Of a DNA stretch of 64,000 nt, positions 1 through 64,000 are shown one piece after another; the stretch's first letter is position 1, and every line of letters begins with the position of its first letter. The stretch spans positions 18,688 to 82,687 of the IMG/VR virus record IMGVR_UViG_3300015371_000010; one strand, written 5' to 3'. The notes beneath the pieces are model-generated. The model had not been told where the DNA came from and searched no databases. It was given only the letters and a program-made list of their open reading frames with translations. This stretch comes from a virus. The translations under genes were made by a program, and so were the position numbers.

Positions 1-99
1 CTGGGTGCTCTCCTGGGTGCCGCGGCCGCCTTCACGGTGGTCGGCGTGCATGTAGTTGAAGTAGCCCTGAACAAGGTTGCCGGCATGGCCGAGAACTAG
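1..99 (+). CDS. 3' end of an upstream gene (partial)
   Basis: An open frame enters from the left edge and stops with TAG at 97-99. It gives 32 C-terminal residues, starting LGALLGAAAAFTVVG and ending MAEN. The visible part is mostly hydrophobic, so it could be a membrane segment near the C-terminus of a small membrane protein. The start lies outside the window and the protein cannot be identified. It is followed by a promoter-like sequence and does not overlap the next gene. Confidence 0.55.
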   Translation: MGALLGAAAAFTVVGVHVVEVALNKVAGMAEN

Positions 100-113
100 T
101 CCGCTCGGACCTG

Positions 114-141
114 TTGACGCCTCCTCGAACAGGTGTACGGT
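114..141 (+). promoter_or_regulatory. Putative leaderless promoter for the gene at 148
   Basis: TTGACG at 114-119, a 16-nt spacer and TACGGT at 136-141 make a sigma-70-like promoter. The -10 hexamer is followed by exactly 6 nt (CGCCAG) and then ATG at 148. Transcription would begin at or next to the start codon, and no Shine-Dalgarno sequence is seen. This favours ATG 148 over the in-frame GTG at 133, which lies inside the promoter. The same -10/6 nt/start spacing recurs at five other starts. Confidence 0.55.
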
Positions 142-147
142 CGCCAG

Positions 148-489
148 ATGCCCACCGTCTGGGTCACCGCGAACCGGAAGCGTCGAACCCGCTTCCACCG
201 CAGCCCAGACTGCCGGCAGCTGAAGAAGGCGCCTGCTCGTGGCGAGCGCCAGCCGGTCCAGGCCCTGGACCTGAACGACGTGGGCGTCCGCCCGTGCAAG
301 ACCTGCTACCCGGACGCGCCGGCGCTCAAGATCTTCAAGCCCTACTGCCACAAGTGCCGCTCCCCCTACCCCTGCCGGCACAACGGCGGGATCGAGGTCG
401 TGGACCGTCGTGGTCATCGTCGGTACGTGTGGCCGGACACCAACCAGGCACCGTACTACCGAGCGCAGGGGCTTGACTGCGTGTCGTAG
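148..489 (+). CDS. Small Cys-rich, probably zinc-binding protein
   Basis: The protein has 113 residues. The N-terminal part carries TRFHRSPDCRQLKK followed by GVRPCKTCYP. A similar Cys and C-x2-C arrangement occurs in Ada-type and other small zinc-binding domains of actinobacteria and their phages. A second cluster, CHKC then PYPCRHN, lies downstream, so two zinc sites are possible. No catalytic motif is visible. It stands alone before the replication operon, with its own promoter at 114-141 and a separate promoter after it. A nucleic-acid-binding role is an inference from the zinc-ribbon look. The start is taken from promoter spacing, not from a ribosome binding site. Confidence 0.6.
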   Translation: MPTVWVTANRKRRTRFHRSPDCRQLKKAPARGERQPVQALDLNDVGVRPCKTCYPDAPALKIFKPYCHKCRSPYPCRHNGGIEVVDRRGHRRYVWPDTNQAPYYRAQGLDCVS

Positions 490-495
490 ATGCGA

Positions 496-523
496 TTGCA
501 TCATTGCATGTAGTGCATAGTGT
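496..523 (+). promoter_or_regulatory. Putative promoter of the replication operon
   Basis: TTGCAT at 496-501, a 16-nt spacer and TAGTGT at 518-523 lie in the only sizeable non-coding gap before the helicase. The region is A/T-rich for this genome and repeats TGCAT three times. Unlike the leaderless sites, the transcript would carry a leader of about 25 nt that includes a good ribosome binding site, GAGGGAG, ahead of ATG 554. The 15-bp block ending in the -10 (TGTAGTGCATAGTGT) resembles TGTAGTGGATAGGAT at 25088-25102. Confidence 0.45.
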
Positions 524-553
524 GAAGGACGAGCACACGAGGGAGCATCCACA

Positions 554-1852
554 ATGCCCGCAGCACCTGCAGAGACCCTGTTGATCTCTGCCCTGCTCAA
601 TGGCCAGTGCGTCGGCACCGAGGTCCAGTACGGCATCACGGTCGGGGACTTCGAGGGGTACGCCGATGAGTTCAATTGGCTCACCAACTACGTGGCCACC
701 TACGGGTGCCAGCCGACCCGGGACATCTTTCGGATCAGGTTCCCCGGCTTCATCTTCTCCGAGCACATAGATGTCCGGTCAGCGGCGGAGATGGTCCATC
801 AGTCCGCCAACCGACGCCGGATCAACACCGCGATTACCGAGGCGATGGACTCGCTCCACCTGGGTGATGCGACCGCCGCGTACGACCGGCTGGTCGCTGC
901 GAAGCCGAAGCGGGCGCTGGCTCCGCCGCGTGCTCTACTCACCGACGCGGGACGACTAGAGGCCTGGGGCGACCGCCGGTTCGCCATCGAGCTGCCCTAC
1001 CCCTCGCTGCAGCGCTGGACCGGCGGGATCCGGGCCGGCAACCTCTGGTACCTGGCGGCACGGCCCCAGCAGGGCAAGAGCGCCCATCTGGCCTCGATCT
1101 GCAAGTACGCCATGCTCCAGGGCCACCGGATCCTGTTCTTCTCCCTGGAGATGAGCGAGGAGGAGGTGGTCGGCCGGTTCCATGCCGCACTGGCCACCGA
1201 GATGGGCTACCCCACGCTGACCCTGACCGCGCTCCGGGACCGGCGGGTGGAGCTGGCCAGCTACCGGAAGTTCATCGGGGAGCTCGCAGAGAAGCTGGCC
1301 GATTGTGGTGGTGGTCTAGACATCCACACGCCGGCGGACGGCAAGGTCTCCCCGAGCACGGTGGCCTCCCGGTGCGGGGAGTACGACCTGACCTGCATCG
1401 ACTACGTGGGGCTGATGGCCTCCGACGCCGGTGGCCGGGCCGTGGACGACTGGCGGGTGATGGCCACCATCTCCAACAGCCTGAAGGAGACTGCGCTGGC
1501 CCAGCCGGATGCCCGGCTGCTGGCCGCGGCCCAGATCAACCGGGAGGGCGACACCGGGAGTGCCCCTCCGAAGCTCAGAAACCTGGCTCAGAGCGACGCA
1601 CTCGGCCAGGACGGGGATGTGGTCGTCACGATGCGTGCGAAGCCGCACAACGTCGCTACCACCTTCTCCCTGGAGAAGAACAGGCATGGGGTCAGTGGGA
1701 CCTCGTTCCACACCACCTTCGACCCGGACCGAGGCGCCTACGCCGAGATCTCCGCTGACCACGCGGAGGACCTGGTGATCAACGCCGAGGAACTGGCCAT
1801 CAACCCCGGCCCGCCTGCTCTGCGGGTCATCAAGAGTGAGGACAAGCCATGA
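554..1852 (+). CDS. DnaB-like replicative helicase
   Basis: The protein has 432 residues and the RecA-fold core of DnaB helicases, which unwind the fork and recruit primase. Visible motifs are the P-loop ARPQQGKSA (about residues 168-176), FFSLEMSEEEV (about 195), the Walker B-like DYVGLM (about 283), AQINREG (about 326) and QSDALGQDGDVV (about 346), in the family order. The first P-loop glycine is alanine. The N-terminal 150 residues are short and only weakly like the DnaB N-terminal domain. The start is supported by GAGGGAG about 10 nt upstream. It heads an operon with a 48-residue protein and the primase, overlapping the former by ATGA. Confidence 0.9.
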   Translation: MPAAPAETLLISALLNGQCVGTEVQYGITVGDFEGYADEFNWLTNYVATYGCQPTRDIFRIRFPGFIFSEHIDVRSAAEMVHQSANRRRINTAITEAMDSLHLGDATAAYDRLVAAKPKRALAPPRALLTDAGRLEAWGDRRFAIELPYPSLQRWTGGIRAGNLWYLAARPQQGKSAHLASICKYAMLQGHRILFFSLEMSEEEVVGRFHAALATEMGYPTLTLTALRDRRVELASYRKFIGELAEKLADCGGGLDIHTPADGKVSPSTVASRCGEYDLTCIDYVGLMASDAGGRAVDDWRVMATISNSLKETALAQPDARLLAAAQINREGDTGSAPPKLRNLAQSDALGQDGDVVVTMRAKPHNVATTFSLEKNRHGVSGTSFHTTFDPDRGAYAEISADHAEDLVINAEELAINPGPPALRVIKSEDKP

Positions 1853-1995
1853 GTGCAGCAGCCGCCCAGACCATCGAACATGTCTGGCACCGCCCAGAGC
1901 CCCATTACTTCGAGGGGCTGAGGAACACCTGGGTCTGCAACCAGGTGAACTGCGATGGCGAGCACCACCACTACGTGCCATGTGGTCCGCGCTGA
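1849..1995 (+). CDS. Small Cys/His-containing protein between helicase and primase
   Basis: ATG 1849 overlaps the helicase stop (ATGA) and is preceded by GTGAGGA at suitable spacing. The frame gives 48 residues beginning MSAAAAQTIEHVWHRPEPHY. It carries a C-x4-C pair (WVCNQVNC) followed by three consecutive histidines, which could bind a metal. It overlaps the primase start by 16 nt, so the two are probably translationally coupled. No family is recognised. A real gene is favoured because its initiation signals are better than those of any longer primase start in the other frame. Confidence 0.55.
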   Translation: MSAAAAQTIEHVWHRPEPHYFEGLRNTWVCNQVNCDGEHHHYVPCGPR

Positions 1996-2816
1996 CCCTG
2001 TCCGAGGCGCTGCGGTACGGGAAGGGGATCGAACGGTCGTTCCTGTGCCCTGAGCACGGGGACAGCCGCCCCAGCGCCTCGGTGAACATCGCCAAGGGGG
2101 TCTGGTACTGCTACACCTGCCATGCCCATGGAGACCTGACCGGCGACGCCAAGCTGGTCGAGCCGGACTACCAGAAGATGAAGCTCTGGCTGGACAACAA
2201 GCTGAGCGAGGGCACGATCTACCCTGAGTCCTGGCTGTCTCGCTATGACGCCGGCCCGGTCCATCCCTACTGGCTGGGTCGTGTGGGGGAGGTGGCGGCT
2301 AGACACTTCCGTCTTGGGGTCGACGTGGGTGCCGAGGCCGTCACCTATCCCCTGCGCGACCCGGCTGGTCAGGTGCTGGGCGTGGTGCGTCGAGCCCTGG
2401 ACTATGACGGCCAGGGCCCCAAGTACCGCTACCCCAAGGGCCTGGACATGGGCAGCCTGCTGTTCAACTACACCCCGGCGGCTCGGAACGCGGTGGTGCT
2501 CTGTGAGGGCGCGCTGGACGCGATCGCGCTGTGGAAGGTGGGCGTGGACGCCTTCGCCATCTACGGCTCTCGACTGTCCATGGCTCAGGTCATGCTGATC
2601 AACAAGATCGATCCCGAGTACGTCTACTGCTGCTACGACATGGACAAGGCCGGCTGGCAGGCCTACAAGGACACCGCGGACGCCTTCCCCGGTCGCCTGG
2701 TGGGCCGGCTCACCTGGCCTCGGGCCTGGGGTGGGGACATCGACGAGATCGGTGAGGCGCGCCGAAAGAAAGTAGTGAATGAGCTTGTATCAACAGGACG
2801 TGCGTGCATAGCATGA
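1980..2816 (+). CDS. DnaG-type primase (CHC2 zinc finger plus Toprim)
   Basis: This 278-residue protein makes RNA primers for replication. A CHC2-type zinc site is seen at the N-terminus, FLCPEHGDSRPSAS then VWYCYTCHAHGD (about residues 19-50). The Toprim catalytic domain shows VVLCEGALDAI (about 172), with the invariant glutamate, and the acidic pair YDMDKAG (about 220). It is much shorter than bacterial DnaG and lacks the C-terminal helicase-binding domain. ATG 1980 is chosen because the zinc finger begins soon after it. The frame is open further upstream, but that stretch reads as out-of-frame helicase and the 48-residue gene. The 3' end contains the promoter for the next gene. Confidence 0.88.
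   Translation: MWSALTLSEALRYGKGIERSFLCPEHGDSRPSASVNIAKGVWYCYTCHAHGDLTGDAKLVEPDYQKMKLWLDNKLSEGTIYPESWLSRYDAGPVHPYWLGRVGEVAARHFRLGVDVGAEAVTYPLRDPAGQVLGVVRRALDYDGQGPKYRYPKGLDMGSLLFNYTPAARNAVVLCEGALDAIALWKVGVDAFAIYGSRLSMAQVMLINKIDPEYVYCCYDMDKAGWQAYKDTADAFPGRLVGRLTWPRAWGGDIDEIGEARRKKVVNELVSTGRACIA
2785..2814 (+). promoter_or_regulatory. Putative leaderless promoter for the gene at 2821
   Basis: TTGTAT at 2785-2790, an 18-nt spacer and TAGCAT at 2809-2814 sit inside the last codons of the primase. TAGCAT is followed by exactly 6 nt (GAGCAC) and then ATG 2821. No Shine-Dalgarno sequence precedes this ATG. The hexamer is identical to those before the genes at 14416 and 44329. Confidence 0.5.
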
Positions 2817-2820
2817 GCAC

Positions 2821-3204
2821 ATGACCCAGCCAGACCTACTCGTGGCGCAGTACCTGAACGCCAAGACCGAGTACGACAAGGCCAAGGCCCACTACGAGGA
2901 CCTGCAGGCCCAGGTGACCAAGCAGATGGAGGCAGACCACCGGAAGCGCTACAAGTGGAACCAGCAGGGCAAGGTCTGCACGCTCACCTTCGTGCAGCAG
3001 CACCAGACCGACATCGATGAGCCAGGGCTGCGCAAGGCCCTGACCGCCAAGGTCTTCGATCGCTACACCAAGCGGGTGCTGGACCGAAAGGCGATGGAAC
3101 TGGCCATGGACACCGGCGAGGTCGACCCGGTCACGGTCAGCCGGTTCGTGGCCACGCGGCCCAAGAAGCCATTCCTGACCTACACCGAGAAGGAGGCGGA
3201 GTGA
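2821..3204 (+). CDS. Hypothetical protein with N-terminal coiled coil
   Basis: The protein has 127 residues. The first 40 are charged and helical (AKTEYDKAKAHYEDLQAQ), typical of a coiled coil. The remainder is mixed alpha/beta and basic, ending in KPFLTYTEKEAE. No catalytic motif is visible and the family is not recognised. Its place between primase and a run of small DNA-binding proteins suggests a replication or recombination accessory, an inference from position only. Initiation appears leaderless. The next gene starts at GTG 3201, overlapping its stop by GTGA. Confidence 0.65.
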   Translation: MTQPDLLVAQYLNAKTEYDKAKAHYEDLQAQVTKQMEADHRKRYKWNQQGKVCTLTFVQQHQTDIDEPGLRKALTAKVFDRYTKRVLDRKAMELAMDTGEVDPVTVSRFVATRPKKPFLTYTEKEAE

Positions 3205-3500
3205 AGATCGTCGACAGCAAGGAGATCAAGCGGAAGCCGAAGGTCTCTCCGGCCTCTCGGATGATCGAGGCCCTGCCGGCCGACCTGTTCTCGGCGCGCC
3301 AGGTGGCCGATCACTTCGGCGTGAACATCGAGACCATCCGCCGGCTGGCCAGGGCCAAGGACAGCGATGGCAACCCCAAGTTCACCGCGCCGTCCAAGGC
3401 GGCCAAGAACGGAGATCTGGTCGTCTGGGTCTACACCCAGGACGACATCGATGAGCTCGCAGAGTACTTCGGAGAGAAGGCGAGGAAGGTGAGGAAGTAG
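3201..3500 (+). CDS. Helix-turn-helix (MerR-like) DNA-binding protein
   Basis: The protein has 99 residues. Residues about 29-45 (LFSARQVADHFGVNIETIRR) form a MerR/excisionase-type winged helix-turn-helix. It continues with LARAKDSDG and a VVWVYTQDDIDELAEYF segment, the wing and following helix of such domains. There is no effector or dimerisation domain, as in excisionase-like small regulators. GTG 3201 overlaps the preceding stop and the 3' end abuts the next start (TAGTG), so it is an operon member. The target is unknown. With no integrase in view, a regulatory role is more likely than excision. Confidence 0.7.
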   Translation: MKIVDSKEIKRKPKVSPASRMIEALPADLFSARQVADHFGVNIETIRRLARAKDSDGNPKFTAPSKAAKNGDLVVWVYTQDDIDELAEYFGEKARKVRK

Positions 3501-3745
3501 TGCCAGATGTGATCAAGAAGGGAATGAAGGCATACGAGTTGTTCGAGGGAGACCAGATCACCGTGGGAATCACCGCAGAGATCTCAGTCGGTCGCGACAA
3601 GTCGTGGTGCAAGTACGAGGCGACAACCAAGCTTCGCAGTGGTGAGAGAGCAGAAGACGCCAGGACACGGGCCATCGGCCACGTCAACGAGAGCGTGATG
3701 GAAGTAGTAGCCACAACAGTTGAGACGCAGAGGAGCTACAAGTGA
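3500..3745 (+). CDS. Hypothetical protein in the replication operon
   Basis: This 81-residue protein starts at GTG 3500 within the previous stop (TAGTG). It reads as a compact alpha/beta fold: beta-rich DQITVGITAEISVGR, then KSWCKYEATTKL, then a helical, charged C-terminus. The pattern is compatible with a small nucleic-acid- or partner-binding protein, but no family is recognised. It is directly coupled to the probable ssDNA-binding gene (GTGA overlap at 3742), so a replication role is a reasonable guess. Confidence 0.6.
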   Translation: MPDVIKKGMKAYELFEGDQITVGITAEISVGRDKSWCKYEATTKLRSGERAEDARTRAIGHVNESVMEVVATTVETQRSYK

Positions 3746-4542
3746 GGTTCGGCAAGAGCAAGACGGAGGCGGCCGAAGAGCCTGGCCGCGGTGGCGGTGG
3801 GGACTTCATCCGCTACCTCAAGGATGGATCCACGACCTTCCGGATCCTGCAGGAGCAGGACGAGTGGGTCTACTTCTGGGAGCACTTCTCCCCGGCCGGG
3901 TTCTCCTTCCCGTGCCCGCGCAGCGCTGACGACCCGGTGGAGATGTGCCCGGGCTGCTCCAGCGACAACGACAAGATGCGCAAGGCGGGCCGGAAGATCG
4001 CCTTCAACGTGCTGCACAGCGTGAACGGCAACGAGTACATCGACGCCTTCAAGGTGGGCCCGATGGTCGCGGACAAGCTGGAGAACCGGATCAAGCGGTA
4101 CGACACCATCACCGACCGGGACTACACGATCACCAAGTACAAGACCGGCAACGACCGCTGGGACTTCGACGTGGAGGGTGCCACGCCCACCCCGATCGAC
4201 CTGCGCAAGGAGGAGTGGAAGGACATCGAGGCGATGCTCCAGCAGGCCTGGGACGACGCCTGGGGTGACCCGGAGGCGGCTGAGCGCAACAAGGCGGCTG
4301 CTGAGATGCAGACCGCTCGCCCGCGCGCCACGATCGCGCCGGCGCCGAAGCGGGTGGCACCGAAGGAGGTTGCTCCCGAGGAGCCCCCTTTTGAGGAGAA
4401 GTCCTACCGAGAGGAGGACCTGCGGGCCATGGAGCTCCCCAAGTTGGTGGAGACGATCCGGGCCGACATGAAGGTGACCCCGCCGGAGACCCTCAAGACC
4501 AGCGATGAAGTGGTTGACTGGCTGATGGCCCTGCAGGGCTGA
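3742..4542 (+). CDS. Probable phage single-stranded DNA-binding protein
   Basis: The protein has 266 residues. The N-terminal part (FIRYLKDGSTTFRILQEQDEW) and a zinc-like cluster C58, C69-x2-C72 (PCPRSADDPVEMCPGC) precede a beta-rich core (YIDAFKVGP, DYTITKYKTG, WDFDVEG). This is the layout of gp32-like phage ssDNA-binding proteins. The C-terminal third is Pro/Ala-rich then acidic and ends DEVVDWLMALQG, comparable to the acidic partner-recruiting tails of ssDNA-binding proteins. It lies directly before the polymerase, the usual neighbourhood. The start is GTG 3742, overlapping the preceding stop. The assignment rests on fold-level similarity and context, so it is moderate. Confidence 0.6.
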   Translation: MRFGKSKTEAAEEPGRGGGGDFIRYLKDGSTTFRILQEQDEWVYFWEHFSPAGFSFPCPRSADDPVEMCPGCSSDNDKMRKAGRKIAFNVLHSVNGNEYIDAFKVGPMVADKLENRIKRYDTITDRDYTITKYKTGNDRWDFDVEGATPTPIDLRKEEWKDIEAMLQQAWDDAWGDPEAAERNKAAAEMQTARPRATIAPAPKRVAPKEVAPEEPPFEEKSYREEDLRAMELPKLVETIRADMKVTPPETLKTSDEVVDWLMALQG

Positions 4543-4545
4543 GAC

Positions 4546-4588
4546 GTGGGTGGGGCCGGCGACTGATCCCCCGGCCGACCCCACTCAC
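4546..4588 (+). terminator. Strong stem-loop between SSB-like gene and polymerase
   Basis: GTGGGTGGGGCCGG pairs with CCGGCCGACCCCACTCAC with one wobble and one mismatch, giving a long G+C-rich hairpin 4 nt after the stop codon. No T-run follows, so it may be a weak terminator, a processing site or an mRNA stabiliser. The polymerase begins 32 nt later with its own ribosome binding site (AGGACA). Confidence 0.45.
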
Positions 4589-4619
4589 CATTACCCAACG
4601 ATCTACTAGGACACGGGTT

Positions 4620-7373
4620 ATGAAGATCATCCCTGCGCAGCGGCCCTGGCGTATCGAGCCCACGGTCACCGATGCCAAGTTCTGGCACCTGCACGCGCAC
4701 AGCCGGTACTCCTACAACGACGCGATGAGCCACGTCGAGGCGATGGTCAGGCAGGTCGCCGGCTACGGGCAGCCGGCGCTGGCGATCACCGACCACGGCA
4801 ACATGGCGGCCAGTGTGGAGCTGTACCAGGCCTGCCAGCGCTACGGCATCAAGCCGTTCCCGGGCTCCGAGTTGTACTTCGTGCCCGAGACCGCCCAGTA
4901 CCGGGCGGACCGGGCCACCAAGGACCTGAAGTCGACCATGTACCACCTGGGCGTGGTGGCCTACACCAGCGTCGGCTACGAGAACCTGGTCCGGCTGAGC
5001 ACCAACAGCCACAAGAATCATCACTGGAAGCCGCTTGTCGACTACCAGATGTTGGCCCAGATGGCGGAGGATGGTCACACCGAAGGGCTAGCGGTCACCA
5101 CCGGTTGCTACTACGGGTACCTGGCGCAGACATTGCTGGCTCAGGGCGAGGAGCCGGCGTTGCAGTTCTTGCACACGCTGTCCTCCTGGTTCCCGGACGG
5201 CGTCTACGTCGAGGTGCAGAACCACCACATCACCCACGACGAAGGCAGCACCGATGACCAACTGGCCGATGCGTTGGTCGGACTGGCGGACCAAGCGGGC
5301 CTCCCGGTCGTCCTCACGCAGGACTCGCACTACCTGGCGCCCGAGGACCGCGCGGACCATGACGGGCTCAAGAGGCTGGTTTCTTTCGGACCCGATCCCG
5401 ATGACGCGGTATTCCCAGGAGACGGCTTTCATCTGTGTGATGCCCAGTGGATCGCCCAGCACCACGGTCACCGTCGCCTTGCCCGAGGCATGGAGGGACT
5501 CGCAGATCTCCTCGGCCGGCATCGGCTCGGGATACCTGTACTTGACTCTTATTCGTACGCCGTCCCCGAAGTTGTAGCCGACCCGCAGCGGGCCATGGTG
5601 AGCCGGGCCCAGGCGGCGTTGGAGGGCATGTGGGCGCCCAAGGACCCACCGCCGCGGTACCAGGCCAAGCTGAACGAGGAGATCGAGGTCATCGAGGCCT
5701 CGGGAATGGCCGGCTACCTGATGCTGGTCTGCCAGGTCACCGACTGGCTACGCGGCCAGGACATCATGTTCCAGACCCGAGGCAGTGCGGCCGGCTCCAT
5801 GGTCTGCTGGCTGCTGGGCATCTCGAACGTGGATCCGATCAAGTGGAACCTTCGCTTCGAGCGGTTCCTGAGCAAGGATCGCACCAAGCCCCCGGACGTG
5901 GACTTGGACGTGGCCCACGACCGTCGCGACGAGCTCATCGAGATGCTCAACCTCAGATTCACTGCTCATCAGATCGGGTCGTGGGCCACTTACTCCCTGA
6001 ATGACACCGAGGACGAGTTCGGCGACACCCAGCGAGGGTCTCTGCGTGTCCGGTACTTCACTGCAGCAGGAAAGAAGGACGAGGGGGCCACCTCCTGGGG
6101 TGAGGTTCCTGCAGAGGACAAGGCCATGTTGTCGTCGCTCTCCGATCGCCACCTCTACAAGGGTATGGGCACGAATGCCGCCGGAATAGTACTCACCAGT
6201 ACCCAGGCGGAGTTCGACCGACTCGTGCCGATGGCGCATATGACCCGGCCTGGGGGCAAGACCGGGCTGGTCACCCAGTACTCCAAGGACCAGATCGAGG
6301 CGCTGGGCCTGGTCAAGCTGGATGCCCTCGGGCTGAAGACCATGACGGTGCTGGACCGCACCATGCGGCTGCTGAACCTGGACCTGGCCCGGATCAACGA
6401 CATCACCTACAAGGACCAGCCCACCTACCAGCTGATCCGCTCGGGCAGCACCGAGGGCATCTTTCAGCTGGAGGGCCGCTCCACGATGTGGGGGCTGCGG
6501 GACCTGAAGCCGACCAGCATCAAGGACGTGATCGCGGCCATGGCGCTGTTCCGGCCGGCGACCATGAACACCGGTGCGACCAGGGCGTTCATCGCGCGCA
6601 AGCATCGTCAGCAGGCCCTGCCGCTGCGGCATCAGCTGATCATGGCGGTCACCAAGGACACCAACGGGATCATGCTCTACCAGGAGCAGGTGATCGACCT
6701 GCTGCGTGGGCTGGGCATGGACGCGGACAACCTGACCATCTTCCTCAAGGCGGTCAAGGCCTCGAACAAGGACATCGGCAGCGCTGGTGCGGTGATCGAG
6801 ACCTACCAGGAGTGGATCCGCAACGCCTGTGAGGCCGTGGGCATGAGTCAGCTGGACCAGCAGTACCTCCACGACGCCATCGCCGGCTTCAGCGAGTACG
6901 GCTTCAACCGTGCCCACGCGACGGTGTATGGGATCACTGCGTACCGGATGGCGTACCTCGCTGCACGGCACCCACTGGAGTTCCACACCGCGCTGTTGGG
7001 CGTGGCCAGTGGTGGCGAGGCCAAGAAGGAGGACCGGTACCTGAGAGCAACCCGTCGGAGGCAGATTCGGGTGCTGGCTCCGGACATCAACGTCTCGGGA
7101 GCCACCTACTCCATCGACGCTGCTCGCGGGGCCATCCGCAAAGGGCTGCAAAGCATAGACGGCGTGGGATCGATCTCCGCGGCGCGTCTGGAGGCCTTGC
7201 AACCCTTCACTGATCTTGACGACCTGGTCGCCAAGGCGGCTGAGCATCACATCTCTGGGTTCAAGGAGTATGACGGCACTCTCGATTCCCTTACTGGGAT
7301 CTTAGGCAAGCTCCACGCCTCTGGGTGCCTAACCAGGCTGACCAATGTGAGGAGGATCGATGCACAGATGTGA
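4620..7373 (+). CDS. DNA polymerase III alpha subunit (DnaE-like) with PHP domain
   Basis: This 917-residue C-family replicative polymerase begins with a PHP domain: HLHAHSRYS (about residue 23), TDHGNM (about 57) and GSELY (about 82). The retained histidines suggest an active PHP proofreading nuclease. The polymerase core has GSAAGSMVCWLLG (about 389), FERFL, PPDVDLDV (about 424, two catalytic aspartates) and KLDALGLKTMT (about 568, third aspartate). GIFQLEGRS and the helical YQEQVIDLLRGLG region follow. A helix-hairpin-helix-like GLQSIDGVGSISAARL lies near the C-terminus. It is about 250 residues shorter than E. coli DnaE and lacks the OB and tau-binding parts. The start is supported by AGGA 10 nt upstream. 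Confidence 0.93.
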   Translation: MKIIPAQRPWRIEPTVTDAKFWHLHAHSRYSYNDAMSHVEAMVRQVAGYGQPALAITDHGNMAASVELYQACQRYGIKPFPGSELYFVPETAQYRADRATKDLKSTMYHLGVVAYTSVGYENLVRLSTNSHKNHHWKPLVDYQMLAQMAEDGHTEGLAVTTGCYYGYLAQTLLAQGEEPALQFLHTLSSWFPDGVYVEVQNHHITHDEGSTDDQLADALVGLADQAGLPVVLTQDSHYLAPEDRADHDGLKRLVSFGPDPDDAVFPGDGFHLCDAQWIAQHHGHRRLARGMEGLADLLGRHRLGIPVLDSYSYAVPEVVADPQRAMVSRAQAALEGMWAPKDPPPRYQAKLNEEIEVIEASGMAGYLMLVCQVTDWLRGQDIMFQTRGSAAGSMVCWLLGISNVDPIKWNLRFERFLSKDRTKPPDVDLDVAHDRRDELIEMLNLRFTAHQIGSWATYSLNDTEDEFGDTQRGSLRVRYFTAAGKKDEGATSWGEVPAEDKAMLSSLSDRHLYKGMGTNAAGIVLTSTQAEFDRLVPMAHMTRPGGKTGLVTQYSKDQIEALGLVKLDALGLKTMTVLDRTMRLLNLDLARINDITYKDQPTYQLIRSGSTEGIFQLEGRSTMWGLRDLKPTSIKDVIAAMALFRPATMNTGATRAFIARKHRQQALPLRHQLIMAVTKDTNGIMLYQEQVIDLLRGLGMDADNLTIFLKAVKASNKDIGSAGAVIETYQEWIRNACEAVGMSQLDQQYLHDAIAGFSEYGFNRAHATVYGITAYRMAYLAARHPLEFHTALLGVASGGEAKKEDRYLRATRRRQIRVLAPDINVSGATYSIDAARGAIRKGLQSIDGVGSISAARLEALQPFTDLDDLVAKAAEHHISGFKEYDGTLDSLTGILGKLHASGCLTRLTNVRRIDAQM

Positions 7374-7701
7374 GGCGTTGGTGGGGATGACCAACGTGAT
7401 CAGCAACCGGACCATCTACGTGCCGTGCGGTCGGGTGGACGCCGAGCTGCACCACAAGGTGACCAGGGCGCGGGGTGGATTGATCCTGGACCAGTCCGGT
7501 GAGACCTACCACCACATGTACCTGTGCCGGCACCACCACAACGTTGCGCATGACGCACCAGCGTTCGAGAACGGCCTGCTGATCCGGGGCACGGTGATCA
7601 CCGGTGCCGATGGTCGGCCGTTGTACTCCGGGCCCGATGAGTACCTCACCGAGCACTACGGGAGACGAGATGCGATTCGCGGACACGACCAAGCTAGTTG
7701 A
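7360..7701 (+). CDS. HNH endonuclease-like protein
   Basis: This 113-residue protein starts 14 nt inside the polymerase with GGAGG at good spacing. The core LHHKVTRARGG followed by YLCRHHHNVAHD matches the HNH nuclease pattern (His-His, then C-x2-H-H). Additional cysteines (HRC, YVPCG) could complete a zinc site. HNH proteins are metal-dependent DNA nucleases; in phages they include packaging nucleases, homing nucleases and recombination enzymes. Here it lies between the polymerase and a Cas4-like exonuclease, so DNA processing is more likely than homing. The last 32 nt overlap the exonuclease gene. Confidence 0.75.
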   Translation: MHRCEALVGMTNVISNRTIYVPCGRVDAELHHKVTRARGGLILDQSGETYHHMYLCRHHHNVAHDAPAFENGLLIRGTVITGADGRPLYSGPDEYLTEHYGRRDAIRGHDQAS

Positions 7702-8443
7702 CCCCAACCTGGTGGTGAGCCGGCGCCATGAGGACTGGCTGACCAAGTACGACCAGCCGGTGTACTCCCAGCGGGCCCTGGCCTTCGCTCACGAGCAGCT
7801 GTCCAAGCCTGGCCGGGTGCGGATGGGCACGGTGAGCGCGAGCTCGCTGGGGGACTGTCACCGCTACCAGCAGTTCACCTACCTGGGCCTGCCCAAGCTG
7901 CCCAATGACGCCAAGACCGCGCTGAAGTTCCAGAACGGCGCGTTCATGCACCTGCGCTGGCAGATGGCTGGGCTGAGCGAGGGCTGGCTGGTCGAGGCCG
8001 AGGTGCCGGTACGCGATCGAGAGCGTGGCTTGCAGGGCACCATGGATGGTGTGCTCTATGATGAGTCAATACTTGAACTCAAGAGCATCAACGCACACGG
8101 GTTCAGCGGGGTGATGACCTTCGGACCCAAGCACGAACACCTGTTCCAGATGGCCACCTACATGGTCTGCACGAAGCGGACCAAGGGCGTGTTCATCTAC
8201 GAGAACAAGGACACCCAGGAGTACACCGAGATCGTGGTGAACGCCGATGAGGTGCCCTTGGAAGAGGCCATGGTTCAGGCCAGAACCTTATGGCAGGGGA
8301 TTGAAGCCACCAACCTGGCCGAGCCCCTGGAGAAGTGCATCGACAGGACGGGCTGGAAGTACCAGTCCTGCCCGTTCCGTGACCGTTGTCTGGAGCTCTA
8401 CACCTGGGAGGAGGCGCTCCATGCGCGTGATTCCCACGCCTGA
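7670..8443 (+). CDS. Cas4/RecB-like PD-(D/E)XK exonuclease with Fe-S cluster motif
   Basis: The protein has 257 residues. An N-terminal cysteine lies in SLGDCHRYQQF (about residue 62). The nuclease core has GTMDGVLYDESILELKS (about 123-139) with the D...ExK metal-binding set, then HLFQMATYMV, the helix of the RecB motif. Three C-terminal cysteines, C then YQSCPFRDRC (about 223-243), with the N-terminal one form the four-cysteine set of Fe-S Cas4/AddB-type nucleases. The likely role is end-resection during recombination or replication. ATG 7670 is chosen for its GGGAG ribosome binding site. The 5' end overlaps the HNH gene and the 3' end overlaps the next gene by 23 nt. Confidence 0.82.
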   Translation: MRFADTTKLVDPNLVVSRRHEDWLTKYDQPVYSQRALAFAHEQLSKPGRVRMGTVSASSLGDCHRYQQFTYLGLPKLPNDAKTALKFQNGAFMHLRWQMAGLSEGWLVEAEVPVRDRERGLQGTMDGVLYDESILELKSINAHGFSGVMTFGPKHEHLFQMATYMVCTKRTKGVFIYENKDTQEYTEIVVNADEVPLEEAMVQARTLWQGIEATNLAEPLEKCIDRTGWKYQSCPFRDRCLELYTWEEALHARDSHA

Positions 8444-8852
8444 CACGCCGGCGGTGATGGCGCCCAAGGCCCAGTTCAGCCGGCGACTGACCGATGTCGA
8501 TGTCCTGGAGGGCCTGCCCAGCGTCGAAGAGCTGCACGACGAGCTGCTGGGTTACGCCAACATCATCCTTGGGCGTGCCGACCCACCAATGGAGATCGAT
8601 GGGTTTTACTTGGATCTGATGGAAGTGGCAGCCGCGTACTACGCGCGGGCCAAGGAGATCGACATGCTGATCCACTGGGAGGAGCAGAACCGGCGGGTGA
8701 TCAGGGGGTCGCCGTACTACAAGTTCCGGACCGGTCAACTGAGGAGCTTCATCGAGATGGCCAAGATGATGGCGGAGCTGGGGAGCAGACGCCTGACTCA
8801 GGAACGGCTGCTCTCGGATCAGCGGTTCGATGCGGGGAACGGTGGTGAGTGA
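8421..8852 (+). CDS. Hypothetical protein
   Basis: The protein has 143 residues. ATG 8421 has GGAGGAGG about 10 nt upstream and overlaps the exonuclease by 23 nt. The sequence is largely helical with Met- and Arg-rich segments (LMEVAAAYYARAKEIDMLIHW, then LRSFIEMAKMMAELGSRRLTQERLL), lacking Cys clusters or catalytic motifs. Its family is not recognised. Tight coupling to the exonuclease and the following winged-helix gene (TGATG) implies a related DNA-metabolism or regulatory role, by context only. Confidence 0.6.
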   Translation: MRVIPTPDTPAVMAPKAQFSRRLTDVDVLEGLPSVEELHDELLGYANIILGRADPPMEIDGFYLDLMEVAAAYYARAKEIDMLIHWEEQNRRVIRGSPYYKFRTGQLRSFIEMAKMMAELGSRRLTQERLLSDQRFDAGNGGE

Positions 8853-9229
8853 TGAGGATCATCCCGACCCATGGTCCGGACTGGGAGCGTCGGATGGTGG
8901 AAGCCCTGGAGCGGGTGGGCTACGTCTGCCACCCACCGGGTCAGAGCTGTGTGGGTGCGGAGCATGTCTTCGCGGGGAAACAGGACACCAGCTACAGCGC
9001 CAGCGTGTACGTGGCTCCGAGGACGGGCACGCTGCGCCAGATGATCCTGATGGAGCTGCAACTGAACGGGCCCAGTACCGATGTGGAGCTGCAAGAGTCG
9101 CTGAAGCTGCATGGCAACAGCGAACGACCGCGGCGGGTCGAGCTCGTGGAGGGCGGATTCGTTCGTGACTCTGGACTGCGGCGCAAGCATCACGGTAAGG
9201 AACACATCGTGTGGGAGGCGATCAGATGA
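8852..9229 (+). CDS. Winged-helix DNA-binding protein
   Basis: The protein is 125 residues from ATG 8852 (GTG 8849 is one codon upstream). Residues about 60-120 read as a winged helix-turn-helix: LRQMILMELQLNGPSTDVELQ, NSERPRRVELVEGGFVRDSG, then HGKEHIVWEAI. This is the arrangement of small phage replication or regulatory proteins in which the recognition helix carries an RPRRxELxxxGFV pattern. The N-terminal 55 residues have no clear motif. It overlaps the upstream gene by TGATG and the following HTH gene by ATGA. A repressor or replication-initiation role is possible; none is proven. Confidence 0.65.
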   Translation: MRIIPTHGPDWERRMVEALERVGYVCHPPGQSCVGAEHVFAGKQDTSYSASVYVAPRTGTLRQMILMELQLNGPSTDVELQESLKLHGNSERPRRVELVEGGFVRDSGLRRKHHGKEHIVWEAIR

Positions 9230-9426
9230 GCACCATGGTTGATGAGATCACCGATGCAGAGTTGCATGCCGCGATGCGAGCGAGAAAGGTCGCGGGAGAG
9301 AGGTACCTGCAGCTCGTCCTCCAGGCCAAGGAGCAAGGCTGGAGCAACTCCCGGATCGCGCGGGCAGTGGGTCTCAGCGAGGCTGCGATCCGGCTGATGC
9401 TGCTCCGACGCGACAAGGCAGCCTGA
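9226..9426 (+). CDS. Small helix-turn-helix protein
   Basis: This 66-residue protein starts at ATG 9226, overlapping the preceding stop (ATGA). After a charged helix, QGWSNSRIARAVGLSEAAIRLML forms a helix-turn-helix like those of sigma-region-4 and small phage regulators. It is the second DNA-binding protein in a row, which suggests paired regulators or replication accessories. The C-terminus (LLRRDKAA) is basic. No dimerisation domain is apparent. The next gene starts 5 nt after its stop at a GTG. Confidence 0.65.
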   Translation: MSTMVDEITDAELHAAMRARKVAGERYLQLVLQAKEQGWSNSRIARAVGLSEAAIRLMLLRRDKAA

Positions 9427-9430
9427 CCCG

Positions 9431-10168
9431 GTGAGTGCATACCGCTGGGCTCATGGGAACACCCACTTCCCGCTGATGCGGGACAAGACGATGTCGCGCT
9501 GGCAGCAGTGCGAGAACCTGATCAGCGCCCAGGCGGGCAAGGCGGTGGCGCGGGGAGTGCCCTACTTCCTGACCGTGGATCACAACGATCACAGCGGGGA
9601 CAGGTTCAATCCCAAGGGCTTCCGACGTATCGGTGGGCACGGGATCGATTACATCGGGGTCAGGCTGCCTGAGGACTGGAAGCTCCAGCCCAGCGACAAG
9701 GGGCGGGCCAAGAGCGTCAGCATTCTGAACGAGAAGATGGTGCCCGGGACCATCGACAGGCATGACTTCTACGGGGCTCGGGTGCTGATCGTCTACACCG
9801 AGCAGGTCCAGCTCCGGTTCTGGCTGGTCACCGCCAACCTGGGTCGTGGTGAGCCGGTGAATGTGTTCGAGCGCAATGTGCGCCGGATCAAGCGGGCCTT
9901 CCCCAAGGAGGCCTCGTTCGGGTTCCAGGAGATCGATGAGGCTGATCGGCCGCGGGAGCATGAGGAGTTGCGCCAGGAGTTCCCCCGGGCCCGGATGGTG
10001 GGCTGGGGCACGATGAACCCGATCGTGACCAAGAGGCTGATGGTGCGCTCGGCCCGGATCACTAAGGCCTGTGATGGCCTGGCCAGGTACACCCCGACCC
10101 GGATGCTGGCCGAGGGCGAGTTCGAGGTGAAGGGTGATATCACCAAGCGAAGTGATATCAGTGGGTGA
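9431..10168 (+). CDS. Probable incomplete endonuclease/exonuclease/phosphatase (DNase I-fold) protein
   Basis: The protein has 245 residues. WLVTANLGRGEPVNVFERN followed by FGFQEIDEAD matches the first two motifs of the DNase I-like fold (the Asn and Gln-Glu metal-binding segments). The later GDxN and SDH motifs are missing; the sequence ends soon after RYTPTRMLAEGEF. The N-terminal 130 residues (SRWQQCENLISAQAG, YFLTVDHNDHSGDRF) belong to no family I recognise. It is followed by a gene with the late motifs of the same fold, so it may be a decayed or specialised copy. The 3' end overlaps a palindromic operator. GTG 9431 lacks a strong ribosome binding site. Confidence 0.5.
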   Translation: MSAYRWAHGNTHFPLMRDKTMSRWQQCENLISAQAGKAVARGVPYFLTVDHNDHSGDRFNPKGFRRIGGHGIDYIGVRLPEDWKLQPSDKGRAKSVSILNEKMVPGTIDRHDFYGARVLIVYTEQVQLRFWLVTANLGRGEPVNVFERNVRRIKRAFPKEASFGFQEIDEADRPREHEELRQEFPRARMVGWGTMNPIVTKRLMVRSARITKACDGLARYTPTRMLAEGEFEVKGDITKRSDISG

Positions 10169-10175
10169 TATCACC
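10133..10175. promoter_or_regulatory. Triple TGATATCA palindrome, probable RHH operator
   Basis: Two perfect 12-bp palindromes, GGTGATATCACC at 10133-10144 and 10164-10175, flank an 8-bp TGATATCA at 10153-10160. The outer copies belong to a 16-bp direct repeat (GGTGATATCACCAAGC) 31 bp apart. The array spans the end of the upstream gene and the GTG start of a ribbon-helix-helix gene. Proteins of that class commonly bind tandem short palindromes and repress themselves. Autoregulation is an inference from this arrangement. Confidence 0.6.
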
Positions 10176-10337
10176 AAGCAGGTCTCGCTGCGGCTGCCCG
10201 CGCACCAGCTGAACGAGGTGGACGAGCGGGCCGAGGCGCTGGGCATCTCCCGCAACCAGTGGTTCGAGAACATGCTCGACTGGGTGCTGCTGCACACCTA
10301 CACGAACGCCGCGGGTGAGGTGCAGCGCAAGGGATGA
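10161..10337 (+). CDS. Ribbon-helix-helix (Arc/CopG-type) DNA-binding protein
   Basis: The protein is 58 residues from GTG 10161. The N-terminal strand TKQVSLRLPAHQLNEVDERAEA followed by GISRNQWFENMLDWVL is the ribbon-helix-helix pattern, with the strand making base contacts and two helices dimerising. The start overlaps the stop of the upstream gene and lies within the TGATATCA array, which is probably its own operator. The next gene begins 8 nt after its stop. Such proteins in phages act as local repressors or as small accessory DNA-binding proteins. Confidence 0.72.
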   Translation: MGDITKQVSLRLPAHQLNEVDERAEALGISRNQWFENMLDWVLLHTYTNAAGEVQRKG

Positions 10338-10344
10338 TGTGGCC

Positions 10345-11508
10345 ATGGCGGGCGAGAACCACTGGTACCACCAGAACGGCGACCTCTACACGCTGACCCA
10401 GCTGGCCAAGCTGGATGTCGGTGATGTGGTCTACCGCAAGGGCGGAGCCAGGAACAAGCTCGACCAGGCCGAGCTCAATGCCATCAAGGCCTATCTGCAG
10501 GCCAACAAGGCCCAGGCCCAGCACCAGGCCAAGTTCCCGCAGTTCGGGCACATCCACTGCTCATCGCGGTTCGACCGCTCTGCGGCTTCGCTGGAGGCGG
10601 ACCTGGATGACTGGATGAGCCAGGTCGGGCTGATCACCCTGACCGAGATCAGCAACGACAACCGGGCCAACCAGATGCGGGAGAAGGGCTGGCAGTACTA
10701 CAACGCCAAGGCCTCCCAGGGCCAGGACGAGTGCGGTACCGCCTGGCGGATGGACACCTGGCGTCGGGTGGCGGCCACGGTGCGCAAGCTCAACAACGAG
10801 CAGTACTACCGCCTGGACGGGAGAGTGGCCGATCCCGTGGTCAGCTCCACGGTGGTGCTCAAGCGGGCCGATACCGGGCATCGGCTGATGGTCTCGGTCA
10901 CGCACATGCCCGCGCATGTGGAGGGCAGAGGTGGCTGGCGGACCACGGAGAACAAGTGGCAGGCCCGCAAGGCCGCCTACCTGAGCTCCCTGGCCAACTG
11001 GGCCACCCATGTCCAGGCCCTGGAGAACCAGTACAAGCCGGACGCCACGCTGGTGGTGGCGGACTGGAACCTCAACCTCAAGGAGGAGTGGGTCAGGGAT
11101 CTGCTGCGCAACCGCTGGGGCGCGGCCTATCGGCAGGCCTGGACGCACTTCCCCACCAGTGGTGGAAGCCTGGTAGGAGGCGCCTCCGCGCCCCCAGGCG
11201 CGCCGGGCAAGGGCTATGGCGACCGAATCATCGACGGCACCCTGATCAGGGGCGTGGAGACGATCGGCGGCCCAGTGCTGATGCCACGAGTGAGCAGCTC
11301 GGATCACCGGCCCTACCGAGAGAGCTTCGAGTTCACCACCAAGGCCGGCCATCCGGGCTCAGCCGGTGCGGCTGGCGGGGATGGAGACGATGAGGCCACC
11401 GGAGACACTCACCGTGGCGACCCCTGGTGGGGCTTCGGGGACTACATGGACGACGAGATCTACCAGGTCCCGGTCACGGTGGGTGCGCCTGGAGGTGAGG
11501 TGCTGTGA
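10345..11508 (+). CDS. Endonuclease/exonuclease/phosphatase (DNase I-fold) family protein
   Basis: The protein has 387 residues. The fold's later catalytic motifs are visible: LITLTEISNDN (Glu), CGTAWRMDTW, VSVTHMPAHVE (His), LVVADWNLNLKE (the GDxN equivalent), DRIIDGTLI and SSDHRPY (the terminal SDH). This suggests a metal-dependent phosphodiesterase or nuclease. The first 80 residues are helical and unlike other family members. The C-terminal 40 residues after the fold are Gly/Asp-rich and end YQVPVTVGAPGGEVL. ATG 10345 follows AAGGGA by 10 nt. It ends in a GTGA overlap with a zinc-ribbon gene. Confidence 0.72.
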   Translation: MAGENHWYHQNGDLYTLTQLAKLDVGDVVYRKGGARNKLDQAELNAIKAYLQANKAQAQHQAKFPQFGHIHCSSRFDRSAASLEADLDDWMSQVGLITLTEISNDNRANQMREKGWQYYNAKASQGQDECGTAWRMDTWRRVAATVRKLNNEQYYRLDGRVADPVVSSTVVLKRADTGHRLMVSVTHMPAHVEGRGGWRTTENKWQARKAAYLSSLANWATHVQALENQYKPDATLVVADWNLNLKEEWVRDLLRNRWGAAYRQAWTHFPTSGGSLVGGASAPPGAPGKGYGDRIIDGTLIRGVETIGGPVLMPRVSSSDHRPYRESFEFTTKAGHPGSAGAAGGDGDDEATGDTHRGDPWWGFGDYMDDEIYQVPVTVGAPGGEVL

Positions 11509-11657
11509 GCGAAGAGCCATCGGTGATCGTCTACTGCGAGAACGACCATTGCCGGGTGCTGCTGTTCTCCACCAGGGCCAAGGCCACCCAGGGCGAGGTT
11601 GCGGAGCAGGAGAACTGCCCGGGCTGCGGCCAGTTCGGACGGACCAAGGGCAAGTGA
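11505..11657 (+). CDS. Small zinc-ribbon protein
   Basis: GTG 11505 overlaps the preceding stop (GTGA). The 50-residue product has a YCENDHCRVLLF knuckle and a second ENCPGCGQFGRTKGK knuckle, giving a four-cysteine zinc ribbon with little else. Such mini-proteins can bind nucleic acid or RNA polymerase. The function is unknown. It belongs to a run of very short coupled genes (11505-11962). Confidence 0.6.
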   Translation: MSEEPSVIVYCENDHCRVLLFSTRAKATQGEVAEQENCPGCGQFGRTKGK

Positions 11658-11686
11658 GGGTACTGGGTGAGGAGGAGGTGAGAGCC

Positions 11687-11779
11687 ATGGACAACGAGAC
11701 GTTCCACTGGCTCATCCTGATCGGCGTGATCGTGGTCATCGTGCTGCTGATCGTGCCCTTGGTGAGGCCCAGGCGGTGA
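11687..11779 (+). CDS. Tiny single-pass membrane protein (30 residues)
   Basis: ATG 11687 is preceded by GGAGGAGGTGAG, among the best ribosome binding sites in the window. The product, MDNETFHWLILIGVIVVIVL then LIVPLVRPRR, is one hydrophobic helix with an acidic N-terminus and a basic C-terminus, predicting N-out/C-in insertion. It is the first of three consecutive genes of this kind. Possible roles are holin-like or antiholin peptides, membrane anchors for replication, or superinfection immunity. None can be chosen from sequence. Confidence 0.6.
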   Translation: MDNETFHWLILIGVIVVIVLLIVPLVRPRR

Positions 11780-11783
11780 TGAC

Positions 11784-11861
11784 ATGAGCACACTGATCTG
11801 GGTGCTGATCATCGTGGTGATCGTGGTGCTGGTACTGGCCCTGTTGCGCGGCCGGTTCTAG
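11784..11861 (+). CDS. Tiny single-pass membrane protein (25 residues)
   Basis: ATG 11784 begins 5 nt after the previous stop. The 25-residue product is MSTLIWVLIIVVIVVLVLAL then LRGRF: one hydrophobic helix capped by a short basic end. Its stop overlaps the next GTG start (TAGTG at 11859-11863). It resembles its upstream neighbour, so the two may be diverged duplicates. Its brevity makes it easy to miss. Confidence comes from composition and the tight start-stop coupling on both sides. Confidence 0.5.
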   Translation: MSTLIWVLIIVVIVVLVLALLRGRF

Positions 11862-11962
11862 TGCCGGCATGGCTTCCTACCGTCCTGATCATCGCCGGCG
11901 TACTGCTGGTCGTGGCCTGGGTCTTCCGTGTCCCACCGTTTCGGGGTAGAGACAAGGGATGA
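11861..11962 (+). CDS. Tiny single-pass membrane protein (33 residues)
   Basis: GTG 11861 lies in the previous stop (TAGTG) and the stop overlaps the RuvC-like start (ATGA at 11959). The 33-residue product has a helix LPTVLIIAGVLLVVAWVF followed by a basic tail (RVPPFRGRDKG). It is the third consecutive small membrane protein. The topology pattern (hydrophobic helix, basic C-terminus) is the same in all three. Confidence 0.5.
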   Translation: MPAWLPTVLIIAGVLLVVAWVFRVPPFRGRDKG

Positions 11963-12492
11963 GCATCGTCGGCATCGATCTGGGCGTGCACAAGATCGCC
12001 CTGGTCTGCATCACCACGGGTGAGCAGGAGGCCTGGCTGTACTCGGCCACCCATCTCGAGCGCGACCTCCAGCTGTCCGAGCTGGGGGCGATGGCCCATG
12101 ACTTCTGCCTGCTGCACCAGGCCGATTCGGTGTGGATCGAGGACGTGATCATCGGCAACAACCGGAAGTACTCCATCGGCCTGGCTCAGACCCTGGGCGC
12201 GGTGATGGCGGATCTGGCTCAGCTCCGGATGGGACAGGGCACCGACATCTGCACCGTGGACAACAAGACCTGGAAGAAGGCCCTGCTCGGCAACGGCAAT
12301 GCCAGCAAGGATGAGATCAGGGACTACATCGATGTGAGTCAATCTGGCTATGCTCCGCAATGTGAGGGCGAGCAAGACCTATACGACGCCACCTGCATCG
12401 CCCTCTACGGACAACAGATCCTGGATCGAGCCGCCCACCTCCAGCTACAGCCTGGACGAGTGGATTCAGAGGACGAATCAGTTCGTTCCTGA
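11959..12492 (+). CDS. RuvC-like Holliday junction resolvase
   Basis: This 177-residue protein has an RNase H-like fold. SIVGIDLGVHKIALV carries the first catalytic aspartate. VWIEDVIIGNNRKYSIGLAQ holds the conserved glutamate and basic helix. VDNKTWKKALLGNGNASKDE and the C-terminal DLYDATCIALYG contain the remaining acidic residues. This is the RuvC motif order; phage members resolve recombination junctions or branched DNA before packaging. ATG 11959 overlaps the upstream stop. About the last 43-47 codons overlap the WhiB frame and may be poorly constrained, since the resolvase core ends near residue 155. Confidence 0.82.
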   Translation: MSIVGIDLGVHKIALVCITTGEQEAWLYSATHLERDLQLSELGAMAHDFCLLHQADSVWIEDVIIGNNRKYSIGLAQTLGAVMADLAQLRMGQGTDICTVDNKTWKKALLGNGNASKDEIRDYIDVSQSGYAPQCEGEQDLYDATCIALYGQQILDRAAHLQLQPGRVDSEDESVRS

Positions 12493-12973
12493 GACCGACT
12501 CCGAACGCTGGGTCAGCTACAACATCGACGACCTCTATCCCGAGTGGCAGGTGCGCGCGCACTGTCGTGGGGTGGGGGTCGCCTACTACTTCGGGGACGA
12601 TGACGACCAGCCGACCATGTCCATCAAGGCGGTACGCCGGGCCTCGAAGCTGTGCGAGGTCTGCCCGGTGTTCGTGGAGTGCCTGACCTGGGCCTTGACC
12701 ACGCGCGAGGAGTACGGGGTCTGGGCCGGCACCTCAGGGCGAGTGCGCCGGCGGATCTTCAAGATGGTGGACAATGGCGACACCACCGTGGCTGAGGTGG
12801 TTGAGAGGTTCTGCAATGGACAAGGTGACACCTATCGACTCCCCGGAAAAGCGGAGACGCAAGCCCGTGGTGACCTCGTCCCGATCCATCCGGGACAAGT
12901 CGGTGGAACTGGAGCGGATGCGGAAGGCCCGCTCGGCCTACGAGCTGGTGCTGGCGGGGAAGTCGCACTCTGA
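12350..12973 (+). CDS. WhiB-family Fe-S transcriptional regulator
   Basis: The protein has up to 207 residues. The WhiB signature is complete: Cys 72 (AHCRGV), C102-x2-C105 (LCEVCPVF) and C111, the 4Fe-4S ligands, then EYGVWAGTSGRVRRRI, the G[VI]WG-like turn and basic segment. WhiB proteins bind the host primary sigma factor and reprogramme promoters. The start is uncertain. ATG 12350 is the only ATG, while GTG 12362 is preceded by TATGCT and 7 nt, a possible leaderless promoter. The frame overlaps RuvC by over 130 nt and the following gene by 158 nt. The C-terminal 50 residues look like out-of-frame sequence of that gene. Confidence 0.75.
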   Translation: MLRNVRASKTYTTPPASPSTDNRSWIEPPTSSYSLDEWIQRTNQFVPETDSERWVSYNIDDLYPEWQVRAHCRGVGVAYYFGDDDDQPTMSIKAVRRASKLCEVCPVFVECLTWALTTREEYGVWAGTSGRVRRRIFKMVDNGDTTVAEVVERFCNGQGDTYRLPGKAETQARGDLVPIHPGQVGGTGADAEGPLGLRAGAGGEVAL

Positions 12974-13319
12974 GATCGCAGAGCTCCTGGACCTGAGCGG
13001 TGGCGACGTGGTCTGGACCATGATGACCGAGATGTTCCTCAAGGATGCTCGCCGGCTCACCGCCGCTGAGCGCCAGGAGATGCTCGGCACCGAGCTGCTC
13101 CGGCTCAACGCCCTGCAGGCCGCGGTCTGGCCGGCAGCCATGATGGGTGATCCCAAGTCCGTGGACTCGGCGGTGCGGATCATCCAGGCCCGTGCCAGGA
13201 TCTCCGGGCTGGAGCAGGTCGACCCGGTGGTGCAGAAGAACCTGGTCCTGGTGATGGGGGAGAAGGAAGAGGACTACATCGCCGCGCTCAAGGCGGCTGG
13301 CGGGGACGGCGAGGATTAG
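12816..13319 (+). CDS. Probable small terminase subunit (HTH protein)
   Basis: The protein has 167 residues. ATG 12816 follows GAGAGG at good spacing. A basic N-terminus precedes AYELVLAGKSHSEIAELLDL, a helix-turn-helix. The helical LRLNALQAAVWPAAMMGDPKS and VRIIQARARISGLEQVD follow; this pattern is common in small terminase-like proteins of actinophages. The C-terminus is acidic. Small terminases bind the packaging start site and feed DNA to TerL. The large terminase is 12 kb downstream, which is unusual, so a general HTH regulator remains the alternative. The 5' part overlaps the WhiB frame by 158 nt. Confidence 0.55.
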   Translation: MDKVTPIDSPEKRRRKPVVTSSRSIRDKSVELERMRKARSAYELVLAGKSHSEIAELLDLSGGDVVWTMMTEMFLKDARRLTAAERQEMLGTELLRLNALQAAVWPAAMMGDPKSVDSAVRIIQARARISGLEQVDPVVQKNLVLVMGEKEEDYIAALKAAGGDGED

Positions 13320-13322
13320 GTC

Positions 13323-13715
13323 ATGGGAGCCGCGTACGTTCCGATCGACATCGACCAGGGCGAGGACTGGACCGGGAATGTCATCTACACCGATGACTTC
13401 GACCAGCCCTACAACGTGATCGCTCCGTGCCGGCTGGACATCAAGTCCAAGCAGGGCGCCACCCAGCTGTCCCTGACCACGCCGGCCGATGACGAGGTGA
13501 TCCCGGAGGGGATGATCCCGGAGATCACGCTGAGCAGCGACATCGGGCTGATCCAGATCCACATCGAGGACACGGTCACCGCGGCCATGGTGCCCGGGGT
13601 CTACAACTACGACCTGTTCGTGACCGTGAATGACGGGAACGAGTACTCGGGCAACCAGATCCAGCGGCTGATCAAGGGCGAGGTCACCGTGAACCAGAGA
13701 GTGACGGTGCTGTGA
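13323..13715 (+). CDS. Predicted structural (tail-fibre region) protein
   Basis: This 130-residue protein is mostly beta-strand: VPIDIDQGEDWTGNVIYTDD, then CRLDIKSKQGATQLSL, then GLIQIHIEDT and YNYDLFVTVNDGNEYSG. It looks like a single beta-sandwich of the type found just ahead of collagen-like tail fibres in actinophages. The exact role (fibre attachment or baseplate accessory) is unknown. It begins 3 nt after the preceding stop with GGCGAGGA upstream and leads the tail-fibre block. Confidence 0.6.
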   Translation: MGAAYVPIDIDQGEDWTGNVIYTDDFDQPYNVIAPCRLDIKSKQGATQLSLTTPADDEVIPEGMIPEITLSSDIGLIQIHIEDTVTAAMVPGVYNYDLFVTVNDGNEYSGNQIQRLIKGEVTVNQRVTVL

Positions 13716-13716
13716 G

Positions 13717-14406
13717 ATGGCGAACGTAGTCAGACTGGTCAACGGCGGGTCCATCCAGGTCCGCACCGGGGTGCTGCAGGGCATCGGCCCGATCGGCCCG
13801 CGTGGGGTGGCTGGCCCGCAGGGCATCGACGGTCCCCAAGGACCACAGGGCGACCAGGGCCCGATCGGCCAGATCCTGCAGCTGCAGGGCAAGTCCAACG
13901 TGGCCACCAACAACCCGTTAGCCGCGAACACCGACAGCCTGATCGCCTTCGGCTCGGTGAGCTATGACGACCTGAGCTGCTTCACCTCCACCTCGAACAT
14001 CACCCTGGTCACGCCGGGCGACTACCTGCTCAGCGCCTGGCTCAGGTTCGACGACGCCGCAGCTACCGCCCGAGAGCTGTGGTTCCAGGTCGGCAGCACC
14101 ACCATCGCCAGAACCAGCAGGATGGCCGGTAGTGGTGCTGCCTTCTATGTGGACCTGGCCAGCCAGTACCGAGCGGCGGCGGGTGAGGTGGTCAACGTGA
14201 TGGCCCGCACCGGCACGGCCACGGGCGTGAGCATGGGCCAGGTGATGGTGACCAGGATCGGCTCCGGCCCGGTGGGACCGGTCGGTCCGCCTGGACCGCA
14301 GGGCTTGGTTGGTCCGCAGGGCATCCAGGGCCCGAAGGGTGACGACGGAGACGCGAACAGCGGTTTCGGCACCTACGCGGACCTGATGGCCGCCACTGGC
14401 CCCTAG
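13717..14406 (+). CDS. Collagen-like tail fibre protein
   Basis: The protein has 229 residues. Gly-X-Y triplets run from about residue 22 (GIGPIGPRGVAGPQGIDG) to 50 and again near the C-terminus (GPVGPVGPPGPQGLVGPQ). They flank a beta-rich central domain of about 130 residues resembling a C1q/TNF-like trimerisation domain (FTSTSNITLVTPGDYLLSAW). Collagen-like triplets form trimeric stalks in phage fibres. It ends FGTYADLMAATGP. The stop codon TAG is also the first half of a putative promoter for the next gene. Confidence 0.8.
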   Translation: MANVVRLVNGGSIQVRTGVLQGIGPIGPRGVAGPQGIDGPQGPQGDQGPIGQILQLQGKSNVATNNPLAANTDSLIAFGSVSYDDLSCFTSTSNITLVTPGDYLLSAWLRFDDAAATARELWFQVGSTTIARTSRMAGSGAAFYVDLASQYRAAAGEVVNVMARTGTATGVSMGQVMVTRIGSGPVGPVGPPGPQGLVGPQGIQGPKGDDGDANSGFGTYADLMAATGP

Positions 14407-14409
14407 CAT
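14404..14409 (+). promoter_or_regulatory. Putative leaderless promoter -10 (TAGCAT) for the gene at 14416
   Basis: TAGCAT overlaps the preceding stop codon and is followed by CAGCCC and ATG 14416. The 12-mer TAGCATCAGCCC occurs identically at 44317-44328, also directly before a start codon. Neither site has a Shine-Dalgarno sequence or a convincing -35 box. Confidence 0.5.
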
Positions 14410-14415
14410 CAGCCC

Positions 14416-16545
14416 ATGACCTTCGACCAGGCTCAGTCCCCCAGGCTGGGTCAACGGACACCGGTCGAGTCCACCTATGTCCGATCCTTCGATGTCACCC
14501 CAGGCAACGACATCGCAGACCTGCTGGAGGCGGCCTGGCCCGGTCAGCTCATCCACCGGGCCGACCTGAACATCCTGCAGATCTACGACGGTGCGGCCTG
14601 GCTGGACATCGCTGGTGGCATCGCCGGCAACCGCACCTTCGTGGGCGATGAGCCCCCGACCGAGGGCCCGTTCAACATCGGGGACCTCTGGTATGACCAG
14701 AACGACGCCTACCGGGCCTACATCTGGGACGGGGACAGCTGGGAGCCGACCAAGGCCGGCGGTGGGGTGCTCACCTTCCGCCAGCCCGAGCCGCCCACCT
14801 CGGTGAACATCGGGGACATCTGGATCGACTCCGACGACAAGAACAAGCAGTACCGGGCCAACCGGGTCGGGATCAACACCATCAGCGCCGACGGGATCGA
14901 GGACGGCTGGGTGCTGGTCCGGGACACCGATATCCCGGTGGCCCTGGACACCGCGAACCGGAAGACCCGGGCCTACTACGCGCCCGGCTTCCTGGCCGAT
15001 GACGACAGCGACCCGACCACGTTGGCCCCGATCGGCTGGCTGACCACAGCCCCGGACGGTGCTCCACTGACCATCGGGGACATCTGGTATCAGACCGACT
15101 ACTCCAACCATCCGTGGTTCTGGGCCGGTCCGGACACCAGCGCCCCCAATGCCGGCTGGGTGGACGCGGTCGATCCGAACGTGGCCAGCAGCATCGACCT
15201 GTCCAAGCTGGCCACCCAGGTGGAGAACCTGACCCTGACCAGCTCCTCCACCAACAACACCGCAGATACTGCGGACGGCCGGATCTCCACCTCGGACTAC
15301 CGACCCGGCATCGATGACCTGACCTACACCCAGACCCAGAAGCGACTGGACTCCTCGGTCAGCCCACCGGTGGAGATCGAGGTGCAGTACCAGGTGCCTC
15401 GGGTGGACGGCTCGATCTGGTTCACCCAGACCCGCCCGCGCGTGAACTACTGCACCAACCCCAGCTTCGAGGTCGACACCCAGTTCTGGACCAACTCGGC
15501 CTGCACCGTGGCCCGGACCACCGCACCCGATGTGCCGGCCGGGATGTGGACGCTGCAGGTGACCAACACCACCACGGCGGACCACAACGTGGCCTGGGGT
15601 GTGAGCACGCCGGCGCCGGCCTCCCAGGGTCAGGCCTGGACCGCCTCGATCTTCGCCGAGCTGATCAGCGGCAACGGCACCGGGCTGACCATCCAGCTGG
15701 TCTGGCTGGACGCCAGCAACGCGGTGCTGGCCCTGGACCAGAGCGCCCCCTTCGATCTGGTCCTCAACGCCTGGTCACCCGAGATCGCCGGCACCATCGC
15801 TGAGCCGCGGTACTGGGTGACCGCTACGGCGCCGGCGAACACCGCTGGGGTCTACCTCCGGGTCAGCAGTCCACACGGTGCGAACGACTCCGATGTCTGG
15901 CACATGGGTGCGGCGCTGCTGGAGCCGCGCGCGGACCTGGGCCGGTACTTCGACGGCGACTCCTGGACCGTGATGGGTGGAGACGGGCACTGGCAGGGCA
16001 CGCCGCATGCCTCCCGCTCCGAGCTCACCGGCGACCGGATCTTCCAGGTCTGGGAGCTGCGGGAGAGCAACTGGGTGCGCAAGTACCTCACCGACGACGC
16101 CCAGGCCCCGGTGAACGGCAGTGTGCTGGTCGGCACCATCGACGGGGAGCTGATCGCGGACAACTCCCTGACCCCGGAGAAGCAGCAGGCGGCCCTGGTC
16201 AAGGCCTACGAGGCGCTGAGCTACGGGGACCTGGTGCACATCTACAACGACCACGGCGTCTTCACCGCGCGCAAGGCCGATGCCTCGTTGGGCAAGGTCT
16301 ACGAGGCGCACGGCTATGTCATCGACACCGCGGCTTCGGGCGCGAACGTACGGGTCTACCACGTCGGCTACATGGACCTGCCTGGGGTGACCCTGACCCC
16401 GGGCTCGCAGTGGCTGTCCACCACGCCCGGCAAGACCCAGACCCGGCCGCCCAATGGTCCTGGCCAGCTGATCCAGATGGTCGGCGTCGCGCCCAGTGCG
16501 CACATCCTCAACTTCGAGCCCCGGCTAGCTGTGAAGATCACCTGA
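14416..16545 (+). CDS. Large minor tail / tail fibre protein with carbohydrate-binding-like domain
   Basis: The protein has 709 residues. A repeated element, PPTEGPFNIGDLWYDQND then PPTSVNIGDIWIDSDDKN and GAPLTIGDIWYQTDYS, occurs three times in the first 230 residues. A central region starting NYCTNPSFEVDTQFWTNSAC reads as a CBM4/9-like galactose-binding fold, found in many receptor-binding tail proteins. The C-terminal part (LVHIYNDHGVFTARKADAS, GYMDLPGVTLTPGSQWL) resembles tail-protein domains that present the tip. It probably contacts host surface glycans. It is preceded by the leaderless-type promoter TAGCAT and overlaps the next gene by TGATG. Confidence 0.72.
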   Translation: MTFDQAQSPRLGQRTPVESTYVRSFDVTPGNDIADLLEAAWPGQLIHRADLNILQIYDGAAWLDIAGGIAGNRTFVGDEPPTEGPFNIGDLWYDQNDAYRAYIWDGDSWEPTKAGGGVLTFRQPEPPTSVNIGDIWIDSDDKNKQYRANRVGINTISADGIEDGWVLVRDTDIPVALDTANRKTRAYYAPGFLADDDSDPTTLAPIGWLTTAPDGAPLTIGDIWYQTDYSNHPWFWAGPDTSAPNAGWVDAVDPNVASSIDLSKLATQVENLTLTSSSTNNTADTADGRISTSDYRPGIDDLTYTQTQKRLDSSVSPPVEIEVQYQVPRVDGSIWFTQTRPRVNYCTNPSFEVDTQFWTNSACTVARTTAPDVPAGMWTLQVTNTTTADHNVAWGVSTPAPASQGQAWTASIFAELISGNGTGLTIQLVWLDASNAVLALDQSAPFDLVLNAWSPEIAGTIAEPRYWVTATAPANTAGVYLRVSSPHGANDSDVWHMGAALLEPRADLGRYFDGDSWTVMGGDGHWQGTPHASRSELTGDRIFQVWELRESNWVRKYLTDDAQAPVNGSVLVGTIDGELIADNSLTPEKQQAALVKAYEALSYGDLVHIYNDHGVFTARKADASLGKVYEAHGYVIDTAASGANVRVYHVGYMDLPGVTLTPGSQWLSTTPGKTQTRPPNGPGQLIQMVGVAPSAHILNFEPRLAVKIT

Positions 16546-18125
16546 TGGGCACCGACTGGGGAGCGTATGAGAACTCCGGAGGCCGAGGCATCCGGTGTGG
16601 TCTCACCTACAACTGGCAGGCGGTCGGCCATGGAGACGGCAATGCGCACCTGGACCTCGACTGCCTGACCCAGAACAGCGCCAAGTACAACAACGACGCC
16701 CAGAGCCTGAACATCTCCGGTGACTGGACCTTCACGGTCAACTACACCAACGACCAGGGCACCGGGGTCATCACTCGAAACTCGCGCACGCTCGCCTGGT
16801 CCTACCCTGGCAACTCCTACGGCTCCTCACCGGGCAACATCACCGTCAAGTCCCTGCTCAGCGGGGCGGACAACGGGGTCACTCCTGGTGTCCAGGTCAC
16901 GTTGGCGATCCCGGCTCGGCCCTATGGAGCGCCGAATGCGCCGTTCTTCCAGTCCGCGCAGGCCCAGTCCGACACCCAGATCCTGGTGCAGTGGCTGCAG
17001 CAGCCCACCGTTGGTGAGCCGTACCAAGCGGTCTACGTAGACCGGTACACCTACAACTTCGAGTCCTGGACCCGGATCATGAACGGCGGCGCGACCGGGG
17101 CCACCTCCGGCTCGGTGATGGCCGGCGCCCAGGCGAACCGGAAGTACACCTATCGGGTCTGGGCGGCCAACAGCGCTGGCAGCTCGGCGGCGGTGCAGAC
17201 CAACGATGAGTACACCTCGCCGGGAGCTCCCGTGGGCGTGAGCCGGACCACGGCGGGCACCACCCAGAACCTGGCCTGGACCAACAACGTCGGCTATAGC
17301 GAGTACCAGACCGAGATCTGGGTCTCGGTCAACGGGGGCGGCTGGTCCCTGCTGGCCACCAAGGCAGCCGGAGTCACCACGCACGCGCACACCGGCACCT
17401 CGGTGGCGAACAAGTACAAGTACCAGCTCCGAACCAAGGCCACCGAAGAGCTCTCGCTCTACTCGGCCTACGTGGTGACCGACGAGTCCTCAGGTGTCAC
17501 GACAGCCCCAGCCGCCCCGACCGCACTGGCTCCCGGTGGCGACATCGTGGTCGATGGCCTCAACCCCGTGGTGATGAGCTGGACCTACAACAGCACCGAC
17601 GGCTCGGACCAGACCCAGTTCGAGCTCCAGCACCGGGAGGTGGGCACCAGTACCTGGAATGTCACCTCGCCACCGGTGAACATCACCGCGACCCGGAACT
17701 ACACCCTTGCCGGTGGCACCTACGACTACTCCAAGCACGTGGAGTGGCAGGTACGCACCTGGGGTGTGAACACCTCGCTGCCCTCGCCCTGGGCCTCGGC
17801 GTCCTTCCTGACTGCGGACGAGGTGCCGGTCAAGTACCCGCTGGTGATCAACCTGTCCTCGGGCCGGGTGGAGGCACTCTCCGGTGGTGGCGCGGCCGGG
17901 GTCGGGGATGCGAACGTCTTCTACTACGAGCAGAACTACACCACGGCCACCACCACGGTGGGCTACAACCATGGCCTGGGGACCAAGGGACTGGAGATCG
18001 AGTTCTACGACTCGGGTGGAGTCCAGCGGTTCGGAGACGTGACCAAGACCGCCGACACGATCACCATGACTTTCTATCACCCAGTGACTGGGCTGATGAT
18101 CGTGTACGGCGCGGTTGCGGCCTAA
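16545..18125 (+). CDS. Minor tail protein with fibronectin type III repeats
   Basis: The protein has 526 residues. After a beta-rich N-terminal domain, at least two to three FN3-like modules are visible, marked by YTYRVWAANSAGSS, KYKYQLRTKATEELSLYS and VEWQVRTWGVNTSLPS, with linkers such as SPGAPVGVSRTTAG and APAAPTALAPGGD. FN3 modules are common in siphophage tail proteins and may bind surface carbohydrate. The last 80 residues (TTTVGYNHGLGTKGLEIEFY) form a C-terminal domain unlike FN3. ATG 16545 overlaps the upstream stop. Confidence 0.75.
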   Translation: MGTDWGAYENSGGRGIRCGLTYNWQAVGHGDGNAHLDLDCLTQNSAKYNNDAQSLNISGDWTFTVNYTNDQGTGVITRNSRTLAWSYPGNSYGSSPGNITVKSLLSGADNGVTPGVQVTLAIPARPYGAPNAPFFQSAQAQSDTQILVQWLQQPTVGEPYQAVYVDRYTYNFESWTRIMNGGATGATSGSVMAGAQANRKYTYRVWAANSAGSSAAVQTNDEYTSPGAPVGVSRTTAGTTQNLAWTNNVGYSEYQTEIWVSVNGGGWSLLATKAAGVTTHAHTGTSVANKYKYQLRTKATEELSLYSAYVVTDESSGVTTAPAAPTALAPGGDIVVDGLNPVVMSWTYNSTDGSDQTQFELQHREVGTSTWNVTSPPVNITATRNYTLAGGTYDYSKHVEWQVRTWGVNTSLPSPWASASFLTADEVPVKYPLVINLSSGRVEALSGGGAAGVGDANVFYYEQNYTTATTTVGYNHGLGTKGLEIEFYDSGGVQRFGDVTKTADTITMTFYHPVTGLMIVYGAVAA

Positions 18126-18140
18126 GGACGAGGAGACGCG

Positions 18141-19487
18141 ATGCCCACCTTCGACTCACAGGTGAAGTTCACCAAGATCCCCACCGTGGATCTGGTGGCA
18201 CCGCAGGCGGCCGCAGCCTCGCCACCGGCCTCGCCCATCGCGGGCCAGCTCTGGTACGACACCACCAACAACCAGCTCAAGGTCTGCACCAACGCCACCG
18301 GACCGGTCTGGACCCAGTGCGACAACGCTGCGGTCGCCAACCTCACCGACGGGGACAAGGGCGACATCACCATCTCCTCGGGCATCTGGACCATCGACAA
18401 CCTGGTGGTCACCGCGGCCAAGATCGCCAATGCCACGATCACCGACACCCAGATCGCCGCCGGCAACAAGGACGGCACCACTGCCGTGCCGTCGATGCGC
18501 ACCCTGGGGTTCAGCGGCAACTCGGCCATGCCCGGCACCGCCTCCCTCAACCAGCTGGCCTCGCCCACCGCGCTGATCAACATGAACGGGCAGCGGCTGA
18601 CCCAGCTGGGCGCTTCGGCGGCCGGCACGGACGCGGTCAACCGCAACGAGCTGGACGCGGTGGCTGCCGGCTTGGACTCCAAGGGCAGTGTGCGAGTGGC
18701 CACCACCGCGAACATCACCCTGTCCGGCACGCAGACCATCGATACCGTGGCTGTAGTGGTTGGCGACCGGGTGCTGGTGATGAACCAGAGCACCGCGGCG
18801 AACAACGGCATCTACGTGGTCGCCTCGGGCGCGTGGACCAGGGCCACCGACATGGACAGCTGGATCGAGGTGCCCGGGGCCTACACCTTCGTCGAGGACG
18901 GCTCGGCCAACATCAACAACGGCTACGTGTGCACCTCCAAGGCCGGCGGCACCCTGGGCACCACCGCGATCACCTGGACCCAGTTCTCCGGGGCCGGTCA
19001 GATCACCGACGGCATCGGACTGCTGAAGACCGGGAACACCCTGGATGTCCGGCTGGACAACACCACCATCGAGGCGCCCTCGGACATCCTGCAGGTCAAG
19101 GCGGGCGGGATCGGTGGCACTCAGCTGGCCACGGGTGCGGTGGACCTGACCACCGCCAAGGTCGCCGGCATCCTGCCCCCGGCCAAGGGCGGAACCGGTG
19201 CCGATGCCACCACCGCGGCCGGTCAGCTCAGCGTTCGGCAGAACCTGGGCGTGATGGGTCAGTACGCCACCCTGTCGCCCTCGTTGACCGCCGGGGTCTG
19301 GGCCACCATCACTCACAACATGCAGTCCCGAGCTCGGCACGTCTCCTTCGAGGAGGTGTCCTCTGGTGAGGGCCGGCTCCTGGACTGGCGGGTGAACTCC
19401 ACCAACCCGCTCACCCAGATCGACATCCGCTGTGACGTGCCCGGGGGCCGGGCGGCCAGCTACTACAACGTGAACGTTGGCTGTTGA
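18141..19487 (+). CDS. Tail fibre protein (modular paralogue A)
   Basis: The protein has 448 residues and GAGGAG before ATG 18141. The N-terminus (PASPIAGQLWYDTTNNQLKV) is a fibre-attachment-like segment. A central module VRVATTANITLSGTQTIDTV then GDRVLVMNQSTAANNGIYVV is a known tail-fibre repeat. It recurs in the next gene as CRLVSTTNITLSGNQSIDSF then GDRILVAGQTTAADNGIYLA. The C-terminal domain (VSFEEVSSGEGRLLDWRV and YYNVNVGC) is also shared with the next gene. Neighbouring paralogues with swapped modules suggest duplication and recombination driven by receptor adaptation. Confidence 0.75.
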   Translation: MPTFDSQVKFTKIPTVDLVAPQAAAASPPASPIAGQLWYDTTNNQLKVCTNATGPVWTQCDNAAVANLTDGDKGDITISSGIWTIDNLVVTAAKIANATITDTQIAAGNKDGTTAVPSMRTLGFSGNSAMPGTASLNQLASPTALINMNGQRLTQLGASAAGTDAVNRNELDAVAAGLDSKGSVRVATTANITLSGTQTIDTVAVVVGDRVLVMNQSTAANNGIYVVASGAWTRATDMDSWIEVPGAYTFVEDGSANINNGYVCTSKAGGTLGTTAITWTQFSGAGQITDGIGLLKTGNTLDVRLDNTTIEAPSDILQVKAGGIGGTQLATGAVDLTTAKVAGILPPAKGGTGADATTAAGQLSVRQNLGVMGQYATLSPSLTAGVWATITHNMQSRARHVSFEEVSSGEGRLLDWRVNSTNPLTQIDIRCDVPGGRAASYYNVNVGC

Positions 19488-21172
19488 TGCCAGGACTCGA
19501 CGCGCCACTGGACATGGCCCAGCTGGGTTCCCCGACCAGAACCCCGACGACCGGGCGGACCTTCCTCTATCCCCGGGCCGACGGGCTGATGTGGGTGAAG
19601 ACGCCGTCCTCGGAGTATGCCCTTCAGGTGGCCCAGCAGGCGGTCTCGCTGATCGCCAACGGGGACATGGAGATAGCCAAGGCCGGCACCCCACCGGTCG
19701 AGCCCTTGGCCTGGAGCGGCTTCTGGCACTCAGGCACCACCTCGGTGGCTCAGGACACCACCGTGTACGCCGGCGGGCTGGCCTCGCTCAAGGCCACCAT
19801 CTCGGCAACCGCTGGTGACAACGTGGTCTGTCAGTCCGATGTGTTCCCGGTCCAGGGCGGCAGCACGCTGCTGCTGGACTACGACATGAAGGGCGAGGTG
19901 GGCGCTCAGTTCACCTGCGAGCTGCAGACCTCGGCGGATGCCAGCAACGGCGCGCCGAACTTCTTCGCCACCGGCACCTATGTGACCGGTGGTGCGCCGG
20001 TGGTGTTCTCCAACACCAACTGGACTCATGCCACCCGCGCGCTGGCCATCCCGGCCAACCACACCCTGGCCCGGATCAACTTCCGACTCGGTCACGTCGG
20101 CTCGGACGCAGCGGCTCACACCGGCTACATCGACAACGTGGTGGCCAGGATGGATGCCACCGCGGCTCCTAAGGCGAACTGGCCGCTGGTGGAGTGCCGG
20201 CTGGTCTCCACCACCAACATCACCCTGTCCGGAAACCAGAGCATCGACTCCTTCACCACCGCGGCCGGGGACCGGATCCTGGTGGCCGGACAGACCACGG
20301 CCGCCGACAACGGCATCTACCTGGCCGACGCCGCGGCCTGGATCCGCGCCGGCGATGCAGACACCGCGGCCGAGCTGGCCGGGGCGATGGTGGCCATCCA
20401 GGCCGGCTCGGTCAACGGCGGCACCAGGTGGGGCACCAGCTTCCGGGCCACCGACGTGGTGGGCAGCACCGCGATGAACTGGGCCAACCTCAGCGTGGAG
20501 ACGCTGGAGTGGCAGATGCTGTTCCTGAACGCGAACTACACGGGCACCACTGGCGGCGGGATCATGCCGTTCAAGACGGTGAGCGGTACCGGCGGCGGGA
20601 TGACCGTGGACTCCTTCGGCCGGCATGTGGTGGCCAAGGCCGGGGTCTACCACGTGGCGGTCCAGTTCGAGTTCACCAACGCCGGCTCCGGGTACGCCAT
20701 CGAGCGGATGAACCTGATCCGGGGCGGGACCGCGATCAAGGTGGTGGAGACCGTGGAGTCCGGTGCCGGCTGGCACTCCGGGGTGGTCTTCGCCGACTGG
20801 GACTGCCAGGCCGGGGACATCTTCGAGGCGTTCGTGGCCTGTCAGACGGCGGGCCAGGTGCAGTTCGAGAACACCCGGAACCAGTTCATCGCGCATCGGT
20901 TGGCCACCGCGGCCCCGGCCGGTGCCGGAGGCGGGGGCGGCGCGGCGGGGCAGACGGTGGCCTCGCCGGCGATGGCCACGGCTGGGACCTGGTACTCGGT
21001 CTCCCACACCCTGGGCGTGCAGGTGCGCGAGGTGACCGCGGTGGACTCCTCGGGGGAGACCAGGCTGGTCGACTGGCGGCCCACCAGCGGGTCCATCGCC
21101 TCCTCGATCGACGTGCGCAGTGGGCTGGGCTCGCTGGCCGCCGGCTACTACAACCTGTATCTGGAGGGCTGA
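19487..21172 (+). CDS. Tail fibre protein (modular paralogue B)
   Basis: The protein has 561 residues; ATG 19487 overlaps the previous stop. It has a short N-terminal tag MPGLDAPLDMAQLGSPTRTP, shared in altered form with the next gene. A CBM-like domain follows (IANGDMEIAKAGTPPVEPLAW, then FFATGTYVTGGAPVVFSNTN). Next come the TTNITLSGNQSID/NGIYLADA fibre module shared with the upstream gene, a C1q-like jelly roll (YHVAVQFEFTNAGSGYAIE), a Gly-rich hinge (AGAGGGGGAAGQ) and the shared C-terminal domain (SSGETRLVDWRPTSG, AGYYNLYLEG). The order indicates a trimeric receptor-binding fibre. Confidence 0.75.
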   Translation: MPGLDAPLDMAQLGSPTRTPTTGRTFLYPRADGLMWVKTPSSEYALQVAQQAVSLIANGDMEIAKAGTPPVEPLAWSGFWHSGTTSVAQDTTVYAGGLASLKATISATAGDNVVCQSDVFPVQGGSTLLLDYDMKGEVGAQFTCELQTSADASNGAPNFFATGTYVTGGAPVVFSNTNWTHATRALAIPANHTLARINFRLGHVGSDAAAHTGYIDNVVARMDATAAPKANWPLVECRLVSTTNITLSGNQSIDSFTTAAGDRILVAGQTTAADNGIYLADAAAWIRAGDADTAAELAGAMVAIQAGSVNGGTRWGTSFRATDVVGSTAMNWANLSVETLEWQMLFLNANYTGTTGGGIMPFKTVSGTGGGMTVDSFGRHVVAKAGVYHVAVQFEFTNAGSGYAIERMNLIRGGTAIKVVETVESGAGWHSGVVFADWDCQAGDIFEAFVACQTAGQVQFENTRNQFIAHRLATAAPAGAGGGGGAAGQTVASPAMATAGTWYSVSHTLGVQVREVTAVDSSGETRLVDWRPTSGSIASSIDVRSGLGSLAAGYYNLYLEG

Positions 21173-22506
21173 TGCCCGGTTACGACGCGCCCCTGGACCT
21201 GGCCGAGATCCCGACTCCGAGTTGGAACCCGGCAACGGGCCGGAACCAGCTCTACACCAAGACCGACGACGTGTTGTACCGGAAGAACTCGGCCGGCATC
21301 GAGACCCCGATCGGGCTGGGCCAGCCGGGCTACGAGGTACGGGGCGGCTGCAACATCCCGTTGAACTCTACGGGTGCAACCACCGGCTGGCTCCAGATCA
21401 CAGGTACGCCCACGACGATCACCGTCGACCCATTGATGGGCGGAATGGCGCTGGGCAGCAACGGGCTCACCGTGCCAGTGACCGGCTACTACCTCGTCAC
21501 CGGGATCGCCTCGTTCAACACCGGCTCCTCGGCCACCGGGCGCAAAGGTGTCGGGGTCGGGATCAACGGGGCGCTTCCCACGAACGCGCAGCTCGTGGAC
21601 ACCAACGCCAACAACGCCTCGGGGAATCTACCGGTCTCATACTGCCTGGCGCTGAATGCCGGGGACACTCTTGGGGTCTGGCGCTACATCGACGCAGCGA
21701 ACATCTTCAACGGGGTCACCGGTGTCCTCCAAGCGGTGCTGCTCTCCGGTGGGAGCAGCGCTCCGGCGGCGGCTGGGTTCCGGGGACCGGGCCAGACCCT
21801 CTCCAATGCGGCGGTTGCCGCTGTGGACCTTTCCGCTACGCCGGACCACAACATCGGTGGGGTGTTCTCCGTCGCCGGGAGTGTGGTCACGGTGGCGCGG
21901 GCCGGGGTCTACGCCTTCTCCGCCAACGTCACCTTCGACGCGGTGGGGGCGGGCGGTCGGCGGCTGCTGACTCTGGAGACGTGGACTGGTGCCGATCCCG
22001 GAGTCAGCCTTGCCACCCAATTGGGTCGTGCAGAGATAGCCGCCTCATCGGCCTCCTACTTCAGCGCCGTCGTCGCCGATCAGGCCAACCTCGCGGCGGG
22101 GGCGAAACTGCGGTTGGCGGCCTATCAGATCAGCGGCGGGACCATGAGCATCCTCCCCGCCTCGAACCTCGCGCCGAGGCTCAACGTCCACCAGGTGCCG
22201 ACCGCGCTGTTCTCTGCCCCGGACATCCCCTGGACCTCGCTGACGCCCACCGCGAACATGACCGGGACCATCCAGTACACCCGTAGGTCGGGCAACGTCT
22301 ACGTGGAGATGGCGGGCAGCAAGTCCGGCACGTCCGGTGCCATCCTGGCCACCCTCCCGCCCGGCTGCTGGCCGGCAGTGCAGGTGATCCGCCCTGCCGT
22401 GCAGGCGGGGGGAGTGCAGTCCGGGGTCTTCGTGGACACCGTCGGCAACATCAAGTCCGACTATGGCACCGGTGCCTACGGCGGCTTCTCGTTCCCGGCG
22501 GCCTGA
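21172..22506 (+). CDS. Tail fibre protein (modular paralogue C)
   Basis: The protein has 444 residues; ATG 21172 overlaps the preceding stop. The N-terminus MPGYDAPLDLAEIPTPSW parallels MPGLDAPLDMAQLGSPTR upstream, so both probably dock to the same site. Two C1q/TNF-like domains are suggested by VTGYYLVTGIASFNTGSS and ARAGVYAFSANVTFDAVGAG. A different C-terminal domain (GTIQYTRRSGNVYVEMAGSK, YGTGAYGGFSFPAA) replaces the one shared by A and B. It is the last fibre before the small holin region. Confidence 0.7.
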   Translation: MPGYDAPLDLAEIPTPSWNPATGRNQLYTKTDDVLYRKNSAGIETPIGLGQPGYEVRGGCNIPLNSTGATTGWLQITGTPTTITVDPLMGGMALGSNGLTVPVTGYYLVTGIASFNTGSSATGRKGVGVGINGALPTNAQLVDTNANNASGNLPVSYCLALNAGDTLGVWRYIDAANIFNGVTGVLQAVLLSGGSSAPAAAGFRGPGQTLSNAAVAAVDLSATPDHNIGGVFSVAGSVVTVARAGVYAFSANVTFDAVGAGGRRLLTLETWTGADPGVSLATQLGRAEIAASSASYFSAVVADQANLAAGAKLRLAAYQISGGTMSILPASNLAPRLNVHQVPTALFSAPDIPWTSLTPTANMTGTIQYTRRSGNVYVEMAGSKSGTSGAILATLPPGCWPAVQVIRPAVQAGGVQSGVFVDTVGNIKSDYGTGAYGGFSFPAA

Positions 22507-22517
22507 GAGGAGACGAT

Positions 22518-22559
22518 ATGAGCTATCTGACCCAGAGTGCCATTGCGGCGGACAACTAG
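22518..22559 (+). CDS. 13-codon ORF with an excellent ribosome binding site
   Basis: GAGAGGAGACGAT places a near-ideal Shine-Dalgarno sequence before ATG 22518, but TAG follows after MSYLTQSAIAADN. The stop overlaps the ribosome binding site of the holin candidate (TAGGAGGAG). It may be a translated leader coupling the holin, or the surviving start of a gene whose remainder was deleted. The peptide is not hydrophobic. No function is claimed. Confidence 0.35.
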   Translation: MSYLTQSAIAADN

Positions 22560-22567
22560 GAGGAGTC

Positions 22568-22840
22568 ATGAAGCTCGACGGAGACATCATCAAGAACGAG
22601 CCGGTGCTGATCACCGGATTCGTGGAGGCCGTGCTGGTGCTGCTGCTGGCCTTCGGTGTGGACCTGGACAACGACAAGATCGCCGCGATCATGGCGGTGG
22701 TCACCATCGGCCTGGCCATCCTGGCGCGGAAGTTCACCACGCCCACCAACAAGGTCACCCCGCAGCCGGAGGCTGAGGACAAGCCGATGTTCCCCGAGGA
22801 GCCGCCCCCAGCGCCGCCGCCAGTGCCGCCGAGCGTCTAG
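22568..22840 (+). CDS. Putative holin
   Basis: The protein has 90 residues and GGAGGAG before ATG 22568. Two hydrophobic segments are visible, PVLITGFVEAVLVLLLAFGV and KIAAIMAVVTIGLAILA, joined by a short acidic loop (DLDNDK). A basic stretch and a Pro/Glu-rich C-terminus follow (PEEPPPAPPPVPPSV). Size, two transmembrane helices and a charged tail fit a class II holin. The endolysin candidate lies 1.8 kb downstream with tail genes in between, so the lysis genes are not adjacent. Another membrane role cannot be excluded. Confidence 0.6.
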   Translation: MKLDGDIIKNEPVLITGFVEAVLVLLLAFGVDLDNDKIAAIMAVVTIGLAILARKFTTPTNKVTPQPEAEDKPMFPEEPPPAPPPVPPSV

Positions 22841-22874
22841 CCAGCGATGAGACCATCTGAACAAGGAGGCAGCC

Positions 22875-23201
22875 ATGCCAGGAACCACCCCCGCCCAGGG
22901 CTTTCGCGTCCCGGTGGCCGGCGATGACCCCGATGTCGTAGACGACATGACCCAGCTCGCCAAGATGATCGAGAAGCGGGTGATCGGGGTCTACGCCAAT
23001 GCATCCGCGCGAGACACCGCGACCGCAGCGGCCGGGCTGGAGGAGGGCATGTTCGCCTTCACCAGGGACAACAACCAGGTCTACTACTTCGATGGTGCGA
23101 CCTGGCAGGCCTGGCCGGCGATCCCGCCGGCGATCACCTCGGGCACCTCGGTCCCGCCGAACTCCAGCGGCAACAACGGCGACGTGTTCTTCCAGGTGTA
23201 G
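22875..23201 (+). CDS. Small tail-associated protein
   Basis: The protein has 108 residues and AAGGAGG 6 nt before ATG 22875. MPGTTPAQGFRVPVAGDDPD is followed by DMTQLAKMIEKRVIGVYAN. The segment MFAFTRDNNQVYYFDGATWQ is a frequent element of phage tail-fibre and attachment proteins. The C-terminus is Ser/Pro/Asn-rich. It stands just ahead of a minor tail gene and probably belongs to the same tail-tip or fibre set; no enzyme motif is seen. Confidence 0.55.
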   Translation: MPGTTPAQGFRVPVAGDDPDVVDDMTQLAKMIEKRVIGVYANASARDTATAAAGLEEGMFAFTRDNNQVYYFDGATWQAWPAIPPAITSGTSVPPNSSGNNGDVFFQV

Positions 23202-23203
23202 TA

Positions 23204-24307
23204 GTGGCGCTCTACCAGAAGGTCGACGACGAGTGGGTGCTCTGCCAGCGCCCCTACGTCAAGTACTCCGGGATCTGGACCGCCTGCACCAACGCCTACG
23301 TGAAGCGGTCCGGAGTCTGGGTCAAGGCCTACTCCTACGACACCACGCCTCCGGTCAAGCCCGAGGTCGGGCTGATCCTGGTCGAGGACTTCGACACCGT
23401 CGGTGGCAAGAAGACCCTGAAGACCCGCTACATCCGGGTCGGGGTGCGGATGCCGCTCGCGGCCCACGACCCCACGGTGCCGATGATCCGGGTGCTCACC
23501 GACTACGGCGGTCAGGCGCCGACCACGCCGTTCGGTGGCACCTACACCTCGCAGACCGACAGCAGCTACCCCTACGAGCCCTGGAGCGACTGGACCTACG
23601 GGGCTGGTCGGCACGGAGACAACTCCAAGCTGATCTACAAGCAGTGGCCGCGGAACGCCACCGACGGCACCCAGCTCAAGGGCGACACCAACTACCACTT
23701 CGGGGCCTGGGCGGTGGACCAGAACGGAAACTGGTCGCTGGCCACCCAGGCTCAGCTGAACATCCCCAAGGGCGGGGTGGATGAGCCCCGGGTGCTCAAG
23801 CGCGAGGTCGGCTTCCTGCCCAACGCCACCGGCTCCTGGAAGCGGAACGAGTGGGCGGCTGGTCGGCTGATCCAGCAGAAGTCCCCGCGCTCGATGGGGC
23901 TGTGGATGTACGGCCGGCAGTTCCCGGACAACTTCAGCACCAAGTCCCGGATCACCTCGGCCCAGGTCTACATCTACCGGCACAACGACTCGGGTGCGGC
24001 CAACGCCAACATCTACATGTTCTGGCACGCCTACAAGAACACCGCCGACTTGCCGGCCACCGGCGGCGCGATCGTGCGCAACCAGACCCAGAAGCTGGGC
24101 CAGCTGGCCAAGGGCCAGGGCAAGTGGTTCGACCTGCCCGGCCAGTTCCGGGACGACATCAAGGACGGCTCGGCCAAGGGGTTCGGGCTGGACTGGAAGG
24201 ACCCGGCCAAGGCCGACGCCAACGCCAACGACTACTCCCTGGTGGCCACTACCGCCGAGGTCCCGCGGTGCGGCGAGATCCACATCATCTGGGAAGAGGA
24301 CGTGTAG
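23204..24307 (+). CDS. Minor tail protein
   Basis: The protein has 367 residues from GTG 23204, three bases after the previous stop. The N-terminus repeats a short tryptophan motif (DEWVLCQRPYVKYSGIWTAC, NAYVKRSGVWVKAYSY), as in actinophage minor tail proteins. Beta-rich domains follow (IRVGVRMPLAAHDPTVPM, YHFGAWAVDQNGNWSLAT). The C-terminal half (SAQVYIYRHNDSGAANANIY, KGFGLDWKDPAKAD, CGEIHIIWEE) resembles a carbohydrate-binding or DNRLRE-like beta-sandwich. Receptor interaction is inferred. Confidence 0.62.
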   Translation: MALYQKVDDEWVLCQRPYVKYSGIWTACTNAYVKRSGVWVKAYSYDTTPPVKPEVGLILVEDFDTVGGKKTLKTRYIRVGVRMPLAAHDPTVPMIRVLTDYGGQAPTTPFGGTYTSQTDSSYPYEPWSDWTYGAGRHGDNSKLIYKQWPRNATDGTQLKGDTNYHFGAWAVDQNGNWSLATQAQLNIPKGGVDEPRVLKREVGFLPNATGSWKRNEWAAGRLIQQKSPRSMGLWMYGRQFPDNFSTKSRITSAQVYIYRHNDSGAANANIYMFWHAYKNTADLPATGGAIVRNQTQKLGQLAKGQGKWFDLPGQFRDDIKDGSAKGFGLDWKDPAKADANANDYSLVATTAEVPRCGEIHIIWEEDV

Positions 24308-24349
24308 TTCGGGCACCGTACGACTAGGCAACTAGGGAAGGATGAAGAC

Positions 24350-24676
24350 ATGACCGCCAATCCGTATGAGCACGAGACCTCCGACTCCGACATCGAGATG
24401 GATGAGGGTGGCAGCGGCATCAAGGGGCAGATCGTGTACCCCGACCGTGAGGTGGACGCCGAGCAGGCGGGCCGGTTTGCGGCCATGAAGGAGGACGCGC
24501 TCAACCCGGACCGCCCGGATCAGAGCGGCTGGCAGAACCCGGCCGACCGGCCTGGTGAGGTGGAGGACGCCGAGGGCGCCGCCGAGGGCAAGCCCGGCGA
24601 CGAGACCGGTGAAGAGACCGAGCCCGAGGGTGTTGGCGGCAATCCCTACGGCGACGGCAGCGACACGGAGGAGTAA
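24350..24676 (+). CDS. Acidic low-complexity hypothetical protein
   Basis: The protein is 108 residues and strongly acidic (ETSDSDIEMDEGGSG, VEDAEGAAEGKPGDETGEET). It is short of hydrophobic residues and so probably disordered. AGGGAAGGA precedes ATG 24350. It overlaps the endolysin candidate start (TAATG at 24674-24678). Possible roles include a lysis-timing partner or structural accessory; nothing in the sequence decides. Confidence 0.5.
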   Translation: MTANPYEHETSDSDIEMDEGGSGIKGQIVYPDREVDAEQAGRFAAMKEDALNPDRPDQSGWQNPADRPGEVEDAEGAAEGKPGDETGEETEPEGVGGNPYGDGSDTEE

Positions 24677-25086
24677 TGGCATATCGCGCCAGCGTGTGCG
24701 CACGCAATGCAGAGAACGACCGGCACAACGCCCCGGGCTACTGCCTACAGCAGGTGCGCACCTGGTGCGGTATCCCAGCCAGGTACGGGACCGCAGCCCT
24801 GGCCTGGGCCAACACCAATGACCGGCACACCGATCGGCGCCCTCCGCGTGGTGCCCCGGTGTTCTGGACCGGGGGCTCTCGGAGCTATGGCCATATCGCG
24901 CTGAGCCTGGGAGACCGGAATAAGGACGGCACCTTCATGGTGCGCTCCACCGACGTGAACGGCTATGGCGGAGTCGGCACGGTGGACCTGGGCTGGATCG
25001 AGCGGAACTGGCACCTGAAGTACGTCGGCTGGTCCTGGGACCTCAATGAGGTCCGAATCCCGCACTCCAAGGGCAAGAACCGCTAG
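24676..25086 (+). CDS. Putative endolysin (CHAP or NlpC/P60-like cysteine peptidase)
   Basis: The protein has 136 residues. A catalytic-type cysteine lies in GYCLQQVRTW, followed by ALAWANTNDRHTDRRPPRGA and the histidine segment GSRSYGHIALSLGDR, the Cys...His order of CHAP and NlpC/P60 peptidoglycan hydrolases. The G-A-P-V-F-W turn before the histidine is also typical. No signal peptide and no separate wall-binding domain are seen, so it would need a holin, and one candidate lies at 22568. A tail-associated lysin is the alternative, given the tail-gene neighbourhood. Confidence 0.65.
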   Translation: MAYRASVCARNAENDRHNAPGYCLQQVRTWCGIPARYGTAALAWANTNDRHTDRRPPRGAPVFWTGGSRSYGHIALSLGDRNKDGTFMVRSTDVNGYGGVGTVDLGWIERNWHLKYVGWSWDLNEVRIPHSKGKNR

Positions 25087-25096
25087 ATGTAGTGGA

Positions 25097-25102
25097 TAGG
25101 AT
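25097..25102 (+). promoter_or_regulatory. Putative leaderless promoter -10 (TAGGAT) for the gene at 25109
   Basis: TAGGAT is followed by 6 nt (GGAGTC) and ATG 25109. The GGAG within those 6 nt is too close to the ATG to act as a normal ribosome binding site. The upstream TGTAGTGGA resembles TGTAGTGCA before the helicase promoter. It would drive the head and packaging genes that begin here. Confidence 0.5.
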
Positions 25103-25108
25103 GGAGTC

Positions 25109-25426
25109 ATGGTCAGCGCCTGCATGATCACCGGCTCCTTCACCACTTCGCAGGGACGACCGGTCCAGGGCCTGGTCCGGTTCATACCCAGCAGGCTCTG
25201 GGTGGTGGTAGACAACATCACCTGGGCCTGTCTGGCGCCCACGATCCAGACCGGCAGGGACGGCAGCTTCACTGCCTGGGTCACGGCCACCGACAACGAT
25301 GCGGTGCCCTGGACCTACCAGGTGGAGACACCAGCCGGCATCTGGACCACCTACATCCCCTGGATCGCCTCCGGCTACGCGCTGCCTGACCTGTTGCACG
25401 GCCATGGAGTAGAACACTCCACATGA
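25109..25426 (+). CDS. Small beta-sandwich structural protein, terminase-linked
   Basis: The protein has 105 residues. ITGSFTTSQGRPVQGLVRFI, then DGSFTAWVTATDNDAVPW and TYQVETPAGIWTTYIPW reads as one Ig-like or carboxypeptidase-regulatory-like beta-sandwich of the kind decorating phage heads or fibres. ATG 25109 follows the leaderless-type promoter. The stop overlaps the TerL start (ATGA at 25423), so it leads the packaging/head operon. Its role is not established. Confidence 0.5.
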   Translation: MVSACMITGSFTTSQGRPVQGLVRFIPSRLWVVVDNITWACLAPTIQTGRDGSFTAWVTATDNDAVPWTYQVETPAGIWTTYIPWIASGYALPDLLHGHGVEHST

Positions 25427-26925
25427 CGCTGATGCTGGGTCGGGCCCCCAGGACCGATGATGAGCTGTACGAGCTGGTCAAGGTCATGTGGGGGATCACC
25501 ATCCCCCGGCACAAGGTGTGCGGCGAGCACGATGCCCCCTTCGACGCCTTCGCCTGCGCCTACTTCAACCGCGAGCCGCAGATCCTGATCCACGGCTCTC
25601 GTGGTCTGTCCGGGAAGTCCCGGCTGCTCTCCATCCTGGGCATCACCATGGCCGCGGTGAAGGGCTCGGACGTGAACATCGTCGGTGGCTCGCTGAACCA
25701 GTCGATCAACATCCACAACACCATCCGCGATGCCTGGGAGTCCGAGCACGCCCCGAACTACCTGGTCCGCGAGGAGAGCGCCACCAAGATCCGGCTGTTC
25801 AACAAGGCCGTGATCATGCCGCTGACCGCCAGCCAGAAGACCGTGCGTGGCCCGCACCCACCGACCCTGTTGCTGGATGAGATCGACGAGATGGACCAGG
25901 CCATCTTCGATGCGGCCAAGGGCCAGCCGATGCCGCAGCAGAACTGGCGCGGGGAGATCGTCCGGCCGCAGACCGCGATGAGCTCGACCTGGCAGTACCC
26001 GGACAAGACCTTCGCGCACGAGTACCAGCGCTTCCAGGAGGAGGGGCTGCCGATCTTCACCTGGTGCTACCGGGACACCTCCAACCCGATCGATGGCTGG
26101 CTGGACCAGGAGACCATCGACCAGAAGAAGCGCGAGATCCCGACCGAGATGTGGCGGGTGGAGTACGACCTGGGTGAGCCCTCGATCGGCAACCGTGCCA
26201 TCGACTCCCAGGCGGTGGAGGAGATGTTCTCACTGCCCACCGACACCATCCACGAGTCGGTGCAGAAGGAGCGCCAGGAGTACCGGTTCGAGAACCCGAA
26301 CTCCTCCGCGGAGTACGTGATCAGTGCGGACTGGGCTCAGGCCCAGGACTGGACGGTGATCACGGTGACCGATGTGAGCTTCTTCCCGGTCCGGGTGGTG
26401 CACTGGCTGCGGATGCGCCGGCACCCCTACCCAGTGATGATCGGGCACTTCAACCGGCTGATGAAGGAGTACAACGCCGAGGGCATCCACGATGCCACTG
26501 GGCTCGGAGCCGTGGTCGCGGACTACGTGGACCGGCGGGCCCGGGGCTTCCTGATGACCGGTGCCCAGCGGGACAACATGCTCAGCGAGTACATCTCCGC
26601 GGTGGAGAACGGGAAGTGGCGCGCCCCTCGGATCCCGGTCTTCTACAAGTCCCACCTGTATGCCTCGGTGGAGATGATCTACGCGCGCGGCAAGGAGTTC
26701 CACCTGCCCGACGAGATCTGCTCGATGGCGCTGGGCTGGCGGCTGGTCTCCAAGCGGGCCATCCCGGCCCAGCCGATCATGGTGCCCGGTGACCACGGCC
26801 CGACCTGGATCGAGAAGGAGATGCAGGAGAACCGGGACGCCAAGCGGAAGCCAGGTCCCTGGGTGGTCGGCTCGGTGCAGAACAAGTCCGATGAGGTGCC
26901 CGAGGAGTTCGACCTGATGGTCTGA
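25423..26925 (+). CDS. Terminase large subunit (packaging ATPase/nuclease)
   Basis: The 500-residue DNA-packaging motor has a Walker A, LIHGSRGLSGKSRLL (about residues 54-68), and a Walker B with catalytic glutamate, TLLLDEIDEMD (about 147-157). A coupling-like segment SSTWQYPDKTF follows. The C-terminal RNase H-fold nuclease shows VISADWAQAQDWTVITVTD (about 298-316), DATGLGAVVADYV (about 363) and later acidic residues. It translocates DNA through the portal and cuts concatemers. It overlaps the small gene upstream by ATGA and is followed by a stem-loop terminator facing an opposite-strand gene. Confidence 0.93.
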   Translation: MTLMLGRAPRTDDELYELVKVMWGITIPRHKVCGEHDAPFDAFACAYFNREPQILIHGSRGLSGKSRLLSILGITMAAVKGSDVNIVGGSLNQSINIHNTIRDAWESEHAPNYLVREESATKIRLFNKAVIMPLTASQKTVRGPHPPTLLLDEIDEMDQAIFDAAKGQPMPQQNWRGEIVRPQTAMSSTWQYPDKTFAHEYQRFQEEGLPIFTWCYRDTSNPIDGWLDQETIDQKKREIPTEMWRVEYDLGEPSIGNRAIDSQAVEEMFSLPTDTIHESVQKERQEYRFENPNSSAEYVISADWAQAQDWTVITVTDVSFFPVRVVHWLRMRRHPYPVMIGHFNRLMKEYNAEGIHDATGLGAVVADYVDRRARGFLMTGAQRDNMLSEYISAVENGKWRAPRIPVFYKSHLYASVEMIYARGKEFHLPDEICSMALGWRLVSKRAIPAQPIMVPGDHGPTWIEKEMQENRDAKRKPGPWVVGSVQNKSDEVPEEFDLMV

Positions 26926-26929
26926 ACAT

Positions 26930-26972
26930 GAGACAGCCCCTGATGCCTCGGGTACACCAGGGGCTGGGTCTC
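26930..26972. terminator. Bidirectional stem-loop between TerL and a convergent gene
   Basis: GAGACAGCCCCTG pairs with CAGGGGCTGGGTCTC with a 2-nt bulge around a 15-nt loop. It lies 5 nt after the TerL stop and 8 nt from the stop of the opposite-strand gene, so it can end transcripts from both sides. It lacks a long T-run. Confidence 0.6.
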
Positions 26973-26979
26973 GTGGAGC

Positions 26980-27588
26980 TCAGGACTCGGGCGAGACGAA
27001 CTGGCCGGTGTCCGGGTCGCGCGGCAGGTCGCCGGGCAGGGTGTTGTCCGGGTGCGGGTCGTCCGGGTTGGACGGCAGGTCGCCGGGCAGGGTGTTGTCC
27101 GGGTGCGGCTGGGAGTCGTCGGGCTCGGTGGCTCCGCTGTCCTGGCCATCGTCCGGCTCGGGCGGCTCCTCGGTGCTGCCGTCCGGCGGAGGCTCTTCGG
27201 AGCCGGTGTCGCCACCAGTGTCGGGCTCGACCGGGGTCTCCGGGTTTGCACCGATCTGGTTGAGCTCGTCGATCTGCTCGTTGATCGCGTCTGCGGCCTG
27301 GCTGGCCTGGTCAAGGGCCTCCTGGAGCTGCTGCTGCATCGCAGCGTCGTCGAGCTCCTCGTCGGCCAGGGCCTGGTTGGCGGCGTCCAGAGCCTCCTGG
27401 AGCTCCTGAACCTTGCCGGCGAACCGGGCGTTGATGTCGTCCACGGCGGACTGAAGGTCTGCCACCGACTTGCTGAGATCTGCCATGCGCTTCTCCATCT
27501 GGTCGAGAGTGTCAATGATGTAGAACAGCAGCTGTCGATCCGACAGGCCACTCAGGGGAACGAGCACCCTGGTCTCGGGGTCAGCCAT
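26980..27588 (-). CDS. Coiled-coil, acidic Pro-rich protein on the opposite strand
   Basis: The protein has 202 residues. Residues about 25-115 are a continuous coiled coil (YIIDTLDQMEKRMADLSKSV, VQELQEALDAANQALADEEL). The C-terminal 80 residues are acidic and Pro-rich, with a 12-residue element PHPDNTLPGDLP present twice, and end DPDTGQFVSPES. It is the only leftward gene in the rightward structural block, between TerL and portal. It has its own putative leaderless promoter (TAAGTT, 6 nt, ATG) and terminator, so it is transcribed independently. A regulator of head assembly or a lysogeny/exclusion function is possible; no family is recognised. Confidence 0.7.
   Translation of the reverse strand: MADPETRVLVPLSGLSDRQLLFYIIDTLDQMEKRMADLSKSVADLQSAVDDINARFAGKVQELQEALDAANQALADEELDDAAMQQQLQEALDQASQAADAINEQIDELNQIGANPETPVEPDTGGDTGSEEPPPDGSTEEPPEPDDGQDSGATEPDDSQPHPDNTLPGDLPSNPDDPHPDNTLPGDLPRDPDTGQFVSPES
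27022..27108. repeat. 36-bp perfect direct repeat within the opposite-strand gene
   Basis: Two identical 36-bp copies lie at 27022-27057 and 27073-27108 (period 51 bp). They encode the repeated PHPDNTLPGDLP element of the acidic C-terminal tail. In-frame tandem duplication is the simplest origin; copy number may vary among relatives. Confidence 0.8.
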
Positions 27589-27594
27589 AGCCTC

Positions 27595-27600
27595 AACTTA
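27595..27600 (-). promoter_or_regulatory. Putative leaderless promoter -10 (TAAGTT) for the opposite-strand gene
   Basis: Read leftward, TAAGTT is followed by GAGGCT and the ATG at 27588, the same 6-nt spacing as the rightward leaderless sites. The GAGG within the 6 nt is too close to the ATG for normal ribosome binding. In the 53-bp divergent gap, the rightward portal start also has a hexamer (GACGAT) 6 nt before its ATG, though that one lacks the leading TA. Confidence 0.5.
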
Positions 27601-27641
27601 GTCAGTCTGTCTAGGCGTGACATCGCTGCGACGATGGGGGC

Positions 27642-29537
27642 ATGGCAGACGTTCGGCTTCCTCAGGGCGACATCTCCACCTGGGACGAGGACAACGCCGG
27701 GGATGAGATCCCGCAGCGCGTCGGACCCATGGAGGAGCTCGGTGTCACCGGGGTCAAGCGCGTCTCCGGCTACATCGACGAGGAGTTCCTGCCGGCACTG
27801 CGTGGCCGCAAGGCGGTCCGGGTCTACCGGGAGATGTCGGCCAACGACTCGATGGTCGGCGCCCTGCTGTTCAGCATCGACAAGCTGATCCGCGAGGTGG
27901 AGTGGAAGGTGCTCCCCGCCGAGCAGACCGATGAGGGGGTGCTGGCCCAGGAGTTCCTGGAGTCCTGCATGGAGGACATGTCCCACAGCTGGGACGACTT
28001 CATCGGTGAGGTGCTCTCCATGATGATCTACGGCTGGAGCTGGCACGAGATCGTCTACAAGCGTCGGATCGGGCCCTGGGAGAAGGACCCGAGGAAGCGG
28101 AGCAAGTACGAGGATGGGCTGATCGGCTGGCGGAAGATGCCGATCCGGGCGCAGGAGACGATGCTGCGGTGGAGCTTCGACGAGACCGGTGGAGTCCGTG
28201 CGTTGGTCCAGATGGCGCCGCCCCGCTACCAGACCACGGTGATCCCGATCGAGAAGTCGATCCTGTTCCGCACCAGCATCGCCAAGGGCAACCCGGAGGG
28301 TGTCTCCTTGCTCCGTACCGCCTACCGGGCCTGGTACTTCAAGAAGCGGCTCGAAGAGTTCGAGGCGATCGGGGTGGAGCGCGACCTGGCCGGCATGCCC
28401 GTCGGTAGGGTCCCCGCCGACTACCTGACCGCTCAGAAGGGCACGCCCCAGGCCAAGACGGTGGAGGCCTTCCGGAAGATGGTCCGAGGCGTCCGCCGGG
28501 ACGAGAACGAAGGCCTGGTGCTGCCCACCCAGTACGACCCGGACACCAAGCAGCCGCTGTTCGACTTCGAGCTGATGAGCTCGGGTGGCACCCGGCAGTT
28601 CGACACCAACTCGATCATCCAGCGCTATGAGCAGCGGATCCTGATGAGCGTGCTGGCCGACTTCATCCTGGTCGGCCACGAGTCCACCGGCTCCTACTCG
28701 CTGCACACCGACAAGACCGGCATCTTCCGGGCCGCGCTGAACGCGATCACCAAGGCCATCGCGGACACCCTGAACCGGTACGCGGTGCCCCGGCTGTTCG
28801 CGGTCAACGGCTGGAAGCTGGACCAGCTGCCTCGGTTCGAGCCCACCAACGTCGACCCGCCTGACCTGCAGCAACTGGCTGCCTTCATCTCCTCCACCGC
28901 CGGCGCCGGCATGCAGTGGTTCCCGGACCCGGAGCTGGAGAAGTACGTCCGCGAGATCGCCCGCCTGCCGGAGATGACCGACGAGGACGTGGACTACAAG
29001 AGGATGATGCTGGAGCAGGAGAAGGCGATGGAGTACGGGCAGAGCCAGATGGAGCTGCTCGGGATCCAGCAGAAGGCCGAGCTCACCGCCCAGGGCATGA
29101 CCCCGGAGCAGGCCGAGATGCACGCCGCGACCCCACACCCAGCCACCCAGGAGCAGGAGCTGCAGATGCAGGAGCAGCAGATGGCCCTGCAGAACCAGCC
29201 GCCGCCGGAAGACCCGAACGCGGAGAAGCAGCACGGCCGGGAGCTGCAGCGGATGCAGGCCGAGGAGAAGGTGGCCCAGTCCGCGCACGGCCGGGAGAAG
29301 GAGAAGCTGCGGCTCCAGGACGTGATGGCCGAGCGCGACCACAAGCGAACCAAGGAGCAGTTGCGGCTCAAGGATCGCTCGGCTGCCCAGCAGGCCAAGC
29401 TGCAGAGTCAGTCCATGAAGGACAAGGCCAAGTTCGGTCGTCCGGTGGCCGGGAAGAAGCAGCCGGCCACGCCGCCCAAGAAGGGGGCGGCCAAGAAGAT
29501 GCCACCGCGGAAGCAGCCGCCGAAGAAGAGAGGCTGA
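27642..29537 (+). CDS. Portal protein
   Basis: The protein has 631 residues. The core (residues about 45-450) matches Mu gp29-like portals: VRVYREMSANDSMVGALLFS, EVEWKVLPAEQ, MIYGWSWHEIVYKRR, PEGVSLLRTAYRAWYFKKR, GHESTGSYSLHTDKT. The last 150 residues are a Gln/Glu/Lys-rich helical and disordered tail (MQEQQMALQNQPPPEDP, KKGAAKKMPPRKQPPKKRG), longer than usual, which may contact DNA or internal proteins. Portals form the dodecameric DNA channel. No strong ribosome binding site precedes ATG 27642. One base separates its stop from the next gene. Confidence 0.88.
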   Translation: MADVRLPQGDISTWDEDNAGDEIPQRVGPMEELGVTGVKRVSGYIDEEFLPALRGRKAVRVYREMSANDSMVGALLFSIDKLIREVEWKVLPAEQTDEGVLAQEFLESCMEDMSHSWDDFIGEVLSMMIYGWSWHEIVYKRRIGPWEKDPRKRSKYEDGLIGWRKMPIRAQETMLRWSFDETGGVRALVQMAPPRYQTTVIPIEKSILFRTSIAKGNPEGVSLLRTAYRAWYFKKRLEEFEAIGVERDLAGMPVGRVPADYLTAQKGTPQAKTVEAFRKMVRGVRRDENEGLVLPTQYDPDTKQPLFDFELMSSGGTRQFDTNSIIQRYEQRILMSVLADFILVGHESTGSYSLHTDKTGIFRAALNAITKAIADTLNRYAVPRLFAVNGWKLDQLPRFEPTNVDPPDLQQLAAFISSTAGAGMQWFPDPELEKYVREIARLPEMTDEDVDYKRMMLEQEKAMEYGQSQMELLGIQQKAELTAQGMTPEQAEMHAATPHPATQEQELQMQEQQMALQNQPPPEDPNAEKQHGRELQRMQAEEKVAQSAHGREKEKLRLQDVMAERDHKRTKEQLRLKDRSAAQQAKLQSQSMKDKAKFGRPVAGKKQPATPPKKGAAKKMPPRKQPPKKRG

Positions 29538-29538
29538 G

Positions 29539-32500
29539 ATGCCGTACGCCAGTAACAAGCAGGCCGCCTACATGCACATCCATCACCCGGATATCGCGGC
29601 CAAGTGGCACGAGGCAGGCCACGGCTACGTCAAGGGCGGCAAGAACGACCCGGCCAAGAAGAAGCGCAAGGTGCGGAAGAACGCCCAGATGCAGGGCTGG
29701 CTCAAGCCGCTGAGCGTCGGCGTGATCGGCGGGGCGCTGGCCAACCAGTTCCCCTCCTACGAGGAGCGGGAGCGGCGCAGGGCGCTCAAGGCCCGGCGCA
29801 AGGGTCAGATCAAGAAGATGCAGGCGCCGGCCTCGGACGACCCCCACTACAACCAGGAGGCGGCTCAGAAGGCCTTCGACCTGGTGATGAAGATGGACGA
29901 CGACACCGCCGAGGTGTTCTGCCACGTCGTGACCTCGGACTACTTCGAGGAGACGGTGGAGAAGAACCTGGGCACCCTGCAGCGCCATCTCAACGAGACC
30001 CTGCAGGCTCAGCTGGCGGACCTGAAGAAGGCGCACGTCCGGCTGGTGGCCAAGGGCATGGACAGCCAGGAGGCGGTCGCCTACGCCCAGGCCATCGCGC
30101 TGATCGAGAAGCAGCTGGCCGACCCGATCAGCAAGGCGCAGGGCAAGAAGAACCCCTACCAGTACGGCTATGTCTGGCGGGAGCAGGACTTCAACCGGGA
30201 CCCGGGCTCCGGTCAGTTCCGGACCAAGATCAGCCACAACCAGACCAAGGAGCTGGACGACAAGGTCTTCACCCAGCTCACCGGGGCATCCACGCCGTCC
30301 CGGTCGCGCAGTGGCAAGAAGCTGACCGAGGAGGACCGGGTCCGGTTCCAGGACGAGTACCGCCAGCTGTCCGGCTTCATGCAGGCGGTGCGGGCCTCCA
30401 CCGGTCCCGGCGGCAACACCTCGGTGATGCTGCACTACCGGGACCGGAACGGGAACGACTTCTCCCAGGTGCACTTCGGTACCAAGCCGCCGATCGACGA
30501 CCTGGCCGACCCGGACTTCAGGCTGCTGGGGGTGGAGGCCAAGCCGACCACGCTGACCGCCGGCGGAGCTGCCTTCGGACTGGCCACCGCGCTGGGCGGC
30601 GGGATGAACTCCCAGCAGATCGAGGCGATCAACAACGTCGAGGGCGGGGCTGGTCGGTCCTTCTCGGAGAAGTGGCTCTCCTCGGGAGACGCCCAGAACT
30701 CCAACGCCAAGCTGTACGGCCGGCTGGCGGCCAGCGGGGATCTGATCTCCTCGGTGGGTGGGCCCAAGGCCCAGATGGCCGGCAAGTTCGCCTCGATCGT
30801 GGGCAGTGCCGGTCCGCAGGCCGAGGCGGTGCTGGGCCCGACCACGCGCAAGACCGCCTACCGATACCGGGGCACCGAGAAGAGTCCGGAGCGGAACCTG
30901 GTCCGGGCCTACGACCAGGGCATCAAGCAGGGCAAGGTCTGGGGCGACCTGTCCGAGGCCGAGCAGGAAGAGGCTGTCCGCGGCTATGCCACCCGCCCGC
31001 GTGGGAAGGCGCCACGGGCCAAGGAAGGTGGAGCGCCGCAGGTTCACCGGATGGCCGAGAACCGGATGGCCCTGGAGCAGCGCGCTCCGGAGTGGGGCGA
31101 GCGGGAACCGGGTCGACGGGCCATCGTGGACCATCTGCGGGCCAAGCTGCCCAAGAAGAACCTCTACGAGCTTCAGCTGGCCAGCGGGAACACGCCACCG
31201 TCCGAGGGCGTGATCCTGAATGCGGATGGGCAGATCGTCACCCAGGCGGTGGGTTACGGCGATGATCACTACCTCCCGTTCAACCTGAAGAACCTCAAGG
31301 GTCTGAAGGGCGGGGAGTACATCCGTACCCGGAGCGTCGGCGGGCTGACCAGCGAAGACATCTACACCGCGATGATGATGGGAGCCCGCCGGGTCACGGT
31401 CACCTCGCGCTCGGGCACCTACGTGATGGAGTTCGAGCCGGACTTCAGGGGCGGGCGTCGGCACAACGACAAGGCCCGCCGGATGACCAGGCGCTACGAG
31501 CAGCTCCTGGACGCGGTGCAGTCCCAGCAGGTGGAGCGGATCGACATCGACCCGGAGATGCGCCAGCAGATCGAGAACGAGGTCAAGGAGGAGATGTCGG
31601 GCGCTGGCTGGACCCAGCGGGACCGAATGGAGGCGATCCGGGAGCGGATCGATGAGTTCAAGGAGAACCCCTACATCACCGAGCAGGACGAGAAGCGGGC
31701 CGAGGCGATCATCACTTCCCGGGGCGCCAACGCCAGTGAGGCGGAGAAGGCCAGGATCCGGGCCTCGGTCTACGACGACCTGATGGACCAGAAGGAGACC
31801 AAGTTCCGGCTGAACAGCGCCGGCTACAAGGCCGCCCTGGACGCGCTGCAGGAGCAGTTCCCCTACTACATCAAGCAGCCGCGCTGGACCCCGCCTCGGG
31901 ACGAGGGCAAGAAGATCGAGACCGCGCTGGACCGCGGCTATGTGGAGCCGGGCCGGAACCGGCCCACGGCGGCCAAGGCCGGCCTGTACGGCACCAAGGC
32001 CAACCCGGGCCAGAAGTTCTCTGCTTCCCACGCCGACTACCAGGGCACTCGACACGCGCCCGGTCGGGCCGTCCCGGTGGAGACCGAGGAGGCCGCTGCC
32101 GTCAGTGCCGGCGGGGACCGGAAGAGCACCGAGAAGGAGCGGCGCAAGGCACTGGCCGGGGCCCAGAACGAGTACAAGGTCTCCGAGGTGGCGACCAAGA
32201 TCCAGGAGAACGCCAAGGGCAAGCTCGGGCCGAAGTCCCAGGCCGACCCGGACATCAAGCGGTACCTGGACATGACTGGCGATGAGCTGAAGGACGCCGA
32301 CAACCTGGAGGGCTTCAACAACTGGGTGGGCCGGTACCTGGGCATGGCCGAGGTCAACGAACCCGGTCTGCGCCGGGAGTGGGAAGCGGCCTACGGCGGG
32401 CTGAACCGGGAGAAGTTCGACCGGAAGAACATCCAGAGCTACCCCAAGTTCCCGCCCAAGTTCGATGAGGACGCCTACGAGGCCGGGGCCAGCCGGAGCG

Positions 32501-33120
32501 AGGTCGACAAGGAGCTGAACCGGATCGACCGGAAGGCACGCAGCGGGGTGGTGAACGCGGTGCCACTGTCCGGGATGACCGAGCAGGAGTACGCCTCGGA
32601 GCACCGAGCGCTGGCCGGGATGCACCGGGCGCTGCAGATCAACCCGGAGCAGCCGCTGTCCAACGCCGTGCTGCAGGACCTGGGCGTGGACACCACCGCG
32701 CCGGCGGTAGCCAAGCTGCGCCGGGATCCGGACGCGATCGTGGAGCAGATGGAGTACCTCCAGCGGGCCCGGGCGCTGACCAGCGGCATGTCCTCGGAGA
32801 CCCGAGAGGCACGGCAGAGCGCGGCCACCCAACGTGAGGTGGTCCGGGCCCAGCCGCAGACCAAGACGGCTCGCGCGGCGGTGACCGGGAACGTGCAGGC
32901 CAACATCAACCTGGCTCGATCGATCGCAGATCAGCTGGAGACGCTGGAGGACAAGGACGAGGACGAGATCGAGACGATTCGGAACCTGGCCTCGGACTGG
33001 GAGGAAGGAGCCGGCGAGCTCACCAACCCGGAGCAGACGCAGGCGTTCAACGCAGTACACGATGACGCACTGCGGACGCTGATGCGGGCGATGCACCGGC
33101 TCAACAACCCGAGTAGCTGA
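29539..33120 (+). CDS. Very large head-region protein of unknown function
   Basis: The protein has 1193 residues. It opens MPYASNKQAAYMHIHHPDIA, a motif seen at the start of various phage head-associated proteins. A basic region and a short Gly-rich hydrophobic stretch (LKPLSVGVIGGALANQF) follow. A segment near residue 218 (DFNRDPGSGQFRTK) resembles a virion-protein linker. The middle is beta-rich, and from about residue 680 the protein is highly charged and helical with a conserved-looking SAGYKAALDALQEQFPYYIK then GYVEPGRNRPTAAKAG. The C-terminus is helical. Its place between portal and MuF protein suggests an internal or ejected virion protein. No enzymatic motif could be assigned. Confidence 0.75.
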   Translation: MPYASNKQAAYMHIHHPDIAAKWHEAGHGYVKGGKNDPAKKKRKVRKNAQMQGWLKPLSVGVIGGALANQFPSYEERERRRALKARRKGQIKKMQAPASDDPHYNQEAAQKAFDLVMKMDDDTAEVFCHVVTSDYFEETVEKNLGTLQRHLNETLQAQLADLKKAHVRLVAKGMDSQEAVAYAQAIALIEKQLADPISKAQGKKNPYQYGYVWREQDFNRDPGSGQFRTKISHNQTKELDDKVFTQLTGASTPSRSRSGKKLTEEDRVRFQDEYRQLSGFMQAVRASTGPGGNTSVMLHYRDRNGNDFSQVHFGTKPPIDDLADPDFRLLGVEAKPTTLTAGGAAFGLATALGGGMNSQQIEAINNVEGGAGRSFSEKWLSSGDAQNSNAKLYGRLAASGDLISSVGGPKAQMAGKFASIVGSAGPQAEAVLGPTTRKTAYRYRGTEKSPERNLVRAYDQGIKQGKVWGDLSEAEQEEAVRGYATRPRGKAPRAKEGGAPQVHRMAENRMALEQRAPEWGEREPGRRAIVDHLRAKLPKKNLYELQLASGNTPPSEGVILNADGQIVTQAVGYGDDHYLPFNLKNLKGLKGGEYIRTRSVGGLTSEDIYTAMMMGARRVTVTSRSGTYVMEFEPDFRGGRRHNDKARRMTRRYEQLLDAVQSQQVERIDIDPEMRQQIENEVKEEMSGAGWTQRDRMEAIRERIDEFKENPYITEQDEKRAEAIITSRGANASEAEKARIRASVYDDLMDQKETKFRLNSAGYKAALDALQEQFPYYIKQPRWTPPRDEGKKIETALDRGYVEPGRNRPTAAKAGLYGTKANPGQKFSASHADYQGTRHAPGRAVPVETEEAAAVSAGGDRKSTEKERRKALAGAQNEYKVSEVATKIQENAKGKLGPKSQADPDIKRYLDMTGDELKDADNLEGFNNWVGRYLGMAEVNEPGLRREWEAAYGGLNREKFDRKNIQSYPKFPPKFDEDAYEAGASRSEVDKELNRIDRKARSGVVNAVPLSGMTEQEYASEHRALAGMHRALQINPEQPLSNAVLQDLGVDTTAPAVAKLRRDPDAIVEQMEYLQRARALTSGMSSETREARQSAATQREVVRAQPQTKTARAAVTGNVQANINLARSIADQLETLEDKDEDEIETIRNLASDWEEGAGELTNPEQTQAFNAVHDDALRTLMRAMHRLNNPSS

Positions 33121-35096
33121 TGACCACAGCCCCGTACGTTGAGCTCCGGTTCAACCCGACGGACCTGCGACCCCAGGACATCCCTCGTGCCGGGGCCTAC
33201 CTGGGGTCGCCGGCCCGGGCCATCGAGGCGGCCCTGGCGGTGGCTCGGGCCTCGATGGTGGACCAGATGAAGAAGGAGGTCCGGGGGCTCTCCCAGCCCA
33301 CCCACAACCAGCTGCTCCGGATCGCGGACCTGGCCTGGCAGGCCACGTTCTGGCGGTTCCGGAAGGTCTCCGCCCCGGTGATCGCGGATGCCTACCTGCA
33401 CGCCTACCGGGACGCGGACGCCGGCGACGTGCCGGCCAGCCTGATCTACGACCTGGCCGACAAGCACGCGGAGAAGATCGGGGACTACTTCCACGCCACC
33501 TCCCGAGAGGCCCTGGCCGAGGGGTTCAACGGGCTGGTGAACCGGCGGGTCCCGGCCCGAGCGGCGGCGGACCGGGTGCTGGATGCCTACGGACTGACCC
33601 CACGGCAGATGCGTACCTACACCGCGGCCAAGCAGTTCGACACCCCGGTCAGTGATGTGATGCCCCGCTCGATCAAGGCCAAGGCCCGGGCCTACATCGA
33701 CAAGGCGTTCACCACCCGGAACCGGAAGCTGTCTGACCAGGAGGAGCACAACATCGACGAGCAGGCCAAGCAGCTGGCCTGGATGTGGCTCCAGGACAAG
33801 GGCCGGCTCAACGACCGGGCCCAGAAGATGTGGCTGACCGCCAAGGACGAGCGGGTCTGCCCGGTCTGTGGTCCGCTGCACGGCAAGAAGGTCGGGATCA
33901 ACGAGAAGTTCGTGACCCACCAGGGCGAGTTCTGGTCGCCGGGGCTGCACCCGAACTGCCGCTGTGAGCTCCGGCTGATCGAGAACAAGTTCTCCAAGGC
34001 CGACTGGGATCCCCAGGAGCACCCGCGCGGAGGCGACCCCGAGAACCGGGGCCGGTTCTCCCGAGTGGCGTCCCGGCCTGGCCCGCTGTTCAAGGAGCCG
34101 GACCGGCCGGTGATCGAGACCACCGAGGAGGAGGCGCCGGTGGAGATGGCCTCCGAGACGGTGGAGATGGTCGGCAACGTGGAGATGAACCAGAAGGTCG
34201 AGATGACTCCGGTGGAGATGATCCGGCCGGAGATGACCCGGGGCCGGGCCGAGCTGATCCAGCCGGAGCTGACCGACGAGCGCAGGCGGGAGCTCCTGGA
34301 GATGACCGTCACCCCGCAGATGCGGCTGGAGATGGAGCGCAGCTTCGCCGACATCATCGCGGAGGGAGAGCGCAGGCGTCCGACGAAGCGGCCCAAGCGC
34401 GTCTACGACCGGCCGACCATCTCGATCCAGGACGAGAACGGGCACGAGTACCCGGTCTACGCGGTGGTGGACCGCAATGACGACGTGAACTGGCACGGAG
34501 GCAAGATGCAGTTGCACCAGGACGTGCGCTTCTACACCTCGCAGTCCCAGGCCTACCGGATCGCCACCGACAAGTTCGAGCAGGCCATCGAGGACGAGTA
34601 CGACGCCATCATCGGCAGTGGCCGGCACAACCAGAAGCAGTGGCTGGGCAACCAGCAGTACGAGCTGATCTTCGACGAGGAGGACGTGTACAACGCTGTC
34701 ATCTGGACCGCCTACCAGGGTCGGGTGCCGGAAGGGATGGAGGCGCCCACGCACAGCTCGGTGGTGGCGGAGTTCCACGGCACCGGTCCGACCAGCGAGA
34801 TCATCGAGCGGGAGATGAGCCTGAACGAAGCGGCCCGGTTGCTCAACATCGACCGGCGCAACTTCGACGTGCAGATCCTGCGGATGGACGAGGGCCATGC
34901 CTCCTACGAGGGCCAGACCACTGAGCTGGAGCACGGGACTCGGAAGGCCGACCAGGTCTGGGTGACCGAGGGGATCTACAACGTGACCCCGCTGCACGGC
35001 GAGATGGTGGACGAGACCCTCTCCCTGCAGCTGAACTACATCGAGCCGGACGTGGAGGAGACCGAGCGTCCGCTGCCACGGGGGATTCTCGACTAG
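33120..35096 (+). CDS. MuF-like minor head (head morphogenesis) protein
   Basis: This 658-residue protein starts at ATG 33120 overlapping the preceding stop (TGATG). A helical N-terminal half precedes the MuF core: DERVCPVCGPLHGKKV (about 245-260) and SPGLHPNCRCELRL (about 271-284), with the conserved CPxC and HPxCRC clusters. Beyond it are a linker containing DPENRGRFSR, a Glu/Met-rich run with recurring VEM triplets, and an additional 230-residue C-terminal domain (VYAVVDRNDDVNWHGGKMQ, YELIFDEEDVYNAVIWTAY). MuF proteins bind the portal and enter the prohead, and C-terminal extensions are often effector or toxin modules. This one is unassigned. Confidence 0.8.
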   Translation: MTTAPYVELRFNPTDLRPQDIPRAGAYLGSPARAIEAALAVARASMVDQMKKEVRGLSQPTHNQLLRIADLAWQATFWRFRKVSAPVIADAYLHAYRDADAGDVPASLIYDLADKHAEKIGDYFHATSREALAEGFNGLVNRRVPARAAADRVLDAYGLTPRQMRTYTAAKQFDTPVSDVMPRSIKAKARAYIDKAFTTRNRKLSDQEEHNIDEQAKQLAWMWLQDKGRLNDRAQKMWLTAKDERVCPVCGPLHGKKVGINEKFVTHQGEFWSPGLHPNCRCELRLIENKFSKADWDPQEHPRGGDPENRGRFSRVASRPGPLFKEPDRPVIETTEEEAPVEMASETVEMVGNVEMNQKVEMTPVEMIRPEMTRGRAELIQPELTDERRRELLEMTVTPQMRLEMERSFADIIAEGERRRPTKRPKRVYDRPTISIQDENGHEYPVYAVVDRNDDVNWHGGKMQLHQDVRFYTSQSQAYRIATDKFEQAIEDEYDAIIGSGRHNQKQWLGNQQYELIFDEEDVYNAVIWTAYQGRVPEGMEAPTHSSVVAEFHGTGPTSEIIEREMSLNEAARLLNIDRRNFDVQILRMDEGHASYEGQTTELEHGTRKADQVWVTEGIYNVTPLHGEMVDETLSLQLNYIEPDVEETERPLPRGILD

Positions 35097-35118
35097 CGCA
35101 GGTGAGGACGATGAACAC

Positions 35119-36141
35119 ATGAGCAACGTGCGCGAGCTGCTGGCCACGGATGAGACGTTCCGCGAGGTGGCCGACCTGTTGTTCGGCGGTGGCGCCGACG
35201 AGCTGATCAGCAAGATGAGCCCGACCCAGTCTGACCTGGCCGCTCACGAGCGGAAGAAGCGCAAGATCACCGCTGGGCTGAGCGCGGTGGGCGCCGGCGC
35301 CGGGGCGGCTGGACTGGCGCTGGGCACGCACAACCTGCGGCGTGGCTACCTGGCCGCGCGGGCCGGGCAGAAGGCCAACTTCGCCTTCCATGCACCTGGG
35401 GCCAAGCGGAAGGCGCTGAAGACCGCGGTCAGCCACGAGAAGCTGGCCACCGGCCTGGTGCCCCTGGAGGTGGCCGGTCTGGGCGGGGAGATCATGGCGA
35501 CCAAGATCCTGCACGGGGACACGAAGAAGAAGGGCTCCCTGGTCAAGAAGGACCTGGGTGAGCTGCTGAACAACGCTTCGGACTCCAAGAGTCAGCTGAC
35601 CCGAGCCAAGATCCCCAGCCCGAAGCAGGTCGCGGCCAAGAAGGGGATCGAGTACACCGCCAAGTCGGGGGTGCTGAAGAAGCTCCCGGACAAGGTGCTG
35701 ACCCATCACAAGGTCAAGAAGAACGAGGAGCCCAGCGAGGTCGACGTGATCTGGGAGGGCGAGTTCGCCAAGGCCGACCCGGACAAGCAGCAGGTCTTCG
35801 GCTGGGCCAGCGTGGTCGAGGTCAACGGCGAGCCGGTGGTGGACCTGCAGGGCGACGTGATCGCGCCGGAGGAGATGGAGAAGGCCGGCTACGAGTACGT
35901 GATGAAGTCCCGCAAGGGCGGGGACATGCACCTGCGGAACAACTGGGAGCCGATCAAGAAGTCGGAGATGATCGAGAGCTTCATCGTCACCGAGGAGAAG
36001 CGCGAGGCCATGGGCCTTCCCGACTCGGTACCGACGGGCTGGTGGGTCGGCTTCCAGGTCCAGGACCCCGAGGTGTGGTCGATGATCAAGGACGGCCGGC
36101 GTACGGGCTTCTCGATCCACGGTCACGGCAAGCGTTCATGA
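35119..36141 (+). CDS. XkdF-type putative prohead protease
   Basis: The protein has 340 residues. The C-terminal half matches XkdF-like capsid maturation proteases: QQVFGWASVVEVNGEPVVDL, then GGDMHLRNNW, LPDSVPTGWWVGFQVQDPEV and RRTGFSIHGHGKRS. The N-terminal 200 residues are basic with a Gly-rich hydrophobic segment (ITAGLSAVGAGAGAAGLALG), unusual for a protease and shared in style with neighbouring head proteins. The protease would trim scaffold and capsid during maturation. GGTGAGGA precedes ATG 35119. The next gene overlaps by ATGA. Confidence 0.72.
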   Translation: MSNVRELLATDETFREVADLLFGGGADELISKMSPTQSDLAAHERKKRKITAGLSAVGAGAGAAGLALGTHNLRRGYLAARAGQKANFAFHAPGAKRKALKTAVSHEKLATGLVPLEVAGLGGEIMATKILHGDTKKKGSLVKKDLGELLNNASDSKSQLTRAKIPSPKQVAAKKGIEYTAKSGVLKKLPDKVLTHHKVKKNEEPSEVDVIWEGEFAKADPDKQQVFGWASVVEVNGEPVVDLQGDVIAPEEMEKAGYEYVMKSRKGGDMHLRNNWEPIKKSEMIESFIVTEEKREAMGLPDSVPTGWWVGFQVQDPEVWSMIKDGRRTGFSIHGHGKRS

Positions 36142-37979
36142 CCACCAAGCGACAGGAGCGCACCGCCTCCGGAGCGGCCATCGCCGCCGGCGGTGGGGTA
36201 GCGGCCGGGACAGGGCTTGCCGCCGGCGGGGTGCCAGGCGGCAAGTCCGACTTCACCACGGTGCTCAACCTGAAGGAGCCCAAGGGCAAGACCAAGCCGG
36301 GTCGGCTGGCCAGCGCTGCGATCCGGAACCGGCACGTGGCCCGAGCCGCGCCCGGTGGCATCCTCGGCTTCCGCACCCACGCGCACCAGGGCGGGATGGT
36401 GGGCTTCGAGCAGCAGGCCGCGCACAAGGCTGGGGTGAAGCCCCCGTCGGGCAAGGAGGCCGGCCATGCCTTCTCGCACGGCTACGTCCAGGGCAAGATC
36501 GCGCCCGAGGCCAAGATCATCCGGCACATGAAGGGCGGCAAGAAGGCCGCTGCCGGGCTCCTGGTCGGTGGGGCCGCGACCACGGCGTACGGCCTGAAGC
36601 GGACCAAGGTGGAGAAGGCCCAGCGCCACAACGACCAGTACAGCGGCACTCTGGCCGGAGCCGGCGGGGCCGGACTGGCGGTCAGCGCCGGCGGGCACAA
36701 GCTGTTCCGGGGCCAGGAGCGCAAGTGGCGCAACACCGCGAACACCAGCGTCGACGAGGCCCAGAAGCTGGTGCCGGGGTTGGGTGGCCGACAGGGCCAG
36801 CGACTCTCGCTGAAGCAGATGCACAAGTACCGGCAGAAGCATGGACCGGACAAGCCGTGGCCGAAGTCGATGACCCCGGAGCGCTCGATGAGCGAGATCT
36901 CCCGGGACAAGAAGGTCTTCCAGGGGGTGCACCCGGAGGTGGCCCGGAAGGCCGGTCAGCTCCGAGGCGTGGCGGCTCAGGCCGAGCACTTCTCGCACGT
37001 CTACGGGAGCACAGCGAAGGTGGTGGGCAGGTTGCGGGGTCCAAGCGCGATCGTGGCGGGAGCCGGAGTCGGCGGGCTGGCGGCCTCCAGGAAGCCGGAC
37101 AAGCGGGTCTCCAAGTCGGACAAGCCGCTGATGAGCGATGCCCAGCTGCGCCGCCGACGCAAGGCGCAGAGCTCCATCGGCCGGACCACCTCCACCATGG
37201 GCCTGACCGGTCTGGGCGTCACCGGAGTCGCGGCGGTGGCCGCCAAGAAGCCGGGTGTGCTCCGGGCGGTGCGCAAGGCACCGGGGCTGAAGGATGTCAC
37301 GCCCAAGAAGATGGAGGGCTACGCGCTCAAGACCGGCATCGTCTCCGGTGGCATCGGCGGGATCGGTGGGTTCAACCAGGCCGCGATCTATGGCGACGAG
37401 GCGCGGCGCAAGAAGCAGACCACCCTGAAGAAGGGGCTGACGGAAGGCACGGACATGGGTGTCATCGAGATGGGGTTCTTCGGTGAGGAGGGCCGGCCGG
37501 TCAAGCTGAAGGAGATCGAGGCCGAGGTGGAGAAGGCCTGGACCCCCGCCGCGCGCAACTTCGACTCCGAGGCCAGCCGGCAGAAGCGGGCCAAGGTCTA
37601 CGAGGGCGGGTCCCTGGTGGCTGCCGGCGGGGCCGGCGCGTACACCGCGCACCACGGGCTGAAGACGATCGAGGCAGGGCGTGGGGCCAAGCCCAAGGTG
37701 ATGGCTCCGGTGGAGCACCGCCGCAACGCCAAGGGGAACCCGTACAAGATCGCGCTGGCCACCAAGGGCGAGCACGCCATCCCGGTAAAGGGTCTCAAGG
37801 CGGTGGGCCGTCATGGTGGACGCACTGCGCTTGGTGCTGGCGCGGTTGCGGCTGCGGCTGGCACGCATGCTGCGCTGAAGCGGAAGCAGAGTGGCTCGTG
37901 GCAGCCCTACGCCAAGCGAGACACCTTCTCGGCCTTCGGCGTGGACCACGGACTGGACAGCTCAGAGTCCACTGTCTGA
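36138..37979 (+). CDS. Gly/Ala/Lys-rich head-region protein with SAFGVDHG tail
   Basis: This 613-residue protein starts at ATG 36138 overlapping the protease stop. The composition is strongly basic and Gly/Ala-rich with several Gly-zipper hydrophobic stretches (KAAAGLLVGGAATTAYGLKR, GTLAGAGGAGLAVSAGGHKL, GLTGLGVTGVAAVAAKK). The last 16 residues are SAFGVDHGLDSSESTV. The first eight match the start of three small proteins at 40272, 41096 and 41458. The basic, possibly membrane-active sequence next to scaffold and capsid suggests an internal head protein packaged with DNA. No enzyme motif is seen. It would be near-impossible to assign by sequence family alone. Confidence 0.72.
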   Translation: MTTKRQERTASGAAIAAGGGVAAGTGLAAGGVPGGKSDFTTVLNLKEPKGKTKPGRLASAAIRNRHVARAAPGGILGFRTHAHQGGMVGFEQQAAHKAGVKPPSGKEAGHAFSHGYVQGKIAPEAKIIRHMKGGKKAAAGLLVGGAATTAYGLKRTKVEKAQRHNDQYSGTLAGAGGAGLAVSAGGHKLFRGQERKWRNTANTSVDEAQKLVPGLGGRQGQRLSLKQMHKYRQKHGPDKPWPKSMTPERSMSEISRDKKVFQGVHPEVARKAGQLRGVAAQAEHFSHVYGSTAKVVGRLRGPSAIVAGAGVGGLAASRKPDKRVSKSDKPLMSDAQLRRRRKAQSSIGRTTSTMGLTGLGVTGVAAVAAKKPGVLRAVRKAPGLKDVTPKKMEGYALKTGIVSGGIGGIGGFNQAAIYGDEARRKKQTTLKKGLTEGTDMGVIEMGFFGEEGRPVKLKEIEAEVEKAWTPAARNFDSEASRQKRAKVYEGGSLVAAGGAGAYTAHHGLKTIEAGRGAKPKVMAPVEHRRNAKGNPYKIALATKGEHAIPVKGLKAVGRHGGRTALGAGAVAAAAGTHAALKRKQSGSWQPYAKRDTFSAFGVDHGLDSSESTV

Positions 37980-38027
37980 CACACCGAATGGACAGCACCG
38001 TGAGACTGAGAACTAGAGGTTGATGAC

Positions 38028-38834
38028 ATGCCACAGCGACGGAACTTGACCGACATGGAGATCGACGAGATCTCCACGGTGGACAAGGCAGCGAACCAGC
38101 TTTCCAGGTTCGTCATTGCGAAGCGGGCTCCCGAGGAGGAAGAGATGCCCAAGCTCTACAACCAGGAGGGACAGCCCCTCGACGAAGACAACCTGGAGTT
38201 CGGCGACATCGTCTACGACGACCAGGGCCAGGCCTACGAGTGGGTCGAGGACAAGGGTGAGGAGGAGGAGAAGGACGAGCCCGTTCCCGAGCTCGCCACG
38301 GTCGGCAAGTCGGCCTTCTTCGAGCGCCAGGCTCCTCAGGCCGGCAGCTTCACCCAGTCGGTGATGGAGGAGCTCTCCAAGGCCTTCTCCGACGAGGACC
38401 GAGACGCCGTGATCGCCAAGGCGCTCGGCCGGGTCGAGGAGCTGGAGAAGGCGCAGAAGGAGGCCGCCGAGATCGCCAAGAGCGAGCGGGACCTCCGGCT
38501 GACCCGGGAGTACATCTCCAAGGCCGCCGAGTACAACCTGCCGGTCGCGCCGACCGAGCTGGGCCCGGTGCTCTTCCGGATGGCCGAGTCGATGTCCTAC
38601 GAGGACTGCGCAGTGATCGCCAAGTGCCTGGAGACGGCCGGCGAGATCCTCTTCGAGGAGCGCGGCTACCAGGGCGGCGGCGACAACGCCGACATCTACA
38701 GCCAGGTCTCCGCTCACGCTCACGAGGCCTTCGGCAAGTCCGAGGACTTCAACGAGGTGACCGCCATCAACAAGGTGTTCGACGAGAACCCGGACGCCTA
38801 CGACGAGTACCTGCGTTCGCAGCAGATCCGATAG
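38028..38834 (+). CDS. Probable scaffolding protein
   Basis: The protein has 268 residues. The N-terminus (NLTDMEIDEISTVDKAANQL) resembles the segment near the start of many phage protease/scaffold genes. It is acidic (EEEKDEPVPE), then has a long helical region (EDRDAVIAKALGRVEELEKA, KEAAEIAKSERDLRLTREY) suited to coiled-coil scaffolding. It sits directly before the decoration and capsid genes, the usual place. GAGG precedes ATG 38028, and an internal ATG at 38145 behind GAGGAAGAG could give a shorter form. It may be removed by the protease. Confidence 0.68.
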   Translation: MPQRRNLTDMEIDEISTVDKAANQLSRFVIAKRAPEEEEMPKLYNQEGQPLDEDNLEFGDIVYDDQGQAYEWVEDKGEEEEKDEPVPELATVGKSAFFERQAPQAGSFTQSVMEELSKAFSDEDRDAVIAKALGRVEELEKAQKEAAEIAKSERDLRLTREYISKAAEYNLPVAPTELGPVLFRMAESMSYEDCAVIAKCLETAGEILFEERGYQGGGDNADIYSQVSAHAHEAFGKSEDFNEVTAINKVFDENPDAYDEYLRSQQIR

Positions 38835-38846
38835 GAGGGAAGCTCA

Positions 38847-39248
38847 ATGGCCTACGAAGAGAGCCTTCGGTCGATCACGCTGAACGCGGACTCGTCCCTG
38901 GGCATCTACACGGGGGTTCCGGGTCAGCCCGGCTCCCCGGACCCACACGGAGGGCGGCAGTACCACTTCGTGAAGGTCACCGGCGTCCACCAGTGTGGGC
39001 TCGCGGCTGCCACCGGCGATGTCTGTGGGGTGCTGCAGAACAAGCCCCAGGGCACCGGCCAGGCCGCCACGGTCGCCATCGCGGGGGTCTCCAAGGTGGT
39101 CTCCGATGTGGCGATCACCGCAGGTGACCCGATCTACGCCAGCGCCGACGGCCAGGCTGCCAAGACCGGCACCGGTCCACGGGTCGGCACCGCACTGTCC
39201 ACCACCGCCAACCCCGGAGAACTCGTCAACGTTCTCCTCACGCTCTGA
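38847..39248 (+). CDS. Head decoration protein (DUF2190-like)
   Basis: The protein has 133 residues. YHFVKVTGVHQCGLAAATGD, VCGVLQNKPQGTGQAATVA, then ITAGDPIYASADGQAAKTG and VGTALSTTANPGELVNVLL form the beta-rich pattern of capsid-decorating DUF2190 proteins, which clamp onto the expanded capsid. TAGGAGGGAAG precedes ATG 38847. It lies between scaffold and major capsid gene, as typical. Confidence 0.78.
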   Translation: MAYEESLRSITLNADSSLGIYTGVPGQPGSPDPHGGRQYHFVKVTGVHQCGLAAATGDVCGVLQNKPQGTGQAATVAIAGVSKVVSDVAITAGDPIYASADGQAAKTGTGPRVGTALSTTANPGELVNVLLTL

Positions 39249-39264
39249 GAGGGAGTGACTAGCC

Positions 39265-40263
39265 ATGCCTAACCCCACCCAGAGCGATCTCCACGTCAAC
39301 GTTCCGCTGACCAATGTCTCCGTCGCCTACATGCAGGACAAGTCGCAGTTCATCGCGGACAAGGTCTTCCCCCGGGTGCCGGTGCAGAAGCAGAGCGATC
39401 TGTACTGGAAGTACTCCAAGTCCGACTGGCGCCGGACCGACGCGCAGAAGCGCGCCCCCGGCACCGAGACGGCTGGCGTTGGCTGGAAGGTCGACACGGG
39501 GCAGTACTTCGCCGAGGTCTGGGGTGTCCACAAGGACATCGACGACCAGGTCCGGGCGAACGCTGACTCCAACTGGAGGCTCGACAGCGACGCGACGACG
39601 TTCGTCACCAACCAGCTCCTGCTCCGCCGGGACCTGGACTGGAACGACAAGTACTTCAAGACCGGACAGTGGGGCACCGACCTCACCGGGGTCACCGGAA
39701 CCGTGGGTGCCGGCCAGTTCCTGCAGTGGAGCGACCCGGCTTCAGACCCGATCGTGCAGTTCTCCGACCTGCAGACCAACTTCGTGGAGCAGTCCGGCCG
39801 CAAGGCCAACACGCTGGTCCTCGGAGCACGGGCGATCACTCAGCTGAAGAACCACCCCGACATCATCGACCGCATCAAGTACACCCAGCGTGGTGTGGTG
39901 ACCACCGACCTGCTCGCGTCGCTGTTCGATGTGGAGCGGATCCTGGTCAGCTACGCGACGGTGACCGATGTGGCCGAGCTGAACGACGCCAAGGCGCAGG
40001 ATGCTGCGGCGACCTACCGGTTCATGTCCAACTCGAAGAGCGCGCTGCTCTGCTTCACCCCGAGCAGCCCGTCCCTGATGACCCCGGCTGCGGGCTACAT
40101 CTTCACCTGGAACGGCTACCTGGCTGGCAACAGCTACGGGATCCGCATGAAGAACTTCCGGATGGAGCCGATCGCTGCGGACCGCATCGAGGGCGAGATG
40201 ACCTACGACATGCGTGTCGTGGCGAAGGACATGGGCATCTTCCTGGCCAACGCTGTCGCCTAG
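39265..40263 (+). CDS. Major capsid protein
   Basis: The protein has 332 residues. HVNVPLTNVSVAYMQDKSQF and IADKVFPRVPVQKQSDLYWK open an E-family/HK97-fold capsid protein. Later segments NTLVLGARAITQLKNHPDII, DLLASLFDVERILVSYATVT and YDMRVVAKDMGIFLANAVA match the P- and A-domain pattern. No long delta domain is present, consistent with a separate scaffold. GAGGGAGTGA lies 12 nt before ATG 39265. It is expected to be the most abundant virion protein. Confidence 0.9.
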   Translation: MPNPTQSDLHVNVPLTNVSVAYMQDKSQFIADKVFPRVPVQKQSDLYWKYSKSDWRRTDAQKRAPGTETAGVGWKVDTGQYFAEVWGVHKDIDDQVRANADSNWRLDSDATTFVTNQLLLRRDLDWNDKYFKTGQWGTDLTGVTGTVGAGQFLQWSDPASDPIVQFSDLQTNFVEQSGRKANTLVLGARAITQLKNHPDIIDRIKYTQRGVVTTDLLASLFDVERILVSYATVTDVAELNDAKAQDAAATYRFMSNSKSALLCFTPSSPSLMTPAAGYIFTWNGYLAGNSYGIRMKNFRMEPIAADRIEGEMTYDMRVVAKDMGIFLANAVA

Positions 40264-40271
40264 GAGGCGTC

Positions 40272-40472
40272 ATGGAGAGCGCCTTCGGCGTCGAGCATGG
40301 CGGAATCAGCAAGGGGCTCGGCGGGTTTCTGAAGCCCGCCGGGTCCAAGGCTGGCAAGGCCGTAGCAGTGGCTGGGAAGCGTCGTGGGCCGGTTACCGTC
40401 ACCGGCGGCGCGCAGACCGGCGGTAAGTACCGGGCTGGGCAGCTGCCCTACAAGGGCAAGCACACGGGGTAG
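40272..40472 (+). CDS. Small basic Gly-rich protein with SAFGVEHG head
   Basis: The protein has 66 residues and TAGGAGG before ATG 40272. The N-terminus MESAFGVEHGGISKGLG carries the motif shared with genes at 41096 and 41458 and with the C-terminus of the 613-residue protein. The rest is basic and Gly-rich (KAGKAVAVAGKRRGPVTVTG), with no enzyme motif. It lies immediately after the capsid gene. An internal or capsid-lining role is inferred from motif sharing and position. Confidence 0.65.
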   Translation: MESAFGVEHGGISKGLGGFLKPAGSKAGKAVAVAGKRRGPVTVTGGAQTGGKYRAGQLPYKGKHTG

Positions 40473-40474
40473 CC

Positions 40475-40579
40475 ATGAAGCGGTTGGCCTGGTTGATCGG
40501 GCGGTTCGTGCGATGGTTTCTGGGAATGCCTAGACAGCTACCAGGACCAGTACAGAGAAGGGCGGAGTTCCATGCCTAG
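40475..40579 (+). CDS. Small basic amphipathic peptide (34 residues)
   Basis: ATG 40475 begins 3 nt after the previous stop and the frame ends at 40579 inside the next gene's start (ATG 40572). The product, MKRLAWLIGRFVRWFLGMPR then a Pro/Arg-rich tail, is an amphipathic or membrane-binding helix with net positive charge. No convincing ribosome binding site is present, so translation depends on coupling. It could also be a chance frame. Confidence 0.35.
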   Translation: MKRLAWLIGRFVRWFLGMPRQLPGPVQRRAEFHA

Positions 40580-41096
40580 CCAGCTGATCAACAACGAGGC
40601 CATCTCTTTCGTCTGCGCCAAGAACTTCACCTACGCCGGCGAGGACTACCAGATGGGGGACGACTTCCCCCAGGAGGTGGCCAAGAACATCGAGTCTCTC
40701 GTCCGAGCTCGGTTCCTGATCCCGGTCATTGAGTCCACCGACGACAAGCCGCGGCACTGGCATCGAGAGGTACGGACTCGTGAGGAGGCCATGGAGTACC
40801 TCAACCGGGATCGGGTGCAGCTGCGAATGCACCACGAACCGGACTCGGACGAGGTGGTGGACATCGAGAAGCTCACCTACCCGGAGACCACTCCAGAGGC
40901 CGAGGAGCTGGCGGAGTCCCAGAGCGAGGAGACCACGACGGCTGCTCAGGCGGTGCACGACGACCAGTACGACCCCAGCTACCACACGGTGGTGGAGGTC
41001 AACACCTACCTGGCCACCGCCGACGCGGAGGAGCGGGAGCGGGTGCTGGAGGCCGAGCGCAACGGCAAGGCCCGCAAGGGCATCCTGGAGGCCTGA
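40572..41096 (+). CDS. Hypothetical head-region protein
   Basis: The protein has 174 residues, with GAAGGGCGGAG upstream of ATG 40572. The N-terminal half is alpha/beta (NEAISFVCAKNFTYAGEDYQ, VARNIES-like region). The centre is acidic (ETTPEAEELAESQSEETTTA). The C-terminal 45 residues (YHTVVEVNTYLATADAEERE then RVLEAERNGKARKGIL) look like a small helical HeH/Rho-N-type element often found on phage head-tail proteins. Its exact role is unknown. It overlaps the following gene by TGATG. Confidence 0.6.
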   Translation: MPSQLINNEAISFVCAKNFTYAGEDYQMGDDFPQEVAKNIESLVRARFLIPVIESTDDKPRHWHREVRTREEAMEYLNRDRVQLRMHHEPDSDEVVDIEKLTYPETTPEAEELAESQSEETTTAAQAVHDDQYDPSYHTVVEVNTYLATADAEERERVLEAERNGKARKGILEA

Positions 41097-41458
41097 TGAT
41101 CAGCGCGTTCGGTGTGGACCACGGCGAGGTCTCCAAGGCCTTCGGCTCCAACATCACCCGGTTGGGCTCCAAGCTCGGCTCCGCGACCTCACGGGCCGGC
41201 ACCAACCTGGTCGGCCGGGGTGTGGCCAACAAGGGTGCGGCTCGGGCGATGGGGAAGCCGATGACCGGCGCGATGCGCGGGTTCCAGCGGGGTCTGGGCG
41301 TGGGCGGCAGTGCACAGGGTGCTGTGGGCGGCCGGCTGCAGCGAGCCGGTGCCGGCATGATGAAGCGGCCCGGACTGACCGGGAGCCTGGCCGTGGGTGG
41401 CGCTGGCGCCGGTGGTGGCGCGGCTCTCCTCGGGAATCGGCAGCGCAGGACGTTCTGA
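41096..41458 (+). CDS. Small basic Gly-rich protein with SAFGVDHG head
   Basis: This 120-residue protein starts at ATG 41096 within the previous stop. It opens MISAFGVDHGEVSKAFG, the motif shared with neighbours. It is Arg/Lys/Gly-rich throughout, and its C-terminal PGLTGSLAVGGAGAGGGAAL then LGNRQRRTF is a Gly-zipper helix capped by basic residues. That segment parallels PGLTGTALVGGGGAAGYKYL in the next gene, so the two are likely paralogues. Location between capsid and connector genes suggests a virion component. Confidence 0.65.
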   Translation: MISAFGVDHGEVSKAFGSNITRLGSKLGSATSRAGTNLVGRGVANKGAARAMGKPMTGAMRGFQRGLGVGGSAQGAVGGRLQRAGAGMMKRPGLTGSLAVGGAGAGGGAALLGNRQRRTF

Positions 41459-41766
41459 TGCAGAGCGCGTTCGGGATCGAGCACGGGGAGGTCGCCAAGG
41501 CCTTCCGCGCGCCCCGGCCCAAGAAGGGCTACGTCCCGAGGGGCGGTGGCCAGACCGGCCCGCAGAAGACCAAGGGGGCGCTGCACCGGATCGGAGAGGC
41601 CGACATCTCCCTGAAGAACATCGGGACCGCCGCCGGCCGGGGCATGAAGGGCACTGGCGGCTTCCTGGAGCGGCATCCTGGTCTGACCGGCACGGCACTG
41701 GTGGGAGGTGGCGGTGCCGCCGGGTACAAGTACCTGAGCACCAAGCCGCGCAAGAAGGGGTCCTGA
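41458..41766 (+). CDS. Small basic Gly-rich protein with SAFGIEHG head
   Basis: This 102-residue protein starts at ATG 41458 (TGATG overlap). It has the N-terminal motif MQSAFGIEHGEVAKAFR, a basic linker (PRPKKGYVPRGGGQTGPQKT), then GRGMKGTGGFLERHPGLTG and a Gly-zipper helix, ending STKPRKKGS. It is the third consecutive-type member of the SAFG family, diverged at the residue after FG (Ile) and at the helix. It is coupled to the head-tail adaptor start (TGATG at 41764-41768). Confidence 0.65.
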   Translation: MQSAFGIEHGEVAKAFRAPRPKKGYVPRGGGQTGPQKTKGALHRIGEADISLKNIGTAAGRGMKGTGGFLERHPGLTGTALVGGGGAAGYKYLSTKPRKKGS

Positions 41767-42272
41767 TGACCACCACCTACACGGTCCCTGGCGATACCGA
41801 CAAGGACACCCTGCGGTTCCTGATCCAGGACACCGACCCGCACGACGCGGATGAGTGGCAGCTCCAGGACGAAGAGATCCAATGGGCCTACGACACCTGG
41901 TTCCCGCTCTACAACAACCTCTACTTTGTGGCGGCGACGCTGGCAGATACGATCGCAGCGCGTTACGCACGCGAGGCGTCTTACAGCGCCGACGGGGTGA
42001 GCATCAGTCTCGGGCCGGTGGGGGATCAGTACCGAGCTCTGGCTGCGTCGCTTCGAGAGCAGTACAAGAGCTCGCTCGTTGGGGGCGGACCCGACGTGGG
42101 TGGCATGGCCCCCAACGAGCAGCTCCTGCCCGACACCAAGCCGTTCTCCTTCGGCAAGGGGCTGCACGACAACATCGAGGCCGGCCCCCAGGAGTACGGC
42201 GGGGTCTACCCGCCTGAGCAGGCCCTGCAGATCCTGGCCGTGCCCGAGTACGAGCAGGTCGTCGAGCCGTGA
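41766..42272 (+). CDS. Head-tail adaptor (connector) protein
   Basis: The protein has 168 residues. DKDTLRFLIQDTDPHDADEW and QLQDEEIQWAYDTWFPLYNN, then LYFVAATLADTIAARYARE give the helical pattern of gp6/gp15-like adaptors that bind under the portal. The C-terminal 70 residues are loop-like and Gly/Pro-rich. It is the first of four ordered connector genes (adaptor, stopper, gp10-like, terminator), a canonical siphophage order. Confidence 0.75.
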   Translation: MTTTYTVPGDTDKDTLRFLIQDTDPHDADEWQLQDEEIQWAYDTWFPLYNNLYFVAATLADTIAARYAREASYSADGVSISLGPVGDQYRALAASLREQYKSSLVGGGPDVGGMAPNEQLLPDTKPFSFGKGLHDNIEAGPQEYGGVYPPEQALQILAVPEYEQVVEP

Positions 42273-42682
42273 CCAGCCCGATCACCGCCGAGGCTCGGAA
42301 GTACGTCCGGACCCGGGCCACCGAGGTGATGGAGTACACCTGCCGGATCGAGCGCACCGGGGTGCCCGGGAGCTATGACGAGGACTCGCTGATCTACACC
42401 CCCGAGGGCATGGCCGAGGTGATCTACGAGGGTCCCTGCCGGATCTGGGAGGTCTCTGGAGCGGCCGCGATCGTGGTGGGCGACACCGATGTCTACCAGG
42501 TCAGCACCAACCTCTCGATCCCCTGGGACACCCAGGCCATCGTCAAGCGCTATGACCAGGTGACCGTGCTGACCGCGCCCCAGGACAGCCAGATGGTGGG
42601 CAAGCGGTTCGAGATCCAGACGGTGGCCAAGGCCGGTGAGCTCCGGGCCACCCGCCGCTTCGAGGTCACGGGGCTGCAGTGA
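42269..42682 (+). CDS. Head-tail stopper (head closure) protein
   Basis: This 137-residue protein starts at GTG 42269, overlapping the adaptor stop (GTGA). It is beta-rich: EVMEYTCRIERTGVPGSYDE, AEVIYEGPCRIWEVSGAAAI, DTQAIVKRYDQVTVLTAP, RFEIQTVAKAGELRATRRF. The small beta-barrel pattern and gene order fit head-closure proteins (DUF6093-like) that plug the filled capsid. Confidence 0.72.
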   Translation: MTSPITAEARKYVRTRATEVMEYTCRIERTGVPGSYDEDSLIYTPEGMAEVIYEGPCRIWEVSGAAAIVVGDTDVYQVSTNLSIPWDTQAIVKRYDQVTVLTAPQDSQMVGKRFEIQTVAKAGELRATRRFEVTGLQ

Positions 42683-43137
42683 CCGCCGTCGCCTCTGCCG
42701 ACATCTCTCGGCTGACCGAGGCGTTGCGGAAGACCGCCCAGGAGTCCCAGATCACCACCCAGCAGGTGCTGATCCAGTCCGCCAACCACATCCTGGCGGA
42801 GATCGAGGCCCGGGTCCCGGTGAAGACCGGCACGCTGCGGCGCTCCCTGGCGATCAAGGTGGAGACCAACAAGGTGACCATCGGGCCCAACGAGGCCCAG
42901 GCCCCGTACGCCGGCTACGTGGAGTTCGGGACCAAGCCGCATGTGATCAAGCCCAAGAAGCCCGGTGGCTACCTGGTCTTCACCATCGGCGGTCGGAAGA
43001 TCTTCGCCCGGCAGGTCCGCCATCCCGGCACCCGAGCGCAGCCCTACGTGGAGCCAGGCTTCGAGGCCTGGGTGGACAGTCTCGGGACGATGGCTGCAGA
43101 AGCGAATGTGAAGGTGTTCAAGGACGCTGCCAACTGA
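42679..43137 (+). CDS. HK97 gp10-like tail completion protein
   Basis: This 152-residue protein starts at GTG 42679 (GTGA overlap). ARVPVKTGTLRRSLAIKVE followed by YAGYVEFGTKPHVIKPKKPG and HPGTRAQPYVEPGFEAW matches the gp10-like family signature (V-P-x-x-T-G-x-L-R and Y-x-x-Y-V-E-F-G-T). Members sit at the head-tail interface or aid tail completion. Confidence 0.82.
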   Translation: MTAVASADISRLTEALRKTAQESQITTQQVLIQSANHILAEIEARVPVKTGTLRRSLAIKVETNKVTIGPNEAQAPYAGYVEFGTKPHVIKPKKPGGYLVFTIGGRKIFARQVRHPGTRAQPYVEPGFEAWVDSLGTMAAEANVKVFKDAAN

Positions 43138-43604
43138 TGCCAAGCTCACTCTCCCGAGGACCGATCACCGACCGGCTACTGGCCGAGTTGGTGACCGAGA
43201 ACTTCCCGGTGGGCGACAACGCCTCACCGACGGTGCCCTACGGCTGGCAGGGCGAGCCGAACGACCCAGGGACCACCTTCACGCCATGGATGTCCCTCAC
43301 CCCCGGAGCCTCCACCCTGCAGGCGCCTCCGGGGGCGATGGGCGACTCCCAGAGTGAGTGGCGACTGAGCTACCTGGTCATGTACTCCGGCATCTCCCGG
43401 AAGCAGACCGAGGCGCTGGCGGATCGGATGCGACTCAACCTGACCAACATCGTTCGGGAGTCGATCGACACGCCCACGGGGAAGTGGCGGATCCAGAAGA
43501 CCACCTGTACCGCCATCGGCAACACCGCCCGGATCGGGTCGGCCTATCCGGACTACTTCACACAGACAGACTCATTCGAGGTATGGGTCACGAAGGGAAG
43601 CTGA
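43137..43604 (+). CDS. Tail terminator protein
   Basis: This 155-residue protein starts at ATG 43137 (TGATG). ITDRLLAELVTENFPVGDN is the helical N-terminus, then TFTPWMSLTPGASTLQAPPG, WRLSYLVMYSGISRKQTEAL and FTQTDSFEVWVTKGS alternate strands and helix as in gpU/gp17-like terminators, which cap the tail tube where it joins the head. Position just before the tube gene supports this. Confidence 0.7.
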   Translation: MPSSLSRGPITDRLLAELVTENFPVGDNASPTVPYGWQGEPNDPGTTFTPWMSLTPGASTLQAPPGAMGDSQSEWRLSYLVMYSGISRKQTEALADRMRLNLTNIVRESIDTPTGKWRIQKTTCTAIGNTARIGSAYPDYFTQTDSFEVWVTKGS

Positions 43605-43605
43605 G

Positions 43606-43830
43606 ATGCCGCGTCCGAAGCAGATCAAGATCACCAAGGACGACCAGGTGGGCTACTGCCTGGAGTCCTCACTGAAGGCCTGGGAGCGCGCTGGCTGGAC
43701 GCCTGCGGATGATGGAAGTAGTGAAGAGGAAGCCCAGGTGAGCGCACACCCGATGGAGACCCAGGTGGTTGACACCGGTGAGCCAGGCCAGGAGGTTCCG
43801 CCGAAGAAGACTGCGAGGAAGGCACCGTAA
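43606..43830 (+). CDS. Small hypothetical protein before the tail tube gene
   Basis: The protein has 74 residues. ITKDDQVGYCLESSLKAWERAGWT forms a short folded N-terminus. The remaining 45 residues are acidic then basic and probably disordered, ending PKKTARKAP. It overlaps the major tail gene start (TAATG). Similar small proteins occur before tail tube genes in actinophages; the role is unknown. Confidence 0.58.
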   Translation: MPRPKQIKITKDDQVGYCLESSLKAWERAGWTPADDGSSEEEAQVSAHPMETQVVDTGEPGQEVPPKKTARKAP

Positions 43831-44309
43831 TGGCCCGGATCATCCCGAACGAGAACACCTGGATCGGGTTCACGACTGCCGATATCACCGACCTGTCGGC
43901 CCCTACGGCCGCGCAGGTGGCGGCGTGTGTGGACCTCACTGGCTTCTGCATCAGCCTGAATGCCTCGGCCCGAGGCAACACCGTGCCGACGCCGGCCTTC
44001 GACTCCCTGTTCGAGACCAGCACGGCCGGTACCAGCGCGGCGACCTTCGACGCGGACTTCTACCGCGACGACGAGGACGACACCGCCTGGGAGACGCTGC
44101 CGCGCGGAACCCGTGGGACGTTCATCATCGCCAGGTTCGGTGGCACCGGTACCGACAACCTGCCGATCGCCGGGGATGACGTGGAGGTCTGGACCGTGAT
44201 GGTGACCAGCCGGACGATGGCGAACATGAGCTCCAACACGGTGCTCACCTTCACCGCCTCCTGCTCGGTCAACATCGAGCCGGCGGAGGATGCTGTAGTC
44301 GCTGCATAG
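43830..44309 (+). CDS. Major tail tube protein
   Basis: The protein has 159 residues. ENTWIGFTTADITDLSAPTA, DLTGFCISLNASARGNTVPT, SAATFDADFYRDDEDDTAWE, LPRGTRGTFIIARFGGTGTD and DDVEVWTVMVTSRTMANMSS give the beta-barrel and loop pattern of siphophage tube proteins. It is followed directly by the tail-assembly chaperone pair and the tape measure, the standard order. It would be the second most abundant virion protein. Confidence 0.82.
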   Translation: MARIIPNENTWIGFTTADITDLSAPTAAQVAACVDLTGFCISLNASARGNTVPTPAFDSLFETSTAGTSAATFDADFYRDDEDDTAWETLPRGTRGTFIIARFGGTGTDNLPIAGDDVEVWTVMVTSRTMANMSSNTVLTFTASCSVNIEPAEDAVVAA

Positions 44310-44316
44310 GAAGGGC

Positions 44317-44322
44317 TAGCAT
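44317..44322 (+). promoter_or_regulatory. Putative leaderless promoter -10 (TAGCAT) for the chaperone gene
   Basis: TAGCAT is followed by CAGCCC and GTG 44329, identical over 12 bp to the site before 14416. There is no Shine-Dalgarno sequence. TGTAGT, an element also near the 518 and 25097 sites, lies 17 nt upstream of this hexamer. Confidence 0.5.
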
Positions 44323-44328
44323 CAGCCC

Positions 44329-44766
44329 GTGCCGACACAGAACGCGGGCAAGACCGTTGAGGCGCGCTCGAAGCAGTCGCAGGCTTCCAAGCGCGCCACC
44401 CTGGAGATGCTCCAGAACAAGCCACGCTCCACCACCGAGTTCTCGCTGTACCTGGGCGACGGCAATGGTGGAGCCAACGAGGTGACCCTGAAGTACCAGG
44501 CGATCGGGATGCGCGCCTACGACCGGCTGGTGGCCAAGCACCCACCCAAGCCCGAGCAGCGGGCCGAGGGTGCTTCCTTCGACATCGACACATTCGCGCC
44601 GGCGCTGATCGCCGCCTGCTCGGTGGACCCGGAGATCTCCCCGGCCGAGGCCAAGCAGATCTGGGACTCCGAGGACTGGTCGCGCGGGGATGTGATGGTC
44701 CTGTTCCGCAACGCGGTCGAGCTGAACAACCGGGGGCTGGACATCCCTTTCAGCGAGCGCGGCTGA
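44329..44766 (+). CDS. Tail assembly chaperone, upstream frame
   Basis: This 145-residue protein starts at GTG 44329. TTEFSLYLGDGNGGANEVTL is followed by QAIGMRAYDRLVAKHPPKP, DIDTFAPALIAACSVDPEIS and AKQIWDSEDWSRGDVMVLF, the gpG-like pattern of actinophage chaperones that hold the tape measure before tube polymerisation. CCCTTTC at 44745-44751 is a correctly phased slippery heptamer. A minority of ribosomes would slip -1 there to make a longer fusion with the next frame. The start follows a leaderless-type promoter. Confidence 0.82.
   Translation: MPTQNAGKTVEARSKQSQASKRATLEMLQNKPRSTTEFSLYLGDGNGGANEVTLKYQAIGMRAYDRLVAKHPPKPEQRAEGASFDIDTFAPALIAACSVDPEISPAEAKQIWDSEDWSRGDVMVLFRNAVELNNRGLDIPFSERG
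44745..44751 (+). other. Programmed -1 ribosomal frameshift site CCCTTTC
   Basis: The heptamer is read C CCT TTC in the upstream frame (after AT), matching X XXY YYZ. Slipping by -1 leads into an open frame running to 45119 with no stop. The zero-frame stop is 13 nt downstream, at 44764. The fusion would have about 263 residues (141 zero-frame plus 122). Confidence 0.72.
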
Positions 44767-45119
44767 GGAAGGACCAGAACTTCTACCTGGAGATGCGCTA
44801 CTGCAACGAGCACGCCATCCCGCACTCCAAGTTCCTGACCTGGGACCCCGAGGACCGCGCCAAGTGTGTCGCCTTCATCCTGGAGGACTCGCTGCGCTGC
44901 AGCATGTGTGGCACTGCTCCCTGGGAGTGGGAGGAGAACAAGTTCGCCTTCACCGCGGTCGATGAGTTCTGCCAGGGCTGCTACCAGAAGGCCATCTTCG
45001 GCGACACGCAGGGGTCGTCACTGCCCGGGACCAATGTCAAACTGATCCCAACCACCCCGCAGCTCACAGCTCAGATGGCCATCAAGGCCAAGAAGCGGGC
45101 CAGGCTGAAGATGGACTAG
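44751..45119 (+). CDS. Tail assembly chaperone, frameshifted (T) extension
   Basis: This -1 frame is open from the slippery site and adds about 122 residues. The first visible ATG is 44793 but has no ribosome binding site, so translation by frameshift is more likely. RYCNEHAIPHSKFLTWDPED, LRCSMCGTAPWEWEENKF and EFCQGCYQKAIFGD contain a C-x2-C ... C-x2-C set, probably a zinc ribbon, as in several actinophage T proteins. The extended chaperone would bind the tape measure and the tube protein during tail assembly. A free short form cannot be excluded. Confidence 0.75.
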   Translation, partial: QRARLRKDQNFYLEMRYCNEHAIPHSKFLTWDPEDRAKCVAFILEDSLRCSMCGTAPWEWEENKFAFTAVDEFCQGCYQKAIFGDTQGSSLPGTNVKLIPTTPQLTAQMAIKAKKRARLKMD

Positions 45120-45127
45120 GACGAGAT

Positions 45128-48100
45128 GTGACGAGCCAGCCGGTTGAGGCGAACGTTGTCCTGACAGCGGACAACACTCAATACGACCAGGCGATGAACC
45201 AGTCGACTCAGTCGACTGACCGGTTGGGCTCCTCCCTCGACTCGCTGGGCCGCAAGATCTCCTCGATCACCAAGATGGCGGGGAAGTCCCTGCTCGGGAT
45301 CACTGCCGCCGACGTGGGGATGGTCACCTCCTTCACGGCTGCCTGGAACAGCTACGAGAAGCAGATGGCACGGCTGGAGGCTCAGGCTGCAGTGCTGAGC
45401 CGGTCCCAGGACACCCAGCGCCGGACCATGAAGGACTACACCGCAGCGGTCAAGGGGCTGCGGAACGAGTACGGCACCACCACCGGTGAGGCCGCGAAGC
45501 TGGTGCAGACCCTGGCCAAGGTCACCGATCAGCGGCAGACCAGAGGCCTGCAGGACCTGTCCAAGGTCTTCGTGGACATGTCGCATGCAACCGGGGAGAG
45601 CTCGGACGGTCTGGCCAGCTCGCTGACCAACCTGCAGAAGATCATGGGCACCCCGGTCAACGCCAAGACCACCCGGGATTACGCCGACACCTTCACCTAT
45701 CTGGCTGCCCAGACCAACACCAGCGCCCAGGGGCTGATCGACTTCACCGCCCAGCTGGCTCCGGTCTCCAAGCAGCTGGGGATGAGCACCCAGCAGGTCG
45801 CCGGCTTCGCCACCGCCTTCACCAAGGCCGGTGCCGAGGGGTTCACCGCGGCCAACGTCTACAACAAGGTCACCACCGACCTGGCCCAGTCCCTGGCCAC
45901 CGGGTCTCCGCAGCTCAAGCAGTACGCGAACCTGGTCGGGCTGACCGTCGAGTCCTTCAAGCGACTGGACCCGGCCGAGCAGTTCGTGGAGATCCTGGAG
46001 GCGATCCAGTCCAAGGGCAAGGGCGCGACCATCGAGCTGCAGCGGATGGGTCTGGATGCCCCTCGGACCATCGCGGCGGTCAACAAGATGGTCCAGGACT
46101 CCGGTGGCATCCGGGAGGCCCTGGGGATGGCCACCGACCCCAACGCCCGAGGTGCGGCAGCGCGCGGGGCTGAGGCGTCCACCAAGTCGCTGACCGATGA
46201 GTTCGGCAAGCTCCGCCAGGAGATGGAGCAGACCGCGGAGTCCATGGCCACCGTGGTCGGCCCCGGCTTCGAGAAGGTGATGCAGGGCATCGTCAAGCTC
46301 GCCGGCGTGGTCCAGGACATCGCCGAAGGGCCGATCGGTGAGTTCCTCCAGGTCGTGATGGCCATCGTGGCCCCGCTGACTGCCGGGGCCGGCGCGCTGC
46401 TGCTCTTCGCCGGCGCGCTGCTCAAGGTGGCCTCGGCCTTCATGGTGCTGCGCAACAGCGGCTCCATGGGTGTGCGCGAGGGCATGCGGGGCGCCCCCGG
46501 CATCGTCCGGAACCCGGACGGCACCTACTCCGGCCGGGGTGGTGCGGAGCTGGGCACCTTCGGTGGGCAGCTGGCTGCCGGTCCGAGCACCATGTTCCAG
46601 CGCGGGCTGTACAACACCGGGCAGATGGGTGGCTATGCACTGCGCCAGGCCACTGGTGGCATCCGCGGTGGCTGGCAGGCCGGTCGGTCCTGGTTCGATC
46701 CGAACTACACCCCGGGTCCCCAGCGCAGCGTGTTCTCCTACATGGCCGGTGGCACCGGGCGCGCCATCGACATGCTGCTCACCCCGCAGTTCGACCAGAT
46801 GCGCTACTCCGACCCGACCCGACGAGTACGCAGCCAGTTCTTCTCTCCCACCGTGCCGGTCTCCGAGGAGATGGCGACGGCCCGGGCAGCTTCTGAGGCG
46901 GCACGAGCCCAGGCCCGAATGAGCCGGGACGTGTTCGGGGCCACGGTGGCCTCCGGCGTTGGTGGTGATGTCGAGGAGCGAGCCCGCCGGCAGATGCACC
47001 GGGACAACCAGGCAGCCGCTGCAGCAGAACGGGCCTCTCGGCAGCTGACCGTCGCCCAGACCGAGGCGGTGCAGGCCACTCGGACCCAGAGCCGTGAGGT
47101 GAGCAGCAGCACCACCGGATTCCGCCGGCTGGGTCAGTCGCTGGTGGGGTTGGGTGGTGGCGCGATCGGTGGGCTCTACGGAGCCGGGGCCACCGGCGTC
47201 AGCGCCCTGATGCGCTCCGGCATGGGCGCCCAGATCGGTGCCGGTGTGGGCCTGGCCGGGATGCAGGCGGCCGGCGTGCAGTCCAACATGCTCACGCTCG
47301 GCGCGATGGGCACCATGATCATGCCCGGTTACGGCACTGCGGCCGGAGCTGCAGTCGGTGCCGCGCTGGACATGGCCCAGGGCAACAACGATGTCGCGGA
47401 CTCCATCAAGAACATCAACGATGCGGCCGACGAGGCCAGCCAGTCGGGGATGGGCCTGGCTGGGCTGAACGACGAGTTCGACAAGACCCAGACCAAGCTC
47501 AACGACTTCCAGAAGACCCTGGGCGACACCCACCCGCACGACGCGATCGTCCACACCGGGCGCTGGCTGACCTCGATCAAGAACGACTGGGAGGGCTGGC
47601 TCGGTACCTCCGATGTCGACGAGCTGCAGCAGCAGGTCGATGAGGCCGGCGGCAAGCTGAGCAAGGTCGAGGGCACCATCCGGGACCTGGCCAAGCAGTC
47701 CGGGGTCAAGTTCACCGGCACCCGGGAGAACCAGCTCCAGCAGATGGAGCAGTTCATGCAGACCACCGGGGCGGCTGGTCTGAGCCGGGCCGGGATCGAC
47801 TTCGGGACCCTGCAGAACCTGCGGAACATGCCTCTGGGCGCACCGATCTACCAGGCGGTCCTGGCCCAGGTCGGGATGCCCAGCATGGACCAGTCGGTGC
47901 AGGCTCGGCTGACCGCTCAGGGCGGGGCCGGTGCCGCGCTGTACACCAACCGTGAAGCCCAGCTGGCCCTGCAGAACCAGGGCGACGTGGCCCAGCAGTA
48001 TCGGGCCGTCAACTCGCTGTACCGGGACCTGCGCGGCAAGGGCATGACCAACCTGCAGATCCTGGGCTCTGCGGTGGCCGCCCAGGCCGAGATCGGCGTG

Positions 48101-50761
48101 GAGAGCGACCCCGGGTACATCCTGCAGGCCGCGCTGGCCGGGCGGACCCAGCAGAACCTGCAGATCGGCGCGCCGATGCTGACCCGGACCCAGGGGCTGC
48201 AGCAGCAGATCGGTGCCTATCGGCAGGTAGCGGCCACCGCACCGACCACTGGGCCGCTGGCCGAGCAGGCCGAGCAGATGCGGACCGCCACCGCGCAGGC
48301 CTTCGTCGACCAGGGTGCCTACTTCAAGCAGCTGCTCCTGGCCCAGCAGCAGTTCGAGCTCTCCCGGTCCCGGGCCCAGGAGGACTACAACCTGCAGCGG
48401 CAGTACTCCGAGTACGACTTCAACCTGAGCCGTGAGCGGGCCGAGGAGAACTACCAGCGGCAGCGGAGTCGGGGCGTCCAGGACTACTACCGGGGCGTAC
48501 GCCGGGCCAATCAGGAGTTCAACATCCAGCGCCGGCGCCAGGAAGCCGACTTCAACCACCAGGTCGAGGTCCAGGCCACCCAGATGGCCCAGAGCGTCTA
48601 CAACATCTACGAGCGGGTGCAGACCCAGCGCACCAGCTCGGCGGAGTGGATCCTGAACAACGCTCGGGACCAGCTGCAGCGGATGCAGGAGCAGGAGCAG
48701 AACCTGGACGCCCTGCGTCAGCGCGGCCTGAGCAACACCGCGATCCAGCAGCTCGGCCTGACCGACCCGAACAACGCCCAGCAGCTGGCTCGGTTCGTCA
48801 CCGAGGTCACCCCGCAGATGATCGCCCAGTTCAACAAGGTGGCCGGCTCGGAGCGGGTCAAGGCGGCCAAGGAGCTGGTCACCGACCCGTCCAGCTTGGA
48901 GTTCCAGGAGATGGTCCGGGGCCAGCGGGTCTCGATGCGCCGGGCCAAGTCCGACTTCGACCGGATGATGGAGCAGGGCCACGACGACTTCGAGCGGATG
49001 CTGAAGCGTCAGGATGACGACTTCGACCGGATGATGTCCCAGCAGCTGGAGGACTACCACACCGGGATGGCCCGACAGGAGAAGGCCTACAACCGGCAGA
49101 TGGACCGGGCGGCCGAGGACTTCGCCAACATGGCCAACGAGATCGACATGTCTCTGGAGCAGGTGCTGGAGACCGCCACCACCAAGCTGTCCGGCCACGC
49201 CCAGGAGCAGGCGCAGCAGGTGCTGAAGTCCTTCAAGAACCTCAAGCACAGCGCCAAGCCCGAGGCCGTGGCGCTGATGCAGGACCTGGCCGACATCTTC
49301 GGGTTCGAGTACACCGCGCCGAAGAAGAACAGCGCCGCGGAGATCACCACACCCAGCGGCAAGCCGGTCCCGCTACCCGGCGCCTACAACACCGGAGGCA
49401 CCGTGCCCGGCTACAACCCGGGTCGGGACACCCACGTCATCATGGTCGGCGGGGGCGAGGGCATCCTGCGGCCAGAGGCCACCCGGGCCCTGGGTGGTTC
49501 CAGGGCCATCGATGCGATCAACCATGCGGCCAAGCACGGTGGCTTCGCCGAGGGCGGGGTCTACTGGCCAGTGCCAGGGCATGAAGTCTCCACCTACCCG
49601 GGCCACGACGGCATCGACATCAACCGGGGCTCTGGCTCAGATGACCTGGGAGACCCGATCCGGGCGTTCCGCTCCGGCGTCATCAGCTATGTCGGCACCG
49701 GGCATGGCTATGGCCAGGCCATCTTCGAGAGCACCACGGCCGCTCCGGTGGTCTACGGCCACACCTCGAAGGTCTATGTGAAGGCCGGCCAGCAGGTGGA
49801 AGGCGGTCAGCTGATCGGCTTGGTCGGCTCCACCGGAAACTCCTCGGCACCACACCTGCACTTCGGCATCCCCGGCGGCACCAGCTCGCAGGCGATGGCG
49901 CTCCTGGCCGGGGCGATGATCTCCGGCTTTGCCCAGTCGATGTTCGGCGGTCCAGCCGCACCGGACCTGGCCGGAGTGCTCAAGGACAGCTACCCGAAGG
50001 CGGAGAAGGCGGCGGCGGAGATGTCCGGAGTGCACCCACTGCAGCCCGGGATGATCTCCTCGGTGATCAACCGGTTCGCCCGCAAGCGGATCCGTCAGCT
50101 CGGCCGGACCATGGGGTTCAGTGGCTCGGACATGGGGATCGGCCGGGAGCCCGGGGAGAACCTGACCAACGAGCAGATCGTGCACACCGGGGCGAACCGG
50201 CTGGGCTGGGGCGACCAGTGGTCGGCGCTGCGGCAGCTGATCATGCATGAGTCCGGGTTCAACAACCGGGCCCAGAACCCGAACTCCACCGCCTACGGAA
50301 TGTTCCAGTTCCTGGACAGCACCTGGGCCGGCACCGGGATCCAGAAGACCTCCGACCCCTGGAAGCAGACCCAGGCCGGCCTGAGGTACATCAAGGACCG
50401 GTACGGCTCGCCGGCCGACGCCTGGGCCTGGTGGCAGGACCACAACTGGTACAAGAACGGCTCGGTGTTCACCAGCCCGCAGACCATCGGAGTGGGCGAG
50501 GCCGGTCCCGAGGCAGTGATCCCGCTGAACGCCAAGGGCGGGGAGTTCATGGCCGATGTGATGGCGCGCTCGGTGGGGATGGGTGGCACCCCGGCCGGAG
50601 GTTCGATGCACGTCTACAACACCCGGGTGGACCGCTCCACCAACTTCACCGGGCCGATCATGGTGCAGGCCAACAACCCCGAGGAGCTGCTGGCCAAGCT
50701 GCAGCAGCGGCAGCGGGTGATGGCTCTGAGCAGGCCCTCACTGACAGGATCGGCGGCATGA
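45128..50761 (+). CDS. Tape measure protein with M23 peptidase and transglycosylase domains
   Basis: This 1877-residue protein starts at GTG 45128. The N-terminus is helical with a family core (KLVQTLAKVTDQRQTRGLQD, ATAFTKAGAEGFTAANVYNK). Hydrophobic stretches lie at about 404-441 and 670-720, and a Gln/Arg-rich coiled coil at about 1070-1370. An M23 metallopeptidase sits at about 1478-1585 (GHDGIDINRG, YGHTSKV, APHLHFG), and an SLT-type transglycosylase at about 1676-1771 (HESGFNNRAQNPNSTAYGMF). At the usual 0.15 nm per residue the tail would be about 280 nm. The hydrolase domains may open peptidoglycan for DNA entry. Confidence 0.92.
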   Translation: MTSQPVEANVVLTADNTQYDQAMNQSTQSTDRLGSSLDSLGRKISSITKMAGKSLLGITAADVGMVTSFTAAWNSYEKQMARLEAQAAVLSRSQDTQRRTMKDYTAAVKGLRNEYGTTTGEAAKLVQTLAKVTDQRQTRGLQDLSKVFVDMSHATGESSDGLASSLTNLQKIMGTPVNAKTTRDYADTFTYLAAQTNTSAQGLIDFTAQLAPVSKQLGMSTQQVAGFATAFTKAGAEGFTAANVYNKVTTDLAQSLATGSPQLKQYANLVGLTVESFKRLDPAEQFVEILEAIQSKGKGATIELQRMGLDAPRTIAAVNKMVQDSGGIREALGMATDPNARGAAARGAEASTKSLTDEFGKLRQEMEQTAESMATVVGPGFEKVMQGIVKLAGVVQDIAEGPIGEFLQVVMAIVAPLTAGAGALLLFAGALLKVASAFMVLRNSGSMGVREGMRGAPGIVRNPDGTYSGRGGAELGTFGGQLAAGPSTMFQRGLYNTGQMGGYALRQATGGIRGGWQAGRSWFDPNYTPGPQRSVFSYMAGGTGRAIDMLLTPQFDQMRYSDPTRRVRSQFFSPTVPVSEEMATARAASEAARAQARMSRDVFGATVASGVGGDVEERARRQMHRDNQAAAAAERASRQLTVAQTEAVQATRTQSREVSSSTTGFRRLGQSLVGLGGGAIGGLYGAGATGVSALMRSGMGAQIGAGVGLAGMQAAGVQSNMLTLGAMGTMIMPGYGTAAGAAVGAALDMAQGNNDVADSIKNINDAADEASQSGMGLAGLNDEFDKTQTKLNDFQKTLGDTHPHDAIVHTGRWLTSIKNDWEGWLGTSDVDELQQQVDEAGGKLSKVEGTIRDLAKQSGVKFTGTRENQLQQMEQFMQTTGAAGLSRAGIDFGTLQNLRNMPLGAPIYQAVLAQVGMPSMDQSVQARLTAQGGAGAALYTNREAQLALQNQGDVAQQYRAVNSLYRDLRGKGMTNLQILGSAVAAQAEIGVESDPGYILQAALAGRTQQNLQIGAPMLTRTQGLQQQIGAYRQVAATAPTTGPLAEQAEQMRTATAQAFVDQGAYFKQLLLAQQQFELSRSRAQEDYNLQRQYSEYDFNLSRERAEENYQRQRSRGVQDYYRGVRRANQEFNIQRRRQEADFNHQVEVQATQMAQSVYNIYERVQTQRTSSAEWILNNARDQLQRMQEQEQNLDALRQRGLSNTAIQQLGLTDPNNAQQLARFVTEVTPQMIAQFNKVAGSERVKAAKELVTDPSSLEFQEMVRGQRVSMRRAKSDFDRMMEQGHDDFERMLKRQDDDFDRMMSQQLEDYHTGMARQEKAYNRQMDRAAEDFANMANEIDMSLEQVLETATTKLSGHAQEQAQQVLKSFKNLKHSAKPEAVALMQDLADIFGFEYTAPKKNSAAEITTPSGKPVPLPGAYNTGGTVPGYNPGRDTHVIMVGGGEGILRPEATRALGGSRAIDAINHAAKHGGFAEGGVYWPVPGHEVSTYPGHDGIDINRGSGSDDLGDPIRAFRSGVISYVGTGHGYGQAIFESTTAAPVVYGHTSKVYVKAGQQVEGGQLIGLVGSTGNSSAPHLHFGIPGGTSSQAMALLAGAMISGFAQSMFGGPAAPDLAGVLKDSYPKAEKAAAEMSGVHPLQPGMISSVINRFARKRIRQLGRTMGFSGSDMGIGREPGENLTNEQIVHTGANRLGWGDQWSALRQLIMHESGFNNRAQNPNSTAYGMFQFLDSTWAGTGIQKTSDPWKQTQAGLRYIKDRYGSPADAWAWWQDHNWYKNGSVFTSPQTIGVGEAGPEAVIPLNAKGGEFMADVMARSVGMGGTPAGGSMHVYNTRVDRSTNFTGPIMVQANNPEELLAKLQQRQRVMALSRPSLTGSAA

Positions 50762-51201
50762 GCAGCCTGCAGTACATGGCGGCAGAGATCTCCTACGGGA
50801 CCAGGTGGATCAACCTCAACGACGGGATCAACTACAAGATCGGCGCAGAGGGCACTCGGGACCAGGTGTCCAAGAGCTGGCGCAAGGTGATCGCCAACTC
50901 CCCGATCCTGGGTGGTGACTACCTGGTCCATGCGGTGCCGGACATGGTCCAGGAACGGGTCTCGGTGTTCATCTACGGGCAGACCCATACCGAGGTGAGC
51001 GACAACCTGTACCAGCTCCAGGACCTGTTCGAGCAGTACGACTACCGGATCCGGTGGACCACCGATGAGTACCGGGAGTACTGGCGCTGCCAGCTGGCCG
51101 ACGCCACGCTGAGCCGGGGTCAGGTCTGGACCCACAACCTGATGGCCAAGGCCGACTTCGTGGTGCCGCGCTACCCGGATGTGTCCAGGGAGCATCTCTG
51201 A
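50758..51201 (+). CDS. Tail tip protein, possible distal tail (Dit-like)
   Basis: This 147-residue protein starts at ATG 50758 overlapping the tape measure stop (ATGA). EISYGTRWINLNDGINYKIG, SKSWRKVIANSPILGGDYLV, ERVSVFIYGQTHTEVSDNL then YRIRWTTDEYREYWRCQLAD form a beta-rich protein of the kind that follows the tape measure and begins the baseplate. Dit-like position and size fit, though sequence alone does not prove it. Confidence 0.6.
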   Translation: MSSLQYMAAEISYGTRWINLNDGINYKIGAEGTRDQVSKSWRKVIANSPILGGDYLVHAVPDMVQERVSVFIYGQTHTEVSDNLYQLQDLFEQYDYRIRWTTDEYREYWRCQLADATLSRGQVWTHNLMAKADFVVPRYPDVSREHL

Positions 51202-51641
51202 TGCCCGGTCGGCTCACGGTCTGGGGCGCTGGCCAGATCCTGACCAGCTACTTCGCCCGGACCACCACCCCGCCGCCGGCGTTCTACCTGGCCCTGGTCC
51301 GGAACATCCCGCCCACCCCGTACATGTCCGGCTCCGAGCTCGACGAGCCGGACAACATTGACTACGCCCGGGTGCTCATCGAGAACGACCTGGCGCACTG
51401 GTCGAACTCATCGCAGCCCCAGGAGATCTTCAACGTGATGCCCAGTCAGTTCATCACGGCCACCAGTGACTGGGGACAGATCAACTTCTGGGCGCTGTGC
51501 AACGCCGACGTGGACGGCTACAACCTGGTCGTGGGCAACCTGGACAACCCAGTGGTGATCGAGGCGGGAGATCAGGCAGTGTTCGCGGACGGGGACCTGA
51601 GCGTGTCCCTGGGCCCGTTCTACCTGGCCGAGGAGGCCTAG
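51201..51641 (+). CDS. Minor tail protein
   Basis: This 146-residue protein starts at ATG 51201 (TGATG). GQILTSYFARTTTPPPAFYL followed by ALVRNIPPTPYMSGSELDEP and YARVLIENDLAHWSNSSQPQ, then WGQINFWALCNADVDGYNLV and VFADGDLSVSLGPFYLAEE resemble the small fibre/tip proteins of actinophages. Within the tail-tip gene order a baseplate-associated role is probable. No enzyme motif is visible. Confidence 0.6.
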   Translation: MPGRLTVWGAGQILTSYFARTTTPPPAFYLALVRNIPPTPYMSGSELDEPDNIDYARVLIENDLAHWSNSSQPQEIFNVMPSQFITATSDWGQINFWALCNADVDGYNLVVGNLDNPVVIEAGDQAVFADGDLSVSLGPFYLAEEA

Positions 51642-52615
51642 TGGCCACGGTGCCGATCAAGCCCGGGAAGACCGAGATCCAGCTGACTGCGCGGGGCCGG
51701 CTGAACCGGATCCCGCCCCAACTGCTGGAGGTTCCTGGTGGGCTGTACCCACTGCACAGTGCGGCGTACGAGGTCGATGAGTACCGGATCATGGCGGGCT
51801 GGCCAGTGCCGGTACCGACGGGTGACATCCGCATCGACTGTCTGGTCAGCGCCGAGGGAGACGTGCTGGGTAATCGTGACGCGCCGACCTCACTGACCAC
51901 CAACGCGGACATGCGCTGGGTGGCGGATGCCGACTTCTACGACCAGATCGCGATGCTGTGGCGACCGCTGCAGAGCGATGTCTCGCCCTGGGTGACCTCG
52001 GTGGATCACGCGCCGGCGCTGATCACCAACTACGAGTATCGAGTGGGCCAGGAGCGGTTCGTCTCGATGACCGCGCTGAACTTCGACTCCGACAACGCCG
52101 ACTACATGTGGAACGACCTGAGCCTGTCCATGGGCGGGACCAGCGGCTACACGCTGATCATGGTGGTCTGCCCGAACTCGATCTACGGCAATGCGGTGGT
52201 CTTCGACAATGCCTTCTGGGGGCCGGACAACACCAGCGGCGCCTACGCCATGTTCTCGGTCCGGGAGAAGTCGGTGTTCATGACCACCGAGCTGATGCCG
52301 CCCCAGAAGGGGGTGCCGATCGGCGGTGCCCTGGTCAACACCGCGCCCACCTACCTGGCCCTGGTGGTGGCCAGGCCGCAGACGGTCATGTACGCGGCCT
52401 CAGGGCCCTCGAACGTGCAGACCAAGTCCTTGGTCGCTGGACCGGCTCCGGTGTCCCTGAGCACCCGTTTCCGGCTCGGCTGGGGGCCTTCCCCGGCCAG
52501 CGCCACCATGGACATGGCTCTGATGGACCTGGGCATCTACGGGGACGTGCTCACCAGGCAGCAGGTGCTGGCCGAGATCACCCTGCTCAGCCAGGTCTAC
52601 GGCGGTGACACGTGA
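51641..52615 (+). CDS. Minor tail protein with LamG-like domain
   Basis: This 324-residue protein starts at GTG 51641 (TAGTG). The first 130 residues are beta-rich (RIDCLVSAEGDVLGNRDAPT). The second part (LNFDSDNADYMWNDLSLSMG, YTLIMVVCPNSIYGNAVVFD, FRLGWGPSPASATMDMALMD, LGIYGDVLTRQQVLAEITL) reads as a concanavalin/LamG-like jelly roll, probably binding surface sugars. It is coupled to the hub gene by GTGA. Confidence 0.6.
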   Translation: MATVPIKPGKTEIQLTARGRLNRIPPQLLEVPGGLYPLHSAAYEVDEYRIMAGWPVPVPTGDIRIDCLVSAEGDVLGNRDAPTSLTTNADMRWVADADFYDQIAMLWRPLQSDVSPWVTSVDHAPALITNYEYRVGQERFVSMTALNFDSDNADYMWNDLSLSMGGTSGYTLIMVVCPNSIYGNAVVFDNAFWGPDNTSGAYAMFSVREKSVFMTTELMPPQKGVPIGGALVNTAPTYLALVVARPQTVMYAASGPSNVQTKSLVAGPAPVSLSTRFRLGWGPSPASATMDMALMDLGIYGDVLTRQQVLAEITLLSQVYGGDT

Positions 52616-54846
52616 GGTCGCTGACCGCCTACGCCAGCGAGCAGCAGGCGCTGGGCTTCTTCCGGATCTTCGCCACCCCGCCCGGGGGCTTCGAGCGGGA
52701 GATCACCCTGTTCCGGAACGCCCCGGTGAAGCTCGGCTCGGTGACCACCCAGGACCCGTTCACCGAGCAGACCGCCAGCCTGAGCTTCCCGCAGATCACC
52801 ATCTTCGACACCCCCGGCCAGGGCGACCTGGACTGGCTGGTGCCGGACTGCGACATCGACATCGTCTTCCAGAACACCGGTGGCTACGACCTGGACTGGC
52901 GCTGGGAGGGCTACATCGCCTCCTACGCCTTCAGCCTGTCCGGCACTGACTCCTCCTTCAGCATGGACCTGAAGGGTGCCTTCTACGCGCTGGACGACTA
53001 CCTGGCGGTGCCCACCCATCCGAACCGACCGATCCCGTACGAGATTCTCATCGCCCAGGCCTTCGACCAGGACCAGCACCCGGCGCACCTGGGCAAGTTC
53101 CGGATCCGGTTCCCCAGCGACTGGGGTGACCATGCCGAGCATCGGGTGCCGCCGTTCACCGACCCGATCTACCTCTCCGCGCTCAAGCCCTGGGGTGTGG
53201 CCACCGACCAGCTCTGGACCGGGTTCACCTCCCGGAACACCGGCTCCTGGGAGCCGATGCTGTCCGGCTTCGTGCAGTCCCTGCTCACCGTGATGTTCGC
53301 CGAGGGCGGCGCCCAGTGGAGCATCCGGAACCGGAGCCGGCGCCGGCCGGAGCTGTTCCTGCGCAAGATCCCGGACGCGGCCGACGACTCGATCATCGAG
53401 ATCTACCTGGGGGCGCCCGGGGTCACCTTCGACGGCAGCCGGGACTTCACCCAGCGGGCCGGGGTGATCTACGGCTCCGGCAAGGATGAGGCCGGGGTCC
53501 AGTACTCGAACATCCAGGTCTCGCCTGATGGTCGGTCCACCTACTTCAAGCCGTTCGCCTACTCGGCCCGGATGTGGCCGCGGAAGAACAACCCGAACTA
53601 CGACCGCAAGGCCAAGCCCAAGGAGACGATGCTCCGGTTCCAGGACGGGGTGGACGAGGTGAGTGCCACCAAGATCGCCCTGGGCCAGTACCAGCGGTTC
53701 GCCGAGCCCGGGATCACCGGGTCGATCACCCTGACCACCGACCCCCGGCGCTCCAACGGCGCGCTGATGCCCCGGCTGATGATCCGGGGTGGCCAGAGCA
53801 TCCGGATCCACGGCCTGTTCGGGGTGCGCGAGGGCGTGCTGGCCCACATCACCTCAGCCACCGCAGACTTCGACTCGCTGACCACCCAGCTCACCTTCGA
53901 CACCAAGTACCGCGACCAGCTCACCGTGGAGGAGGTGCGAGCTCGGACCAGGGACGCGCTCACCCCGCTCCGGGCGCTGCAGGTGGGCAAGTACTCCAAC
54001 ACCATCCAGGACCTGGTGCTGCCCTGGTCCTACAAGGCCGGCTCCGGGATCGTGCCCACCGCGGCGATGGAGTTCTTCAACGAGAAGCTGCCCAGCAACG
54101 CCACCTTCCCCTACGAGGAGTGGACCCAGAAGTATCCGCCCAAGACCCACCCGTCCTGGTACATCAGGATCGGGCCCACCGACCGGGACAACGCCAGCAA
54201 CAACTGGTGCAGCGAGTCCAGGGATGGCCAGCAGACCATGGCGATCCCGATCCGGATGTCCCAGGCCGGCTCGATCCGGAGCACCCAGATCGCGGCCTAC
54301 GACAAGAACGGCAACCTGACGCCGGTCAAGTTCCACGCCAGCGTCTACATGAACAACGGCACCGCGGTGAACGCGATGCCCAAGTTCCCGGTGGCCCGGG
54401 CCGCGGCGCACTTCCCGAAGTACCTGGACGCCCGGAAGACCGACGGCTCGGTGATCCCGACCACCTACGACGTGTACCAGGCGCACCCGTTCTACAAGGG
54501 TGGCTGGGAGCATGTGCAGCCCGATGGCACCCACTTCCCGTGGGGCAACGACACCCAGCTGCCCACCGACACCGCTGGACTGGTGGTGGGCTGGGGCAAC
54601 TACTACGAGCCGGCCGGCTACTCCCCGGGTCGGTTCTCCAAGGGTGCGGCCAGGACCGGAGTACTGACCGACGACTCCGCCTGGAGCTGGGACCTGACCC
54701 CGGACCTGAACCTCGACAAGCCCAAGCAGAACGATCCAGAGAACTACGCCGGGATGCTGTTCATCATGATCTACTGCGATGACCAGAACACCGATCCGGT
54801 GTTCTTCATGGGCCGCTTCATCCGAGTGGAACCAGGACAGAGCTGA
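52612..54846 (+). CDS. Large tail-tip (baseplate hub-like) protein
   Basis: This 744-residue protein starts at GTG 52612 (GTGA). The N-terminal 450 residues (GSVTTQDPFTEQTASLSFPQ, DWLVPDCDIDIVFQNTGGYD, YDRKAKPKETMLRFQDGVDE, GGQSIRIHGLFGVREGVLAH) have the beta-rich composition of gp27/Tal-like hub proteins. The C-terminal 250 residues (IPIRMSQAGSIRSTQIAAYD, NDTQLPTDTAGLVVGWGNYY) form a separate domain resembling carbohydrate-recognition tips. It probably forms the central trimer where the tube meets the host. Confidence 0.66.
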   Translation: MRSLTAYASEQQALGFFRIFATPPGGFEREITLFRNAPVKLGSVTTQDPFTEQTASLSFPQITIFDTPGQGDLDWLVPDCDIDIVFQNTGGYDLDWRWEGYIASYAFSLSGTDSSFSMDLKGAFYALDDYLAVPTHPNRPIPYEILIAQAFDQDQHPAHLGKFRIRFPSDWGDHAEHRVPPFTDPIYLSALKPWGVATDQLWTGFTSRNTGSWEPMLSGFVQSLLTVMFAEGGAQWSIRNRSRRRPELFLRKIPDAADDSIIEIYLGAPGVTFDGSRDFTQRAGVIYGSGKDEAGVQYSNIQVSPDGRSTYFKPFAYSARMWPRKNNPNYDRKAKPKETMLRFQDGVDEVSATKIALGQYQRFAEPGITGSITLTTDPRRSNGALMPRLMIRGGQSIRIHGLFGVREGVLAHITSATADFDSLTTQLTFDTKYRDQLTVEEVRARTRDALTPLRALQVGKYSNTIQDLVLPWSYKAGSGIVPTAAMEFFNEKLPSNATFPYEEWTQKYPPKTHPSWYIRIGPTDRDNASNNWCSESRDGQQTMAIPIRMSQAGSIRSTQIAAYDKNGNLTPVKFHASVYMNNGTAVNAMPKFPVARAAAHFPKYLDARKTDGSVIPTTYDVYQAHPFYKGGWEHVQPDGTHFPWGNDTQLPTDTAGLVVGWGNYYEPAGYSPGRFSKGAARTGVLTDDSAWSWDLTPDLNLDKPKQNDPENYAGMLFIMIYCDDQNTDPVFFMGRFIRVEPGQS

Positions 54847-55211
54847 TGGCTGACGGCAGCATCACCGACGAGCAGGCCCACATCTGGTTGCAGGAGGTCG
54901 CGGACAACGGCTGGGTCAGCCTGCACTACGACACCCCGTCCCTGGGTGGCGCGGACCAGGCCGAGATCGCCGGCGGTGGCTATGTCCGGGTGAAGATGAG
55001 CTGGACCCAGCCGAACAACCGGGCCATCTGGTCCCTGGTGGATGCTCGGTTCACCGGGCTGGTGCAGACCAAGGTGACCTACTTCGGGGTCTGGGACAGC
55101 CAGTACCAGGGCATGCTGCGCGCCTACGCCGAGCTCCCGGAGCCGGCCACGGTGCTCCAAGGCAAGGGCTACATCCTCCATGCTGGACTCCTGGCCGTCT
55201 CCTTCGGATGA
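54846..55211 (+). CDS. Small tail-tip protein
   Basis: This 121-residue protein starts at ATG 54846 (TGATG). ITDEQAHIWLQEVADNGWVS, LHYDTPSLGGADQAEIAGGG and YVRVKMSWTQPNNRAIW are followed by VTYFGVWDSQYQGMLRAYAE, LPEPATVLQGKGYILHAGLL, a pattern common in actinophage tail-tip proteins just after hub genes. It is the last clear gene of the rightward virion block. Confidence 0.62.
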   Translation: MADGSITDEQAHIWLQEVADNGWVSLHYDTPSLGGADQAEIAGGGYVRVKMSWTQPNNRAIWSLVDARFTGLVQTKVTYFGVWDSQYQGMLRAYAELPEPATVLQGKGYILHAGLLAVSFG

Positions 55212-55779
55212 CCCGTTCTGGGTCAAGGTGCTCTACGCCGTGGCCTGGACGATGGTCACCGTCGGCTATCTGGTGCGCGACCTGGTTTCGGGCATAAAAA
55301 AAGGCCCGAGAGGGCCCGCCCCTCCCGAAGGAGAGACGGGCCCGTGGGTCCTTGATCAGCCGCCAGCGAACTGGGCGGTCATGCGGATCTGCTCGGTCTC
55401 GGGGTTGAAGGTCCGGGTGGAGACCTCCTCCTTGATCTTGCCACCGCCCCAGCCCTGGACCTCGACGGTCTCGAAGGCGGCCATGCCGGTCAGCAGGGCC
55501 TTCTCGAAGGCGTCCTTGGCTGCCAGCACCGACTGTAGGTCGTCCTTGTCCCAGGTCACCTCGTTGATGGACCCCATCAGGATCCGCCCGGTCACCTTGG
55601 GCTCCTTCTTCGGCCGCAGGGCCGTCATCACACTCATCTGGCATTCCCTTCATCTGTTGGACATGCAGAAACCCCCGACCCCCTCCGAAGAGGGAGCCGG
55701 GGGCTGGAGTGGGTCTCGTCACCCACCACTCACGGTCACACGACTGGACTCGACGACCGTGAGAGTCTCATCAGGCTAG
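55180..55779 (+). CDS. Doubtful ORF: single membrane helix running into antisense sequence
   Basis: ATG 55180 starts a frame with a plausible single transmembrane helix, DPFWVKVLYAVAWTMVTVGYL, followed by RDLVSGIKK. It then continues through a terminator hairpin and antisense to a leftward gene, stopping only at 55779. The first 40 codons look protein-like and the remainder does not. A run of seven A (55296-55302) lies at the junction. Slipping -1 there gives a basic tail and a stop at about 55353. A real small membrane protein with a different C-terminus is possible. Confidence 0.3.
   Translation: MLDSWPSPSDDPFWVKVLYAVAWTMVTVGYLVRDLVSGIKKGPRGPAPPEGETGPWVLDQPPANWAVMRICSVSGLKVRVETSSLILPPPQPWTSTVSKAAMPVSRAFSKASLAASTDCRSSLSQVTSLMDPIRIRPVTLGSFFGRRAVITLIWHSLHLLDMQKPPTPSEEGAGGWSGSRHPPLTVTRLDSTTVRVSSG
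55296..55346. terminator. Convergent terminator region between rightward and leftward blocks
   Basis: Read leftward, GGCCC-TCTC-GGGCC (55316-55303) is followed by seven T (55302-55296), a canonical intrinsic terminator for the leftward operon. An overlapping hairpin GGGCCCG...CGGGCCC (55312-55318 with 55337-55343) can form in both directions and may stop rightward transcripts, though with few Ts. Confidence 0.75.
55356..55637 (-). CDS. Hypothetical protein, last gene of the leftward operon
   Basis: The protein has 93 residues, with GAAGGGAA before ATG 55637. KKEPKVTGRILMGSINEVTW and then KDAFEKALLTGMAAFETVEV, KIKEEVSTRTFNPETEQIRM form an alpha/beta protein without recognisable motifs. It lies alone between two stem-loops (55672-55703 upstream, 55296-55346 downstream) and could be expressed from its own transcript. 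No family is recognised. Confidence 0.62.
   Translation of the reverse strand: MSVMTALRPKKEPKVTGRILMGSINEVTWDKDDLQSVLAAKDAFEKALLTGMAAFETVEVQGWGGGKIKEEVSTRTFNPETEQIRMTAQFAGG
55672..55703 (-). terminator. Stem-loop upstream of the 55637 gene
   Basis: CCCCCGACCCCCTC pairs with GAGGGAGCCGGGGG around a CGAA loop (TTCG on the leftward strand, a stable tetraloop). Read leftward it is followed by TTTCTGC. It separates the ParB-like gene from the last gene of the operon. Confidence 0.65.
55729..55763. other. Inverted repeat after the ParB-like gene
   Basis: CTCACGGTC (55729-55737) and GACCGTGAG (55755-55763) form a perfect 9-bp inverted repeat with a 17-nt loop, 12 nt past the ParB-like stop. No T-run follows. 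It may be a protein-binding site or RNA stabiliser rather than a terminator. Its vicinity to a ParB-like gene makes a DNA-binding site worth testing. Confidence 0.45.
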
Positions 55780-56831
55780 CTAGCTTTTGGGTGGTCGATG
55801 ACCTCGGCACCCTCGGACTCAGCCTGCTCATCCTCAGTCTGCTCCTCGTCCTCGGTGTCCGACTTCAGGTCTTCGTACTCCCCGGACTCGTACTCGGCGT
55901 CGGAGAGCGGGCCGAAGGCGTCCTCCTGGGAGATGATGCGCGAGGCGACCTTGGGCATGACCAGCTCGCCGGTGCGCGACCGGGCCGCGATCTTCTGGAC
56001 GTAGGAGCGCTCCACGTCGAGGTTCCAGGCCTTGAGGAACATGGCGATCTGGACCTGAGTCTGCAGATGCTCGTTGTTCTTGGCCGCCGTACTGAACCGG
56101 TTGACCAGGGCCAGCAGAGCGGATCCCTCACGCTCTCGGTGCAGGTGCGCGATCCGGTCCAGGAACATGTCGGCCTCGACGTGGCCGGCCTCCTGGGCGA
56201 TCCACCAGTGTGCAGCGCCCAACGGTGAGGGTGGGAACACCTTCTGGAGCATCCCGGAGCGTGCGGCGTAGGCGCCCATCTCCGCGGAGTGCGCGAGATC
56301 CGGGTGTCGTTCCACCATGTCCAGGATCTCCTCGTTGGAGACCTTGATCTTCTTCCCCGTCGCCGCGCCCTGCTCCAGCAGCCAGGCCCAGCGCGCGACG
56401 CTGGCCAGGATGATGTAGTTGGCGTAGCCCTCGAACTTCAGCGCGTCCGCCGCGGTCCGAGCGATGCCGGTGTCGATCTGGTTCTGGGTGCTCGGCGGAA
56501 CGTCGCGGAGCACGTACCAGCGCTGGGTGGTGCGCGACTGGACCTGGGCGTGAAGACGGTGCTGACCGTCGATCAGGTTGCCATCCCAGTCGTAGACGAT
56601 GAAGCCGGCAGCGGCCCGGTACTGGAGCTTGGCCTCCTTGGCGCCCCAGAGCTTGTCCACCATCGAGCGCATGTACTGCTCGACTCGGGCCATGCGCAGG
56701 TTGCGGTTGGAGTTGTTCTTGGCCAGCGCCTCTTGGGCCATCTGCCAGGACCACACCTCCGGGACCACGTCCGCCCCGCAGATGGTCGGGGTCGGCTTTG
56801 TCTTGCCCCGACCGCGCTTGCCTGTAGTCAT
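55776..56831 (-). CDS. ParB/DGQHR-domain protein
   Basis: The protein has 351 residues. Residues about 77-95 read GFIVYDWDGNLIDGQHRLHA, the strand-turn and DGQHR motif of ParB/sulfiredoxin-fold proteins, whose relatives include DNA-partition CTPases and DNA-modification factors. The preceding helices (LRMARVEQYMRSMVDKLWG) fit. No ParB-type HTH is obvious downstream. The middle is helical and the last 50 residues are very acidic (SDTEDEEQTEDEQAESEG). No ParA is seen. ATG 56831 overlaps the upstream stop (ATGA), behind CACATGAAAGGGAA. A role in DNA marking or transcription control is possible. Confidence 0.65.
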   Translation of the reverse strand: MTTGKRGRGKTKPTPTICGADVVPEVWSWQMAQEALAKNNSNRNLRMARVEQYMRSMVDKLWGAKEAKLQYRAAAGFIVYDWDGNLIDGQHRLHAQVQSRTTQRWYVLRDVPPSTQNQIDTGIARTAADALKFEGYANYIILASVARWAWLLEQGAATGKKIKVSNEEILDMVERHPDLAHSAEMGAYAARSGMLQKVFPPSPLGAAHWWIAQEAGHVEADMFLDRIAHLHREREGSALLALVNRFSTAAKNNEHLQTQVQIAMFLKAWNLDVERSYVQKIAARSRTGELVMPKVASRIISQEDAFGPLSDAEYESGEYEDLKSDTEDEEQTEDEQAESEGAEVIDHPKAS

Positions 56832-57127
56832 CTGGTATTCCCTTTCATGTGATGTGAGGAGTCAGCGGTGCGCTGTTCTCCGTACTTCAGCCCGAGGATG
56901 AAGCCCAGGATGAAGACCTGGGCCCAGCTCTGCGGGTCTCCGGGGTCCACGTCATGGGACTTGAAGAAGGCAGCGATCGCGTTGAACGCGGTCTCGGCCA
57001 TCTCCCCGGAGTCGATCCCAGTGACAGCCTCGAACGAGGGGCCGCTGGCGATCTCCTGGGTCAGCTCGTTGATGAGCCTGTCCAGGTTGGGGTCACCGCT
57101 CTGTTCCGGTGCGTGCCAGGTGGGCAC
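56828..57127 (-). CDS. Hypothetical protein
   Basis: This 99-residue protein is taken from GTG 57127, preceded by AGAAGGGAATGG. A longer upstream extension lacks a start signal and reads through a hairpin. NLDRLINELTQEIASGPSFE, MAETAFNAIAAFFKSHDVDP and WAQVFILGFILGLKYGEQ are helical; the last may be a buried or membrane-touching helix. Its C-terminal codons contain the CACATGAAAGG leader of the ParB-like gene. The function is unknown. Confidence 0.58.
   Translation of the reverse strand: MPTWHAPEQSGDPNLDRLINELTQEIASGPSFEAVTGIDSGEMAETAFNAIAAFFKSHDVDPGDPQSWAQVFILGFILGLKYGEQRTADSSHHMKGNTR
56841..56851 (-). repeat. CACATGAAAGG leader motif (copy 1)
   Basis: This exact copy of the 11-mer lies just before the ParB-like start (56831). 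Here it is also coding, forming part of the C-terminus of the upstream gene (HHMKGNTR), where the ATGA overlap links the two genes. Confidence 0.6.
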
Positions 57128-57150
57128 ATTCCATTCCCTTCTGGAGAGCC

Positions 57151-57189
57151 CGTGAGGGACCGGGGCGTGACAGACACCGGCCCCCCACG
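57151..57189 (-). terminator. Stem-loop between leftward modules
   Basis: CGTGAGGGACCGG (57151-57163) pairs with CCGGCCCCCCACG (57177-57189) with two mismatches, 9 nt past the stop of the 246-residue gene. It has no T-run. A good ribosome binding site for the next gene follows within 20 nt. Confidence 0.5.
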
Positions 57190-57197
57190 GACGACTG

Positions 57198-57938
57198 TTA
57201 GGACTCGCCGTAGCGCTCCTGGATCCACTTCTCGCGTTCCGTGCCCTTCTCAGCGGCGAGGATGACACCAACAGCGAGGTCCTTCTCCAGCAACGCCTTG
57301 ACGGTGGCGGCGTCCATGTGGAAGAACTTCGCCTCCTCGTCGAGACCCTTGACCATCTCGGCCATCAGCTGGTTCTTCATGCCCTGTTCCTCGATCAGAT
57401 CGAGGATCCGAGGCTGGGCCATCGCATGTTGCAGGTAGGCGAACATGTAGCCCGCCGCCCCGCCTTCCTCCGCGCTCAGGTAGGTGTGGTTGACCTCGTC
57501 CCAGTGCACGGTGTCTTCCTTGATCCGAAACGCCTGACTGCTGAACCCGTACTCACCGCCACGCTCGTGGATCGAGGAGGTGAGCCCCTCGATCACCCAG
57601 CCCCGGTCCAGTGCATCCGGGTTGGTCTGAGCCACGTACTGCATCTCGTGGGTGCGCCATTCCTTCCCGGTGATCGGGGACTGCGGAAGGTGGCTCTGGT
57701 AGCCCTCGAAGGTGACGCACATGGTGTCGGCGTTGAAGCCGGTTGCCGCCATGGAACCGGCCTGTAGCGCGATGTCCCGATCCAGCGTGCAGATCACGGT
57801 GGCGACCAGGTGGTCACCACGCCAGAGGTGCAGATGGATCGGGAGATCGGTGTTGTTGGGCTTGTTGGCGACCCAGGACTCCTTGACCTCCCGCATCGCC
57901 ACCGTGATCGCCTCCAGCTTCTCTCGGAGGGTGGTCAC
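57198..57938 (-). CDS. Hypothetical protein
   Basis: This 246-residue protein starts at GTG 57938, overlapping the upstream stop (GTGA). The N-terminus is a charged helix (REKLEAITVAMREVKESW). The middle is beta-rich (LPIHLHLWRGDHLVATVICT, DTMCVTFEGYQSHLPQSPIT, YGFSSQAFRIKEDTVHWDEV) and the C-terminus helical (MAEMVKGLDEEAKFFHMDAA). No known domain is recognised. It is co-transcribed with two other unknown genes (57935-58857), so the three may act together. Confidence 0.6.
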   Translation of the reverse strand: MTTLREKLEAITVAMREVKESWVANKPNNTDLPIHLHLWRGDHLVATVICTLDRDIALQAGSMAATGFNADTMCVTFEGYQSHLPQSPITGKEWRTHEMQYVAQTNPDALDRGWVIEGLTSSIHERGGEYGFSSQAFRIKEDTVHWDEVNHTYLSAEEGGAAGYMFAYLQHAMAQPRILDLIEEQGMKNQLMAEMVKGLDEEAKFFHMDAATVKALLEKDLAVGVILAAEKGTEREKWIQERYGES

Positions 57939-58594
57939 CTGGGGTCACCCTCACTCGCCAGGACGATCCCGTCGAACTCGTCGCGCTCGGCCCAGCTCGC
58001 ACCCAGGGCATGACCGGACATGTAGCTCGCGGCCGTGGTCGCGGTACCGGTCATCATCCAGATGTCCCAGACCTTGTTATGGTCCACCTCCGAGTGTGCG
58101 AACCCGGTGATGTGCGAGATGTGGGACAGCCCGCCGACGACGTAGTCGGTGAAGAACTCCAGCACCGCCGGGTCCTCGGCGAACCCATCGCCCATGGTCT
58201 TGGACTTGGCCCGGAAGTCGTCGTCGTGGAACAGGTGCTCCACGTTGCCGAAGTGCATGCACATCTTGACCAGGTGGTCGTCGTGATGCCCGATCAGCAC
58301 GCCGTCGGAGAAGACCAACATGCACATGGCGATCATCCGGTCGACCAGGAACTCCCCGGTCTTGGCCAGCAGGTCGTCACCGGCCGAAGGCAGGGTGGAC
58401 CCGGCGAAGTGCCGGTAGGCCCTACGCACCAGCACGTGCAGCTTCTCGTCGTAGTGGTGACGCATCCCGTTGAAGCCGGGACACAGCTCATCGTCACCGC
58501 TACGCAGCACCTGGATCGGACCCGGGGTGCCTTCCTGCTGCGTCCGGGTCTTGGCGAACGCTGTTTTGACCTGGTCGACCAGATCGGTGCTCAT
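57935..58594 (-). CDS. His/Met-rich hypothetical protein
   Basis: The protein has 219 residues. It is rich in His and Met: GMRHHYDEKLHVLVRRAYRH, LIGHHDDHLVKMCMHFGNVE, HLFHDDDFRAKSKTM, GGLSHISHITGFAHSEVDHN. HDDxH-like clusters could coordinate metal, but no known metalloenzyme pattern is matched. ATG 58594 overlaps the preceding gene (ATGA) and the next starts within its end (GTGA). The histidine density is unusual in this window. Confidence 0.6.
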   Translation of the reverse strand: MSTDLVDQVKTAFAKTRTQQEGTPGPIQVLRSGDDELCPGFNGMRHHYDEKLHVLVRRAYRHFAGSTLPSAGDDLLAKTGEFLVDRMIAMCMLVFSDGVLIGHHDDHLVKMCMHFGNVEHLFHDDDFRAKSKTMGDGFAEDPAVLEFFTDYVVGGLSHISHITGFAHSEVDHNKVWDIWMMTGTATTAASYMSGHALGASWAERDEFDGIVLASEGDPR

Positions 58595-58857
58595 GCGGGC
58601 CCCCTCTGCAGGAGGAACTCCAGGAACTCGTTCTTCAGCGCGCGGGTCATCATCACCGGGGTCTCCAGGTCCTCCTGGTAGGCCCGGCCGGCTACGAAGC
58701 AGAGCACGCAGATGTTCTCCTCCTCGCGGGTCATCTCGATCTCCTGGAGCTTCAGCAGGTGTTGGATCACCTCCCGCAGCTCATTCTCCTCGTGACCACC
58801 GACATCGACGCCGGTCGTCTCGATGGCCCCCTGGGTGAAGGCCTCGGTTATGTCCAT
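58591..58857 (-). CDS. Small hypothetical protein
   Basis: The protein has 88 residues and starts at ATG 58857 behind the leader CACATGAAAGGGA. ELREVIQHLLKLQEIEMTRE and NICVLCFVAGRAYQEDLE are helical with a C-x2-C pair, then PVMMTRALKNEFLEFLLQ. It begins the 58857-57198 module. The function is unknown; protein-protein interaction is plausible. Confidence 0.58.
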   Translation of the reverse strand: MDITEAFTQGAIETTGVDVGGHEENELREVIQHLLKLQEIEMTREEENICVLCFVAGRAYQEDLETPVMMTRALKNEFLEFLLQRGPA

Positions 58858-58863
58858 GTCATC

Positions 58864-58874
58864 CCTTTCATGTG
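58864..58874 (-). repeat. CACATGAAAGG leader motif (copy 2)
   Basis: The 11-mer, read leftward, includes the AAAGG ribosome binding site and begins with CACATG. Exact copies lie at 56841-56851, 58864-58874 and 62349-62359, each 10-20 nt before a start codon. Variants precede 55637, 61429 and 63226. Sequence kept beyond the ribosome binding site suggests an additional regulatory or initiation role. Confidence 0.6.
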
Positions 58875-58881
58875 CGGAGAA

Positions 58882-58934
58882 CCCCGGAGGGTGACGTGAC
58901 CGGCACTCACGTCGACCACGCCATCCCTCCGGGG
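58882..58934 (-). terminator. Stem-loop after the AAA+ ATPase gene
   Basis: CCCCGGAGGG (58882-58891) and CCCTCCGGGG (58925-58934) form a perfect 10-bp stem around a 33-nt loop that itself contains GACGTG/CACGTC. Read leftward it is followed by TTCTCC. It lies 10 nt after the AAA+ stop and just before the leader of the next gene. Confidence 0.62.
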
Positions 58935-58944
58935 GGCTTTGGAA

Positions 58945-60450
58945 CTACTCGCGGACCAGGATCTCCCCCGTGTCCCCCACGTCCACGAAGTGGCGCTGCA
59001 GCTCGTCCGCGATCAGGACGCGGAACTGCGCCTCCAGAGGCTCCGGCTTCTTGGGCCGGTCCTCGGACTCGGTGTGCAGCTGCCATGCCGGACGCAGAGC
59101 GTTGGCACAGCGCACGAAGTCCTCGGTAGCCAGCGGTTGACCCAGCTCGCGAGTCCGGATCACCGACTGCTTGGAGACGCCCTTGAGCGCCTGCACGATC
59201 CACGAGGGAGCGTAGCCCTCGTAGGCGGTGTGCAGTTGCTCGTAGTCGAGCTCCTCACGCTGCTCCTCCGGGATGAGCACGTTGATCAGCCGCTCCACGC
59301 CAGCCTTGTCCAGGTCGCTGACGTAGACCATCCGGTTGATCCGGCCGGCTCGCGTCATCGCCTTGGGCAGTTCTCCGACGTGGTTGGAGGTCATGAGCAG
59401 GAGCACCTCACGACCCTTGGTCCGCATGCCGTCGAACTGCTCCAGGAGCTGGTCCATCTTCTGCGGGTTCTGACTGATCAGCTTCTCCATGTCCTCGATC
59501 ACCAGGACCGTCGGCGTGCCGAGGAGCTCGGCGAACCGCAGGACATGCTTGAGGTCCTCGTCCCAGCGAGCCTGGATGAACGACCACTCGTGCTCCAGGC
59601 AGTGCTGAGCGGTGACCGCGGCGGCCAGCGTCTTGCCGGTGCCGTTCTCACCGTGGAGCAGGACCTTGTTCCCGATCTCGTTGCCGTTCTGCCGGAGCAG
59701 TTCGGTGCACCAGATGTGACCCCATACCTCATCTTCCAGTGCCTCCGCGACATCGGTGGAGTACACCACCTTCTCGCGGTCCACGATGTACGGGTTGAAG
59801 AACTCCGGCTCCTTGTAGGTGCCGGACACGATTCGACCGACACCGATCAGGGCCTTGTTCCGGTAGATCGAGTTCTCCCGGATGTAGGCCTCGACCAGCA
59901 TCAGCAGGCCGCGGATCTCCACCTCGAACTTCTTCTTCGCCATGACGTAGACCTGGAAGGCCATCCCGTAGTCGTCGTCCTGACGCTCCTGGAGGTAGAA
60001 CTGCGCCCCCAGCGGTGGGAAGTTCAGAAGCCCGAAGGGCACCTGCACCTCCTCGGTCGGAGAGATCTTCACCGTACGGAGCTCGGGGAGCTGACCCCCG
60101 AAGAACGACCGGATCTCCTTGCCGATCGCCGTCATGCCGAACACGTCCTTCAGCACCTTGTTGAAGGCGTAGGCGCCGTCGAGCGGCCGGCACTCGAACT
60201 CCTTGGTGAACTCGTGCATGGCCTCTTCGGCCTCGGCCTGCGCCAGCAGCATGTTCGCTGCCTTCTTCAGGCTCATCTTGGTGGGCTTGGACGGCAGCGC
60301 GATGCGGATGCCGTCGTCCTCCCTGTACTCGAACGCGGACTCGATGGTGATCCGGCCCCCCGCGACATCCCGGAGGAAGTCATTGGCCTTCTTCACCACG
60401 CCCTTGTTCGTCTTGTCGGTCCACATGCTCTCTTCTGCTGTGTTGGTCAC
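58945..60450 (-). CDS. AAA+ ATPase
   Basis: The protein has 501 residues from GTG 60450 (ATG 60426, behind GAAGAGAG, is the alternative). The AAA+ module at about 215-400 shows Walker A LLHGENGTGKTLAAA (residues 265-279), Walker B TVLVIEDMEKL (314-324), sensor 1 LLMTSN (351-356) and arginine fingers TRAGRINRMV (366-375), closest in look to FtsH/Cdc48-type ATPases. No peptidase motif is present. The N-terminal 210 residues are novel. A substrate-remodelling or host-takeover ATPase is likely. Its 86-residue neighbour may be a partner. Confidence 0.8.
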   Translation of the reverse strand: MTNTAEESMWTDKTNKGVVKKANDFLRDVAGGRITIESAFEYREDDGIRIALPSKPTKMSLKKAANMLLAQAEAEEAMHEFTKEFECRPLDGAYAFNKVLKDVFGMTAIGKEIRSFFGGQLPELRTVKISPTEEVQVPFGLLNFPPLGAQFYLQERQDDDYGMAFQVYVMAKKKFEVEIRGLLMLVEAYIRENSIYRNKALIGVGRIVSGTYKEPEFFNPYIVDREKVVYSTDVAEALEDEVWGHIWCTELLRQNGNEIGNKVLLHGENGTGKTLAAAVTAQHCLEHEWSFIQARWDEDLKHVLRFAELLGTPTVLVIEDMEKLISQNPQKMDQLLEQFDGMRTKGREVLLLMTSNHVGELPKAMTRAGRINRMVYVSDLDKAGVERLINVLIPEEQREELDYEQLHTAYEGYAPSWIVQALKGVSKQSVIRTRELGQPLATEDFVRCANALRPAWQLHTESEDRPKKPEPLEAQFRVLIADELQRHFVDVGDTGEILVRE

Positions 60451-60464
60451 TAGATGGGGTCTCT

Positions 60465-60725
60465 CTACTCGATTGGACCAAGTTGATCAGCGGATGCTTC
60501 TACATCTGGACGGCACCGGTCGTAGCGGGCGTCATGGTGGTGCACGCGCACGTGCTTGTACTGGTCCTCCAGCAGGAGCTTGGCGCGATCTTCGAGGCCC
60601 TCGAACGCAGCCACCCGGATGTAGGTCTGGGTGCGCTGGCCGAGCCTCTGCAGTAGGGGCGCGCTGAGTGGTTTCTTCGCCTCATAGACGGCATCCACCA
60701 CGATGCGAGCCCGATAGATGGGCAA
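60465..60725 (-). CDS. Small hypothetical protein upstream of the AAA+ gene
   Basis: The protein has 86 residues from TTG 60725, with GGAAAGG about 9 nt upstream. MPIYRARIVVDAVYEAKKPL, LGQRTQTYIRVAAFEGLEDR then AKLLLEDQYKHVRVHHHDAR form a compact alpha/beta domain with a basic His-rich tail. A TTG start is uncommon here, but no ATG or GTG is available in that region. It ends 14 nt before the ATPase start, so a functional link is plausible. Confidence 0.55.
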   Translation of the reverse strand: MPIYRARIVVDAVYEAKKPLSAPLLQRLGQRTQTYIRVAAFEGLEDRAKLLLEDQYKHVRVHHHDARYDRCRPDVEASADQLGPIE

Positions 60726-60773
60726 TGTCGAACCTTTCCAGTCGGGGTATCTAGAACTGGTTCTGTATGGGTC

Positions 60774-61172
60774 CTACGTGTCGTTCTCCTCTCCGTTGGC
60801 TTCAGAGAAGAGCGCCTGGTACTGCTCCTGGACGCTCTCAAAGTCGTCAGTCCTGGTTGTCCAGCTCGTCTGCGGTGGCGTGTACAGGATGAAGTGGAAG
60901 CTGCGGTCGGGCAGGTACTCCACGACCGTCGTCCGGGGTCCGCCGAGACCCAGGTGATGGGCGGAGATATAGGCCACGCCCTTGAGCACGCCCTGCTCTT
61001 CAAGGCGCTCCCGAACGCGGCGCAGCTCCCCGGACTGGAACTCACTGCGGTAGATCGCCTCCCTGACCTCGTTGTGATGGTCGAAGAAGACGATCCGCTC
61101 GCCCACAGGTCCCTGGATCTCTACCCGGACCGCCTTGTTGAACGCGCCGTCCTGCGGCGCGCGCCTGGTCAT
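60774..61172 (-). CDS. Hypothetical protein
   Basis: This 132-residue protein starts at ATG 61172 overlapping the preceding stop (ATGA). Strand-rich VRVEIQGPVGERIVFFDHHN, then helical VREAIYRSEFQSGELRRVRE, then TTVVEYLPDRSFHFILYTPP and an acidic C-terminus. It shows no recognisable catalytic or DNA-binding motif. It is the second gene of the 61429-58945 module. Confidence 0.58.
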   Translation of the reverse strand: MTRRAPQDGAFNKAVRVEIQGPVGERIVFFDHHNEVREAIYRSEFQSGELRRVRERLEEQGVLKGVAYISAHHLGLGGPRTTVVEYLPDRSFHFILYTPPQTSWTTRTDDFESVQEQYQALFSEANGEENDT

Positions 61173-61429
61173 GCCCCCACCTGCTCGTCACCGAACTCGT
61201 ACTCGACGAGCTGCTTCATCTCCGGTGACGGCTCGCCGAACTCGACCTTGCGGAGCACTCGACCCTTTTCGTCAAGGAACTCCAGGGCGAAGTTGGCGTT
61301 CTTCACCTGGGCGATCGCGTTGGAGACGCGATCCATCCAGTGGATGTCGGTGCGCGTGAAGTTGCCGGCTTCGGTCTCGAAGACGAATCTGGCTTCACGC
61401 ACCCCCTGCTTCATGTTGGCCATGGTCAT
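61169..61429 (-). CDS. Hypothetical protein
   Basis: The protein has 86 residues, with AAGGAAAGG before ATG 61429. REARFVFETEAGNFTRTDIH, WMDRVSNAIAQVKNANFALE and FLDEKGRVLRKVEFGEPSPE form a beta-alpha-beta-like small domain. It is first in the module of four genes that includes the AAA+ ATPase and follows stem-loop 61467-61492. The family is unknown. Confidence 0.58.
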   Translation of the reverse strand: MTMANMKQGVREARFVFETEAGNFTRTDIHWMDRVSNAIAQVKNANFALEFLDEKGRVLRKVEFGEPSPEMKQLVEYEFGDEQVGA

Positions 61430-61466
61430 CGTCCTTTCCTTGATGTGAATCTCATGACAGAAGGGA

Positions 61467-61492
61467 GAGGAGCCGCCCCCCAGCGGCTCCTC
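61467..61492 (-). terminator. Stem-loop after the membrane-protein gene
   Basis: GAGGAGCCG (61467-61475) and CGGCTCCTC (61484-61492) form a perfect 9-bp stem with an 8-nt loop. Read leftward it is followed by TCCCTTCTGTC, a weak pyrimidine tract. It lies 25 nt past the stop of the 273-residue gene. Confidence 0.62.
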
Positions 61493-61517
61493 CCCCTCCT
61501 TGGTGGTGATGCAGGTA

Positions 61518-62339
61518 CTACTTGGCCGAGATCAGCGCGGCCTTGAGCTGAGCCACGTCCTTGAGACGCTGGGCCTCACGCTCGACGCCCTGTCGCATGG
61601 CGCTGAGCGACCACATCTCCTCGTTCGGCTCCGTCCGCAGCGCGGAGGCCTTGCAGGCCCGGTAGATGTCGGGCACCGAGGCGTTCTTGGTGACCTTGCC
61701 CCCGTTCCCGCTGCGCACCTGGAGCAGGAACAGCCGACCGGTGAGGTCGGAGAACAGGTCCACGTCCTCCTCAGCCGAAGCCGTGTTCTGCAGGCTCTCC
61801 AGGTACTCGTACCGAGACTCGATGGTCTCGTCCGAGCTGAGGTCGATGTCCAGCGTGGACTCGTAGCTCTCACCCTGGGTCGGGATCGACAGGCGGCCCT
61901 CCGTCGCCGGCGACGCGAGCGCCACGGGCCGACGGGCACGCCAGAACAGGATGACCAGAGCGGCGGTGACCGCGGTCATCGCGCCGATCATGAACAACGG
62001 CGGCATGACAGCGCCGACGACGCCACCACCGAGCACCCACGGCACCGGCCCACGCCAGACACCGTGCCGGAGCCAGCCGCCGAAGCTGCGGGCCTGAGCC
62101 ACCGTCCAGCGGACCGGGGCGAGGTTCCACACCCACTTGGCACCGCTGACGATCTTGTCGCGCGACCACTGCAGGGCGCGCACGAACCAGTTGCCGACCC
62201 GCTTCAGGCCGGCCTTGATCTTCTGCCCCCAGTTGCTGAGGCGGGTTCCGACGCGGGCCCAGAAGCCCTCGGCGGTGGGGATGCTGGAGGCCGGACGAAC
62301 CGCCACCTCAACATCCGGGGAGACAACGGCAGTAGCCAT
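61518..62339 (-). CDS. Membrane protein of unknown function
   Basis: The protein has 273 residues. ATG 62339 follows CACATGAAAGGAA. An N-terminal amphipathic, Trp/Arg-rich region (KIKAGLKRVGNWFVRALQWS, DKIVSGAKWVWNLAPVRW) precedes a hydrophobic hairpin, VPWVLGGGVVGAVMPPLFMI then TAVTAALVILFW, probably two helices or one re-entrant pair. The C-terminal 130 residues are soluble and helical, rich in Glu/Ser (YESTLDIDLSSDETIESRYE). A leader with promoter and stem-loop precedes the gene. It could anchor an early complex to the membrane. Confidence 0.62.
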   Translation of the reverse strand: MATAVVSPDVEVAVRPASSIPTAEGFWARVGTRLSNWGQKIKAGLKRVGNWFVRALQWSRDKIVSGAKWVWNLAPVRWTVAQARSFGGWLRHGVWRGPVPWVLGGGVVGAVMPPLFMIGAMTAVTAALVILFWRARRPVALASPATEGRLSIPTQGESYESTLDIDLSSDETIESRYEYLESLQNTASAEEDVDLFSDLTGRLFLLQVRSGNGGKVTKNASVPDIYRACKASALRTEPNEEMWSLSAMRQGVEREAQRLKDVAQLKAALISAK

Positions 62340-62348
62340 TGTTGTGAT

Positions 62349-62359
62349 TCCTTTCATGT
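62349..62359 (-). repeat. CACATGAAAGG leader motif (copy 3)
   Basis: This exact copy of the 11-mer precedes ATG 62339 of the membrane-protein gene by 9 nt. It lies in a non-coding leader downstream of the stem-loop at 62418-62452. Confidence 0.6.
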
Positions 62360-62417
62360 GGTTTCGACTGCTGTCCTGGGAGTGCCACTCCTCCACCACG
62401 CCGTGGTGCGGACATGC

Positions 62418-62452
62418 AAAAAGCCCCGCAGCCATCTGGGCTACGGGGCTTG
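62418..62452 (-). terminator. Intrinsic terminator or attenuator before the membrane-protein gene
   Basis: Read leftward, AAGCCCCGTAGCC pairs with GGCTGCGGGGCTT and is followed by TTT within TTTTTGC. It lies between a promoter-like sequence (62484-62513) and ATG 62339, so it either ends the upstream transcript or attenuates the leader of the membrane-protein gene. Confidence 0.7.
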
Positions 62453-62483
62453 CGTGCGGGCATGCTTACGCCAGCACAGGACT

Positions 62484-62513
62484 ATTGTATCACATTTCAT
62501 ACACAACAGTCCA
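62484..62513 (-). promoter_or_regulatory. Putative leftward promoter in an A/T-rich near-palindrome
   Basis: Read leftward, TGGACT, an 18-nt spacer and TACAAT (62489-62484) resemble a sigma-70 promoter. The region is among the most A/T-rich in the window and holds an imperfect inverted repeat (GGACTATTGTAT against ATACACAACAGTCC) that could bind a regulator. Transcription would start about 62477 and meet the stem-loop at 62452-62418. Confidence 0.45.
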
Positions 62514-62515
62514 GG

Positions 62516-63226
62516 TCAGTTGGTGAGGTTGGGGAAGTTCCACTCCTCGTCGGTCAGATCACCGATCTGATCGCAGTCCTCACAACGGAGTCGCGCCTGG
62601 TGCTCTGATTCCTCCTCGACATCGCTGACCGGGACGTAGTGGTCCTGGTCGTCGAGGGTCACCAGACCGACCTTCGCGGTGTAGGTGATCTGTCGGACCA
62701 CCTCGATGATCACGTGCCGGCCCTGGCAGGCCGGGCACGCAATGATGCGAGGCACCGTGTCCGGCGCCTGCTTGGCCAGCTCATCGGTCCACTTCAAGTA
62801 GGTCTGCTCGACCCACTCCGGCAGCTCCTCGGGGAAGCCCTCGGTGAGCCACTTGCGCGCCTCTCGGTACCGGTAGGAGCTGATCGGGAACAGCTTGAGC
62901 CTGCTGACCCAGCCGATCGTGAGCTCGGGGTCCACTCGCGAGAACAGCTGACACAGCACGTGGGAGGCCCAACCGGAGCCGGCCAGGCCGGCCATCCGTT
63001 CCTCCCAGTCCGGGAACTCCTCAGCATGCTTTGCCGGATCAACACCCTTGGCGATCACGAAGTCACGCTCCAGTGGGGTGTTCGCCATGGCCAGGATGGC
63101 GTGGCTGCCGGGCCCGAAGTCGAGCTGGGCCTGAATCGGTTGGATCCGATCCTCGAAGGCCTCGGACGGGCCCACGAAGGAGGTACCGCCGAGCAGCAGC
63201 ATCATCAGCGGATGGGGTTCACTCAT
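62516..63226 (-). CDS. Hypothetical protein with C-terminal zinc ribbon
   Basis: This 236-residue protein starts at ATG 63226 behind GTGAAAGGAAT. The N-terminal half is helical with Trp-rich patches (GWASHVLCQLFSRVDPELTI, YRYREARKWLTEGFPEELPE). The C-terminus has IIACPACQGRHVIIEV and LRCEDCDQIGD, two C-x2-C knuckles about 55 residues apart forming a probable zinc ribbon. DNA, RNA or RNA-polymerase binding is possible. It is followed by the promoter/terminator region 62513-62418. Confidence 0.62.
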   Translation of the reverse strand: MSEPHPLMMLLLGGTSFVGPSEAFEDRIQPIQAQLDFGPGSHAILAMANTPLERDFVIAKGVDPAKHAEEFPDWEERMAGLAGSGWASHVLCQLFSRVDPELTIGWVSRLKLFPISSYRYREARKWLTEGFPEELPEWVEQTYLKWTDELAKQAPDTVPRIIACPACQGRHVIIEVVRQITYTAKVGLVTLDDQDHYVPVSDVEEESEHQARLRCEDCDQIGDLTDEEWNFPNLTN

Positions 63227-63329
63227 CTCTTCTCATTCCTTTCACGTCGCGGATCATGTTGCGGATCGTGATCCACACTGCGATCGCCAGGATCGCGGTG
63301 ATGAACAGACCCACAGCGTCGACCACCAT
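63219..63329 (-). CDS. Small single-pass membrane protein (36 residues)
   Basis: ATG 63329 begins 2 nt after the preceding stop. The product MVVDAVGLFITAILAIAVWI then TIRNMIRDVKGMRRDE is one hydrophobic helix with a basic C-terminus, the topology of the rightward trio at 11687-11962. It overlaps the next gene by 8 nt. Only weak ribosome-binding sequence is present (TTGAGG adjacent), so coupling to the upstream gene is likely. Confidence 0.52.
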   Translation of the reverse strand: MVVDAVGLFITAILAIAVWITIRNMIRDVKGMRRDE

Positions 63330-63331
63330 CC

Positions 63332-63622
63332 TCAAGAGAGCTCCTTGTAGACCTCGACGTACTTCTTGCAGGTGGCGCCGAACCAGTAGACCCAGCTGGC
63401 GATGGGCATGGGACCGGGATCCTCGGCACCGTCCAGCGAGATCGTGTCCCACACGGGCTCGCCATAGCCGCCCTTGCAGATCTGGATCTCATCGCTGTGG
63501 CCGTCCCAGATGAAGGAGAGCAGCGTCTCCTTGTCGTAGTAGGCCAGATGTGGCACCCCGTCCTCACTCTGCAGCGGCAGGGCGCCGAACGATGACGGCT
63601 TGGAGTCGGGGTCACTGGTCAC
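63332..63622 (-). CDS. Hypothetical protein
   Basis: This 96-residue protein starts at GTG 63622 (GTGA overlap), with GGGAGGAG upstream. LPLQSEDGVPHLAYYDKETL, LSFIWDGHSDEIQICKGGYG then WDTISLDGAEDPGPMPIASW form a mostly beta domain with a helical end (YWFGATCKKYVEVYKELS). No known family is recognised. It sits between two membrane-protein genes. Confidence 0.58.
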   Translation of the reverse strand: MTSDPDSKPSSFGALPLQSEDGVPHLAYYDKETLLSFIWDGHSDEIQICKGGYGEPVWDTISLDGAEDPGPMPIASWVYWFGATCKKYVEVYKELS

Positions 63623-63843
63623 GCGAACTCCTCCCAGGTGAGCATCGACTCCAGCTGCATCTGAACCCACTCCCCGGGCAGCTGCTCACCGTCCAGGTCC
63701 CGCATCACCGCGACATCGTTGACCAGGGCGCGGATCGCGGACTCCTGGCGGTGCAGCTTGGCCCAGGTGCCGATGTAGCAGGCGATGTAGCCGGCGATGC
63801 ACCCACAGATCGCGGAGAGGATGATGACGATGAGGACAGTCAC
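63619..63843 (-). CDS. Small membrane-anchored protein
   Basis: The protein has 74 residues from GTG 63843, with GGAGGAGAG upstream. An N-terminal hydrophobic helix VLIVIILSAICGCIAGYIAC is followed by a soluble, helical, charged region (AKLHRQESAIRALVNDVAVM, QLPGEWVQMQLESMLTWEEF). The layout is a signal-anchor with cytoplasmic domain. It overlaps both neighbours (upstream stop within the GTG, downstream GTGA). Confidence 0.58.
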   Translation of the reverse strand: MTVLIVIILSAICGCIAGYIACYIGTWAKLHRQESAIRALVNDVAVMRDLDGEQLPGEWVQMQLESMLTWEEFA

Positions 63844-64000
63844 TGTTCACTCTCCTCCGGTCCCATCACTCGCTTCGCCTTCTGGGCGATCTCCTGGACC
63901 TGCGCGAAGCCGATATCCAGGTGGTCAGCGCAGTAGCGCTCCCCATTGATGGCGACCACCGCCTGGTTCACGCACCCCGTCTTCTCGCACAGCCCGTTCA
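63840..64000 (-). CDS. C-terminal part of a zinc-finger protein (partial)
   Basis: The frame runs in from the right edge and stops at 63840. The visible 52 residues begin NGLCEKTGCVNQAVVAINGE, then RYCADHLDIGFAQVQEIAQK, giving a C-x4-C ... C-x2-H zinc-knuckle arrangement, and end PEESEQ. The start lies outside the window. Its stop is embedded in the start of the next gene (GTG 63843). Confidence 0.5.
   Translation of the reverse strand, partial: NGLCEKTGCVNQAVVAINGERYCADHLDIGFAQVQEIAQKAKRVMGPEESEQ

Follow-up and report, generated by a model that had tools for sequence, protein, structure and literature searches.

A compact unit made up of a predicted promoter, a short leader RNA opening with a hairpin, and an intrinsic terminator was found between two genes, P0002 and P0001, of an uncultured phage. 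The arrangement was kept in six related soil phages and recurred before other genes. This suggested, as its probable role, a shared switch turning gene expression on or off. The best reading, to which we give an even chance of being right, is a leader unit whose terminator is bypassed in a regulated manner.

The stretch analyzed (the window) was 64,000 nt long and spanned positions 18,688-82,687 of an 82,687-base IMG/VR record (IMGVR_UViG_3300015371_000010). Its GC content was 63-70% (2-kb steps). Among the matches listed, the best for the window DNA polymerase and AAA-ATPase were in Gordonia and Mycobacterium phages (about 34% identity), which makes an actinobacterial host likely. A search of the window for tRNA genes found none. 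The neighborhoods of the AAA-ATPase genes were also compared with those of phages McProf and Fryberger, and no gene order was shared.

Table 1. Positions of the elements of the leader unit, its flanking genes and related terminators (window coordinates unless a locus is named)
Feature	Position	Strand	Basis or remark
P0002 gene, 236 aa	62516-63226	minus	stop two bases before the -35-like hexamer (window)
Imperfect inverted repeat overlapping the promoter; would fold as RNA into a hairpin containing G-U pairs	62479-62512	minus	folding
Conserved spacer element (-29 to -13), TTGTGT...TGTGA	62490-62506	minus	common to class B promoters
Extended -10 element, TGATACAAT	62492-62484	minus	TACAAT and its TG invariant in 6/6
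RNA start (assumed) and 5' hairpin H1, GTGC-T-GGCGT-AAGC-ATGCC-C-GCAC	62454-62477	minus	folding
Intrinsic terminator hairpin, loop CAGAT, U-run 62422-62418	62418-62451	minus	folding
CATGTCC directly past the U-run	62410-62416	minus	recurs behind terminators preceding a same-strand gene
Two adjacent odd-centered palindromes, CACCACGGCGTGGTG and GGAGTGGCACTCC	62379-62408	minus	by eye; in the leader
P0001 gene, 273 aa; membrane protein (predicted), helical domain at the C-terminus	61518-62339	minus	follows the leader
Strong hairpin just past the P0001 stop, T-tract short and interrupted	61459-61500	minus	folding
Second terminator with CATGTCC in the window, no recognizable promoter	55659-55768 (tail 55665-55660)	minus	covariance-model match
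Terminator without clear promoter, L022	7299	minus	
Terminator without clear promoter, L005	9454		
Terminator without clear promoter, L008	9984		
Terminator without clear promoter, L009	15456		

The promoter-like sequence TGGACT-18-TACAAT, pointed out in the preliminary description, was present on the minus strand at 62513-62484, within the imperfect inverted repeat. A promoter scan alone was at chance level (one site found, where 0.4 would be expected in 4 kb and 1.8 per 20 kb), and the terminator was not among the listings of the consensus scan that found this site. The pattern TGnTAnWAT occurred only once in the 64-kb window (both strands).

Comparison of the six phages upheld the -10 part of this promoter but not the -35 part. 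TACAAT, T.TG (-17 to -14) and TTnTGT (-29 to -24) were invariant in all six. The -35 hexamer was poor and not conserved, TGGACT at a spacing of 18 being found in just three of the six (the window, L005 and L009).

The inverted repeat paired at 9-10 of the first 10 positions (G-T counted) in five of the six phages, and L002 lacked the repeat. It folded well as RNA, because several of the asymmetric positions are G-T (z -4.3 to -8.0 in five phages; -1.5 in L002). A direct repeat, TTGTGT/TTGTGA, with copies 11 bp apart, agreed at five of six bases in three phages, at four in two others and at three in the remaining one. Promoter bases make up the second half of both repeats, whose conservation therefore adds no independent evidence.

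The proposed stem-loop with a T-run was found as described (TTTTT at 62422-62418; ATG at 62339). The hairpin at 62422 was the strongest of three T-run hairpins that the folding script listed for the window, a list that lacked at least one such hairpin (55329-55302) listed by another scan. The 67-nt stretch 62478-62412 folded at z = -5.8, and none of 200 shuffles was as low.

With the RNA start set by assumption at 7 bases past the -10 element, the predicted product in the window was about 60 nt (62477-62418), as had been suggested before. The size was 60-65 nt in four of the other five units at this place (class A). The predicted RNA of L008 was 117 nt; a double-hairpin insert lay between its 5' hairpin and terminator, and a near-identical 38-nt sequence occurred again past the terminator.

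All six class A RNAs contained a 5' hairpin, weakest in L002, followed by a terminator hairpin of 11-15 pairs. Their folds gave z -3.9 to -5.8 (0/300 shuffles as low). In the isolated RNAs the mean pair probability of the terminator helix was 0.95-0.99 in 6/6, the lowest single pair being 0.44 (L004). The CAGAT loop recurred in four of the six, and GCATGCCC was present in 7 of the 12 promoter-bearing units of all classes described below.

The element had been called an attenuator-like leader. As sequence features, it did have a promoter, a leader RNA and a terminator in cis. Folding of the six class A RNAs in isolation gave no alternative to the terminator. Inspection by eye of the same six revealed no conserved leader peptide; ATGCCC was present only in the window, L002 and L004, and a ribosome site was not seen. 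A classical attenuator was not supported.

Other features were sought in the same region. No -10-like pause element past +1 was seen by eye. The terminator resembled a tRNA D-arm by eye, and this likeness was not kept in the other phages. A replication-primer reading was set aside; GC skew had no evident switch at the site.

The two palindromes in the leader had counterparts in L002 (about 5787-5885) and L008 (8769-8806 and 8861-8898). Their sequence varied between phages and their symmetry did not, and the short RNA of L008 held a 95% identical copy. These pairs look like small mobile or duplicated hairpin elements.

Six records, all of uncultured phages, were compared: that of the window (G000) and G001-G005. 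Class A units were carried by the window and five other loci (L002, L004, L005, L008 and L009). The P0002 protein as query found L002, and a DNA pattern from the window and L002 found a third contig, L004. Three P0002 proteins as query brought the total to five contigs, and six proteins returned the identical five. A promoter pattern derived from the members matched four of these five and added no new member. Of its 10 stretches in viral contigs, four were in contigs already known; the other six lacked a hairpin-terminator unit and were taken as chance, as was a single match in genome contigs. Three of the six records were only 26-33 kb long, and the absence of a unit from a record therefore means little.

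In all six phages found to carry P0002, the unit sat between P0002 and a P0001-like gene. Its position was kept while the P0001 relatives were only 16-32% identical to that of the window, those of L004 and L005 (16%) being assigned mainly by position and hydrophobic profile. A covariance model was built on four class A units, with L008 and L009 held out. It recovered both held-out units (E 1.4e-10 and 4.6e-7). The order of promoter, terminator and gene, first noticed in the window, was conserved in 6/6. As a matter of sequence, the observation was thus confirmed as real: conservation was decisive, the promoter scan alone being at chance.

The P0002 homologs of the five other phages were 48-56% identical to that of the window. 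P0002 contained a CxxC...CxxC pattern with four invariant cysteines, which is a probable zinc ribbon. Its profile matches were weak, the best being to Elf1 (E 0.0013) and to a TFIIB-type zinc ribbon (E 0.017), in two of the six members each. The structure model was too poor to judge the fold (pLDDT 52). The P0002 alignment had no sequence match in the Q family or the PDB, and Q was absent from the fold matches shown. P0002 had no match in genome contigs, and fold searches with P0001 and P0002 gave nothing at E 1e-3.

P0001 is fast-evolving. Its N-terminal part is basic and tryptophan-rich, and its helical C-terminal domain was modeled confidently. There was no convincing match in Pfam, PHROG, PDB or BFVD, and P0001 as query found no relative in viral contigs. 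A strong hairpin followed the gene in all six phages, with a short or poor T-tract. The region of the P0001 leader is non-structural and probably early.

A tract of 2.8 kb whose open frames were few and short was noticed outside the window at G000:C1:1894-4690 (minus; L022) and in L009 at 2424-5260. G made up 42% of its gene-sense strand; GGCAGGC occurred 47 times in it, with GG dinucleotides roughly every 4.8 nt. Scrambled blocks were common to the two tracts (79-95% identity). In L009, 3.4 kb lay between the end of the tract and the promoter unit downstream. Among cultured phages, three records of Mycobacterium phages matched the tract, over no more than 9% of it and with 68-69% identity.

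Beyond the preliminary description, such units recurred elsewhere in the genome of the window. The covariance model gave 14 further matches in the six records. Eleven were inspected, yielding six promoter-bearing units and five terminators without a clear promoter; the other three had E > 1. Class B promoters (TTGTGC-17-TATACT) were present in G000, G002 and G004, and class C promoters (TATAAT, mostly inside TAAATAGGCTATAAT) in G000, G001 and G002. All three classes were present in G000 and G002, two classes in G001 and G004, and a single class in G003 and G005.

Each of the 12 promoter-bearing units had a 5' hairpin and a terminator (z -3.2 to -7.5; 0/200 shuffles as low each), which in classes B and C is not independent evidence, as the hairpins and the tail were already contained in the search model. 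Their promoters scored 11-13. At random places a score of 10 was the 95th percentile and 12 the 99th, so that single promoters are not compelling alone. The U-run was followed by CATGTC in nine units, CATGCC in two and CTTGTC in one. Those units that were read were followed by a reading frame on the same strand, with a possible ribosome site.

A 16-base H1 sequence, GGGCGTAAGCATGCCC, was present exactly in the class C unit of G000 and with one mismatch in the class A unit of the window. Allowing three mismatches, the six records contained 10 matches, against three for the reversed control. G000 and G002 each had two of the four matches with 0-2 mismatches, all of them in units of class A or C; one of the six with three mismatches lay in a class A unit. 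The terminator tail with CATGTC, GGGNCNTTTTNCATGTC, gave 18 matches in the six records at up to two mismatches, part of which were inspected, and the reversed pattern gave none.

The five terminators without a clear promoter were followed by CATGTC in four cases and CACGAC in one, mostly with a ribosome site and a start codon. The one at L005 had a borderline promoter-like site (score 10.5). This suggested that the CATGTC motif is general to terminators before same-strand genes.

The promoters of classes A and B shared an element in the spacer. Of the 17 bases between -35 and -10, an average of 11.7 were identical between A and B, against 8.1 for A and C; class C promoters lacked the element. 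Of 20,000 permutations of the class B columns, one was as good, or 30 when the three bases beside -10 were left out, in a test that preserves the relatedness among the B promoters but treats the six A promoters as fixed. Among the A promoters two were the same and a third was almost so; two of the three B spacers also had the same sequence.

We interpreted the unit as follows. A host-type promoter would fire, and the RNA would open with a hairpin near +1. By default, polymerase would stop about 60 nt on at the intrinsic terminator, leaving a short stable RNA, and P0001 would be expressed when polymerase passes the terminator. The order, conservation and recurrence of the elements were observed; the use of the promoter, the RNA end at the U-run, the transcription of P0001 from this promoter and the regulated bypass are what we infer.

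The repeated layout was promoter, 5' hairpin, terminator, CATGTC, ribosome site and gene. Its presence at three loci in G000 and G002, together with the 17-nt spacer element of classes A and B, suggested that a single system would control bypass at these promoters. A factor might be loaded at the promoter spacer, as are Q and AlpA, or the hairpin of the nascent RNA might act on polymerase, as in HK022 put. The adjacent zinc-ribbon-like P0002 would be a candidate factor. That it is an antiterminator is a guess from its position, the four invariant cysteines and the weak zinc-ribbon and Elf1 matches. Regulated bypass also has points against it. H1 varies (class B, L005, L008 and L009; weak in L002) and may therefore only protect the RNA, and a leaky terminator would need no system, which counts against regulated bypass.

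Action in cis was favored by the same-strand frame after the units, the hairpin past P0001, and the position of CATGTC past the expected RNA end, where any role of the motif should be confined to DNA or to read-through RNA. The spacing in L009 also favored action in cis: the U-run (8774-8777) and the ATG (8816) are only 38 nt apart, with hardly any space for a second promoter.

In a wider form, which we put forward tentatively as possible, the units would make up a genome-wide antitermination regulon. Several early promoters would carry a common loading element between -35 and -10, the short hairpin RNA from each would be stopped at a leader terminator, passage would depend on a phage factor (perhaps P0002) or on the 5' hairpin, and CATGTC would be part of the signal.

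Plain attenuation or insulation was considered rather unlikely. The terminator would end the upstream operon and trim new transcription to a fixed low level, with unregulated bypass. The P0002 stop lies two bases from the -35-like hexamer in the window, read-through from upstream would meet the terminator as well, and the existence of terminators with CATGTC but no clear promoter also fits. The conserved 5' hairpin, the shared promoter spacer and the repeated H1 would be left unexplained.

It is unlikely that the RNA of about 60 nt is itself the functional product and, as a trans-acting small RNA, regulates an RNA or protein of phage or host, with the membrane-protein gene expressed by leaky read-through. 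The RNA is compact and highly structured, has its 5' end in a stem, and comes with its own promoter and terminator, and abundant non-coding RNAs are described for the actinophages L5, D29 and WC1 (PMC5712189, PMC10986025). On the other hand, the body of the RNA was more variable than the promoter, with nothing but the CAGAT loop and GCATGCCC recurring in it, and a conserved unpaired seed was not seen. This explanation also does not account for CATGTC past the U-run or for the same-strand gene after each unit.

Control at the DNA level only, with the inverted repeat as a repressor operator and the hairpins incidental, was judged very improbable. It would explain the pairing of the repeat in five of six phages, but the asymmetries are mostly G-T, which still pair as RNA, L002 has no repeat, and the downstream hairpins would be unexplained. 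That the stem-loop serves only to terminate P0002, a possibility raised in the preliminary description, and that the promoter is fortuitous, as its chance-level scan might suggest, is hardly credible, since a conserved promoter and 5' hairpin lie between P0002 and the terminator in 6/6, and the -10, its TG and TTnTGT are invariant while P0002 has diverged.

Returning to regulated bypass, if the regulon is true, it would be an antitermination system without sequence kinship to N, Q, put or AlpA. Most known cases of phage antitermination come from phages of gamma-proteobacteria. A leader system present in several copies in phages that are rich in GC and probably actinobacterial would offer a defined RNA or DNA signal and possibly new tools for transcription control in these hosts. 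If the 12 units are no more than plain leaders, they still predict where transcription starts and stops in uncultured phages.

Searches of databases and literature did not uncover a described counterpart. In Rfam 15 the window and nine loci had no match at the gathering score; the highest-scoring weak match at the site was ncS01 (25.5 bits against a cut-off of 58; E 0.013 in a 301-base search). The exact terminator sequence had no match in viral contigs. In cultured phages, blastn with 1.9 kb and tblastn with P0001 and P0002 found no match, and tblastn with the L004 homolog (E ≤ 1) found only a weak one in a Klebsiella phage (E 0.1). Short-element blastn there gave only 19-39-base matches for class A (E ≤ 10) and class C (E ≤ 1), and none for class B. 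Two of these matches were read, in the Streptomyces phages Ibantik and Yosif; they were terminators in a short intergenic gap, with no promoter unit by eye. In all, no DNA match to the unit in cultured phages was longer than a terminator. The literature searched, on small RNAs of mycobacteriophages, actinobacteriophages and phages in general, antitermination and leaders, with few subscription journals covered, contained no description of the unit among the results listed.

Among known systems, the unit resembles the lambdoid pR'/tR'/Q arrangement (lambda, 21) of a promoter, a short terminated RNA and then genes. In lambda, Q lies immediately upstream of pR', and here the probable zinc-ribbon gene P0002 occupies that place. 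Unlike the Q system, P0002 has no detectable Q homology, the target is a membrane-protein gene in a non-structural region, and there are several units per genome. In phage 21 the Q binding element is described as lying between -35 and -10 (PMC6606751). The class A and B promoters conserve an element at this position, where Q-type binding is putative.

AlpA of Pseudomonas aeruginosa is described as binding an element between -10 and -35, with intrinsic terminators standing ahead of the first gene at two loci (PMC7969949). The combination of a spacer element with a terminator before the gene is similar, but the spacer motif differs, and ours are phage leaders rather than part of a host program.

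HK022 put is described as an RNA of about 70 nt with two stem-loops, downstream of early promoters, in two related copies per genome (PMC9378689). The present unit likewise has a predicted short RNA with two hairpins and several copies per genome. It differs in that the last stem-loop is itself an intrinsic terminator and in that phage and host are unrelated.

In IsrK/anrP of Gifsy-1, a short terminated RNA and an mRNA made by read-through come from the same promoter, downstream of an antiterminator gene (PMC4825925). The present unit, with its proposed read-through mRNA, is like it; evidence for an upstream ORF was absent from the present leaders. The RNAs of L5 and D29 Pleft and of WC1 are also short, early and abundant, in phages of Actinomycetota (PMC5712189, PMC10986025). 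That of L5 differs, as it comes from a genome-end region of about 500 bp and is described as lacking an evident canonical stem-loop terminator (PMC5712189). Taken with these systems, the unit appears to belong to the known type of promoter-leader-terminator control, of which it would be a new form.
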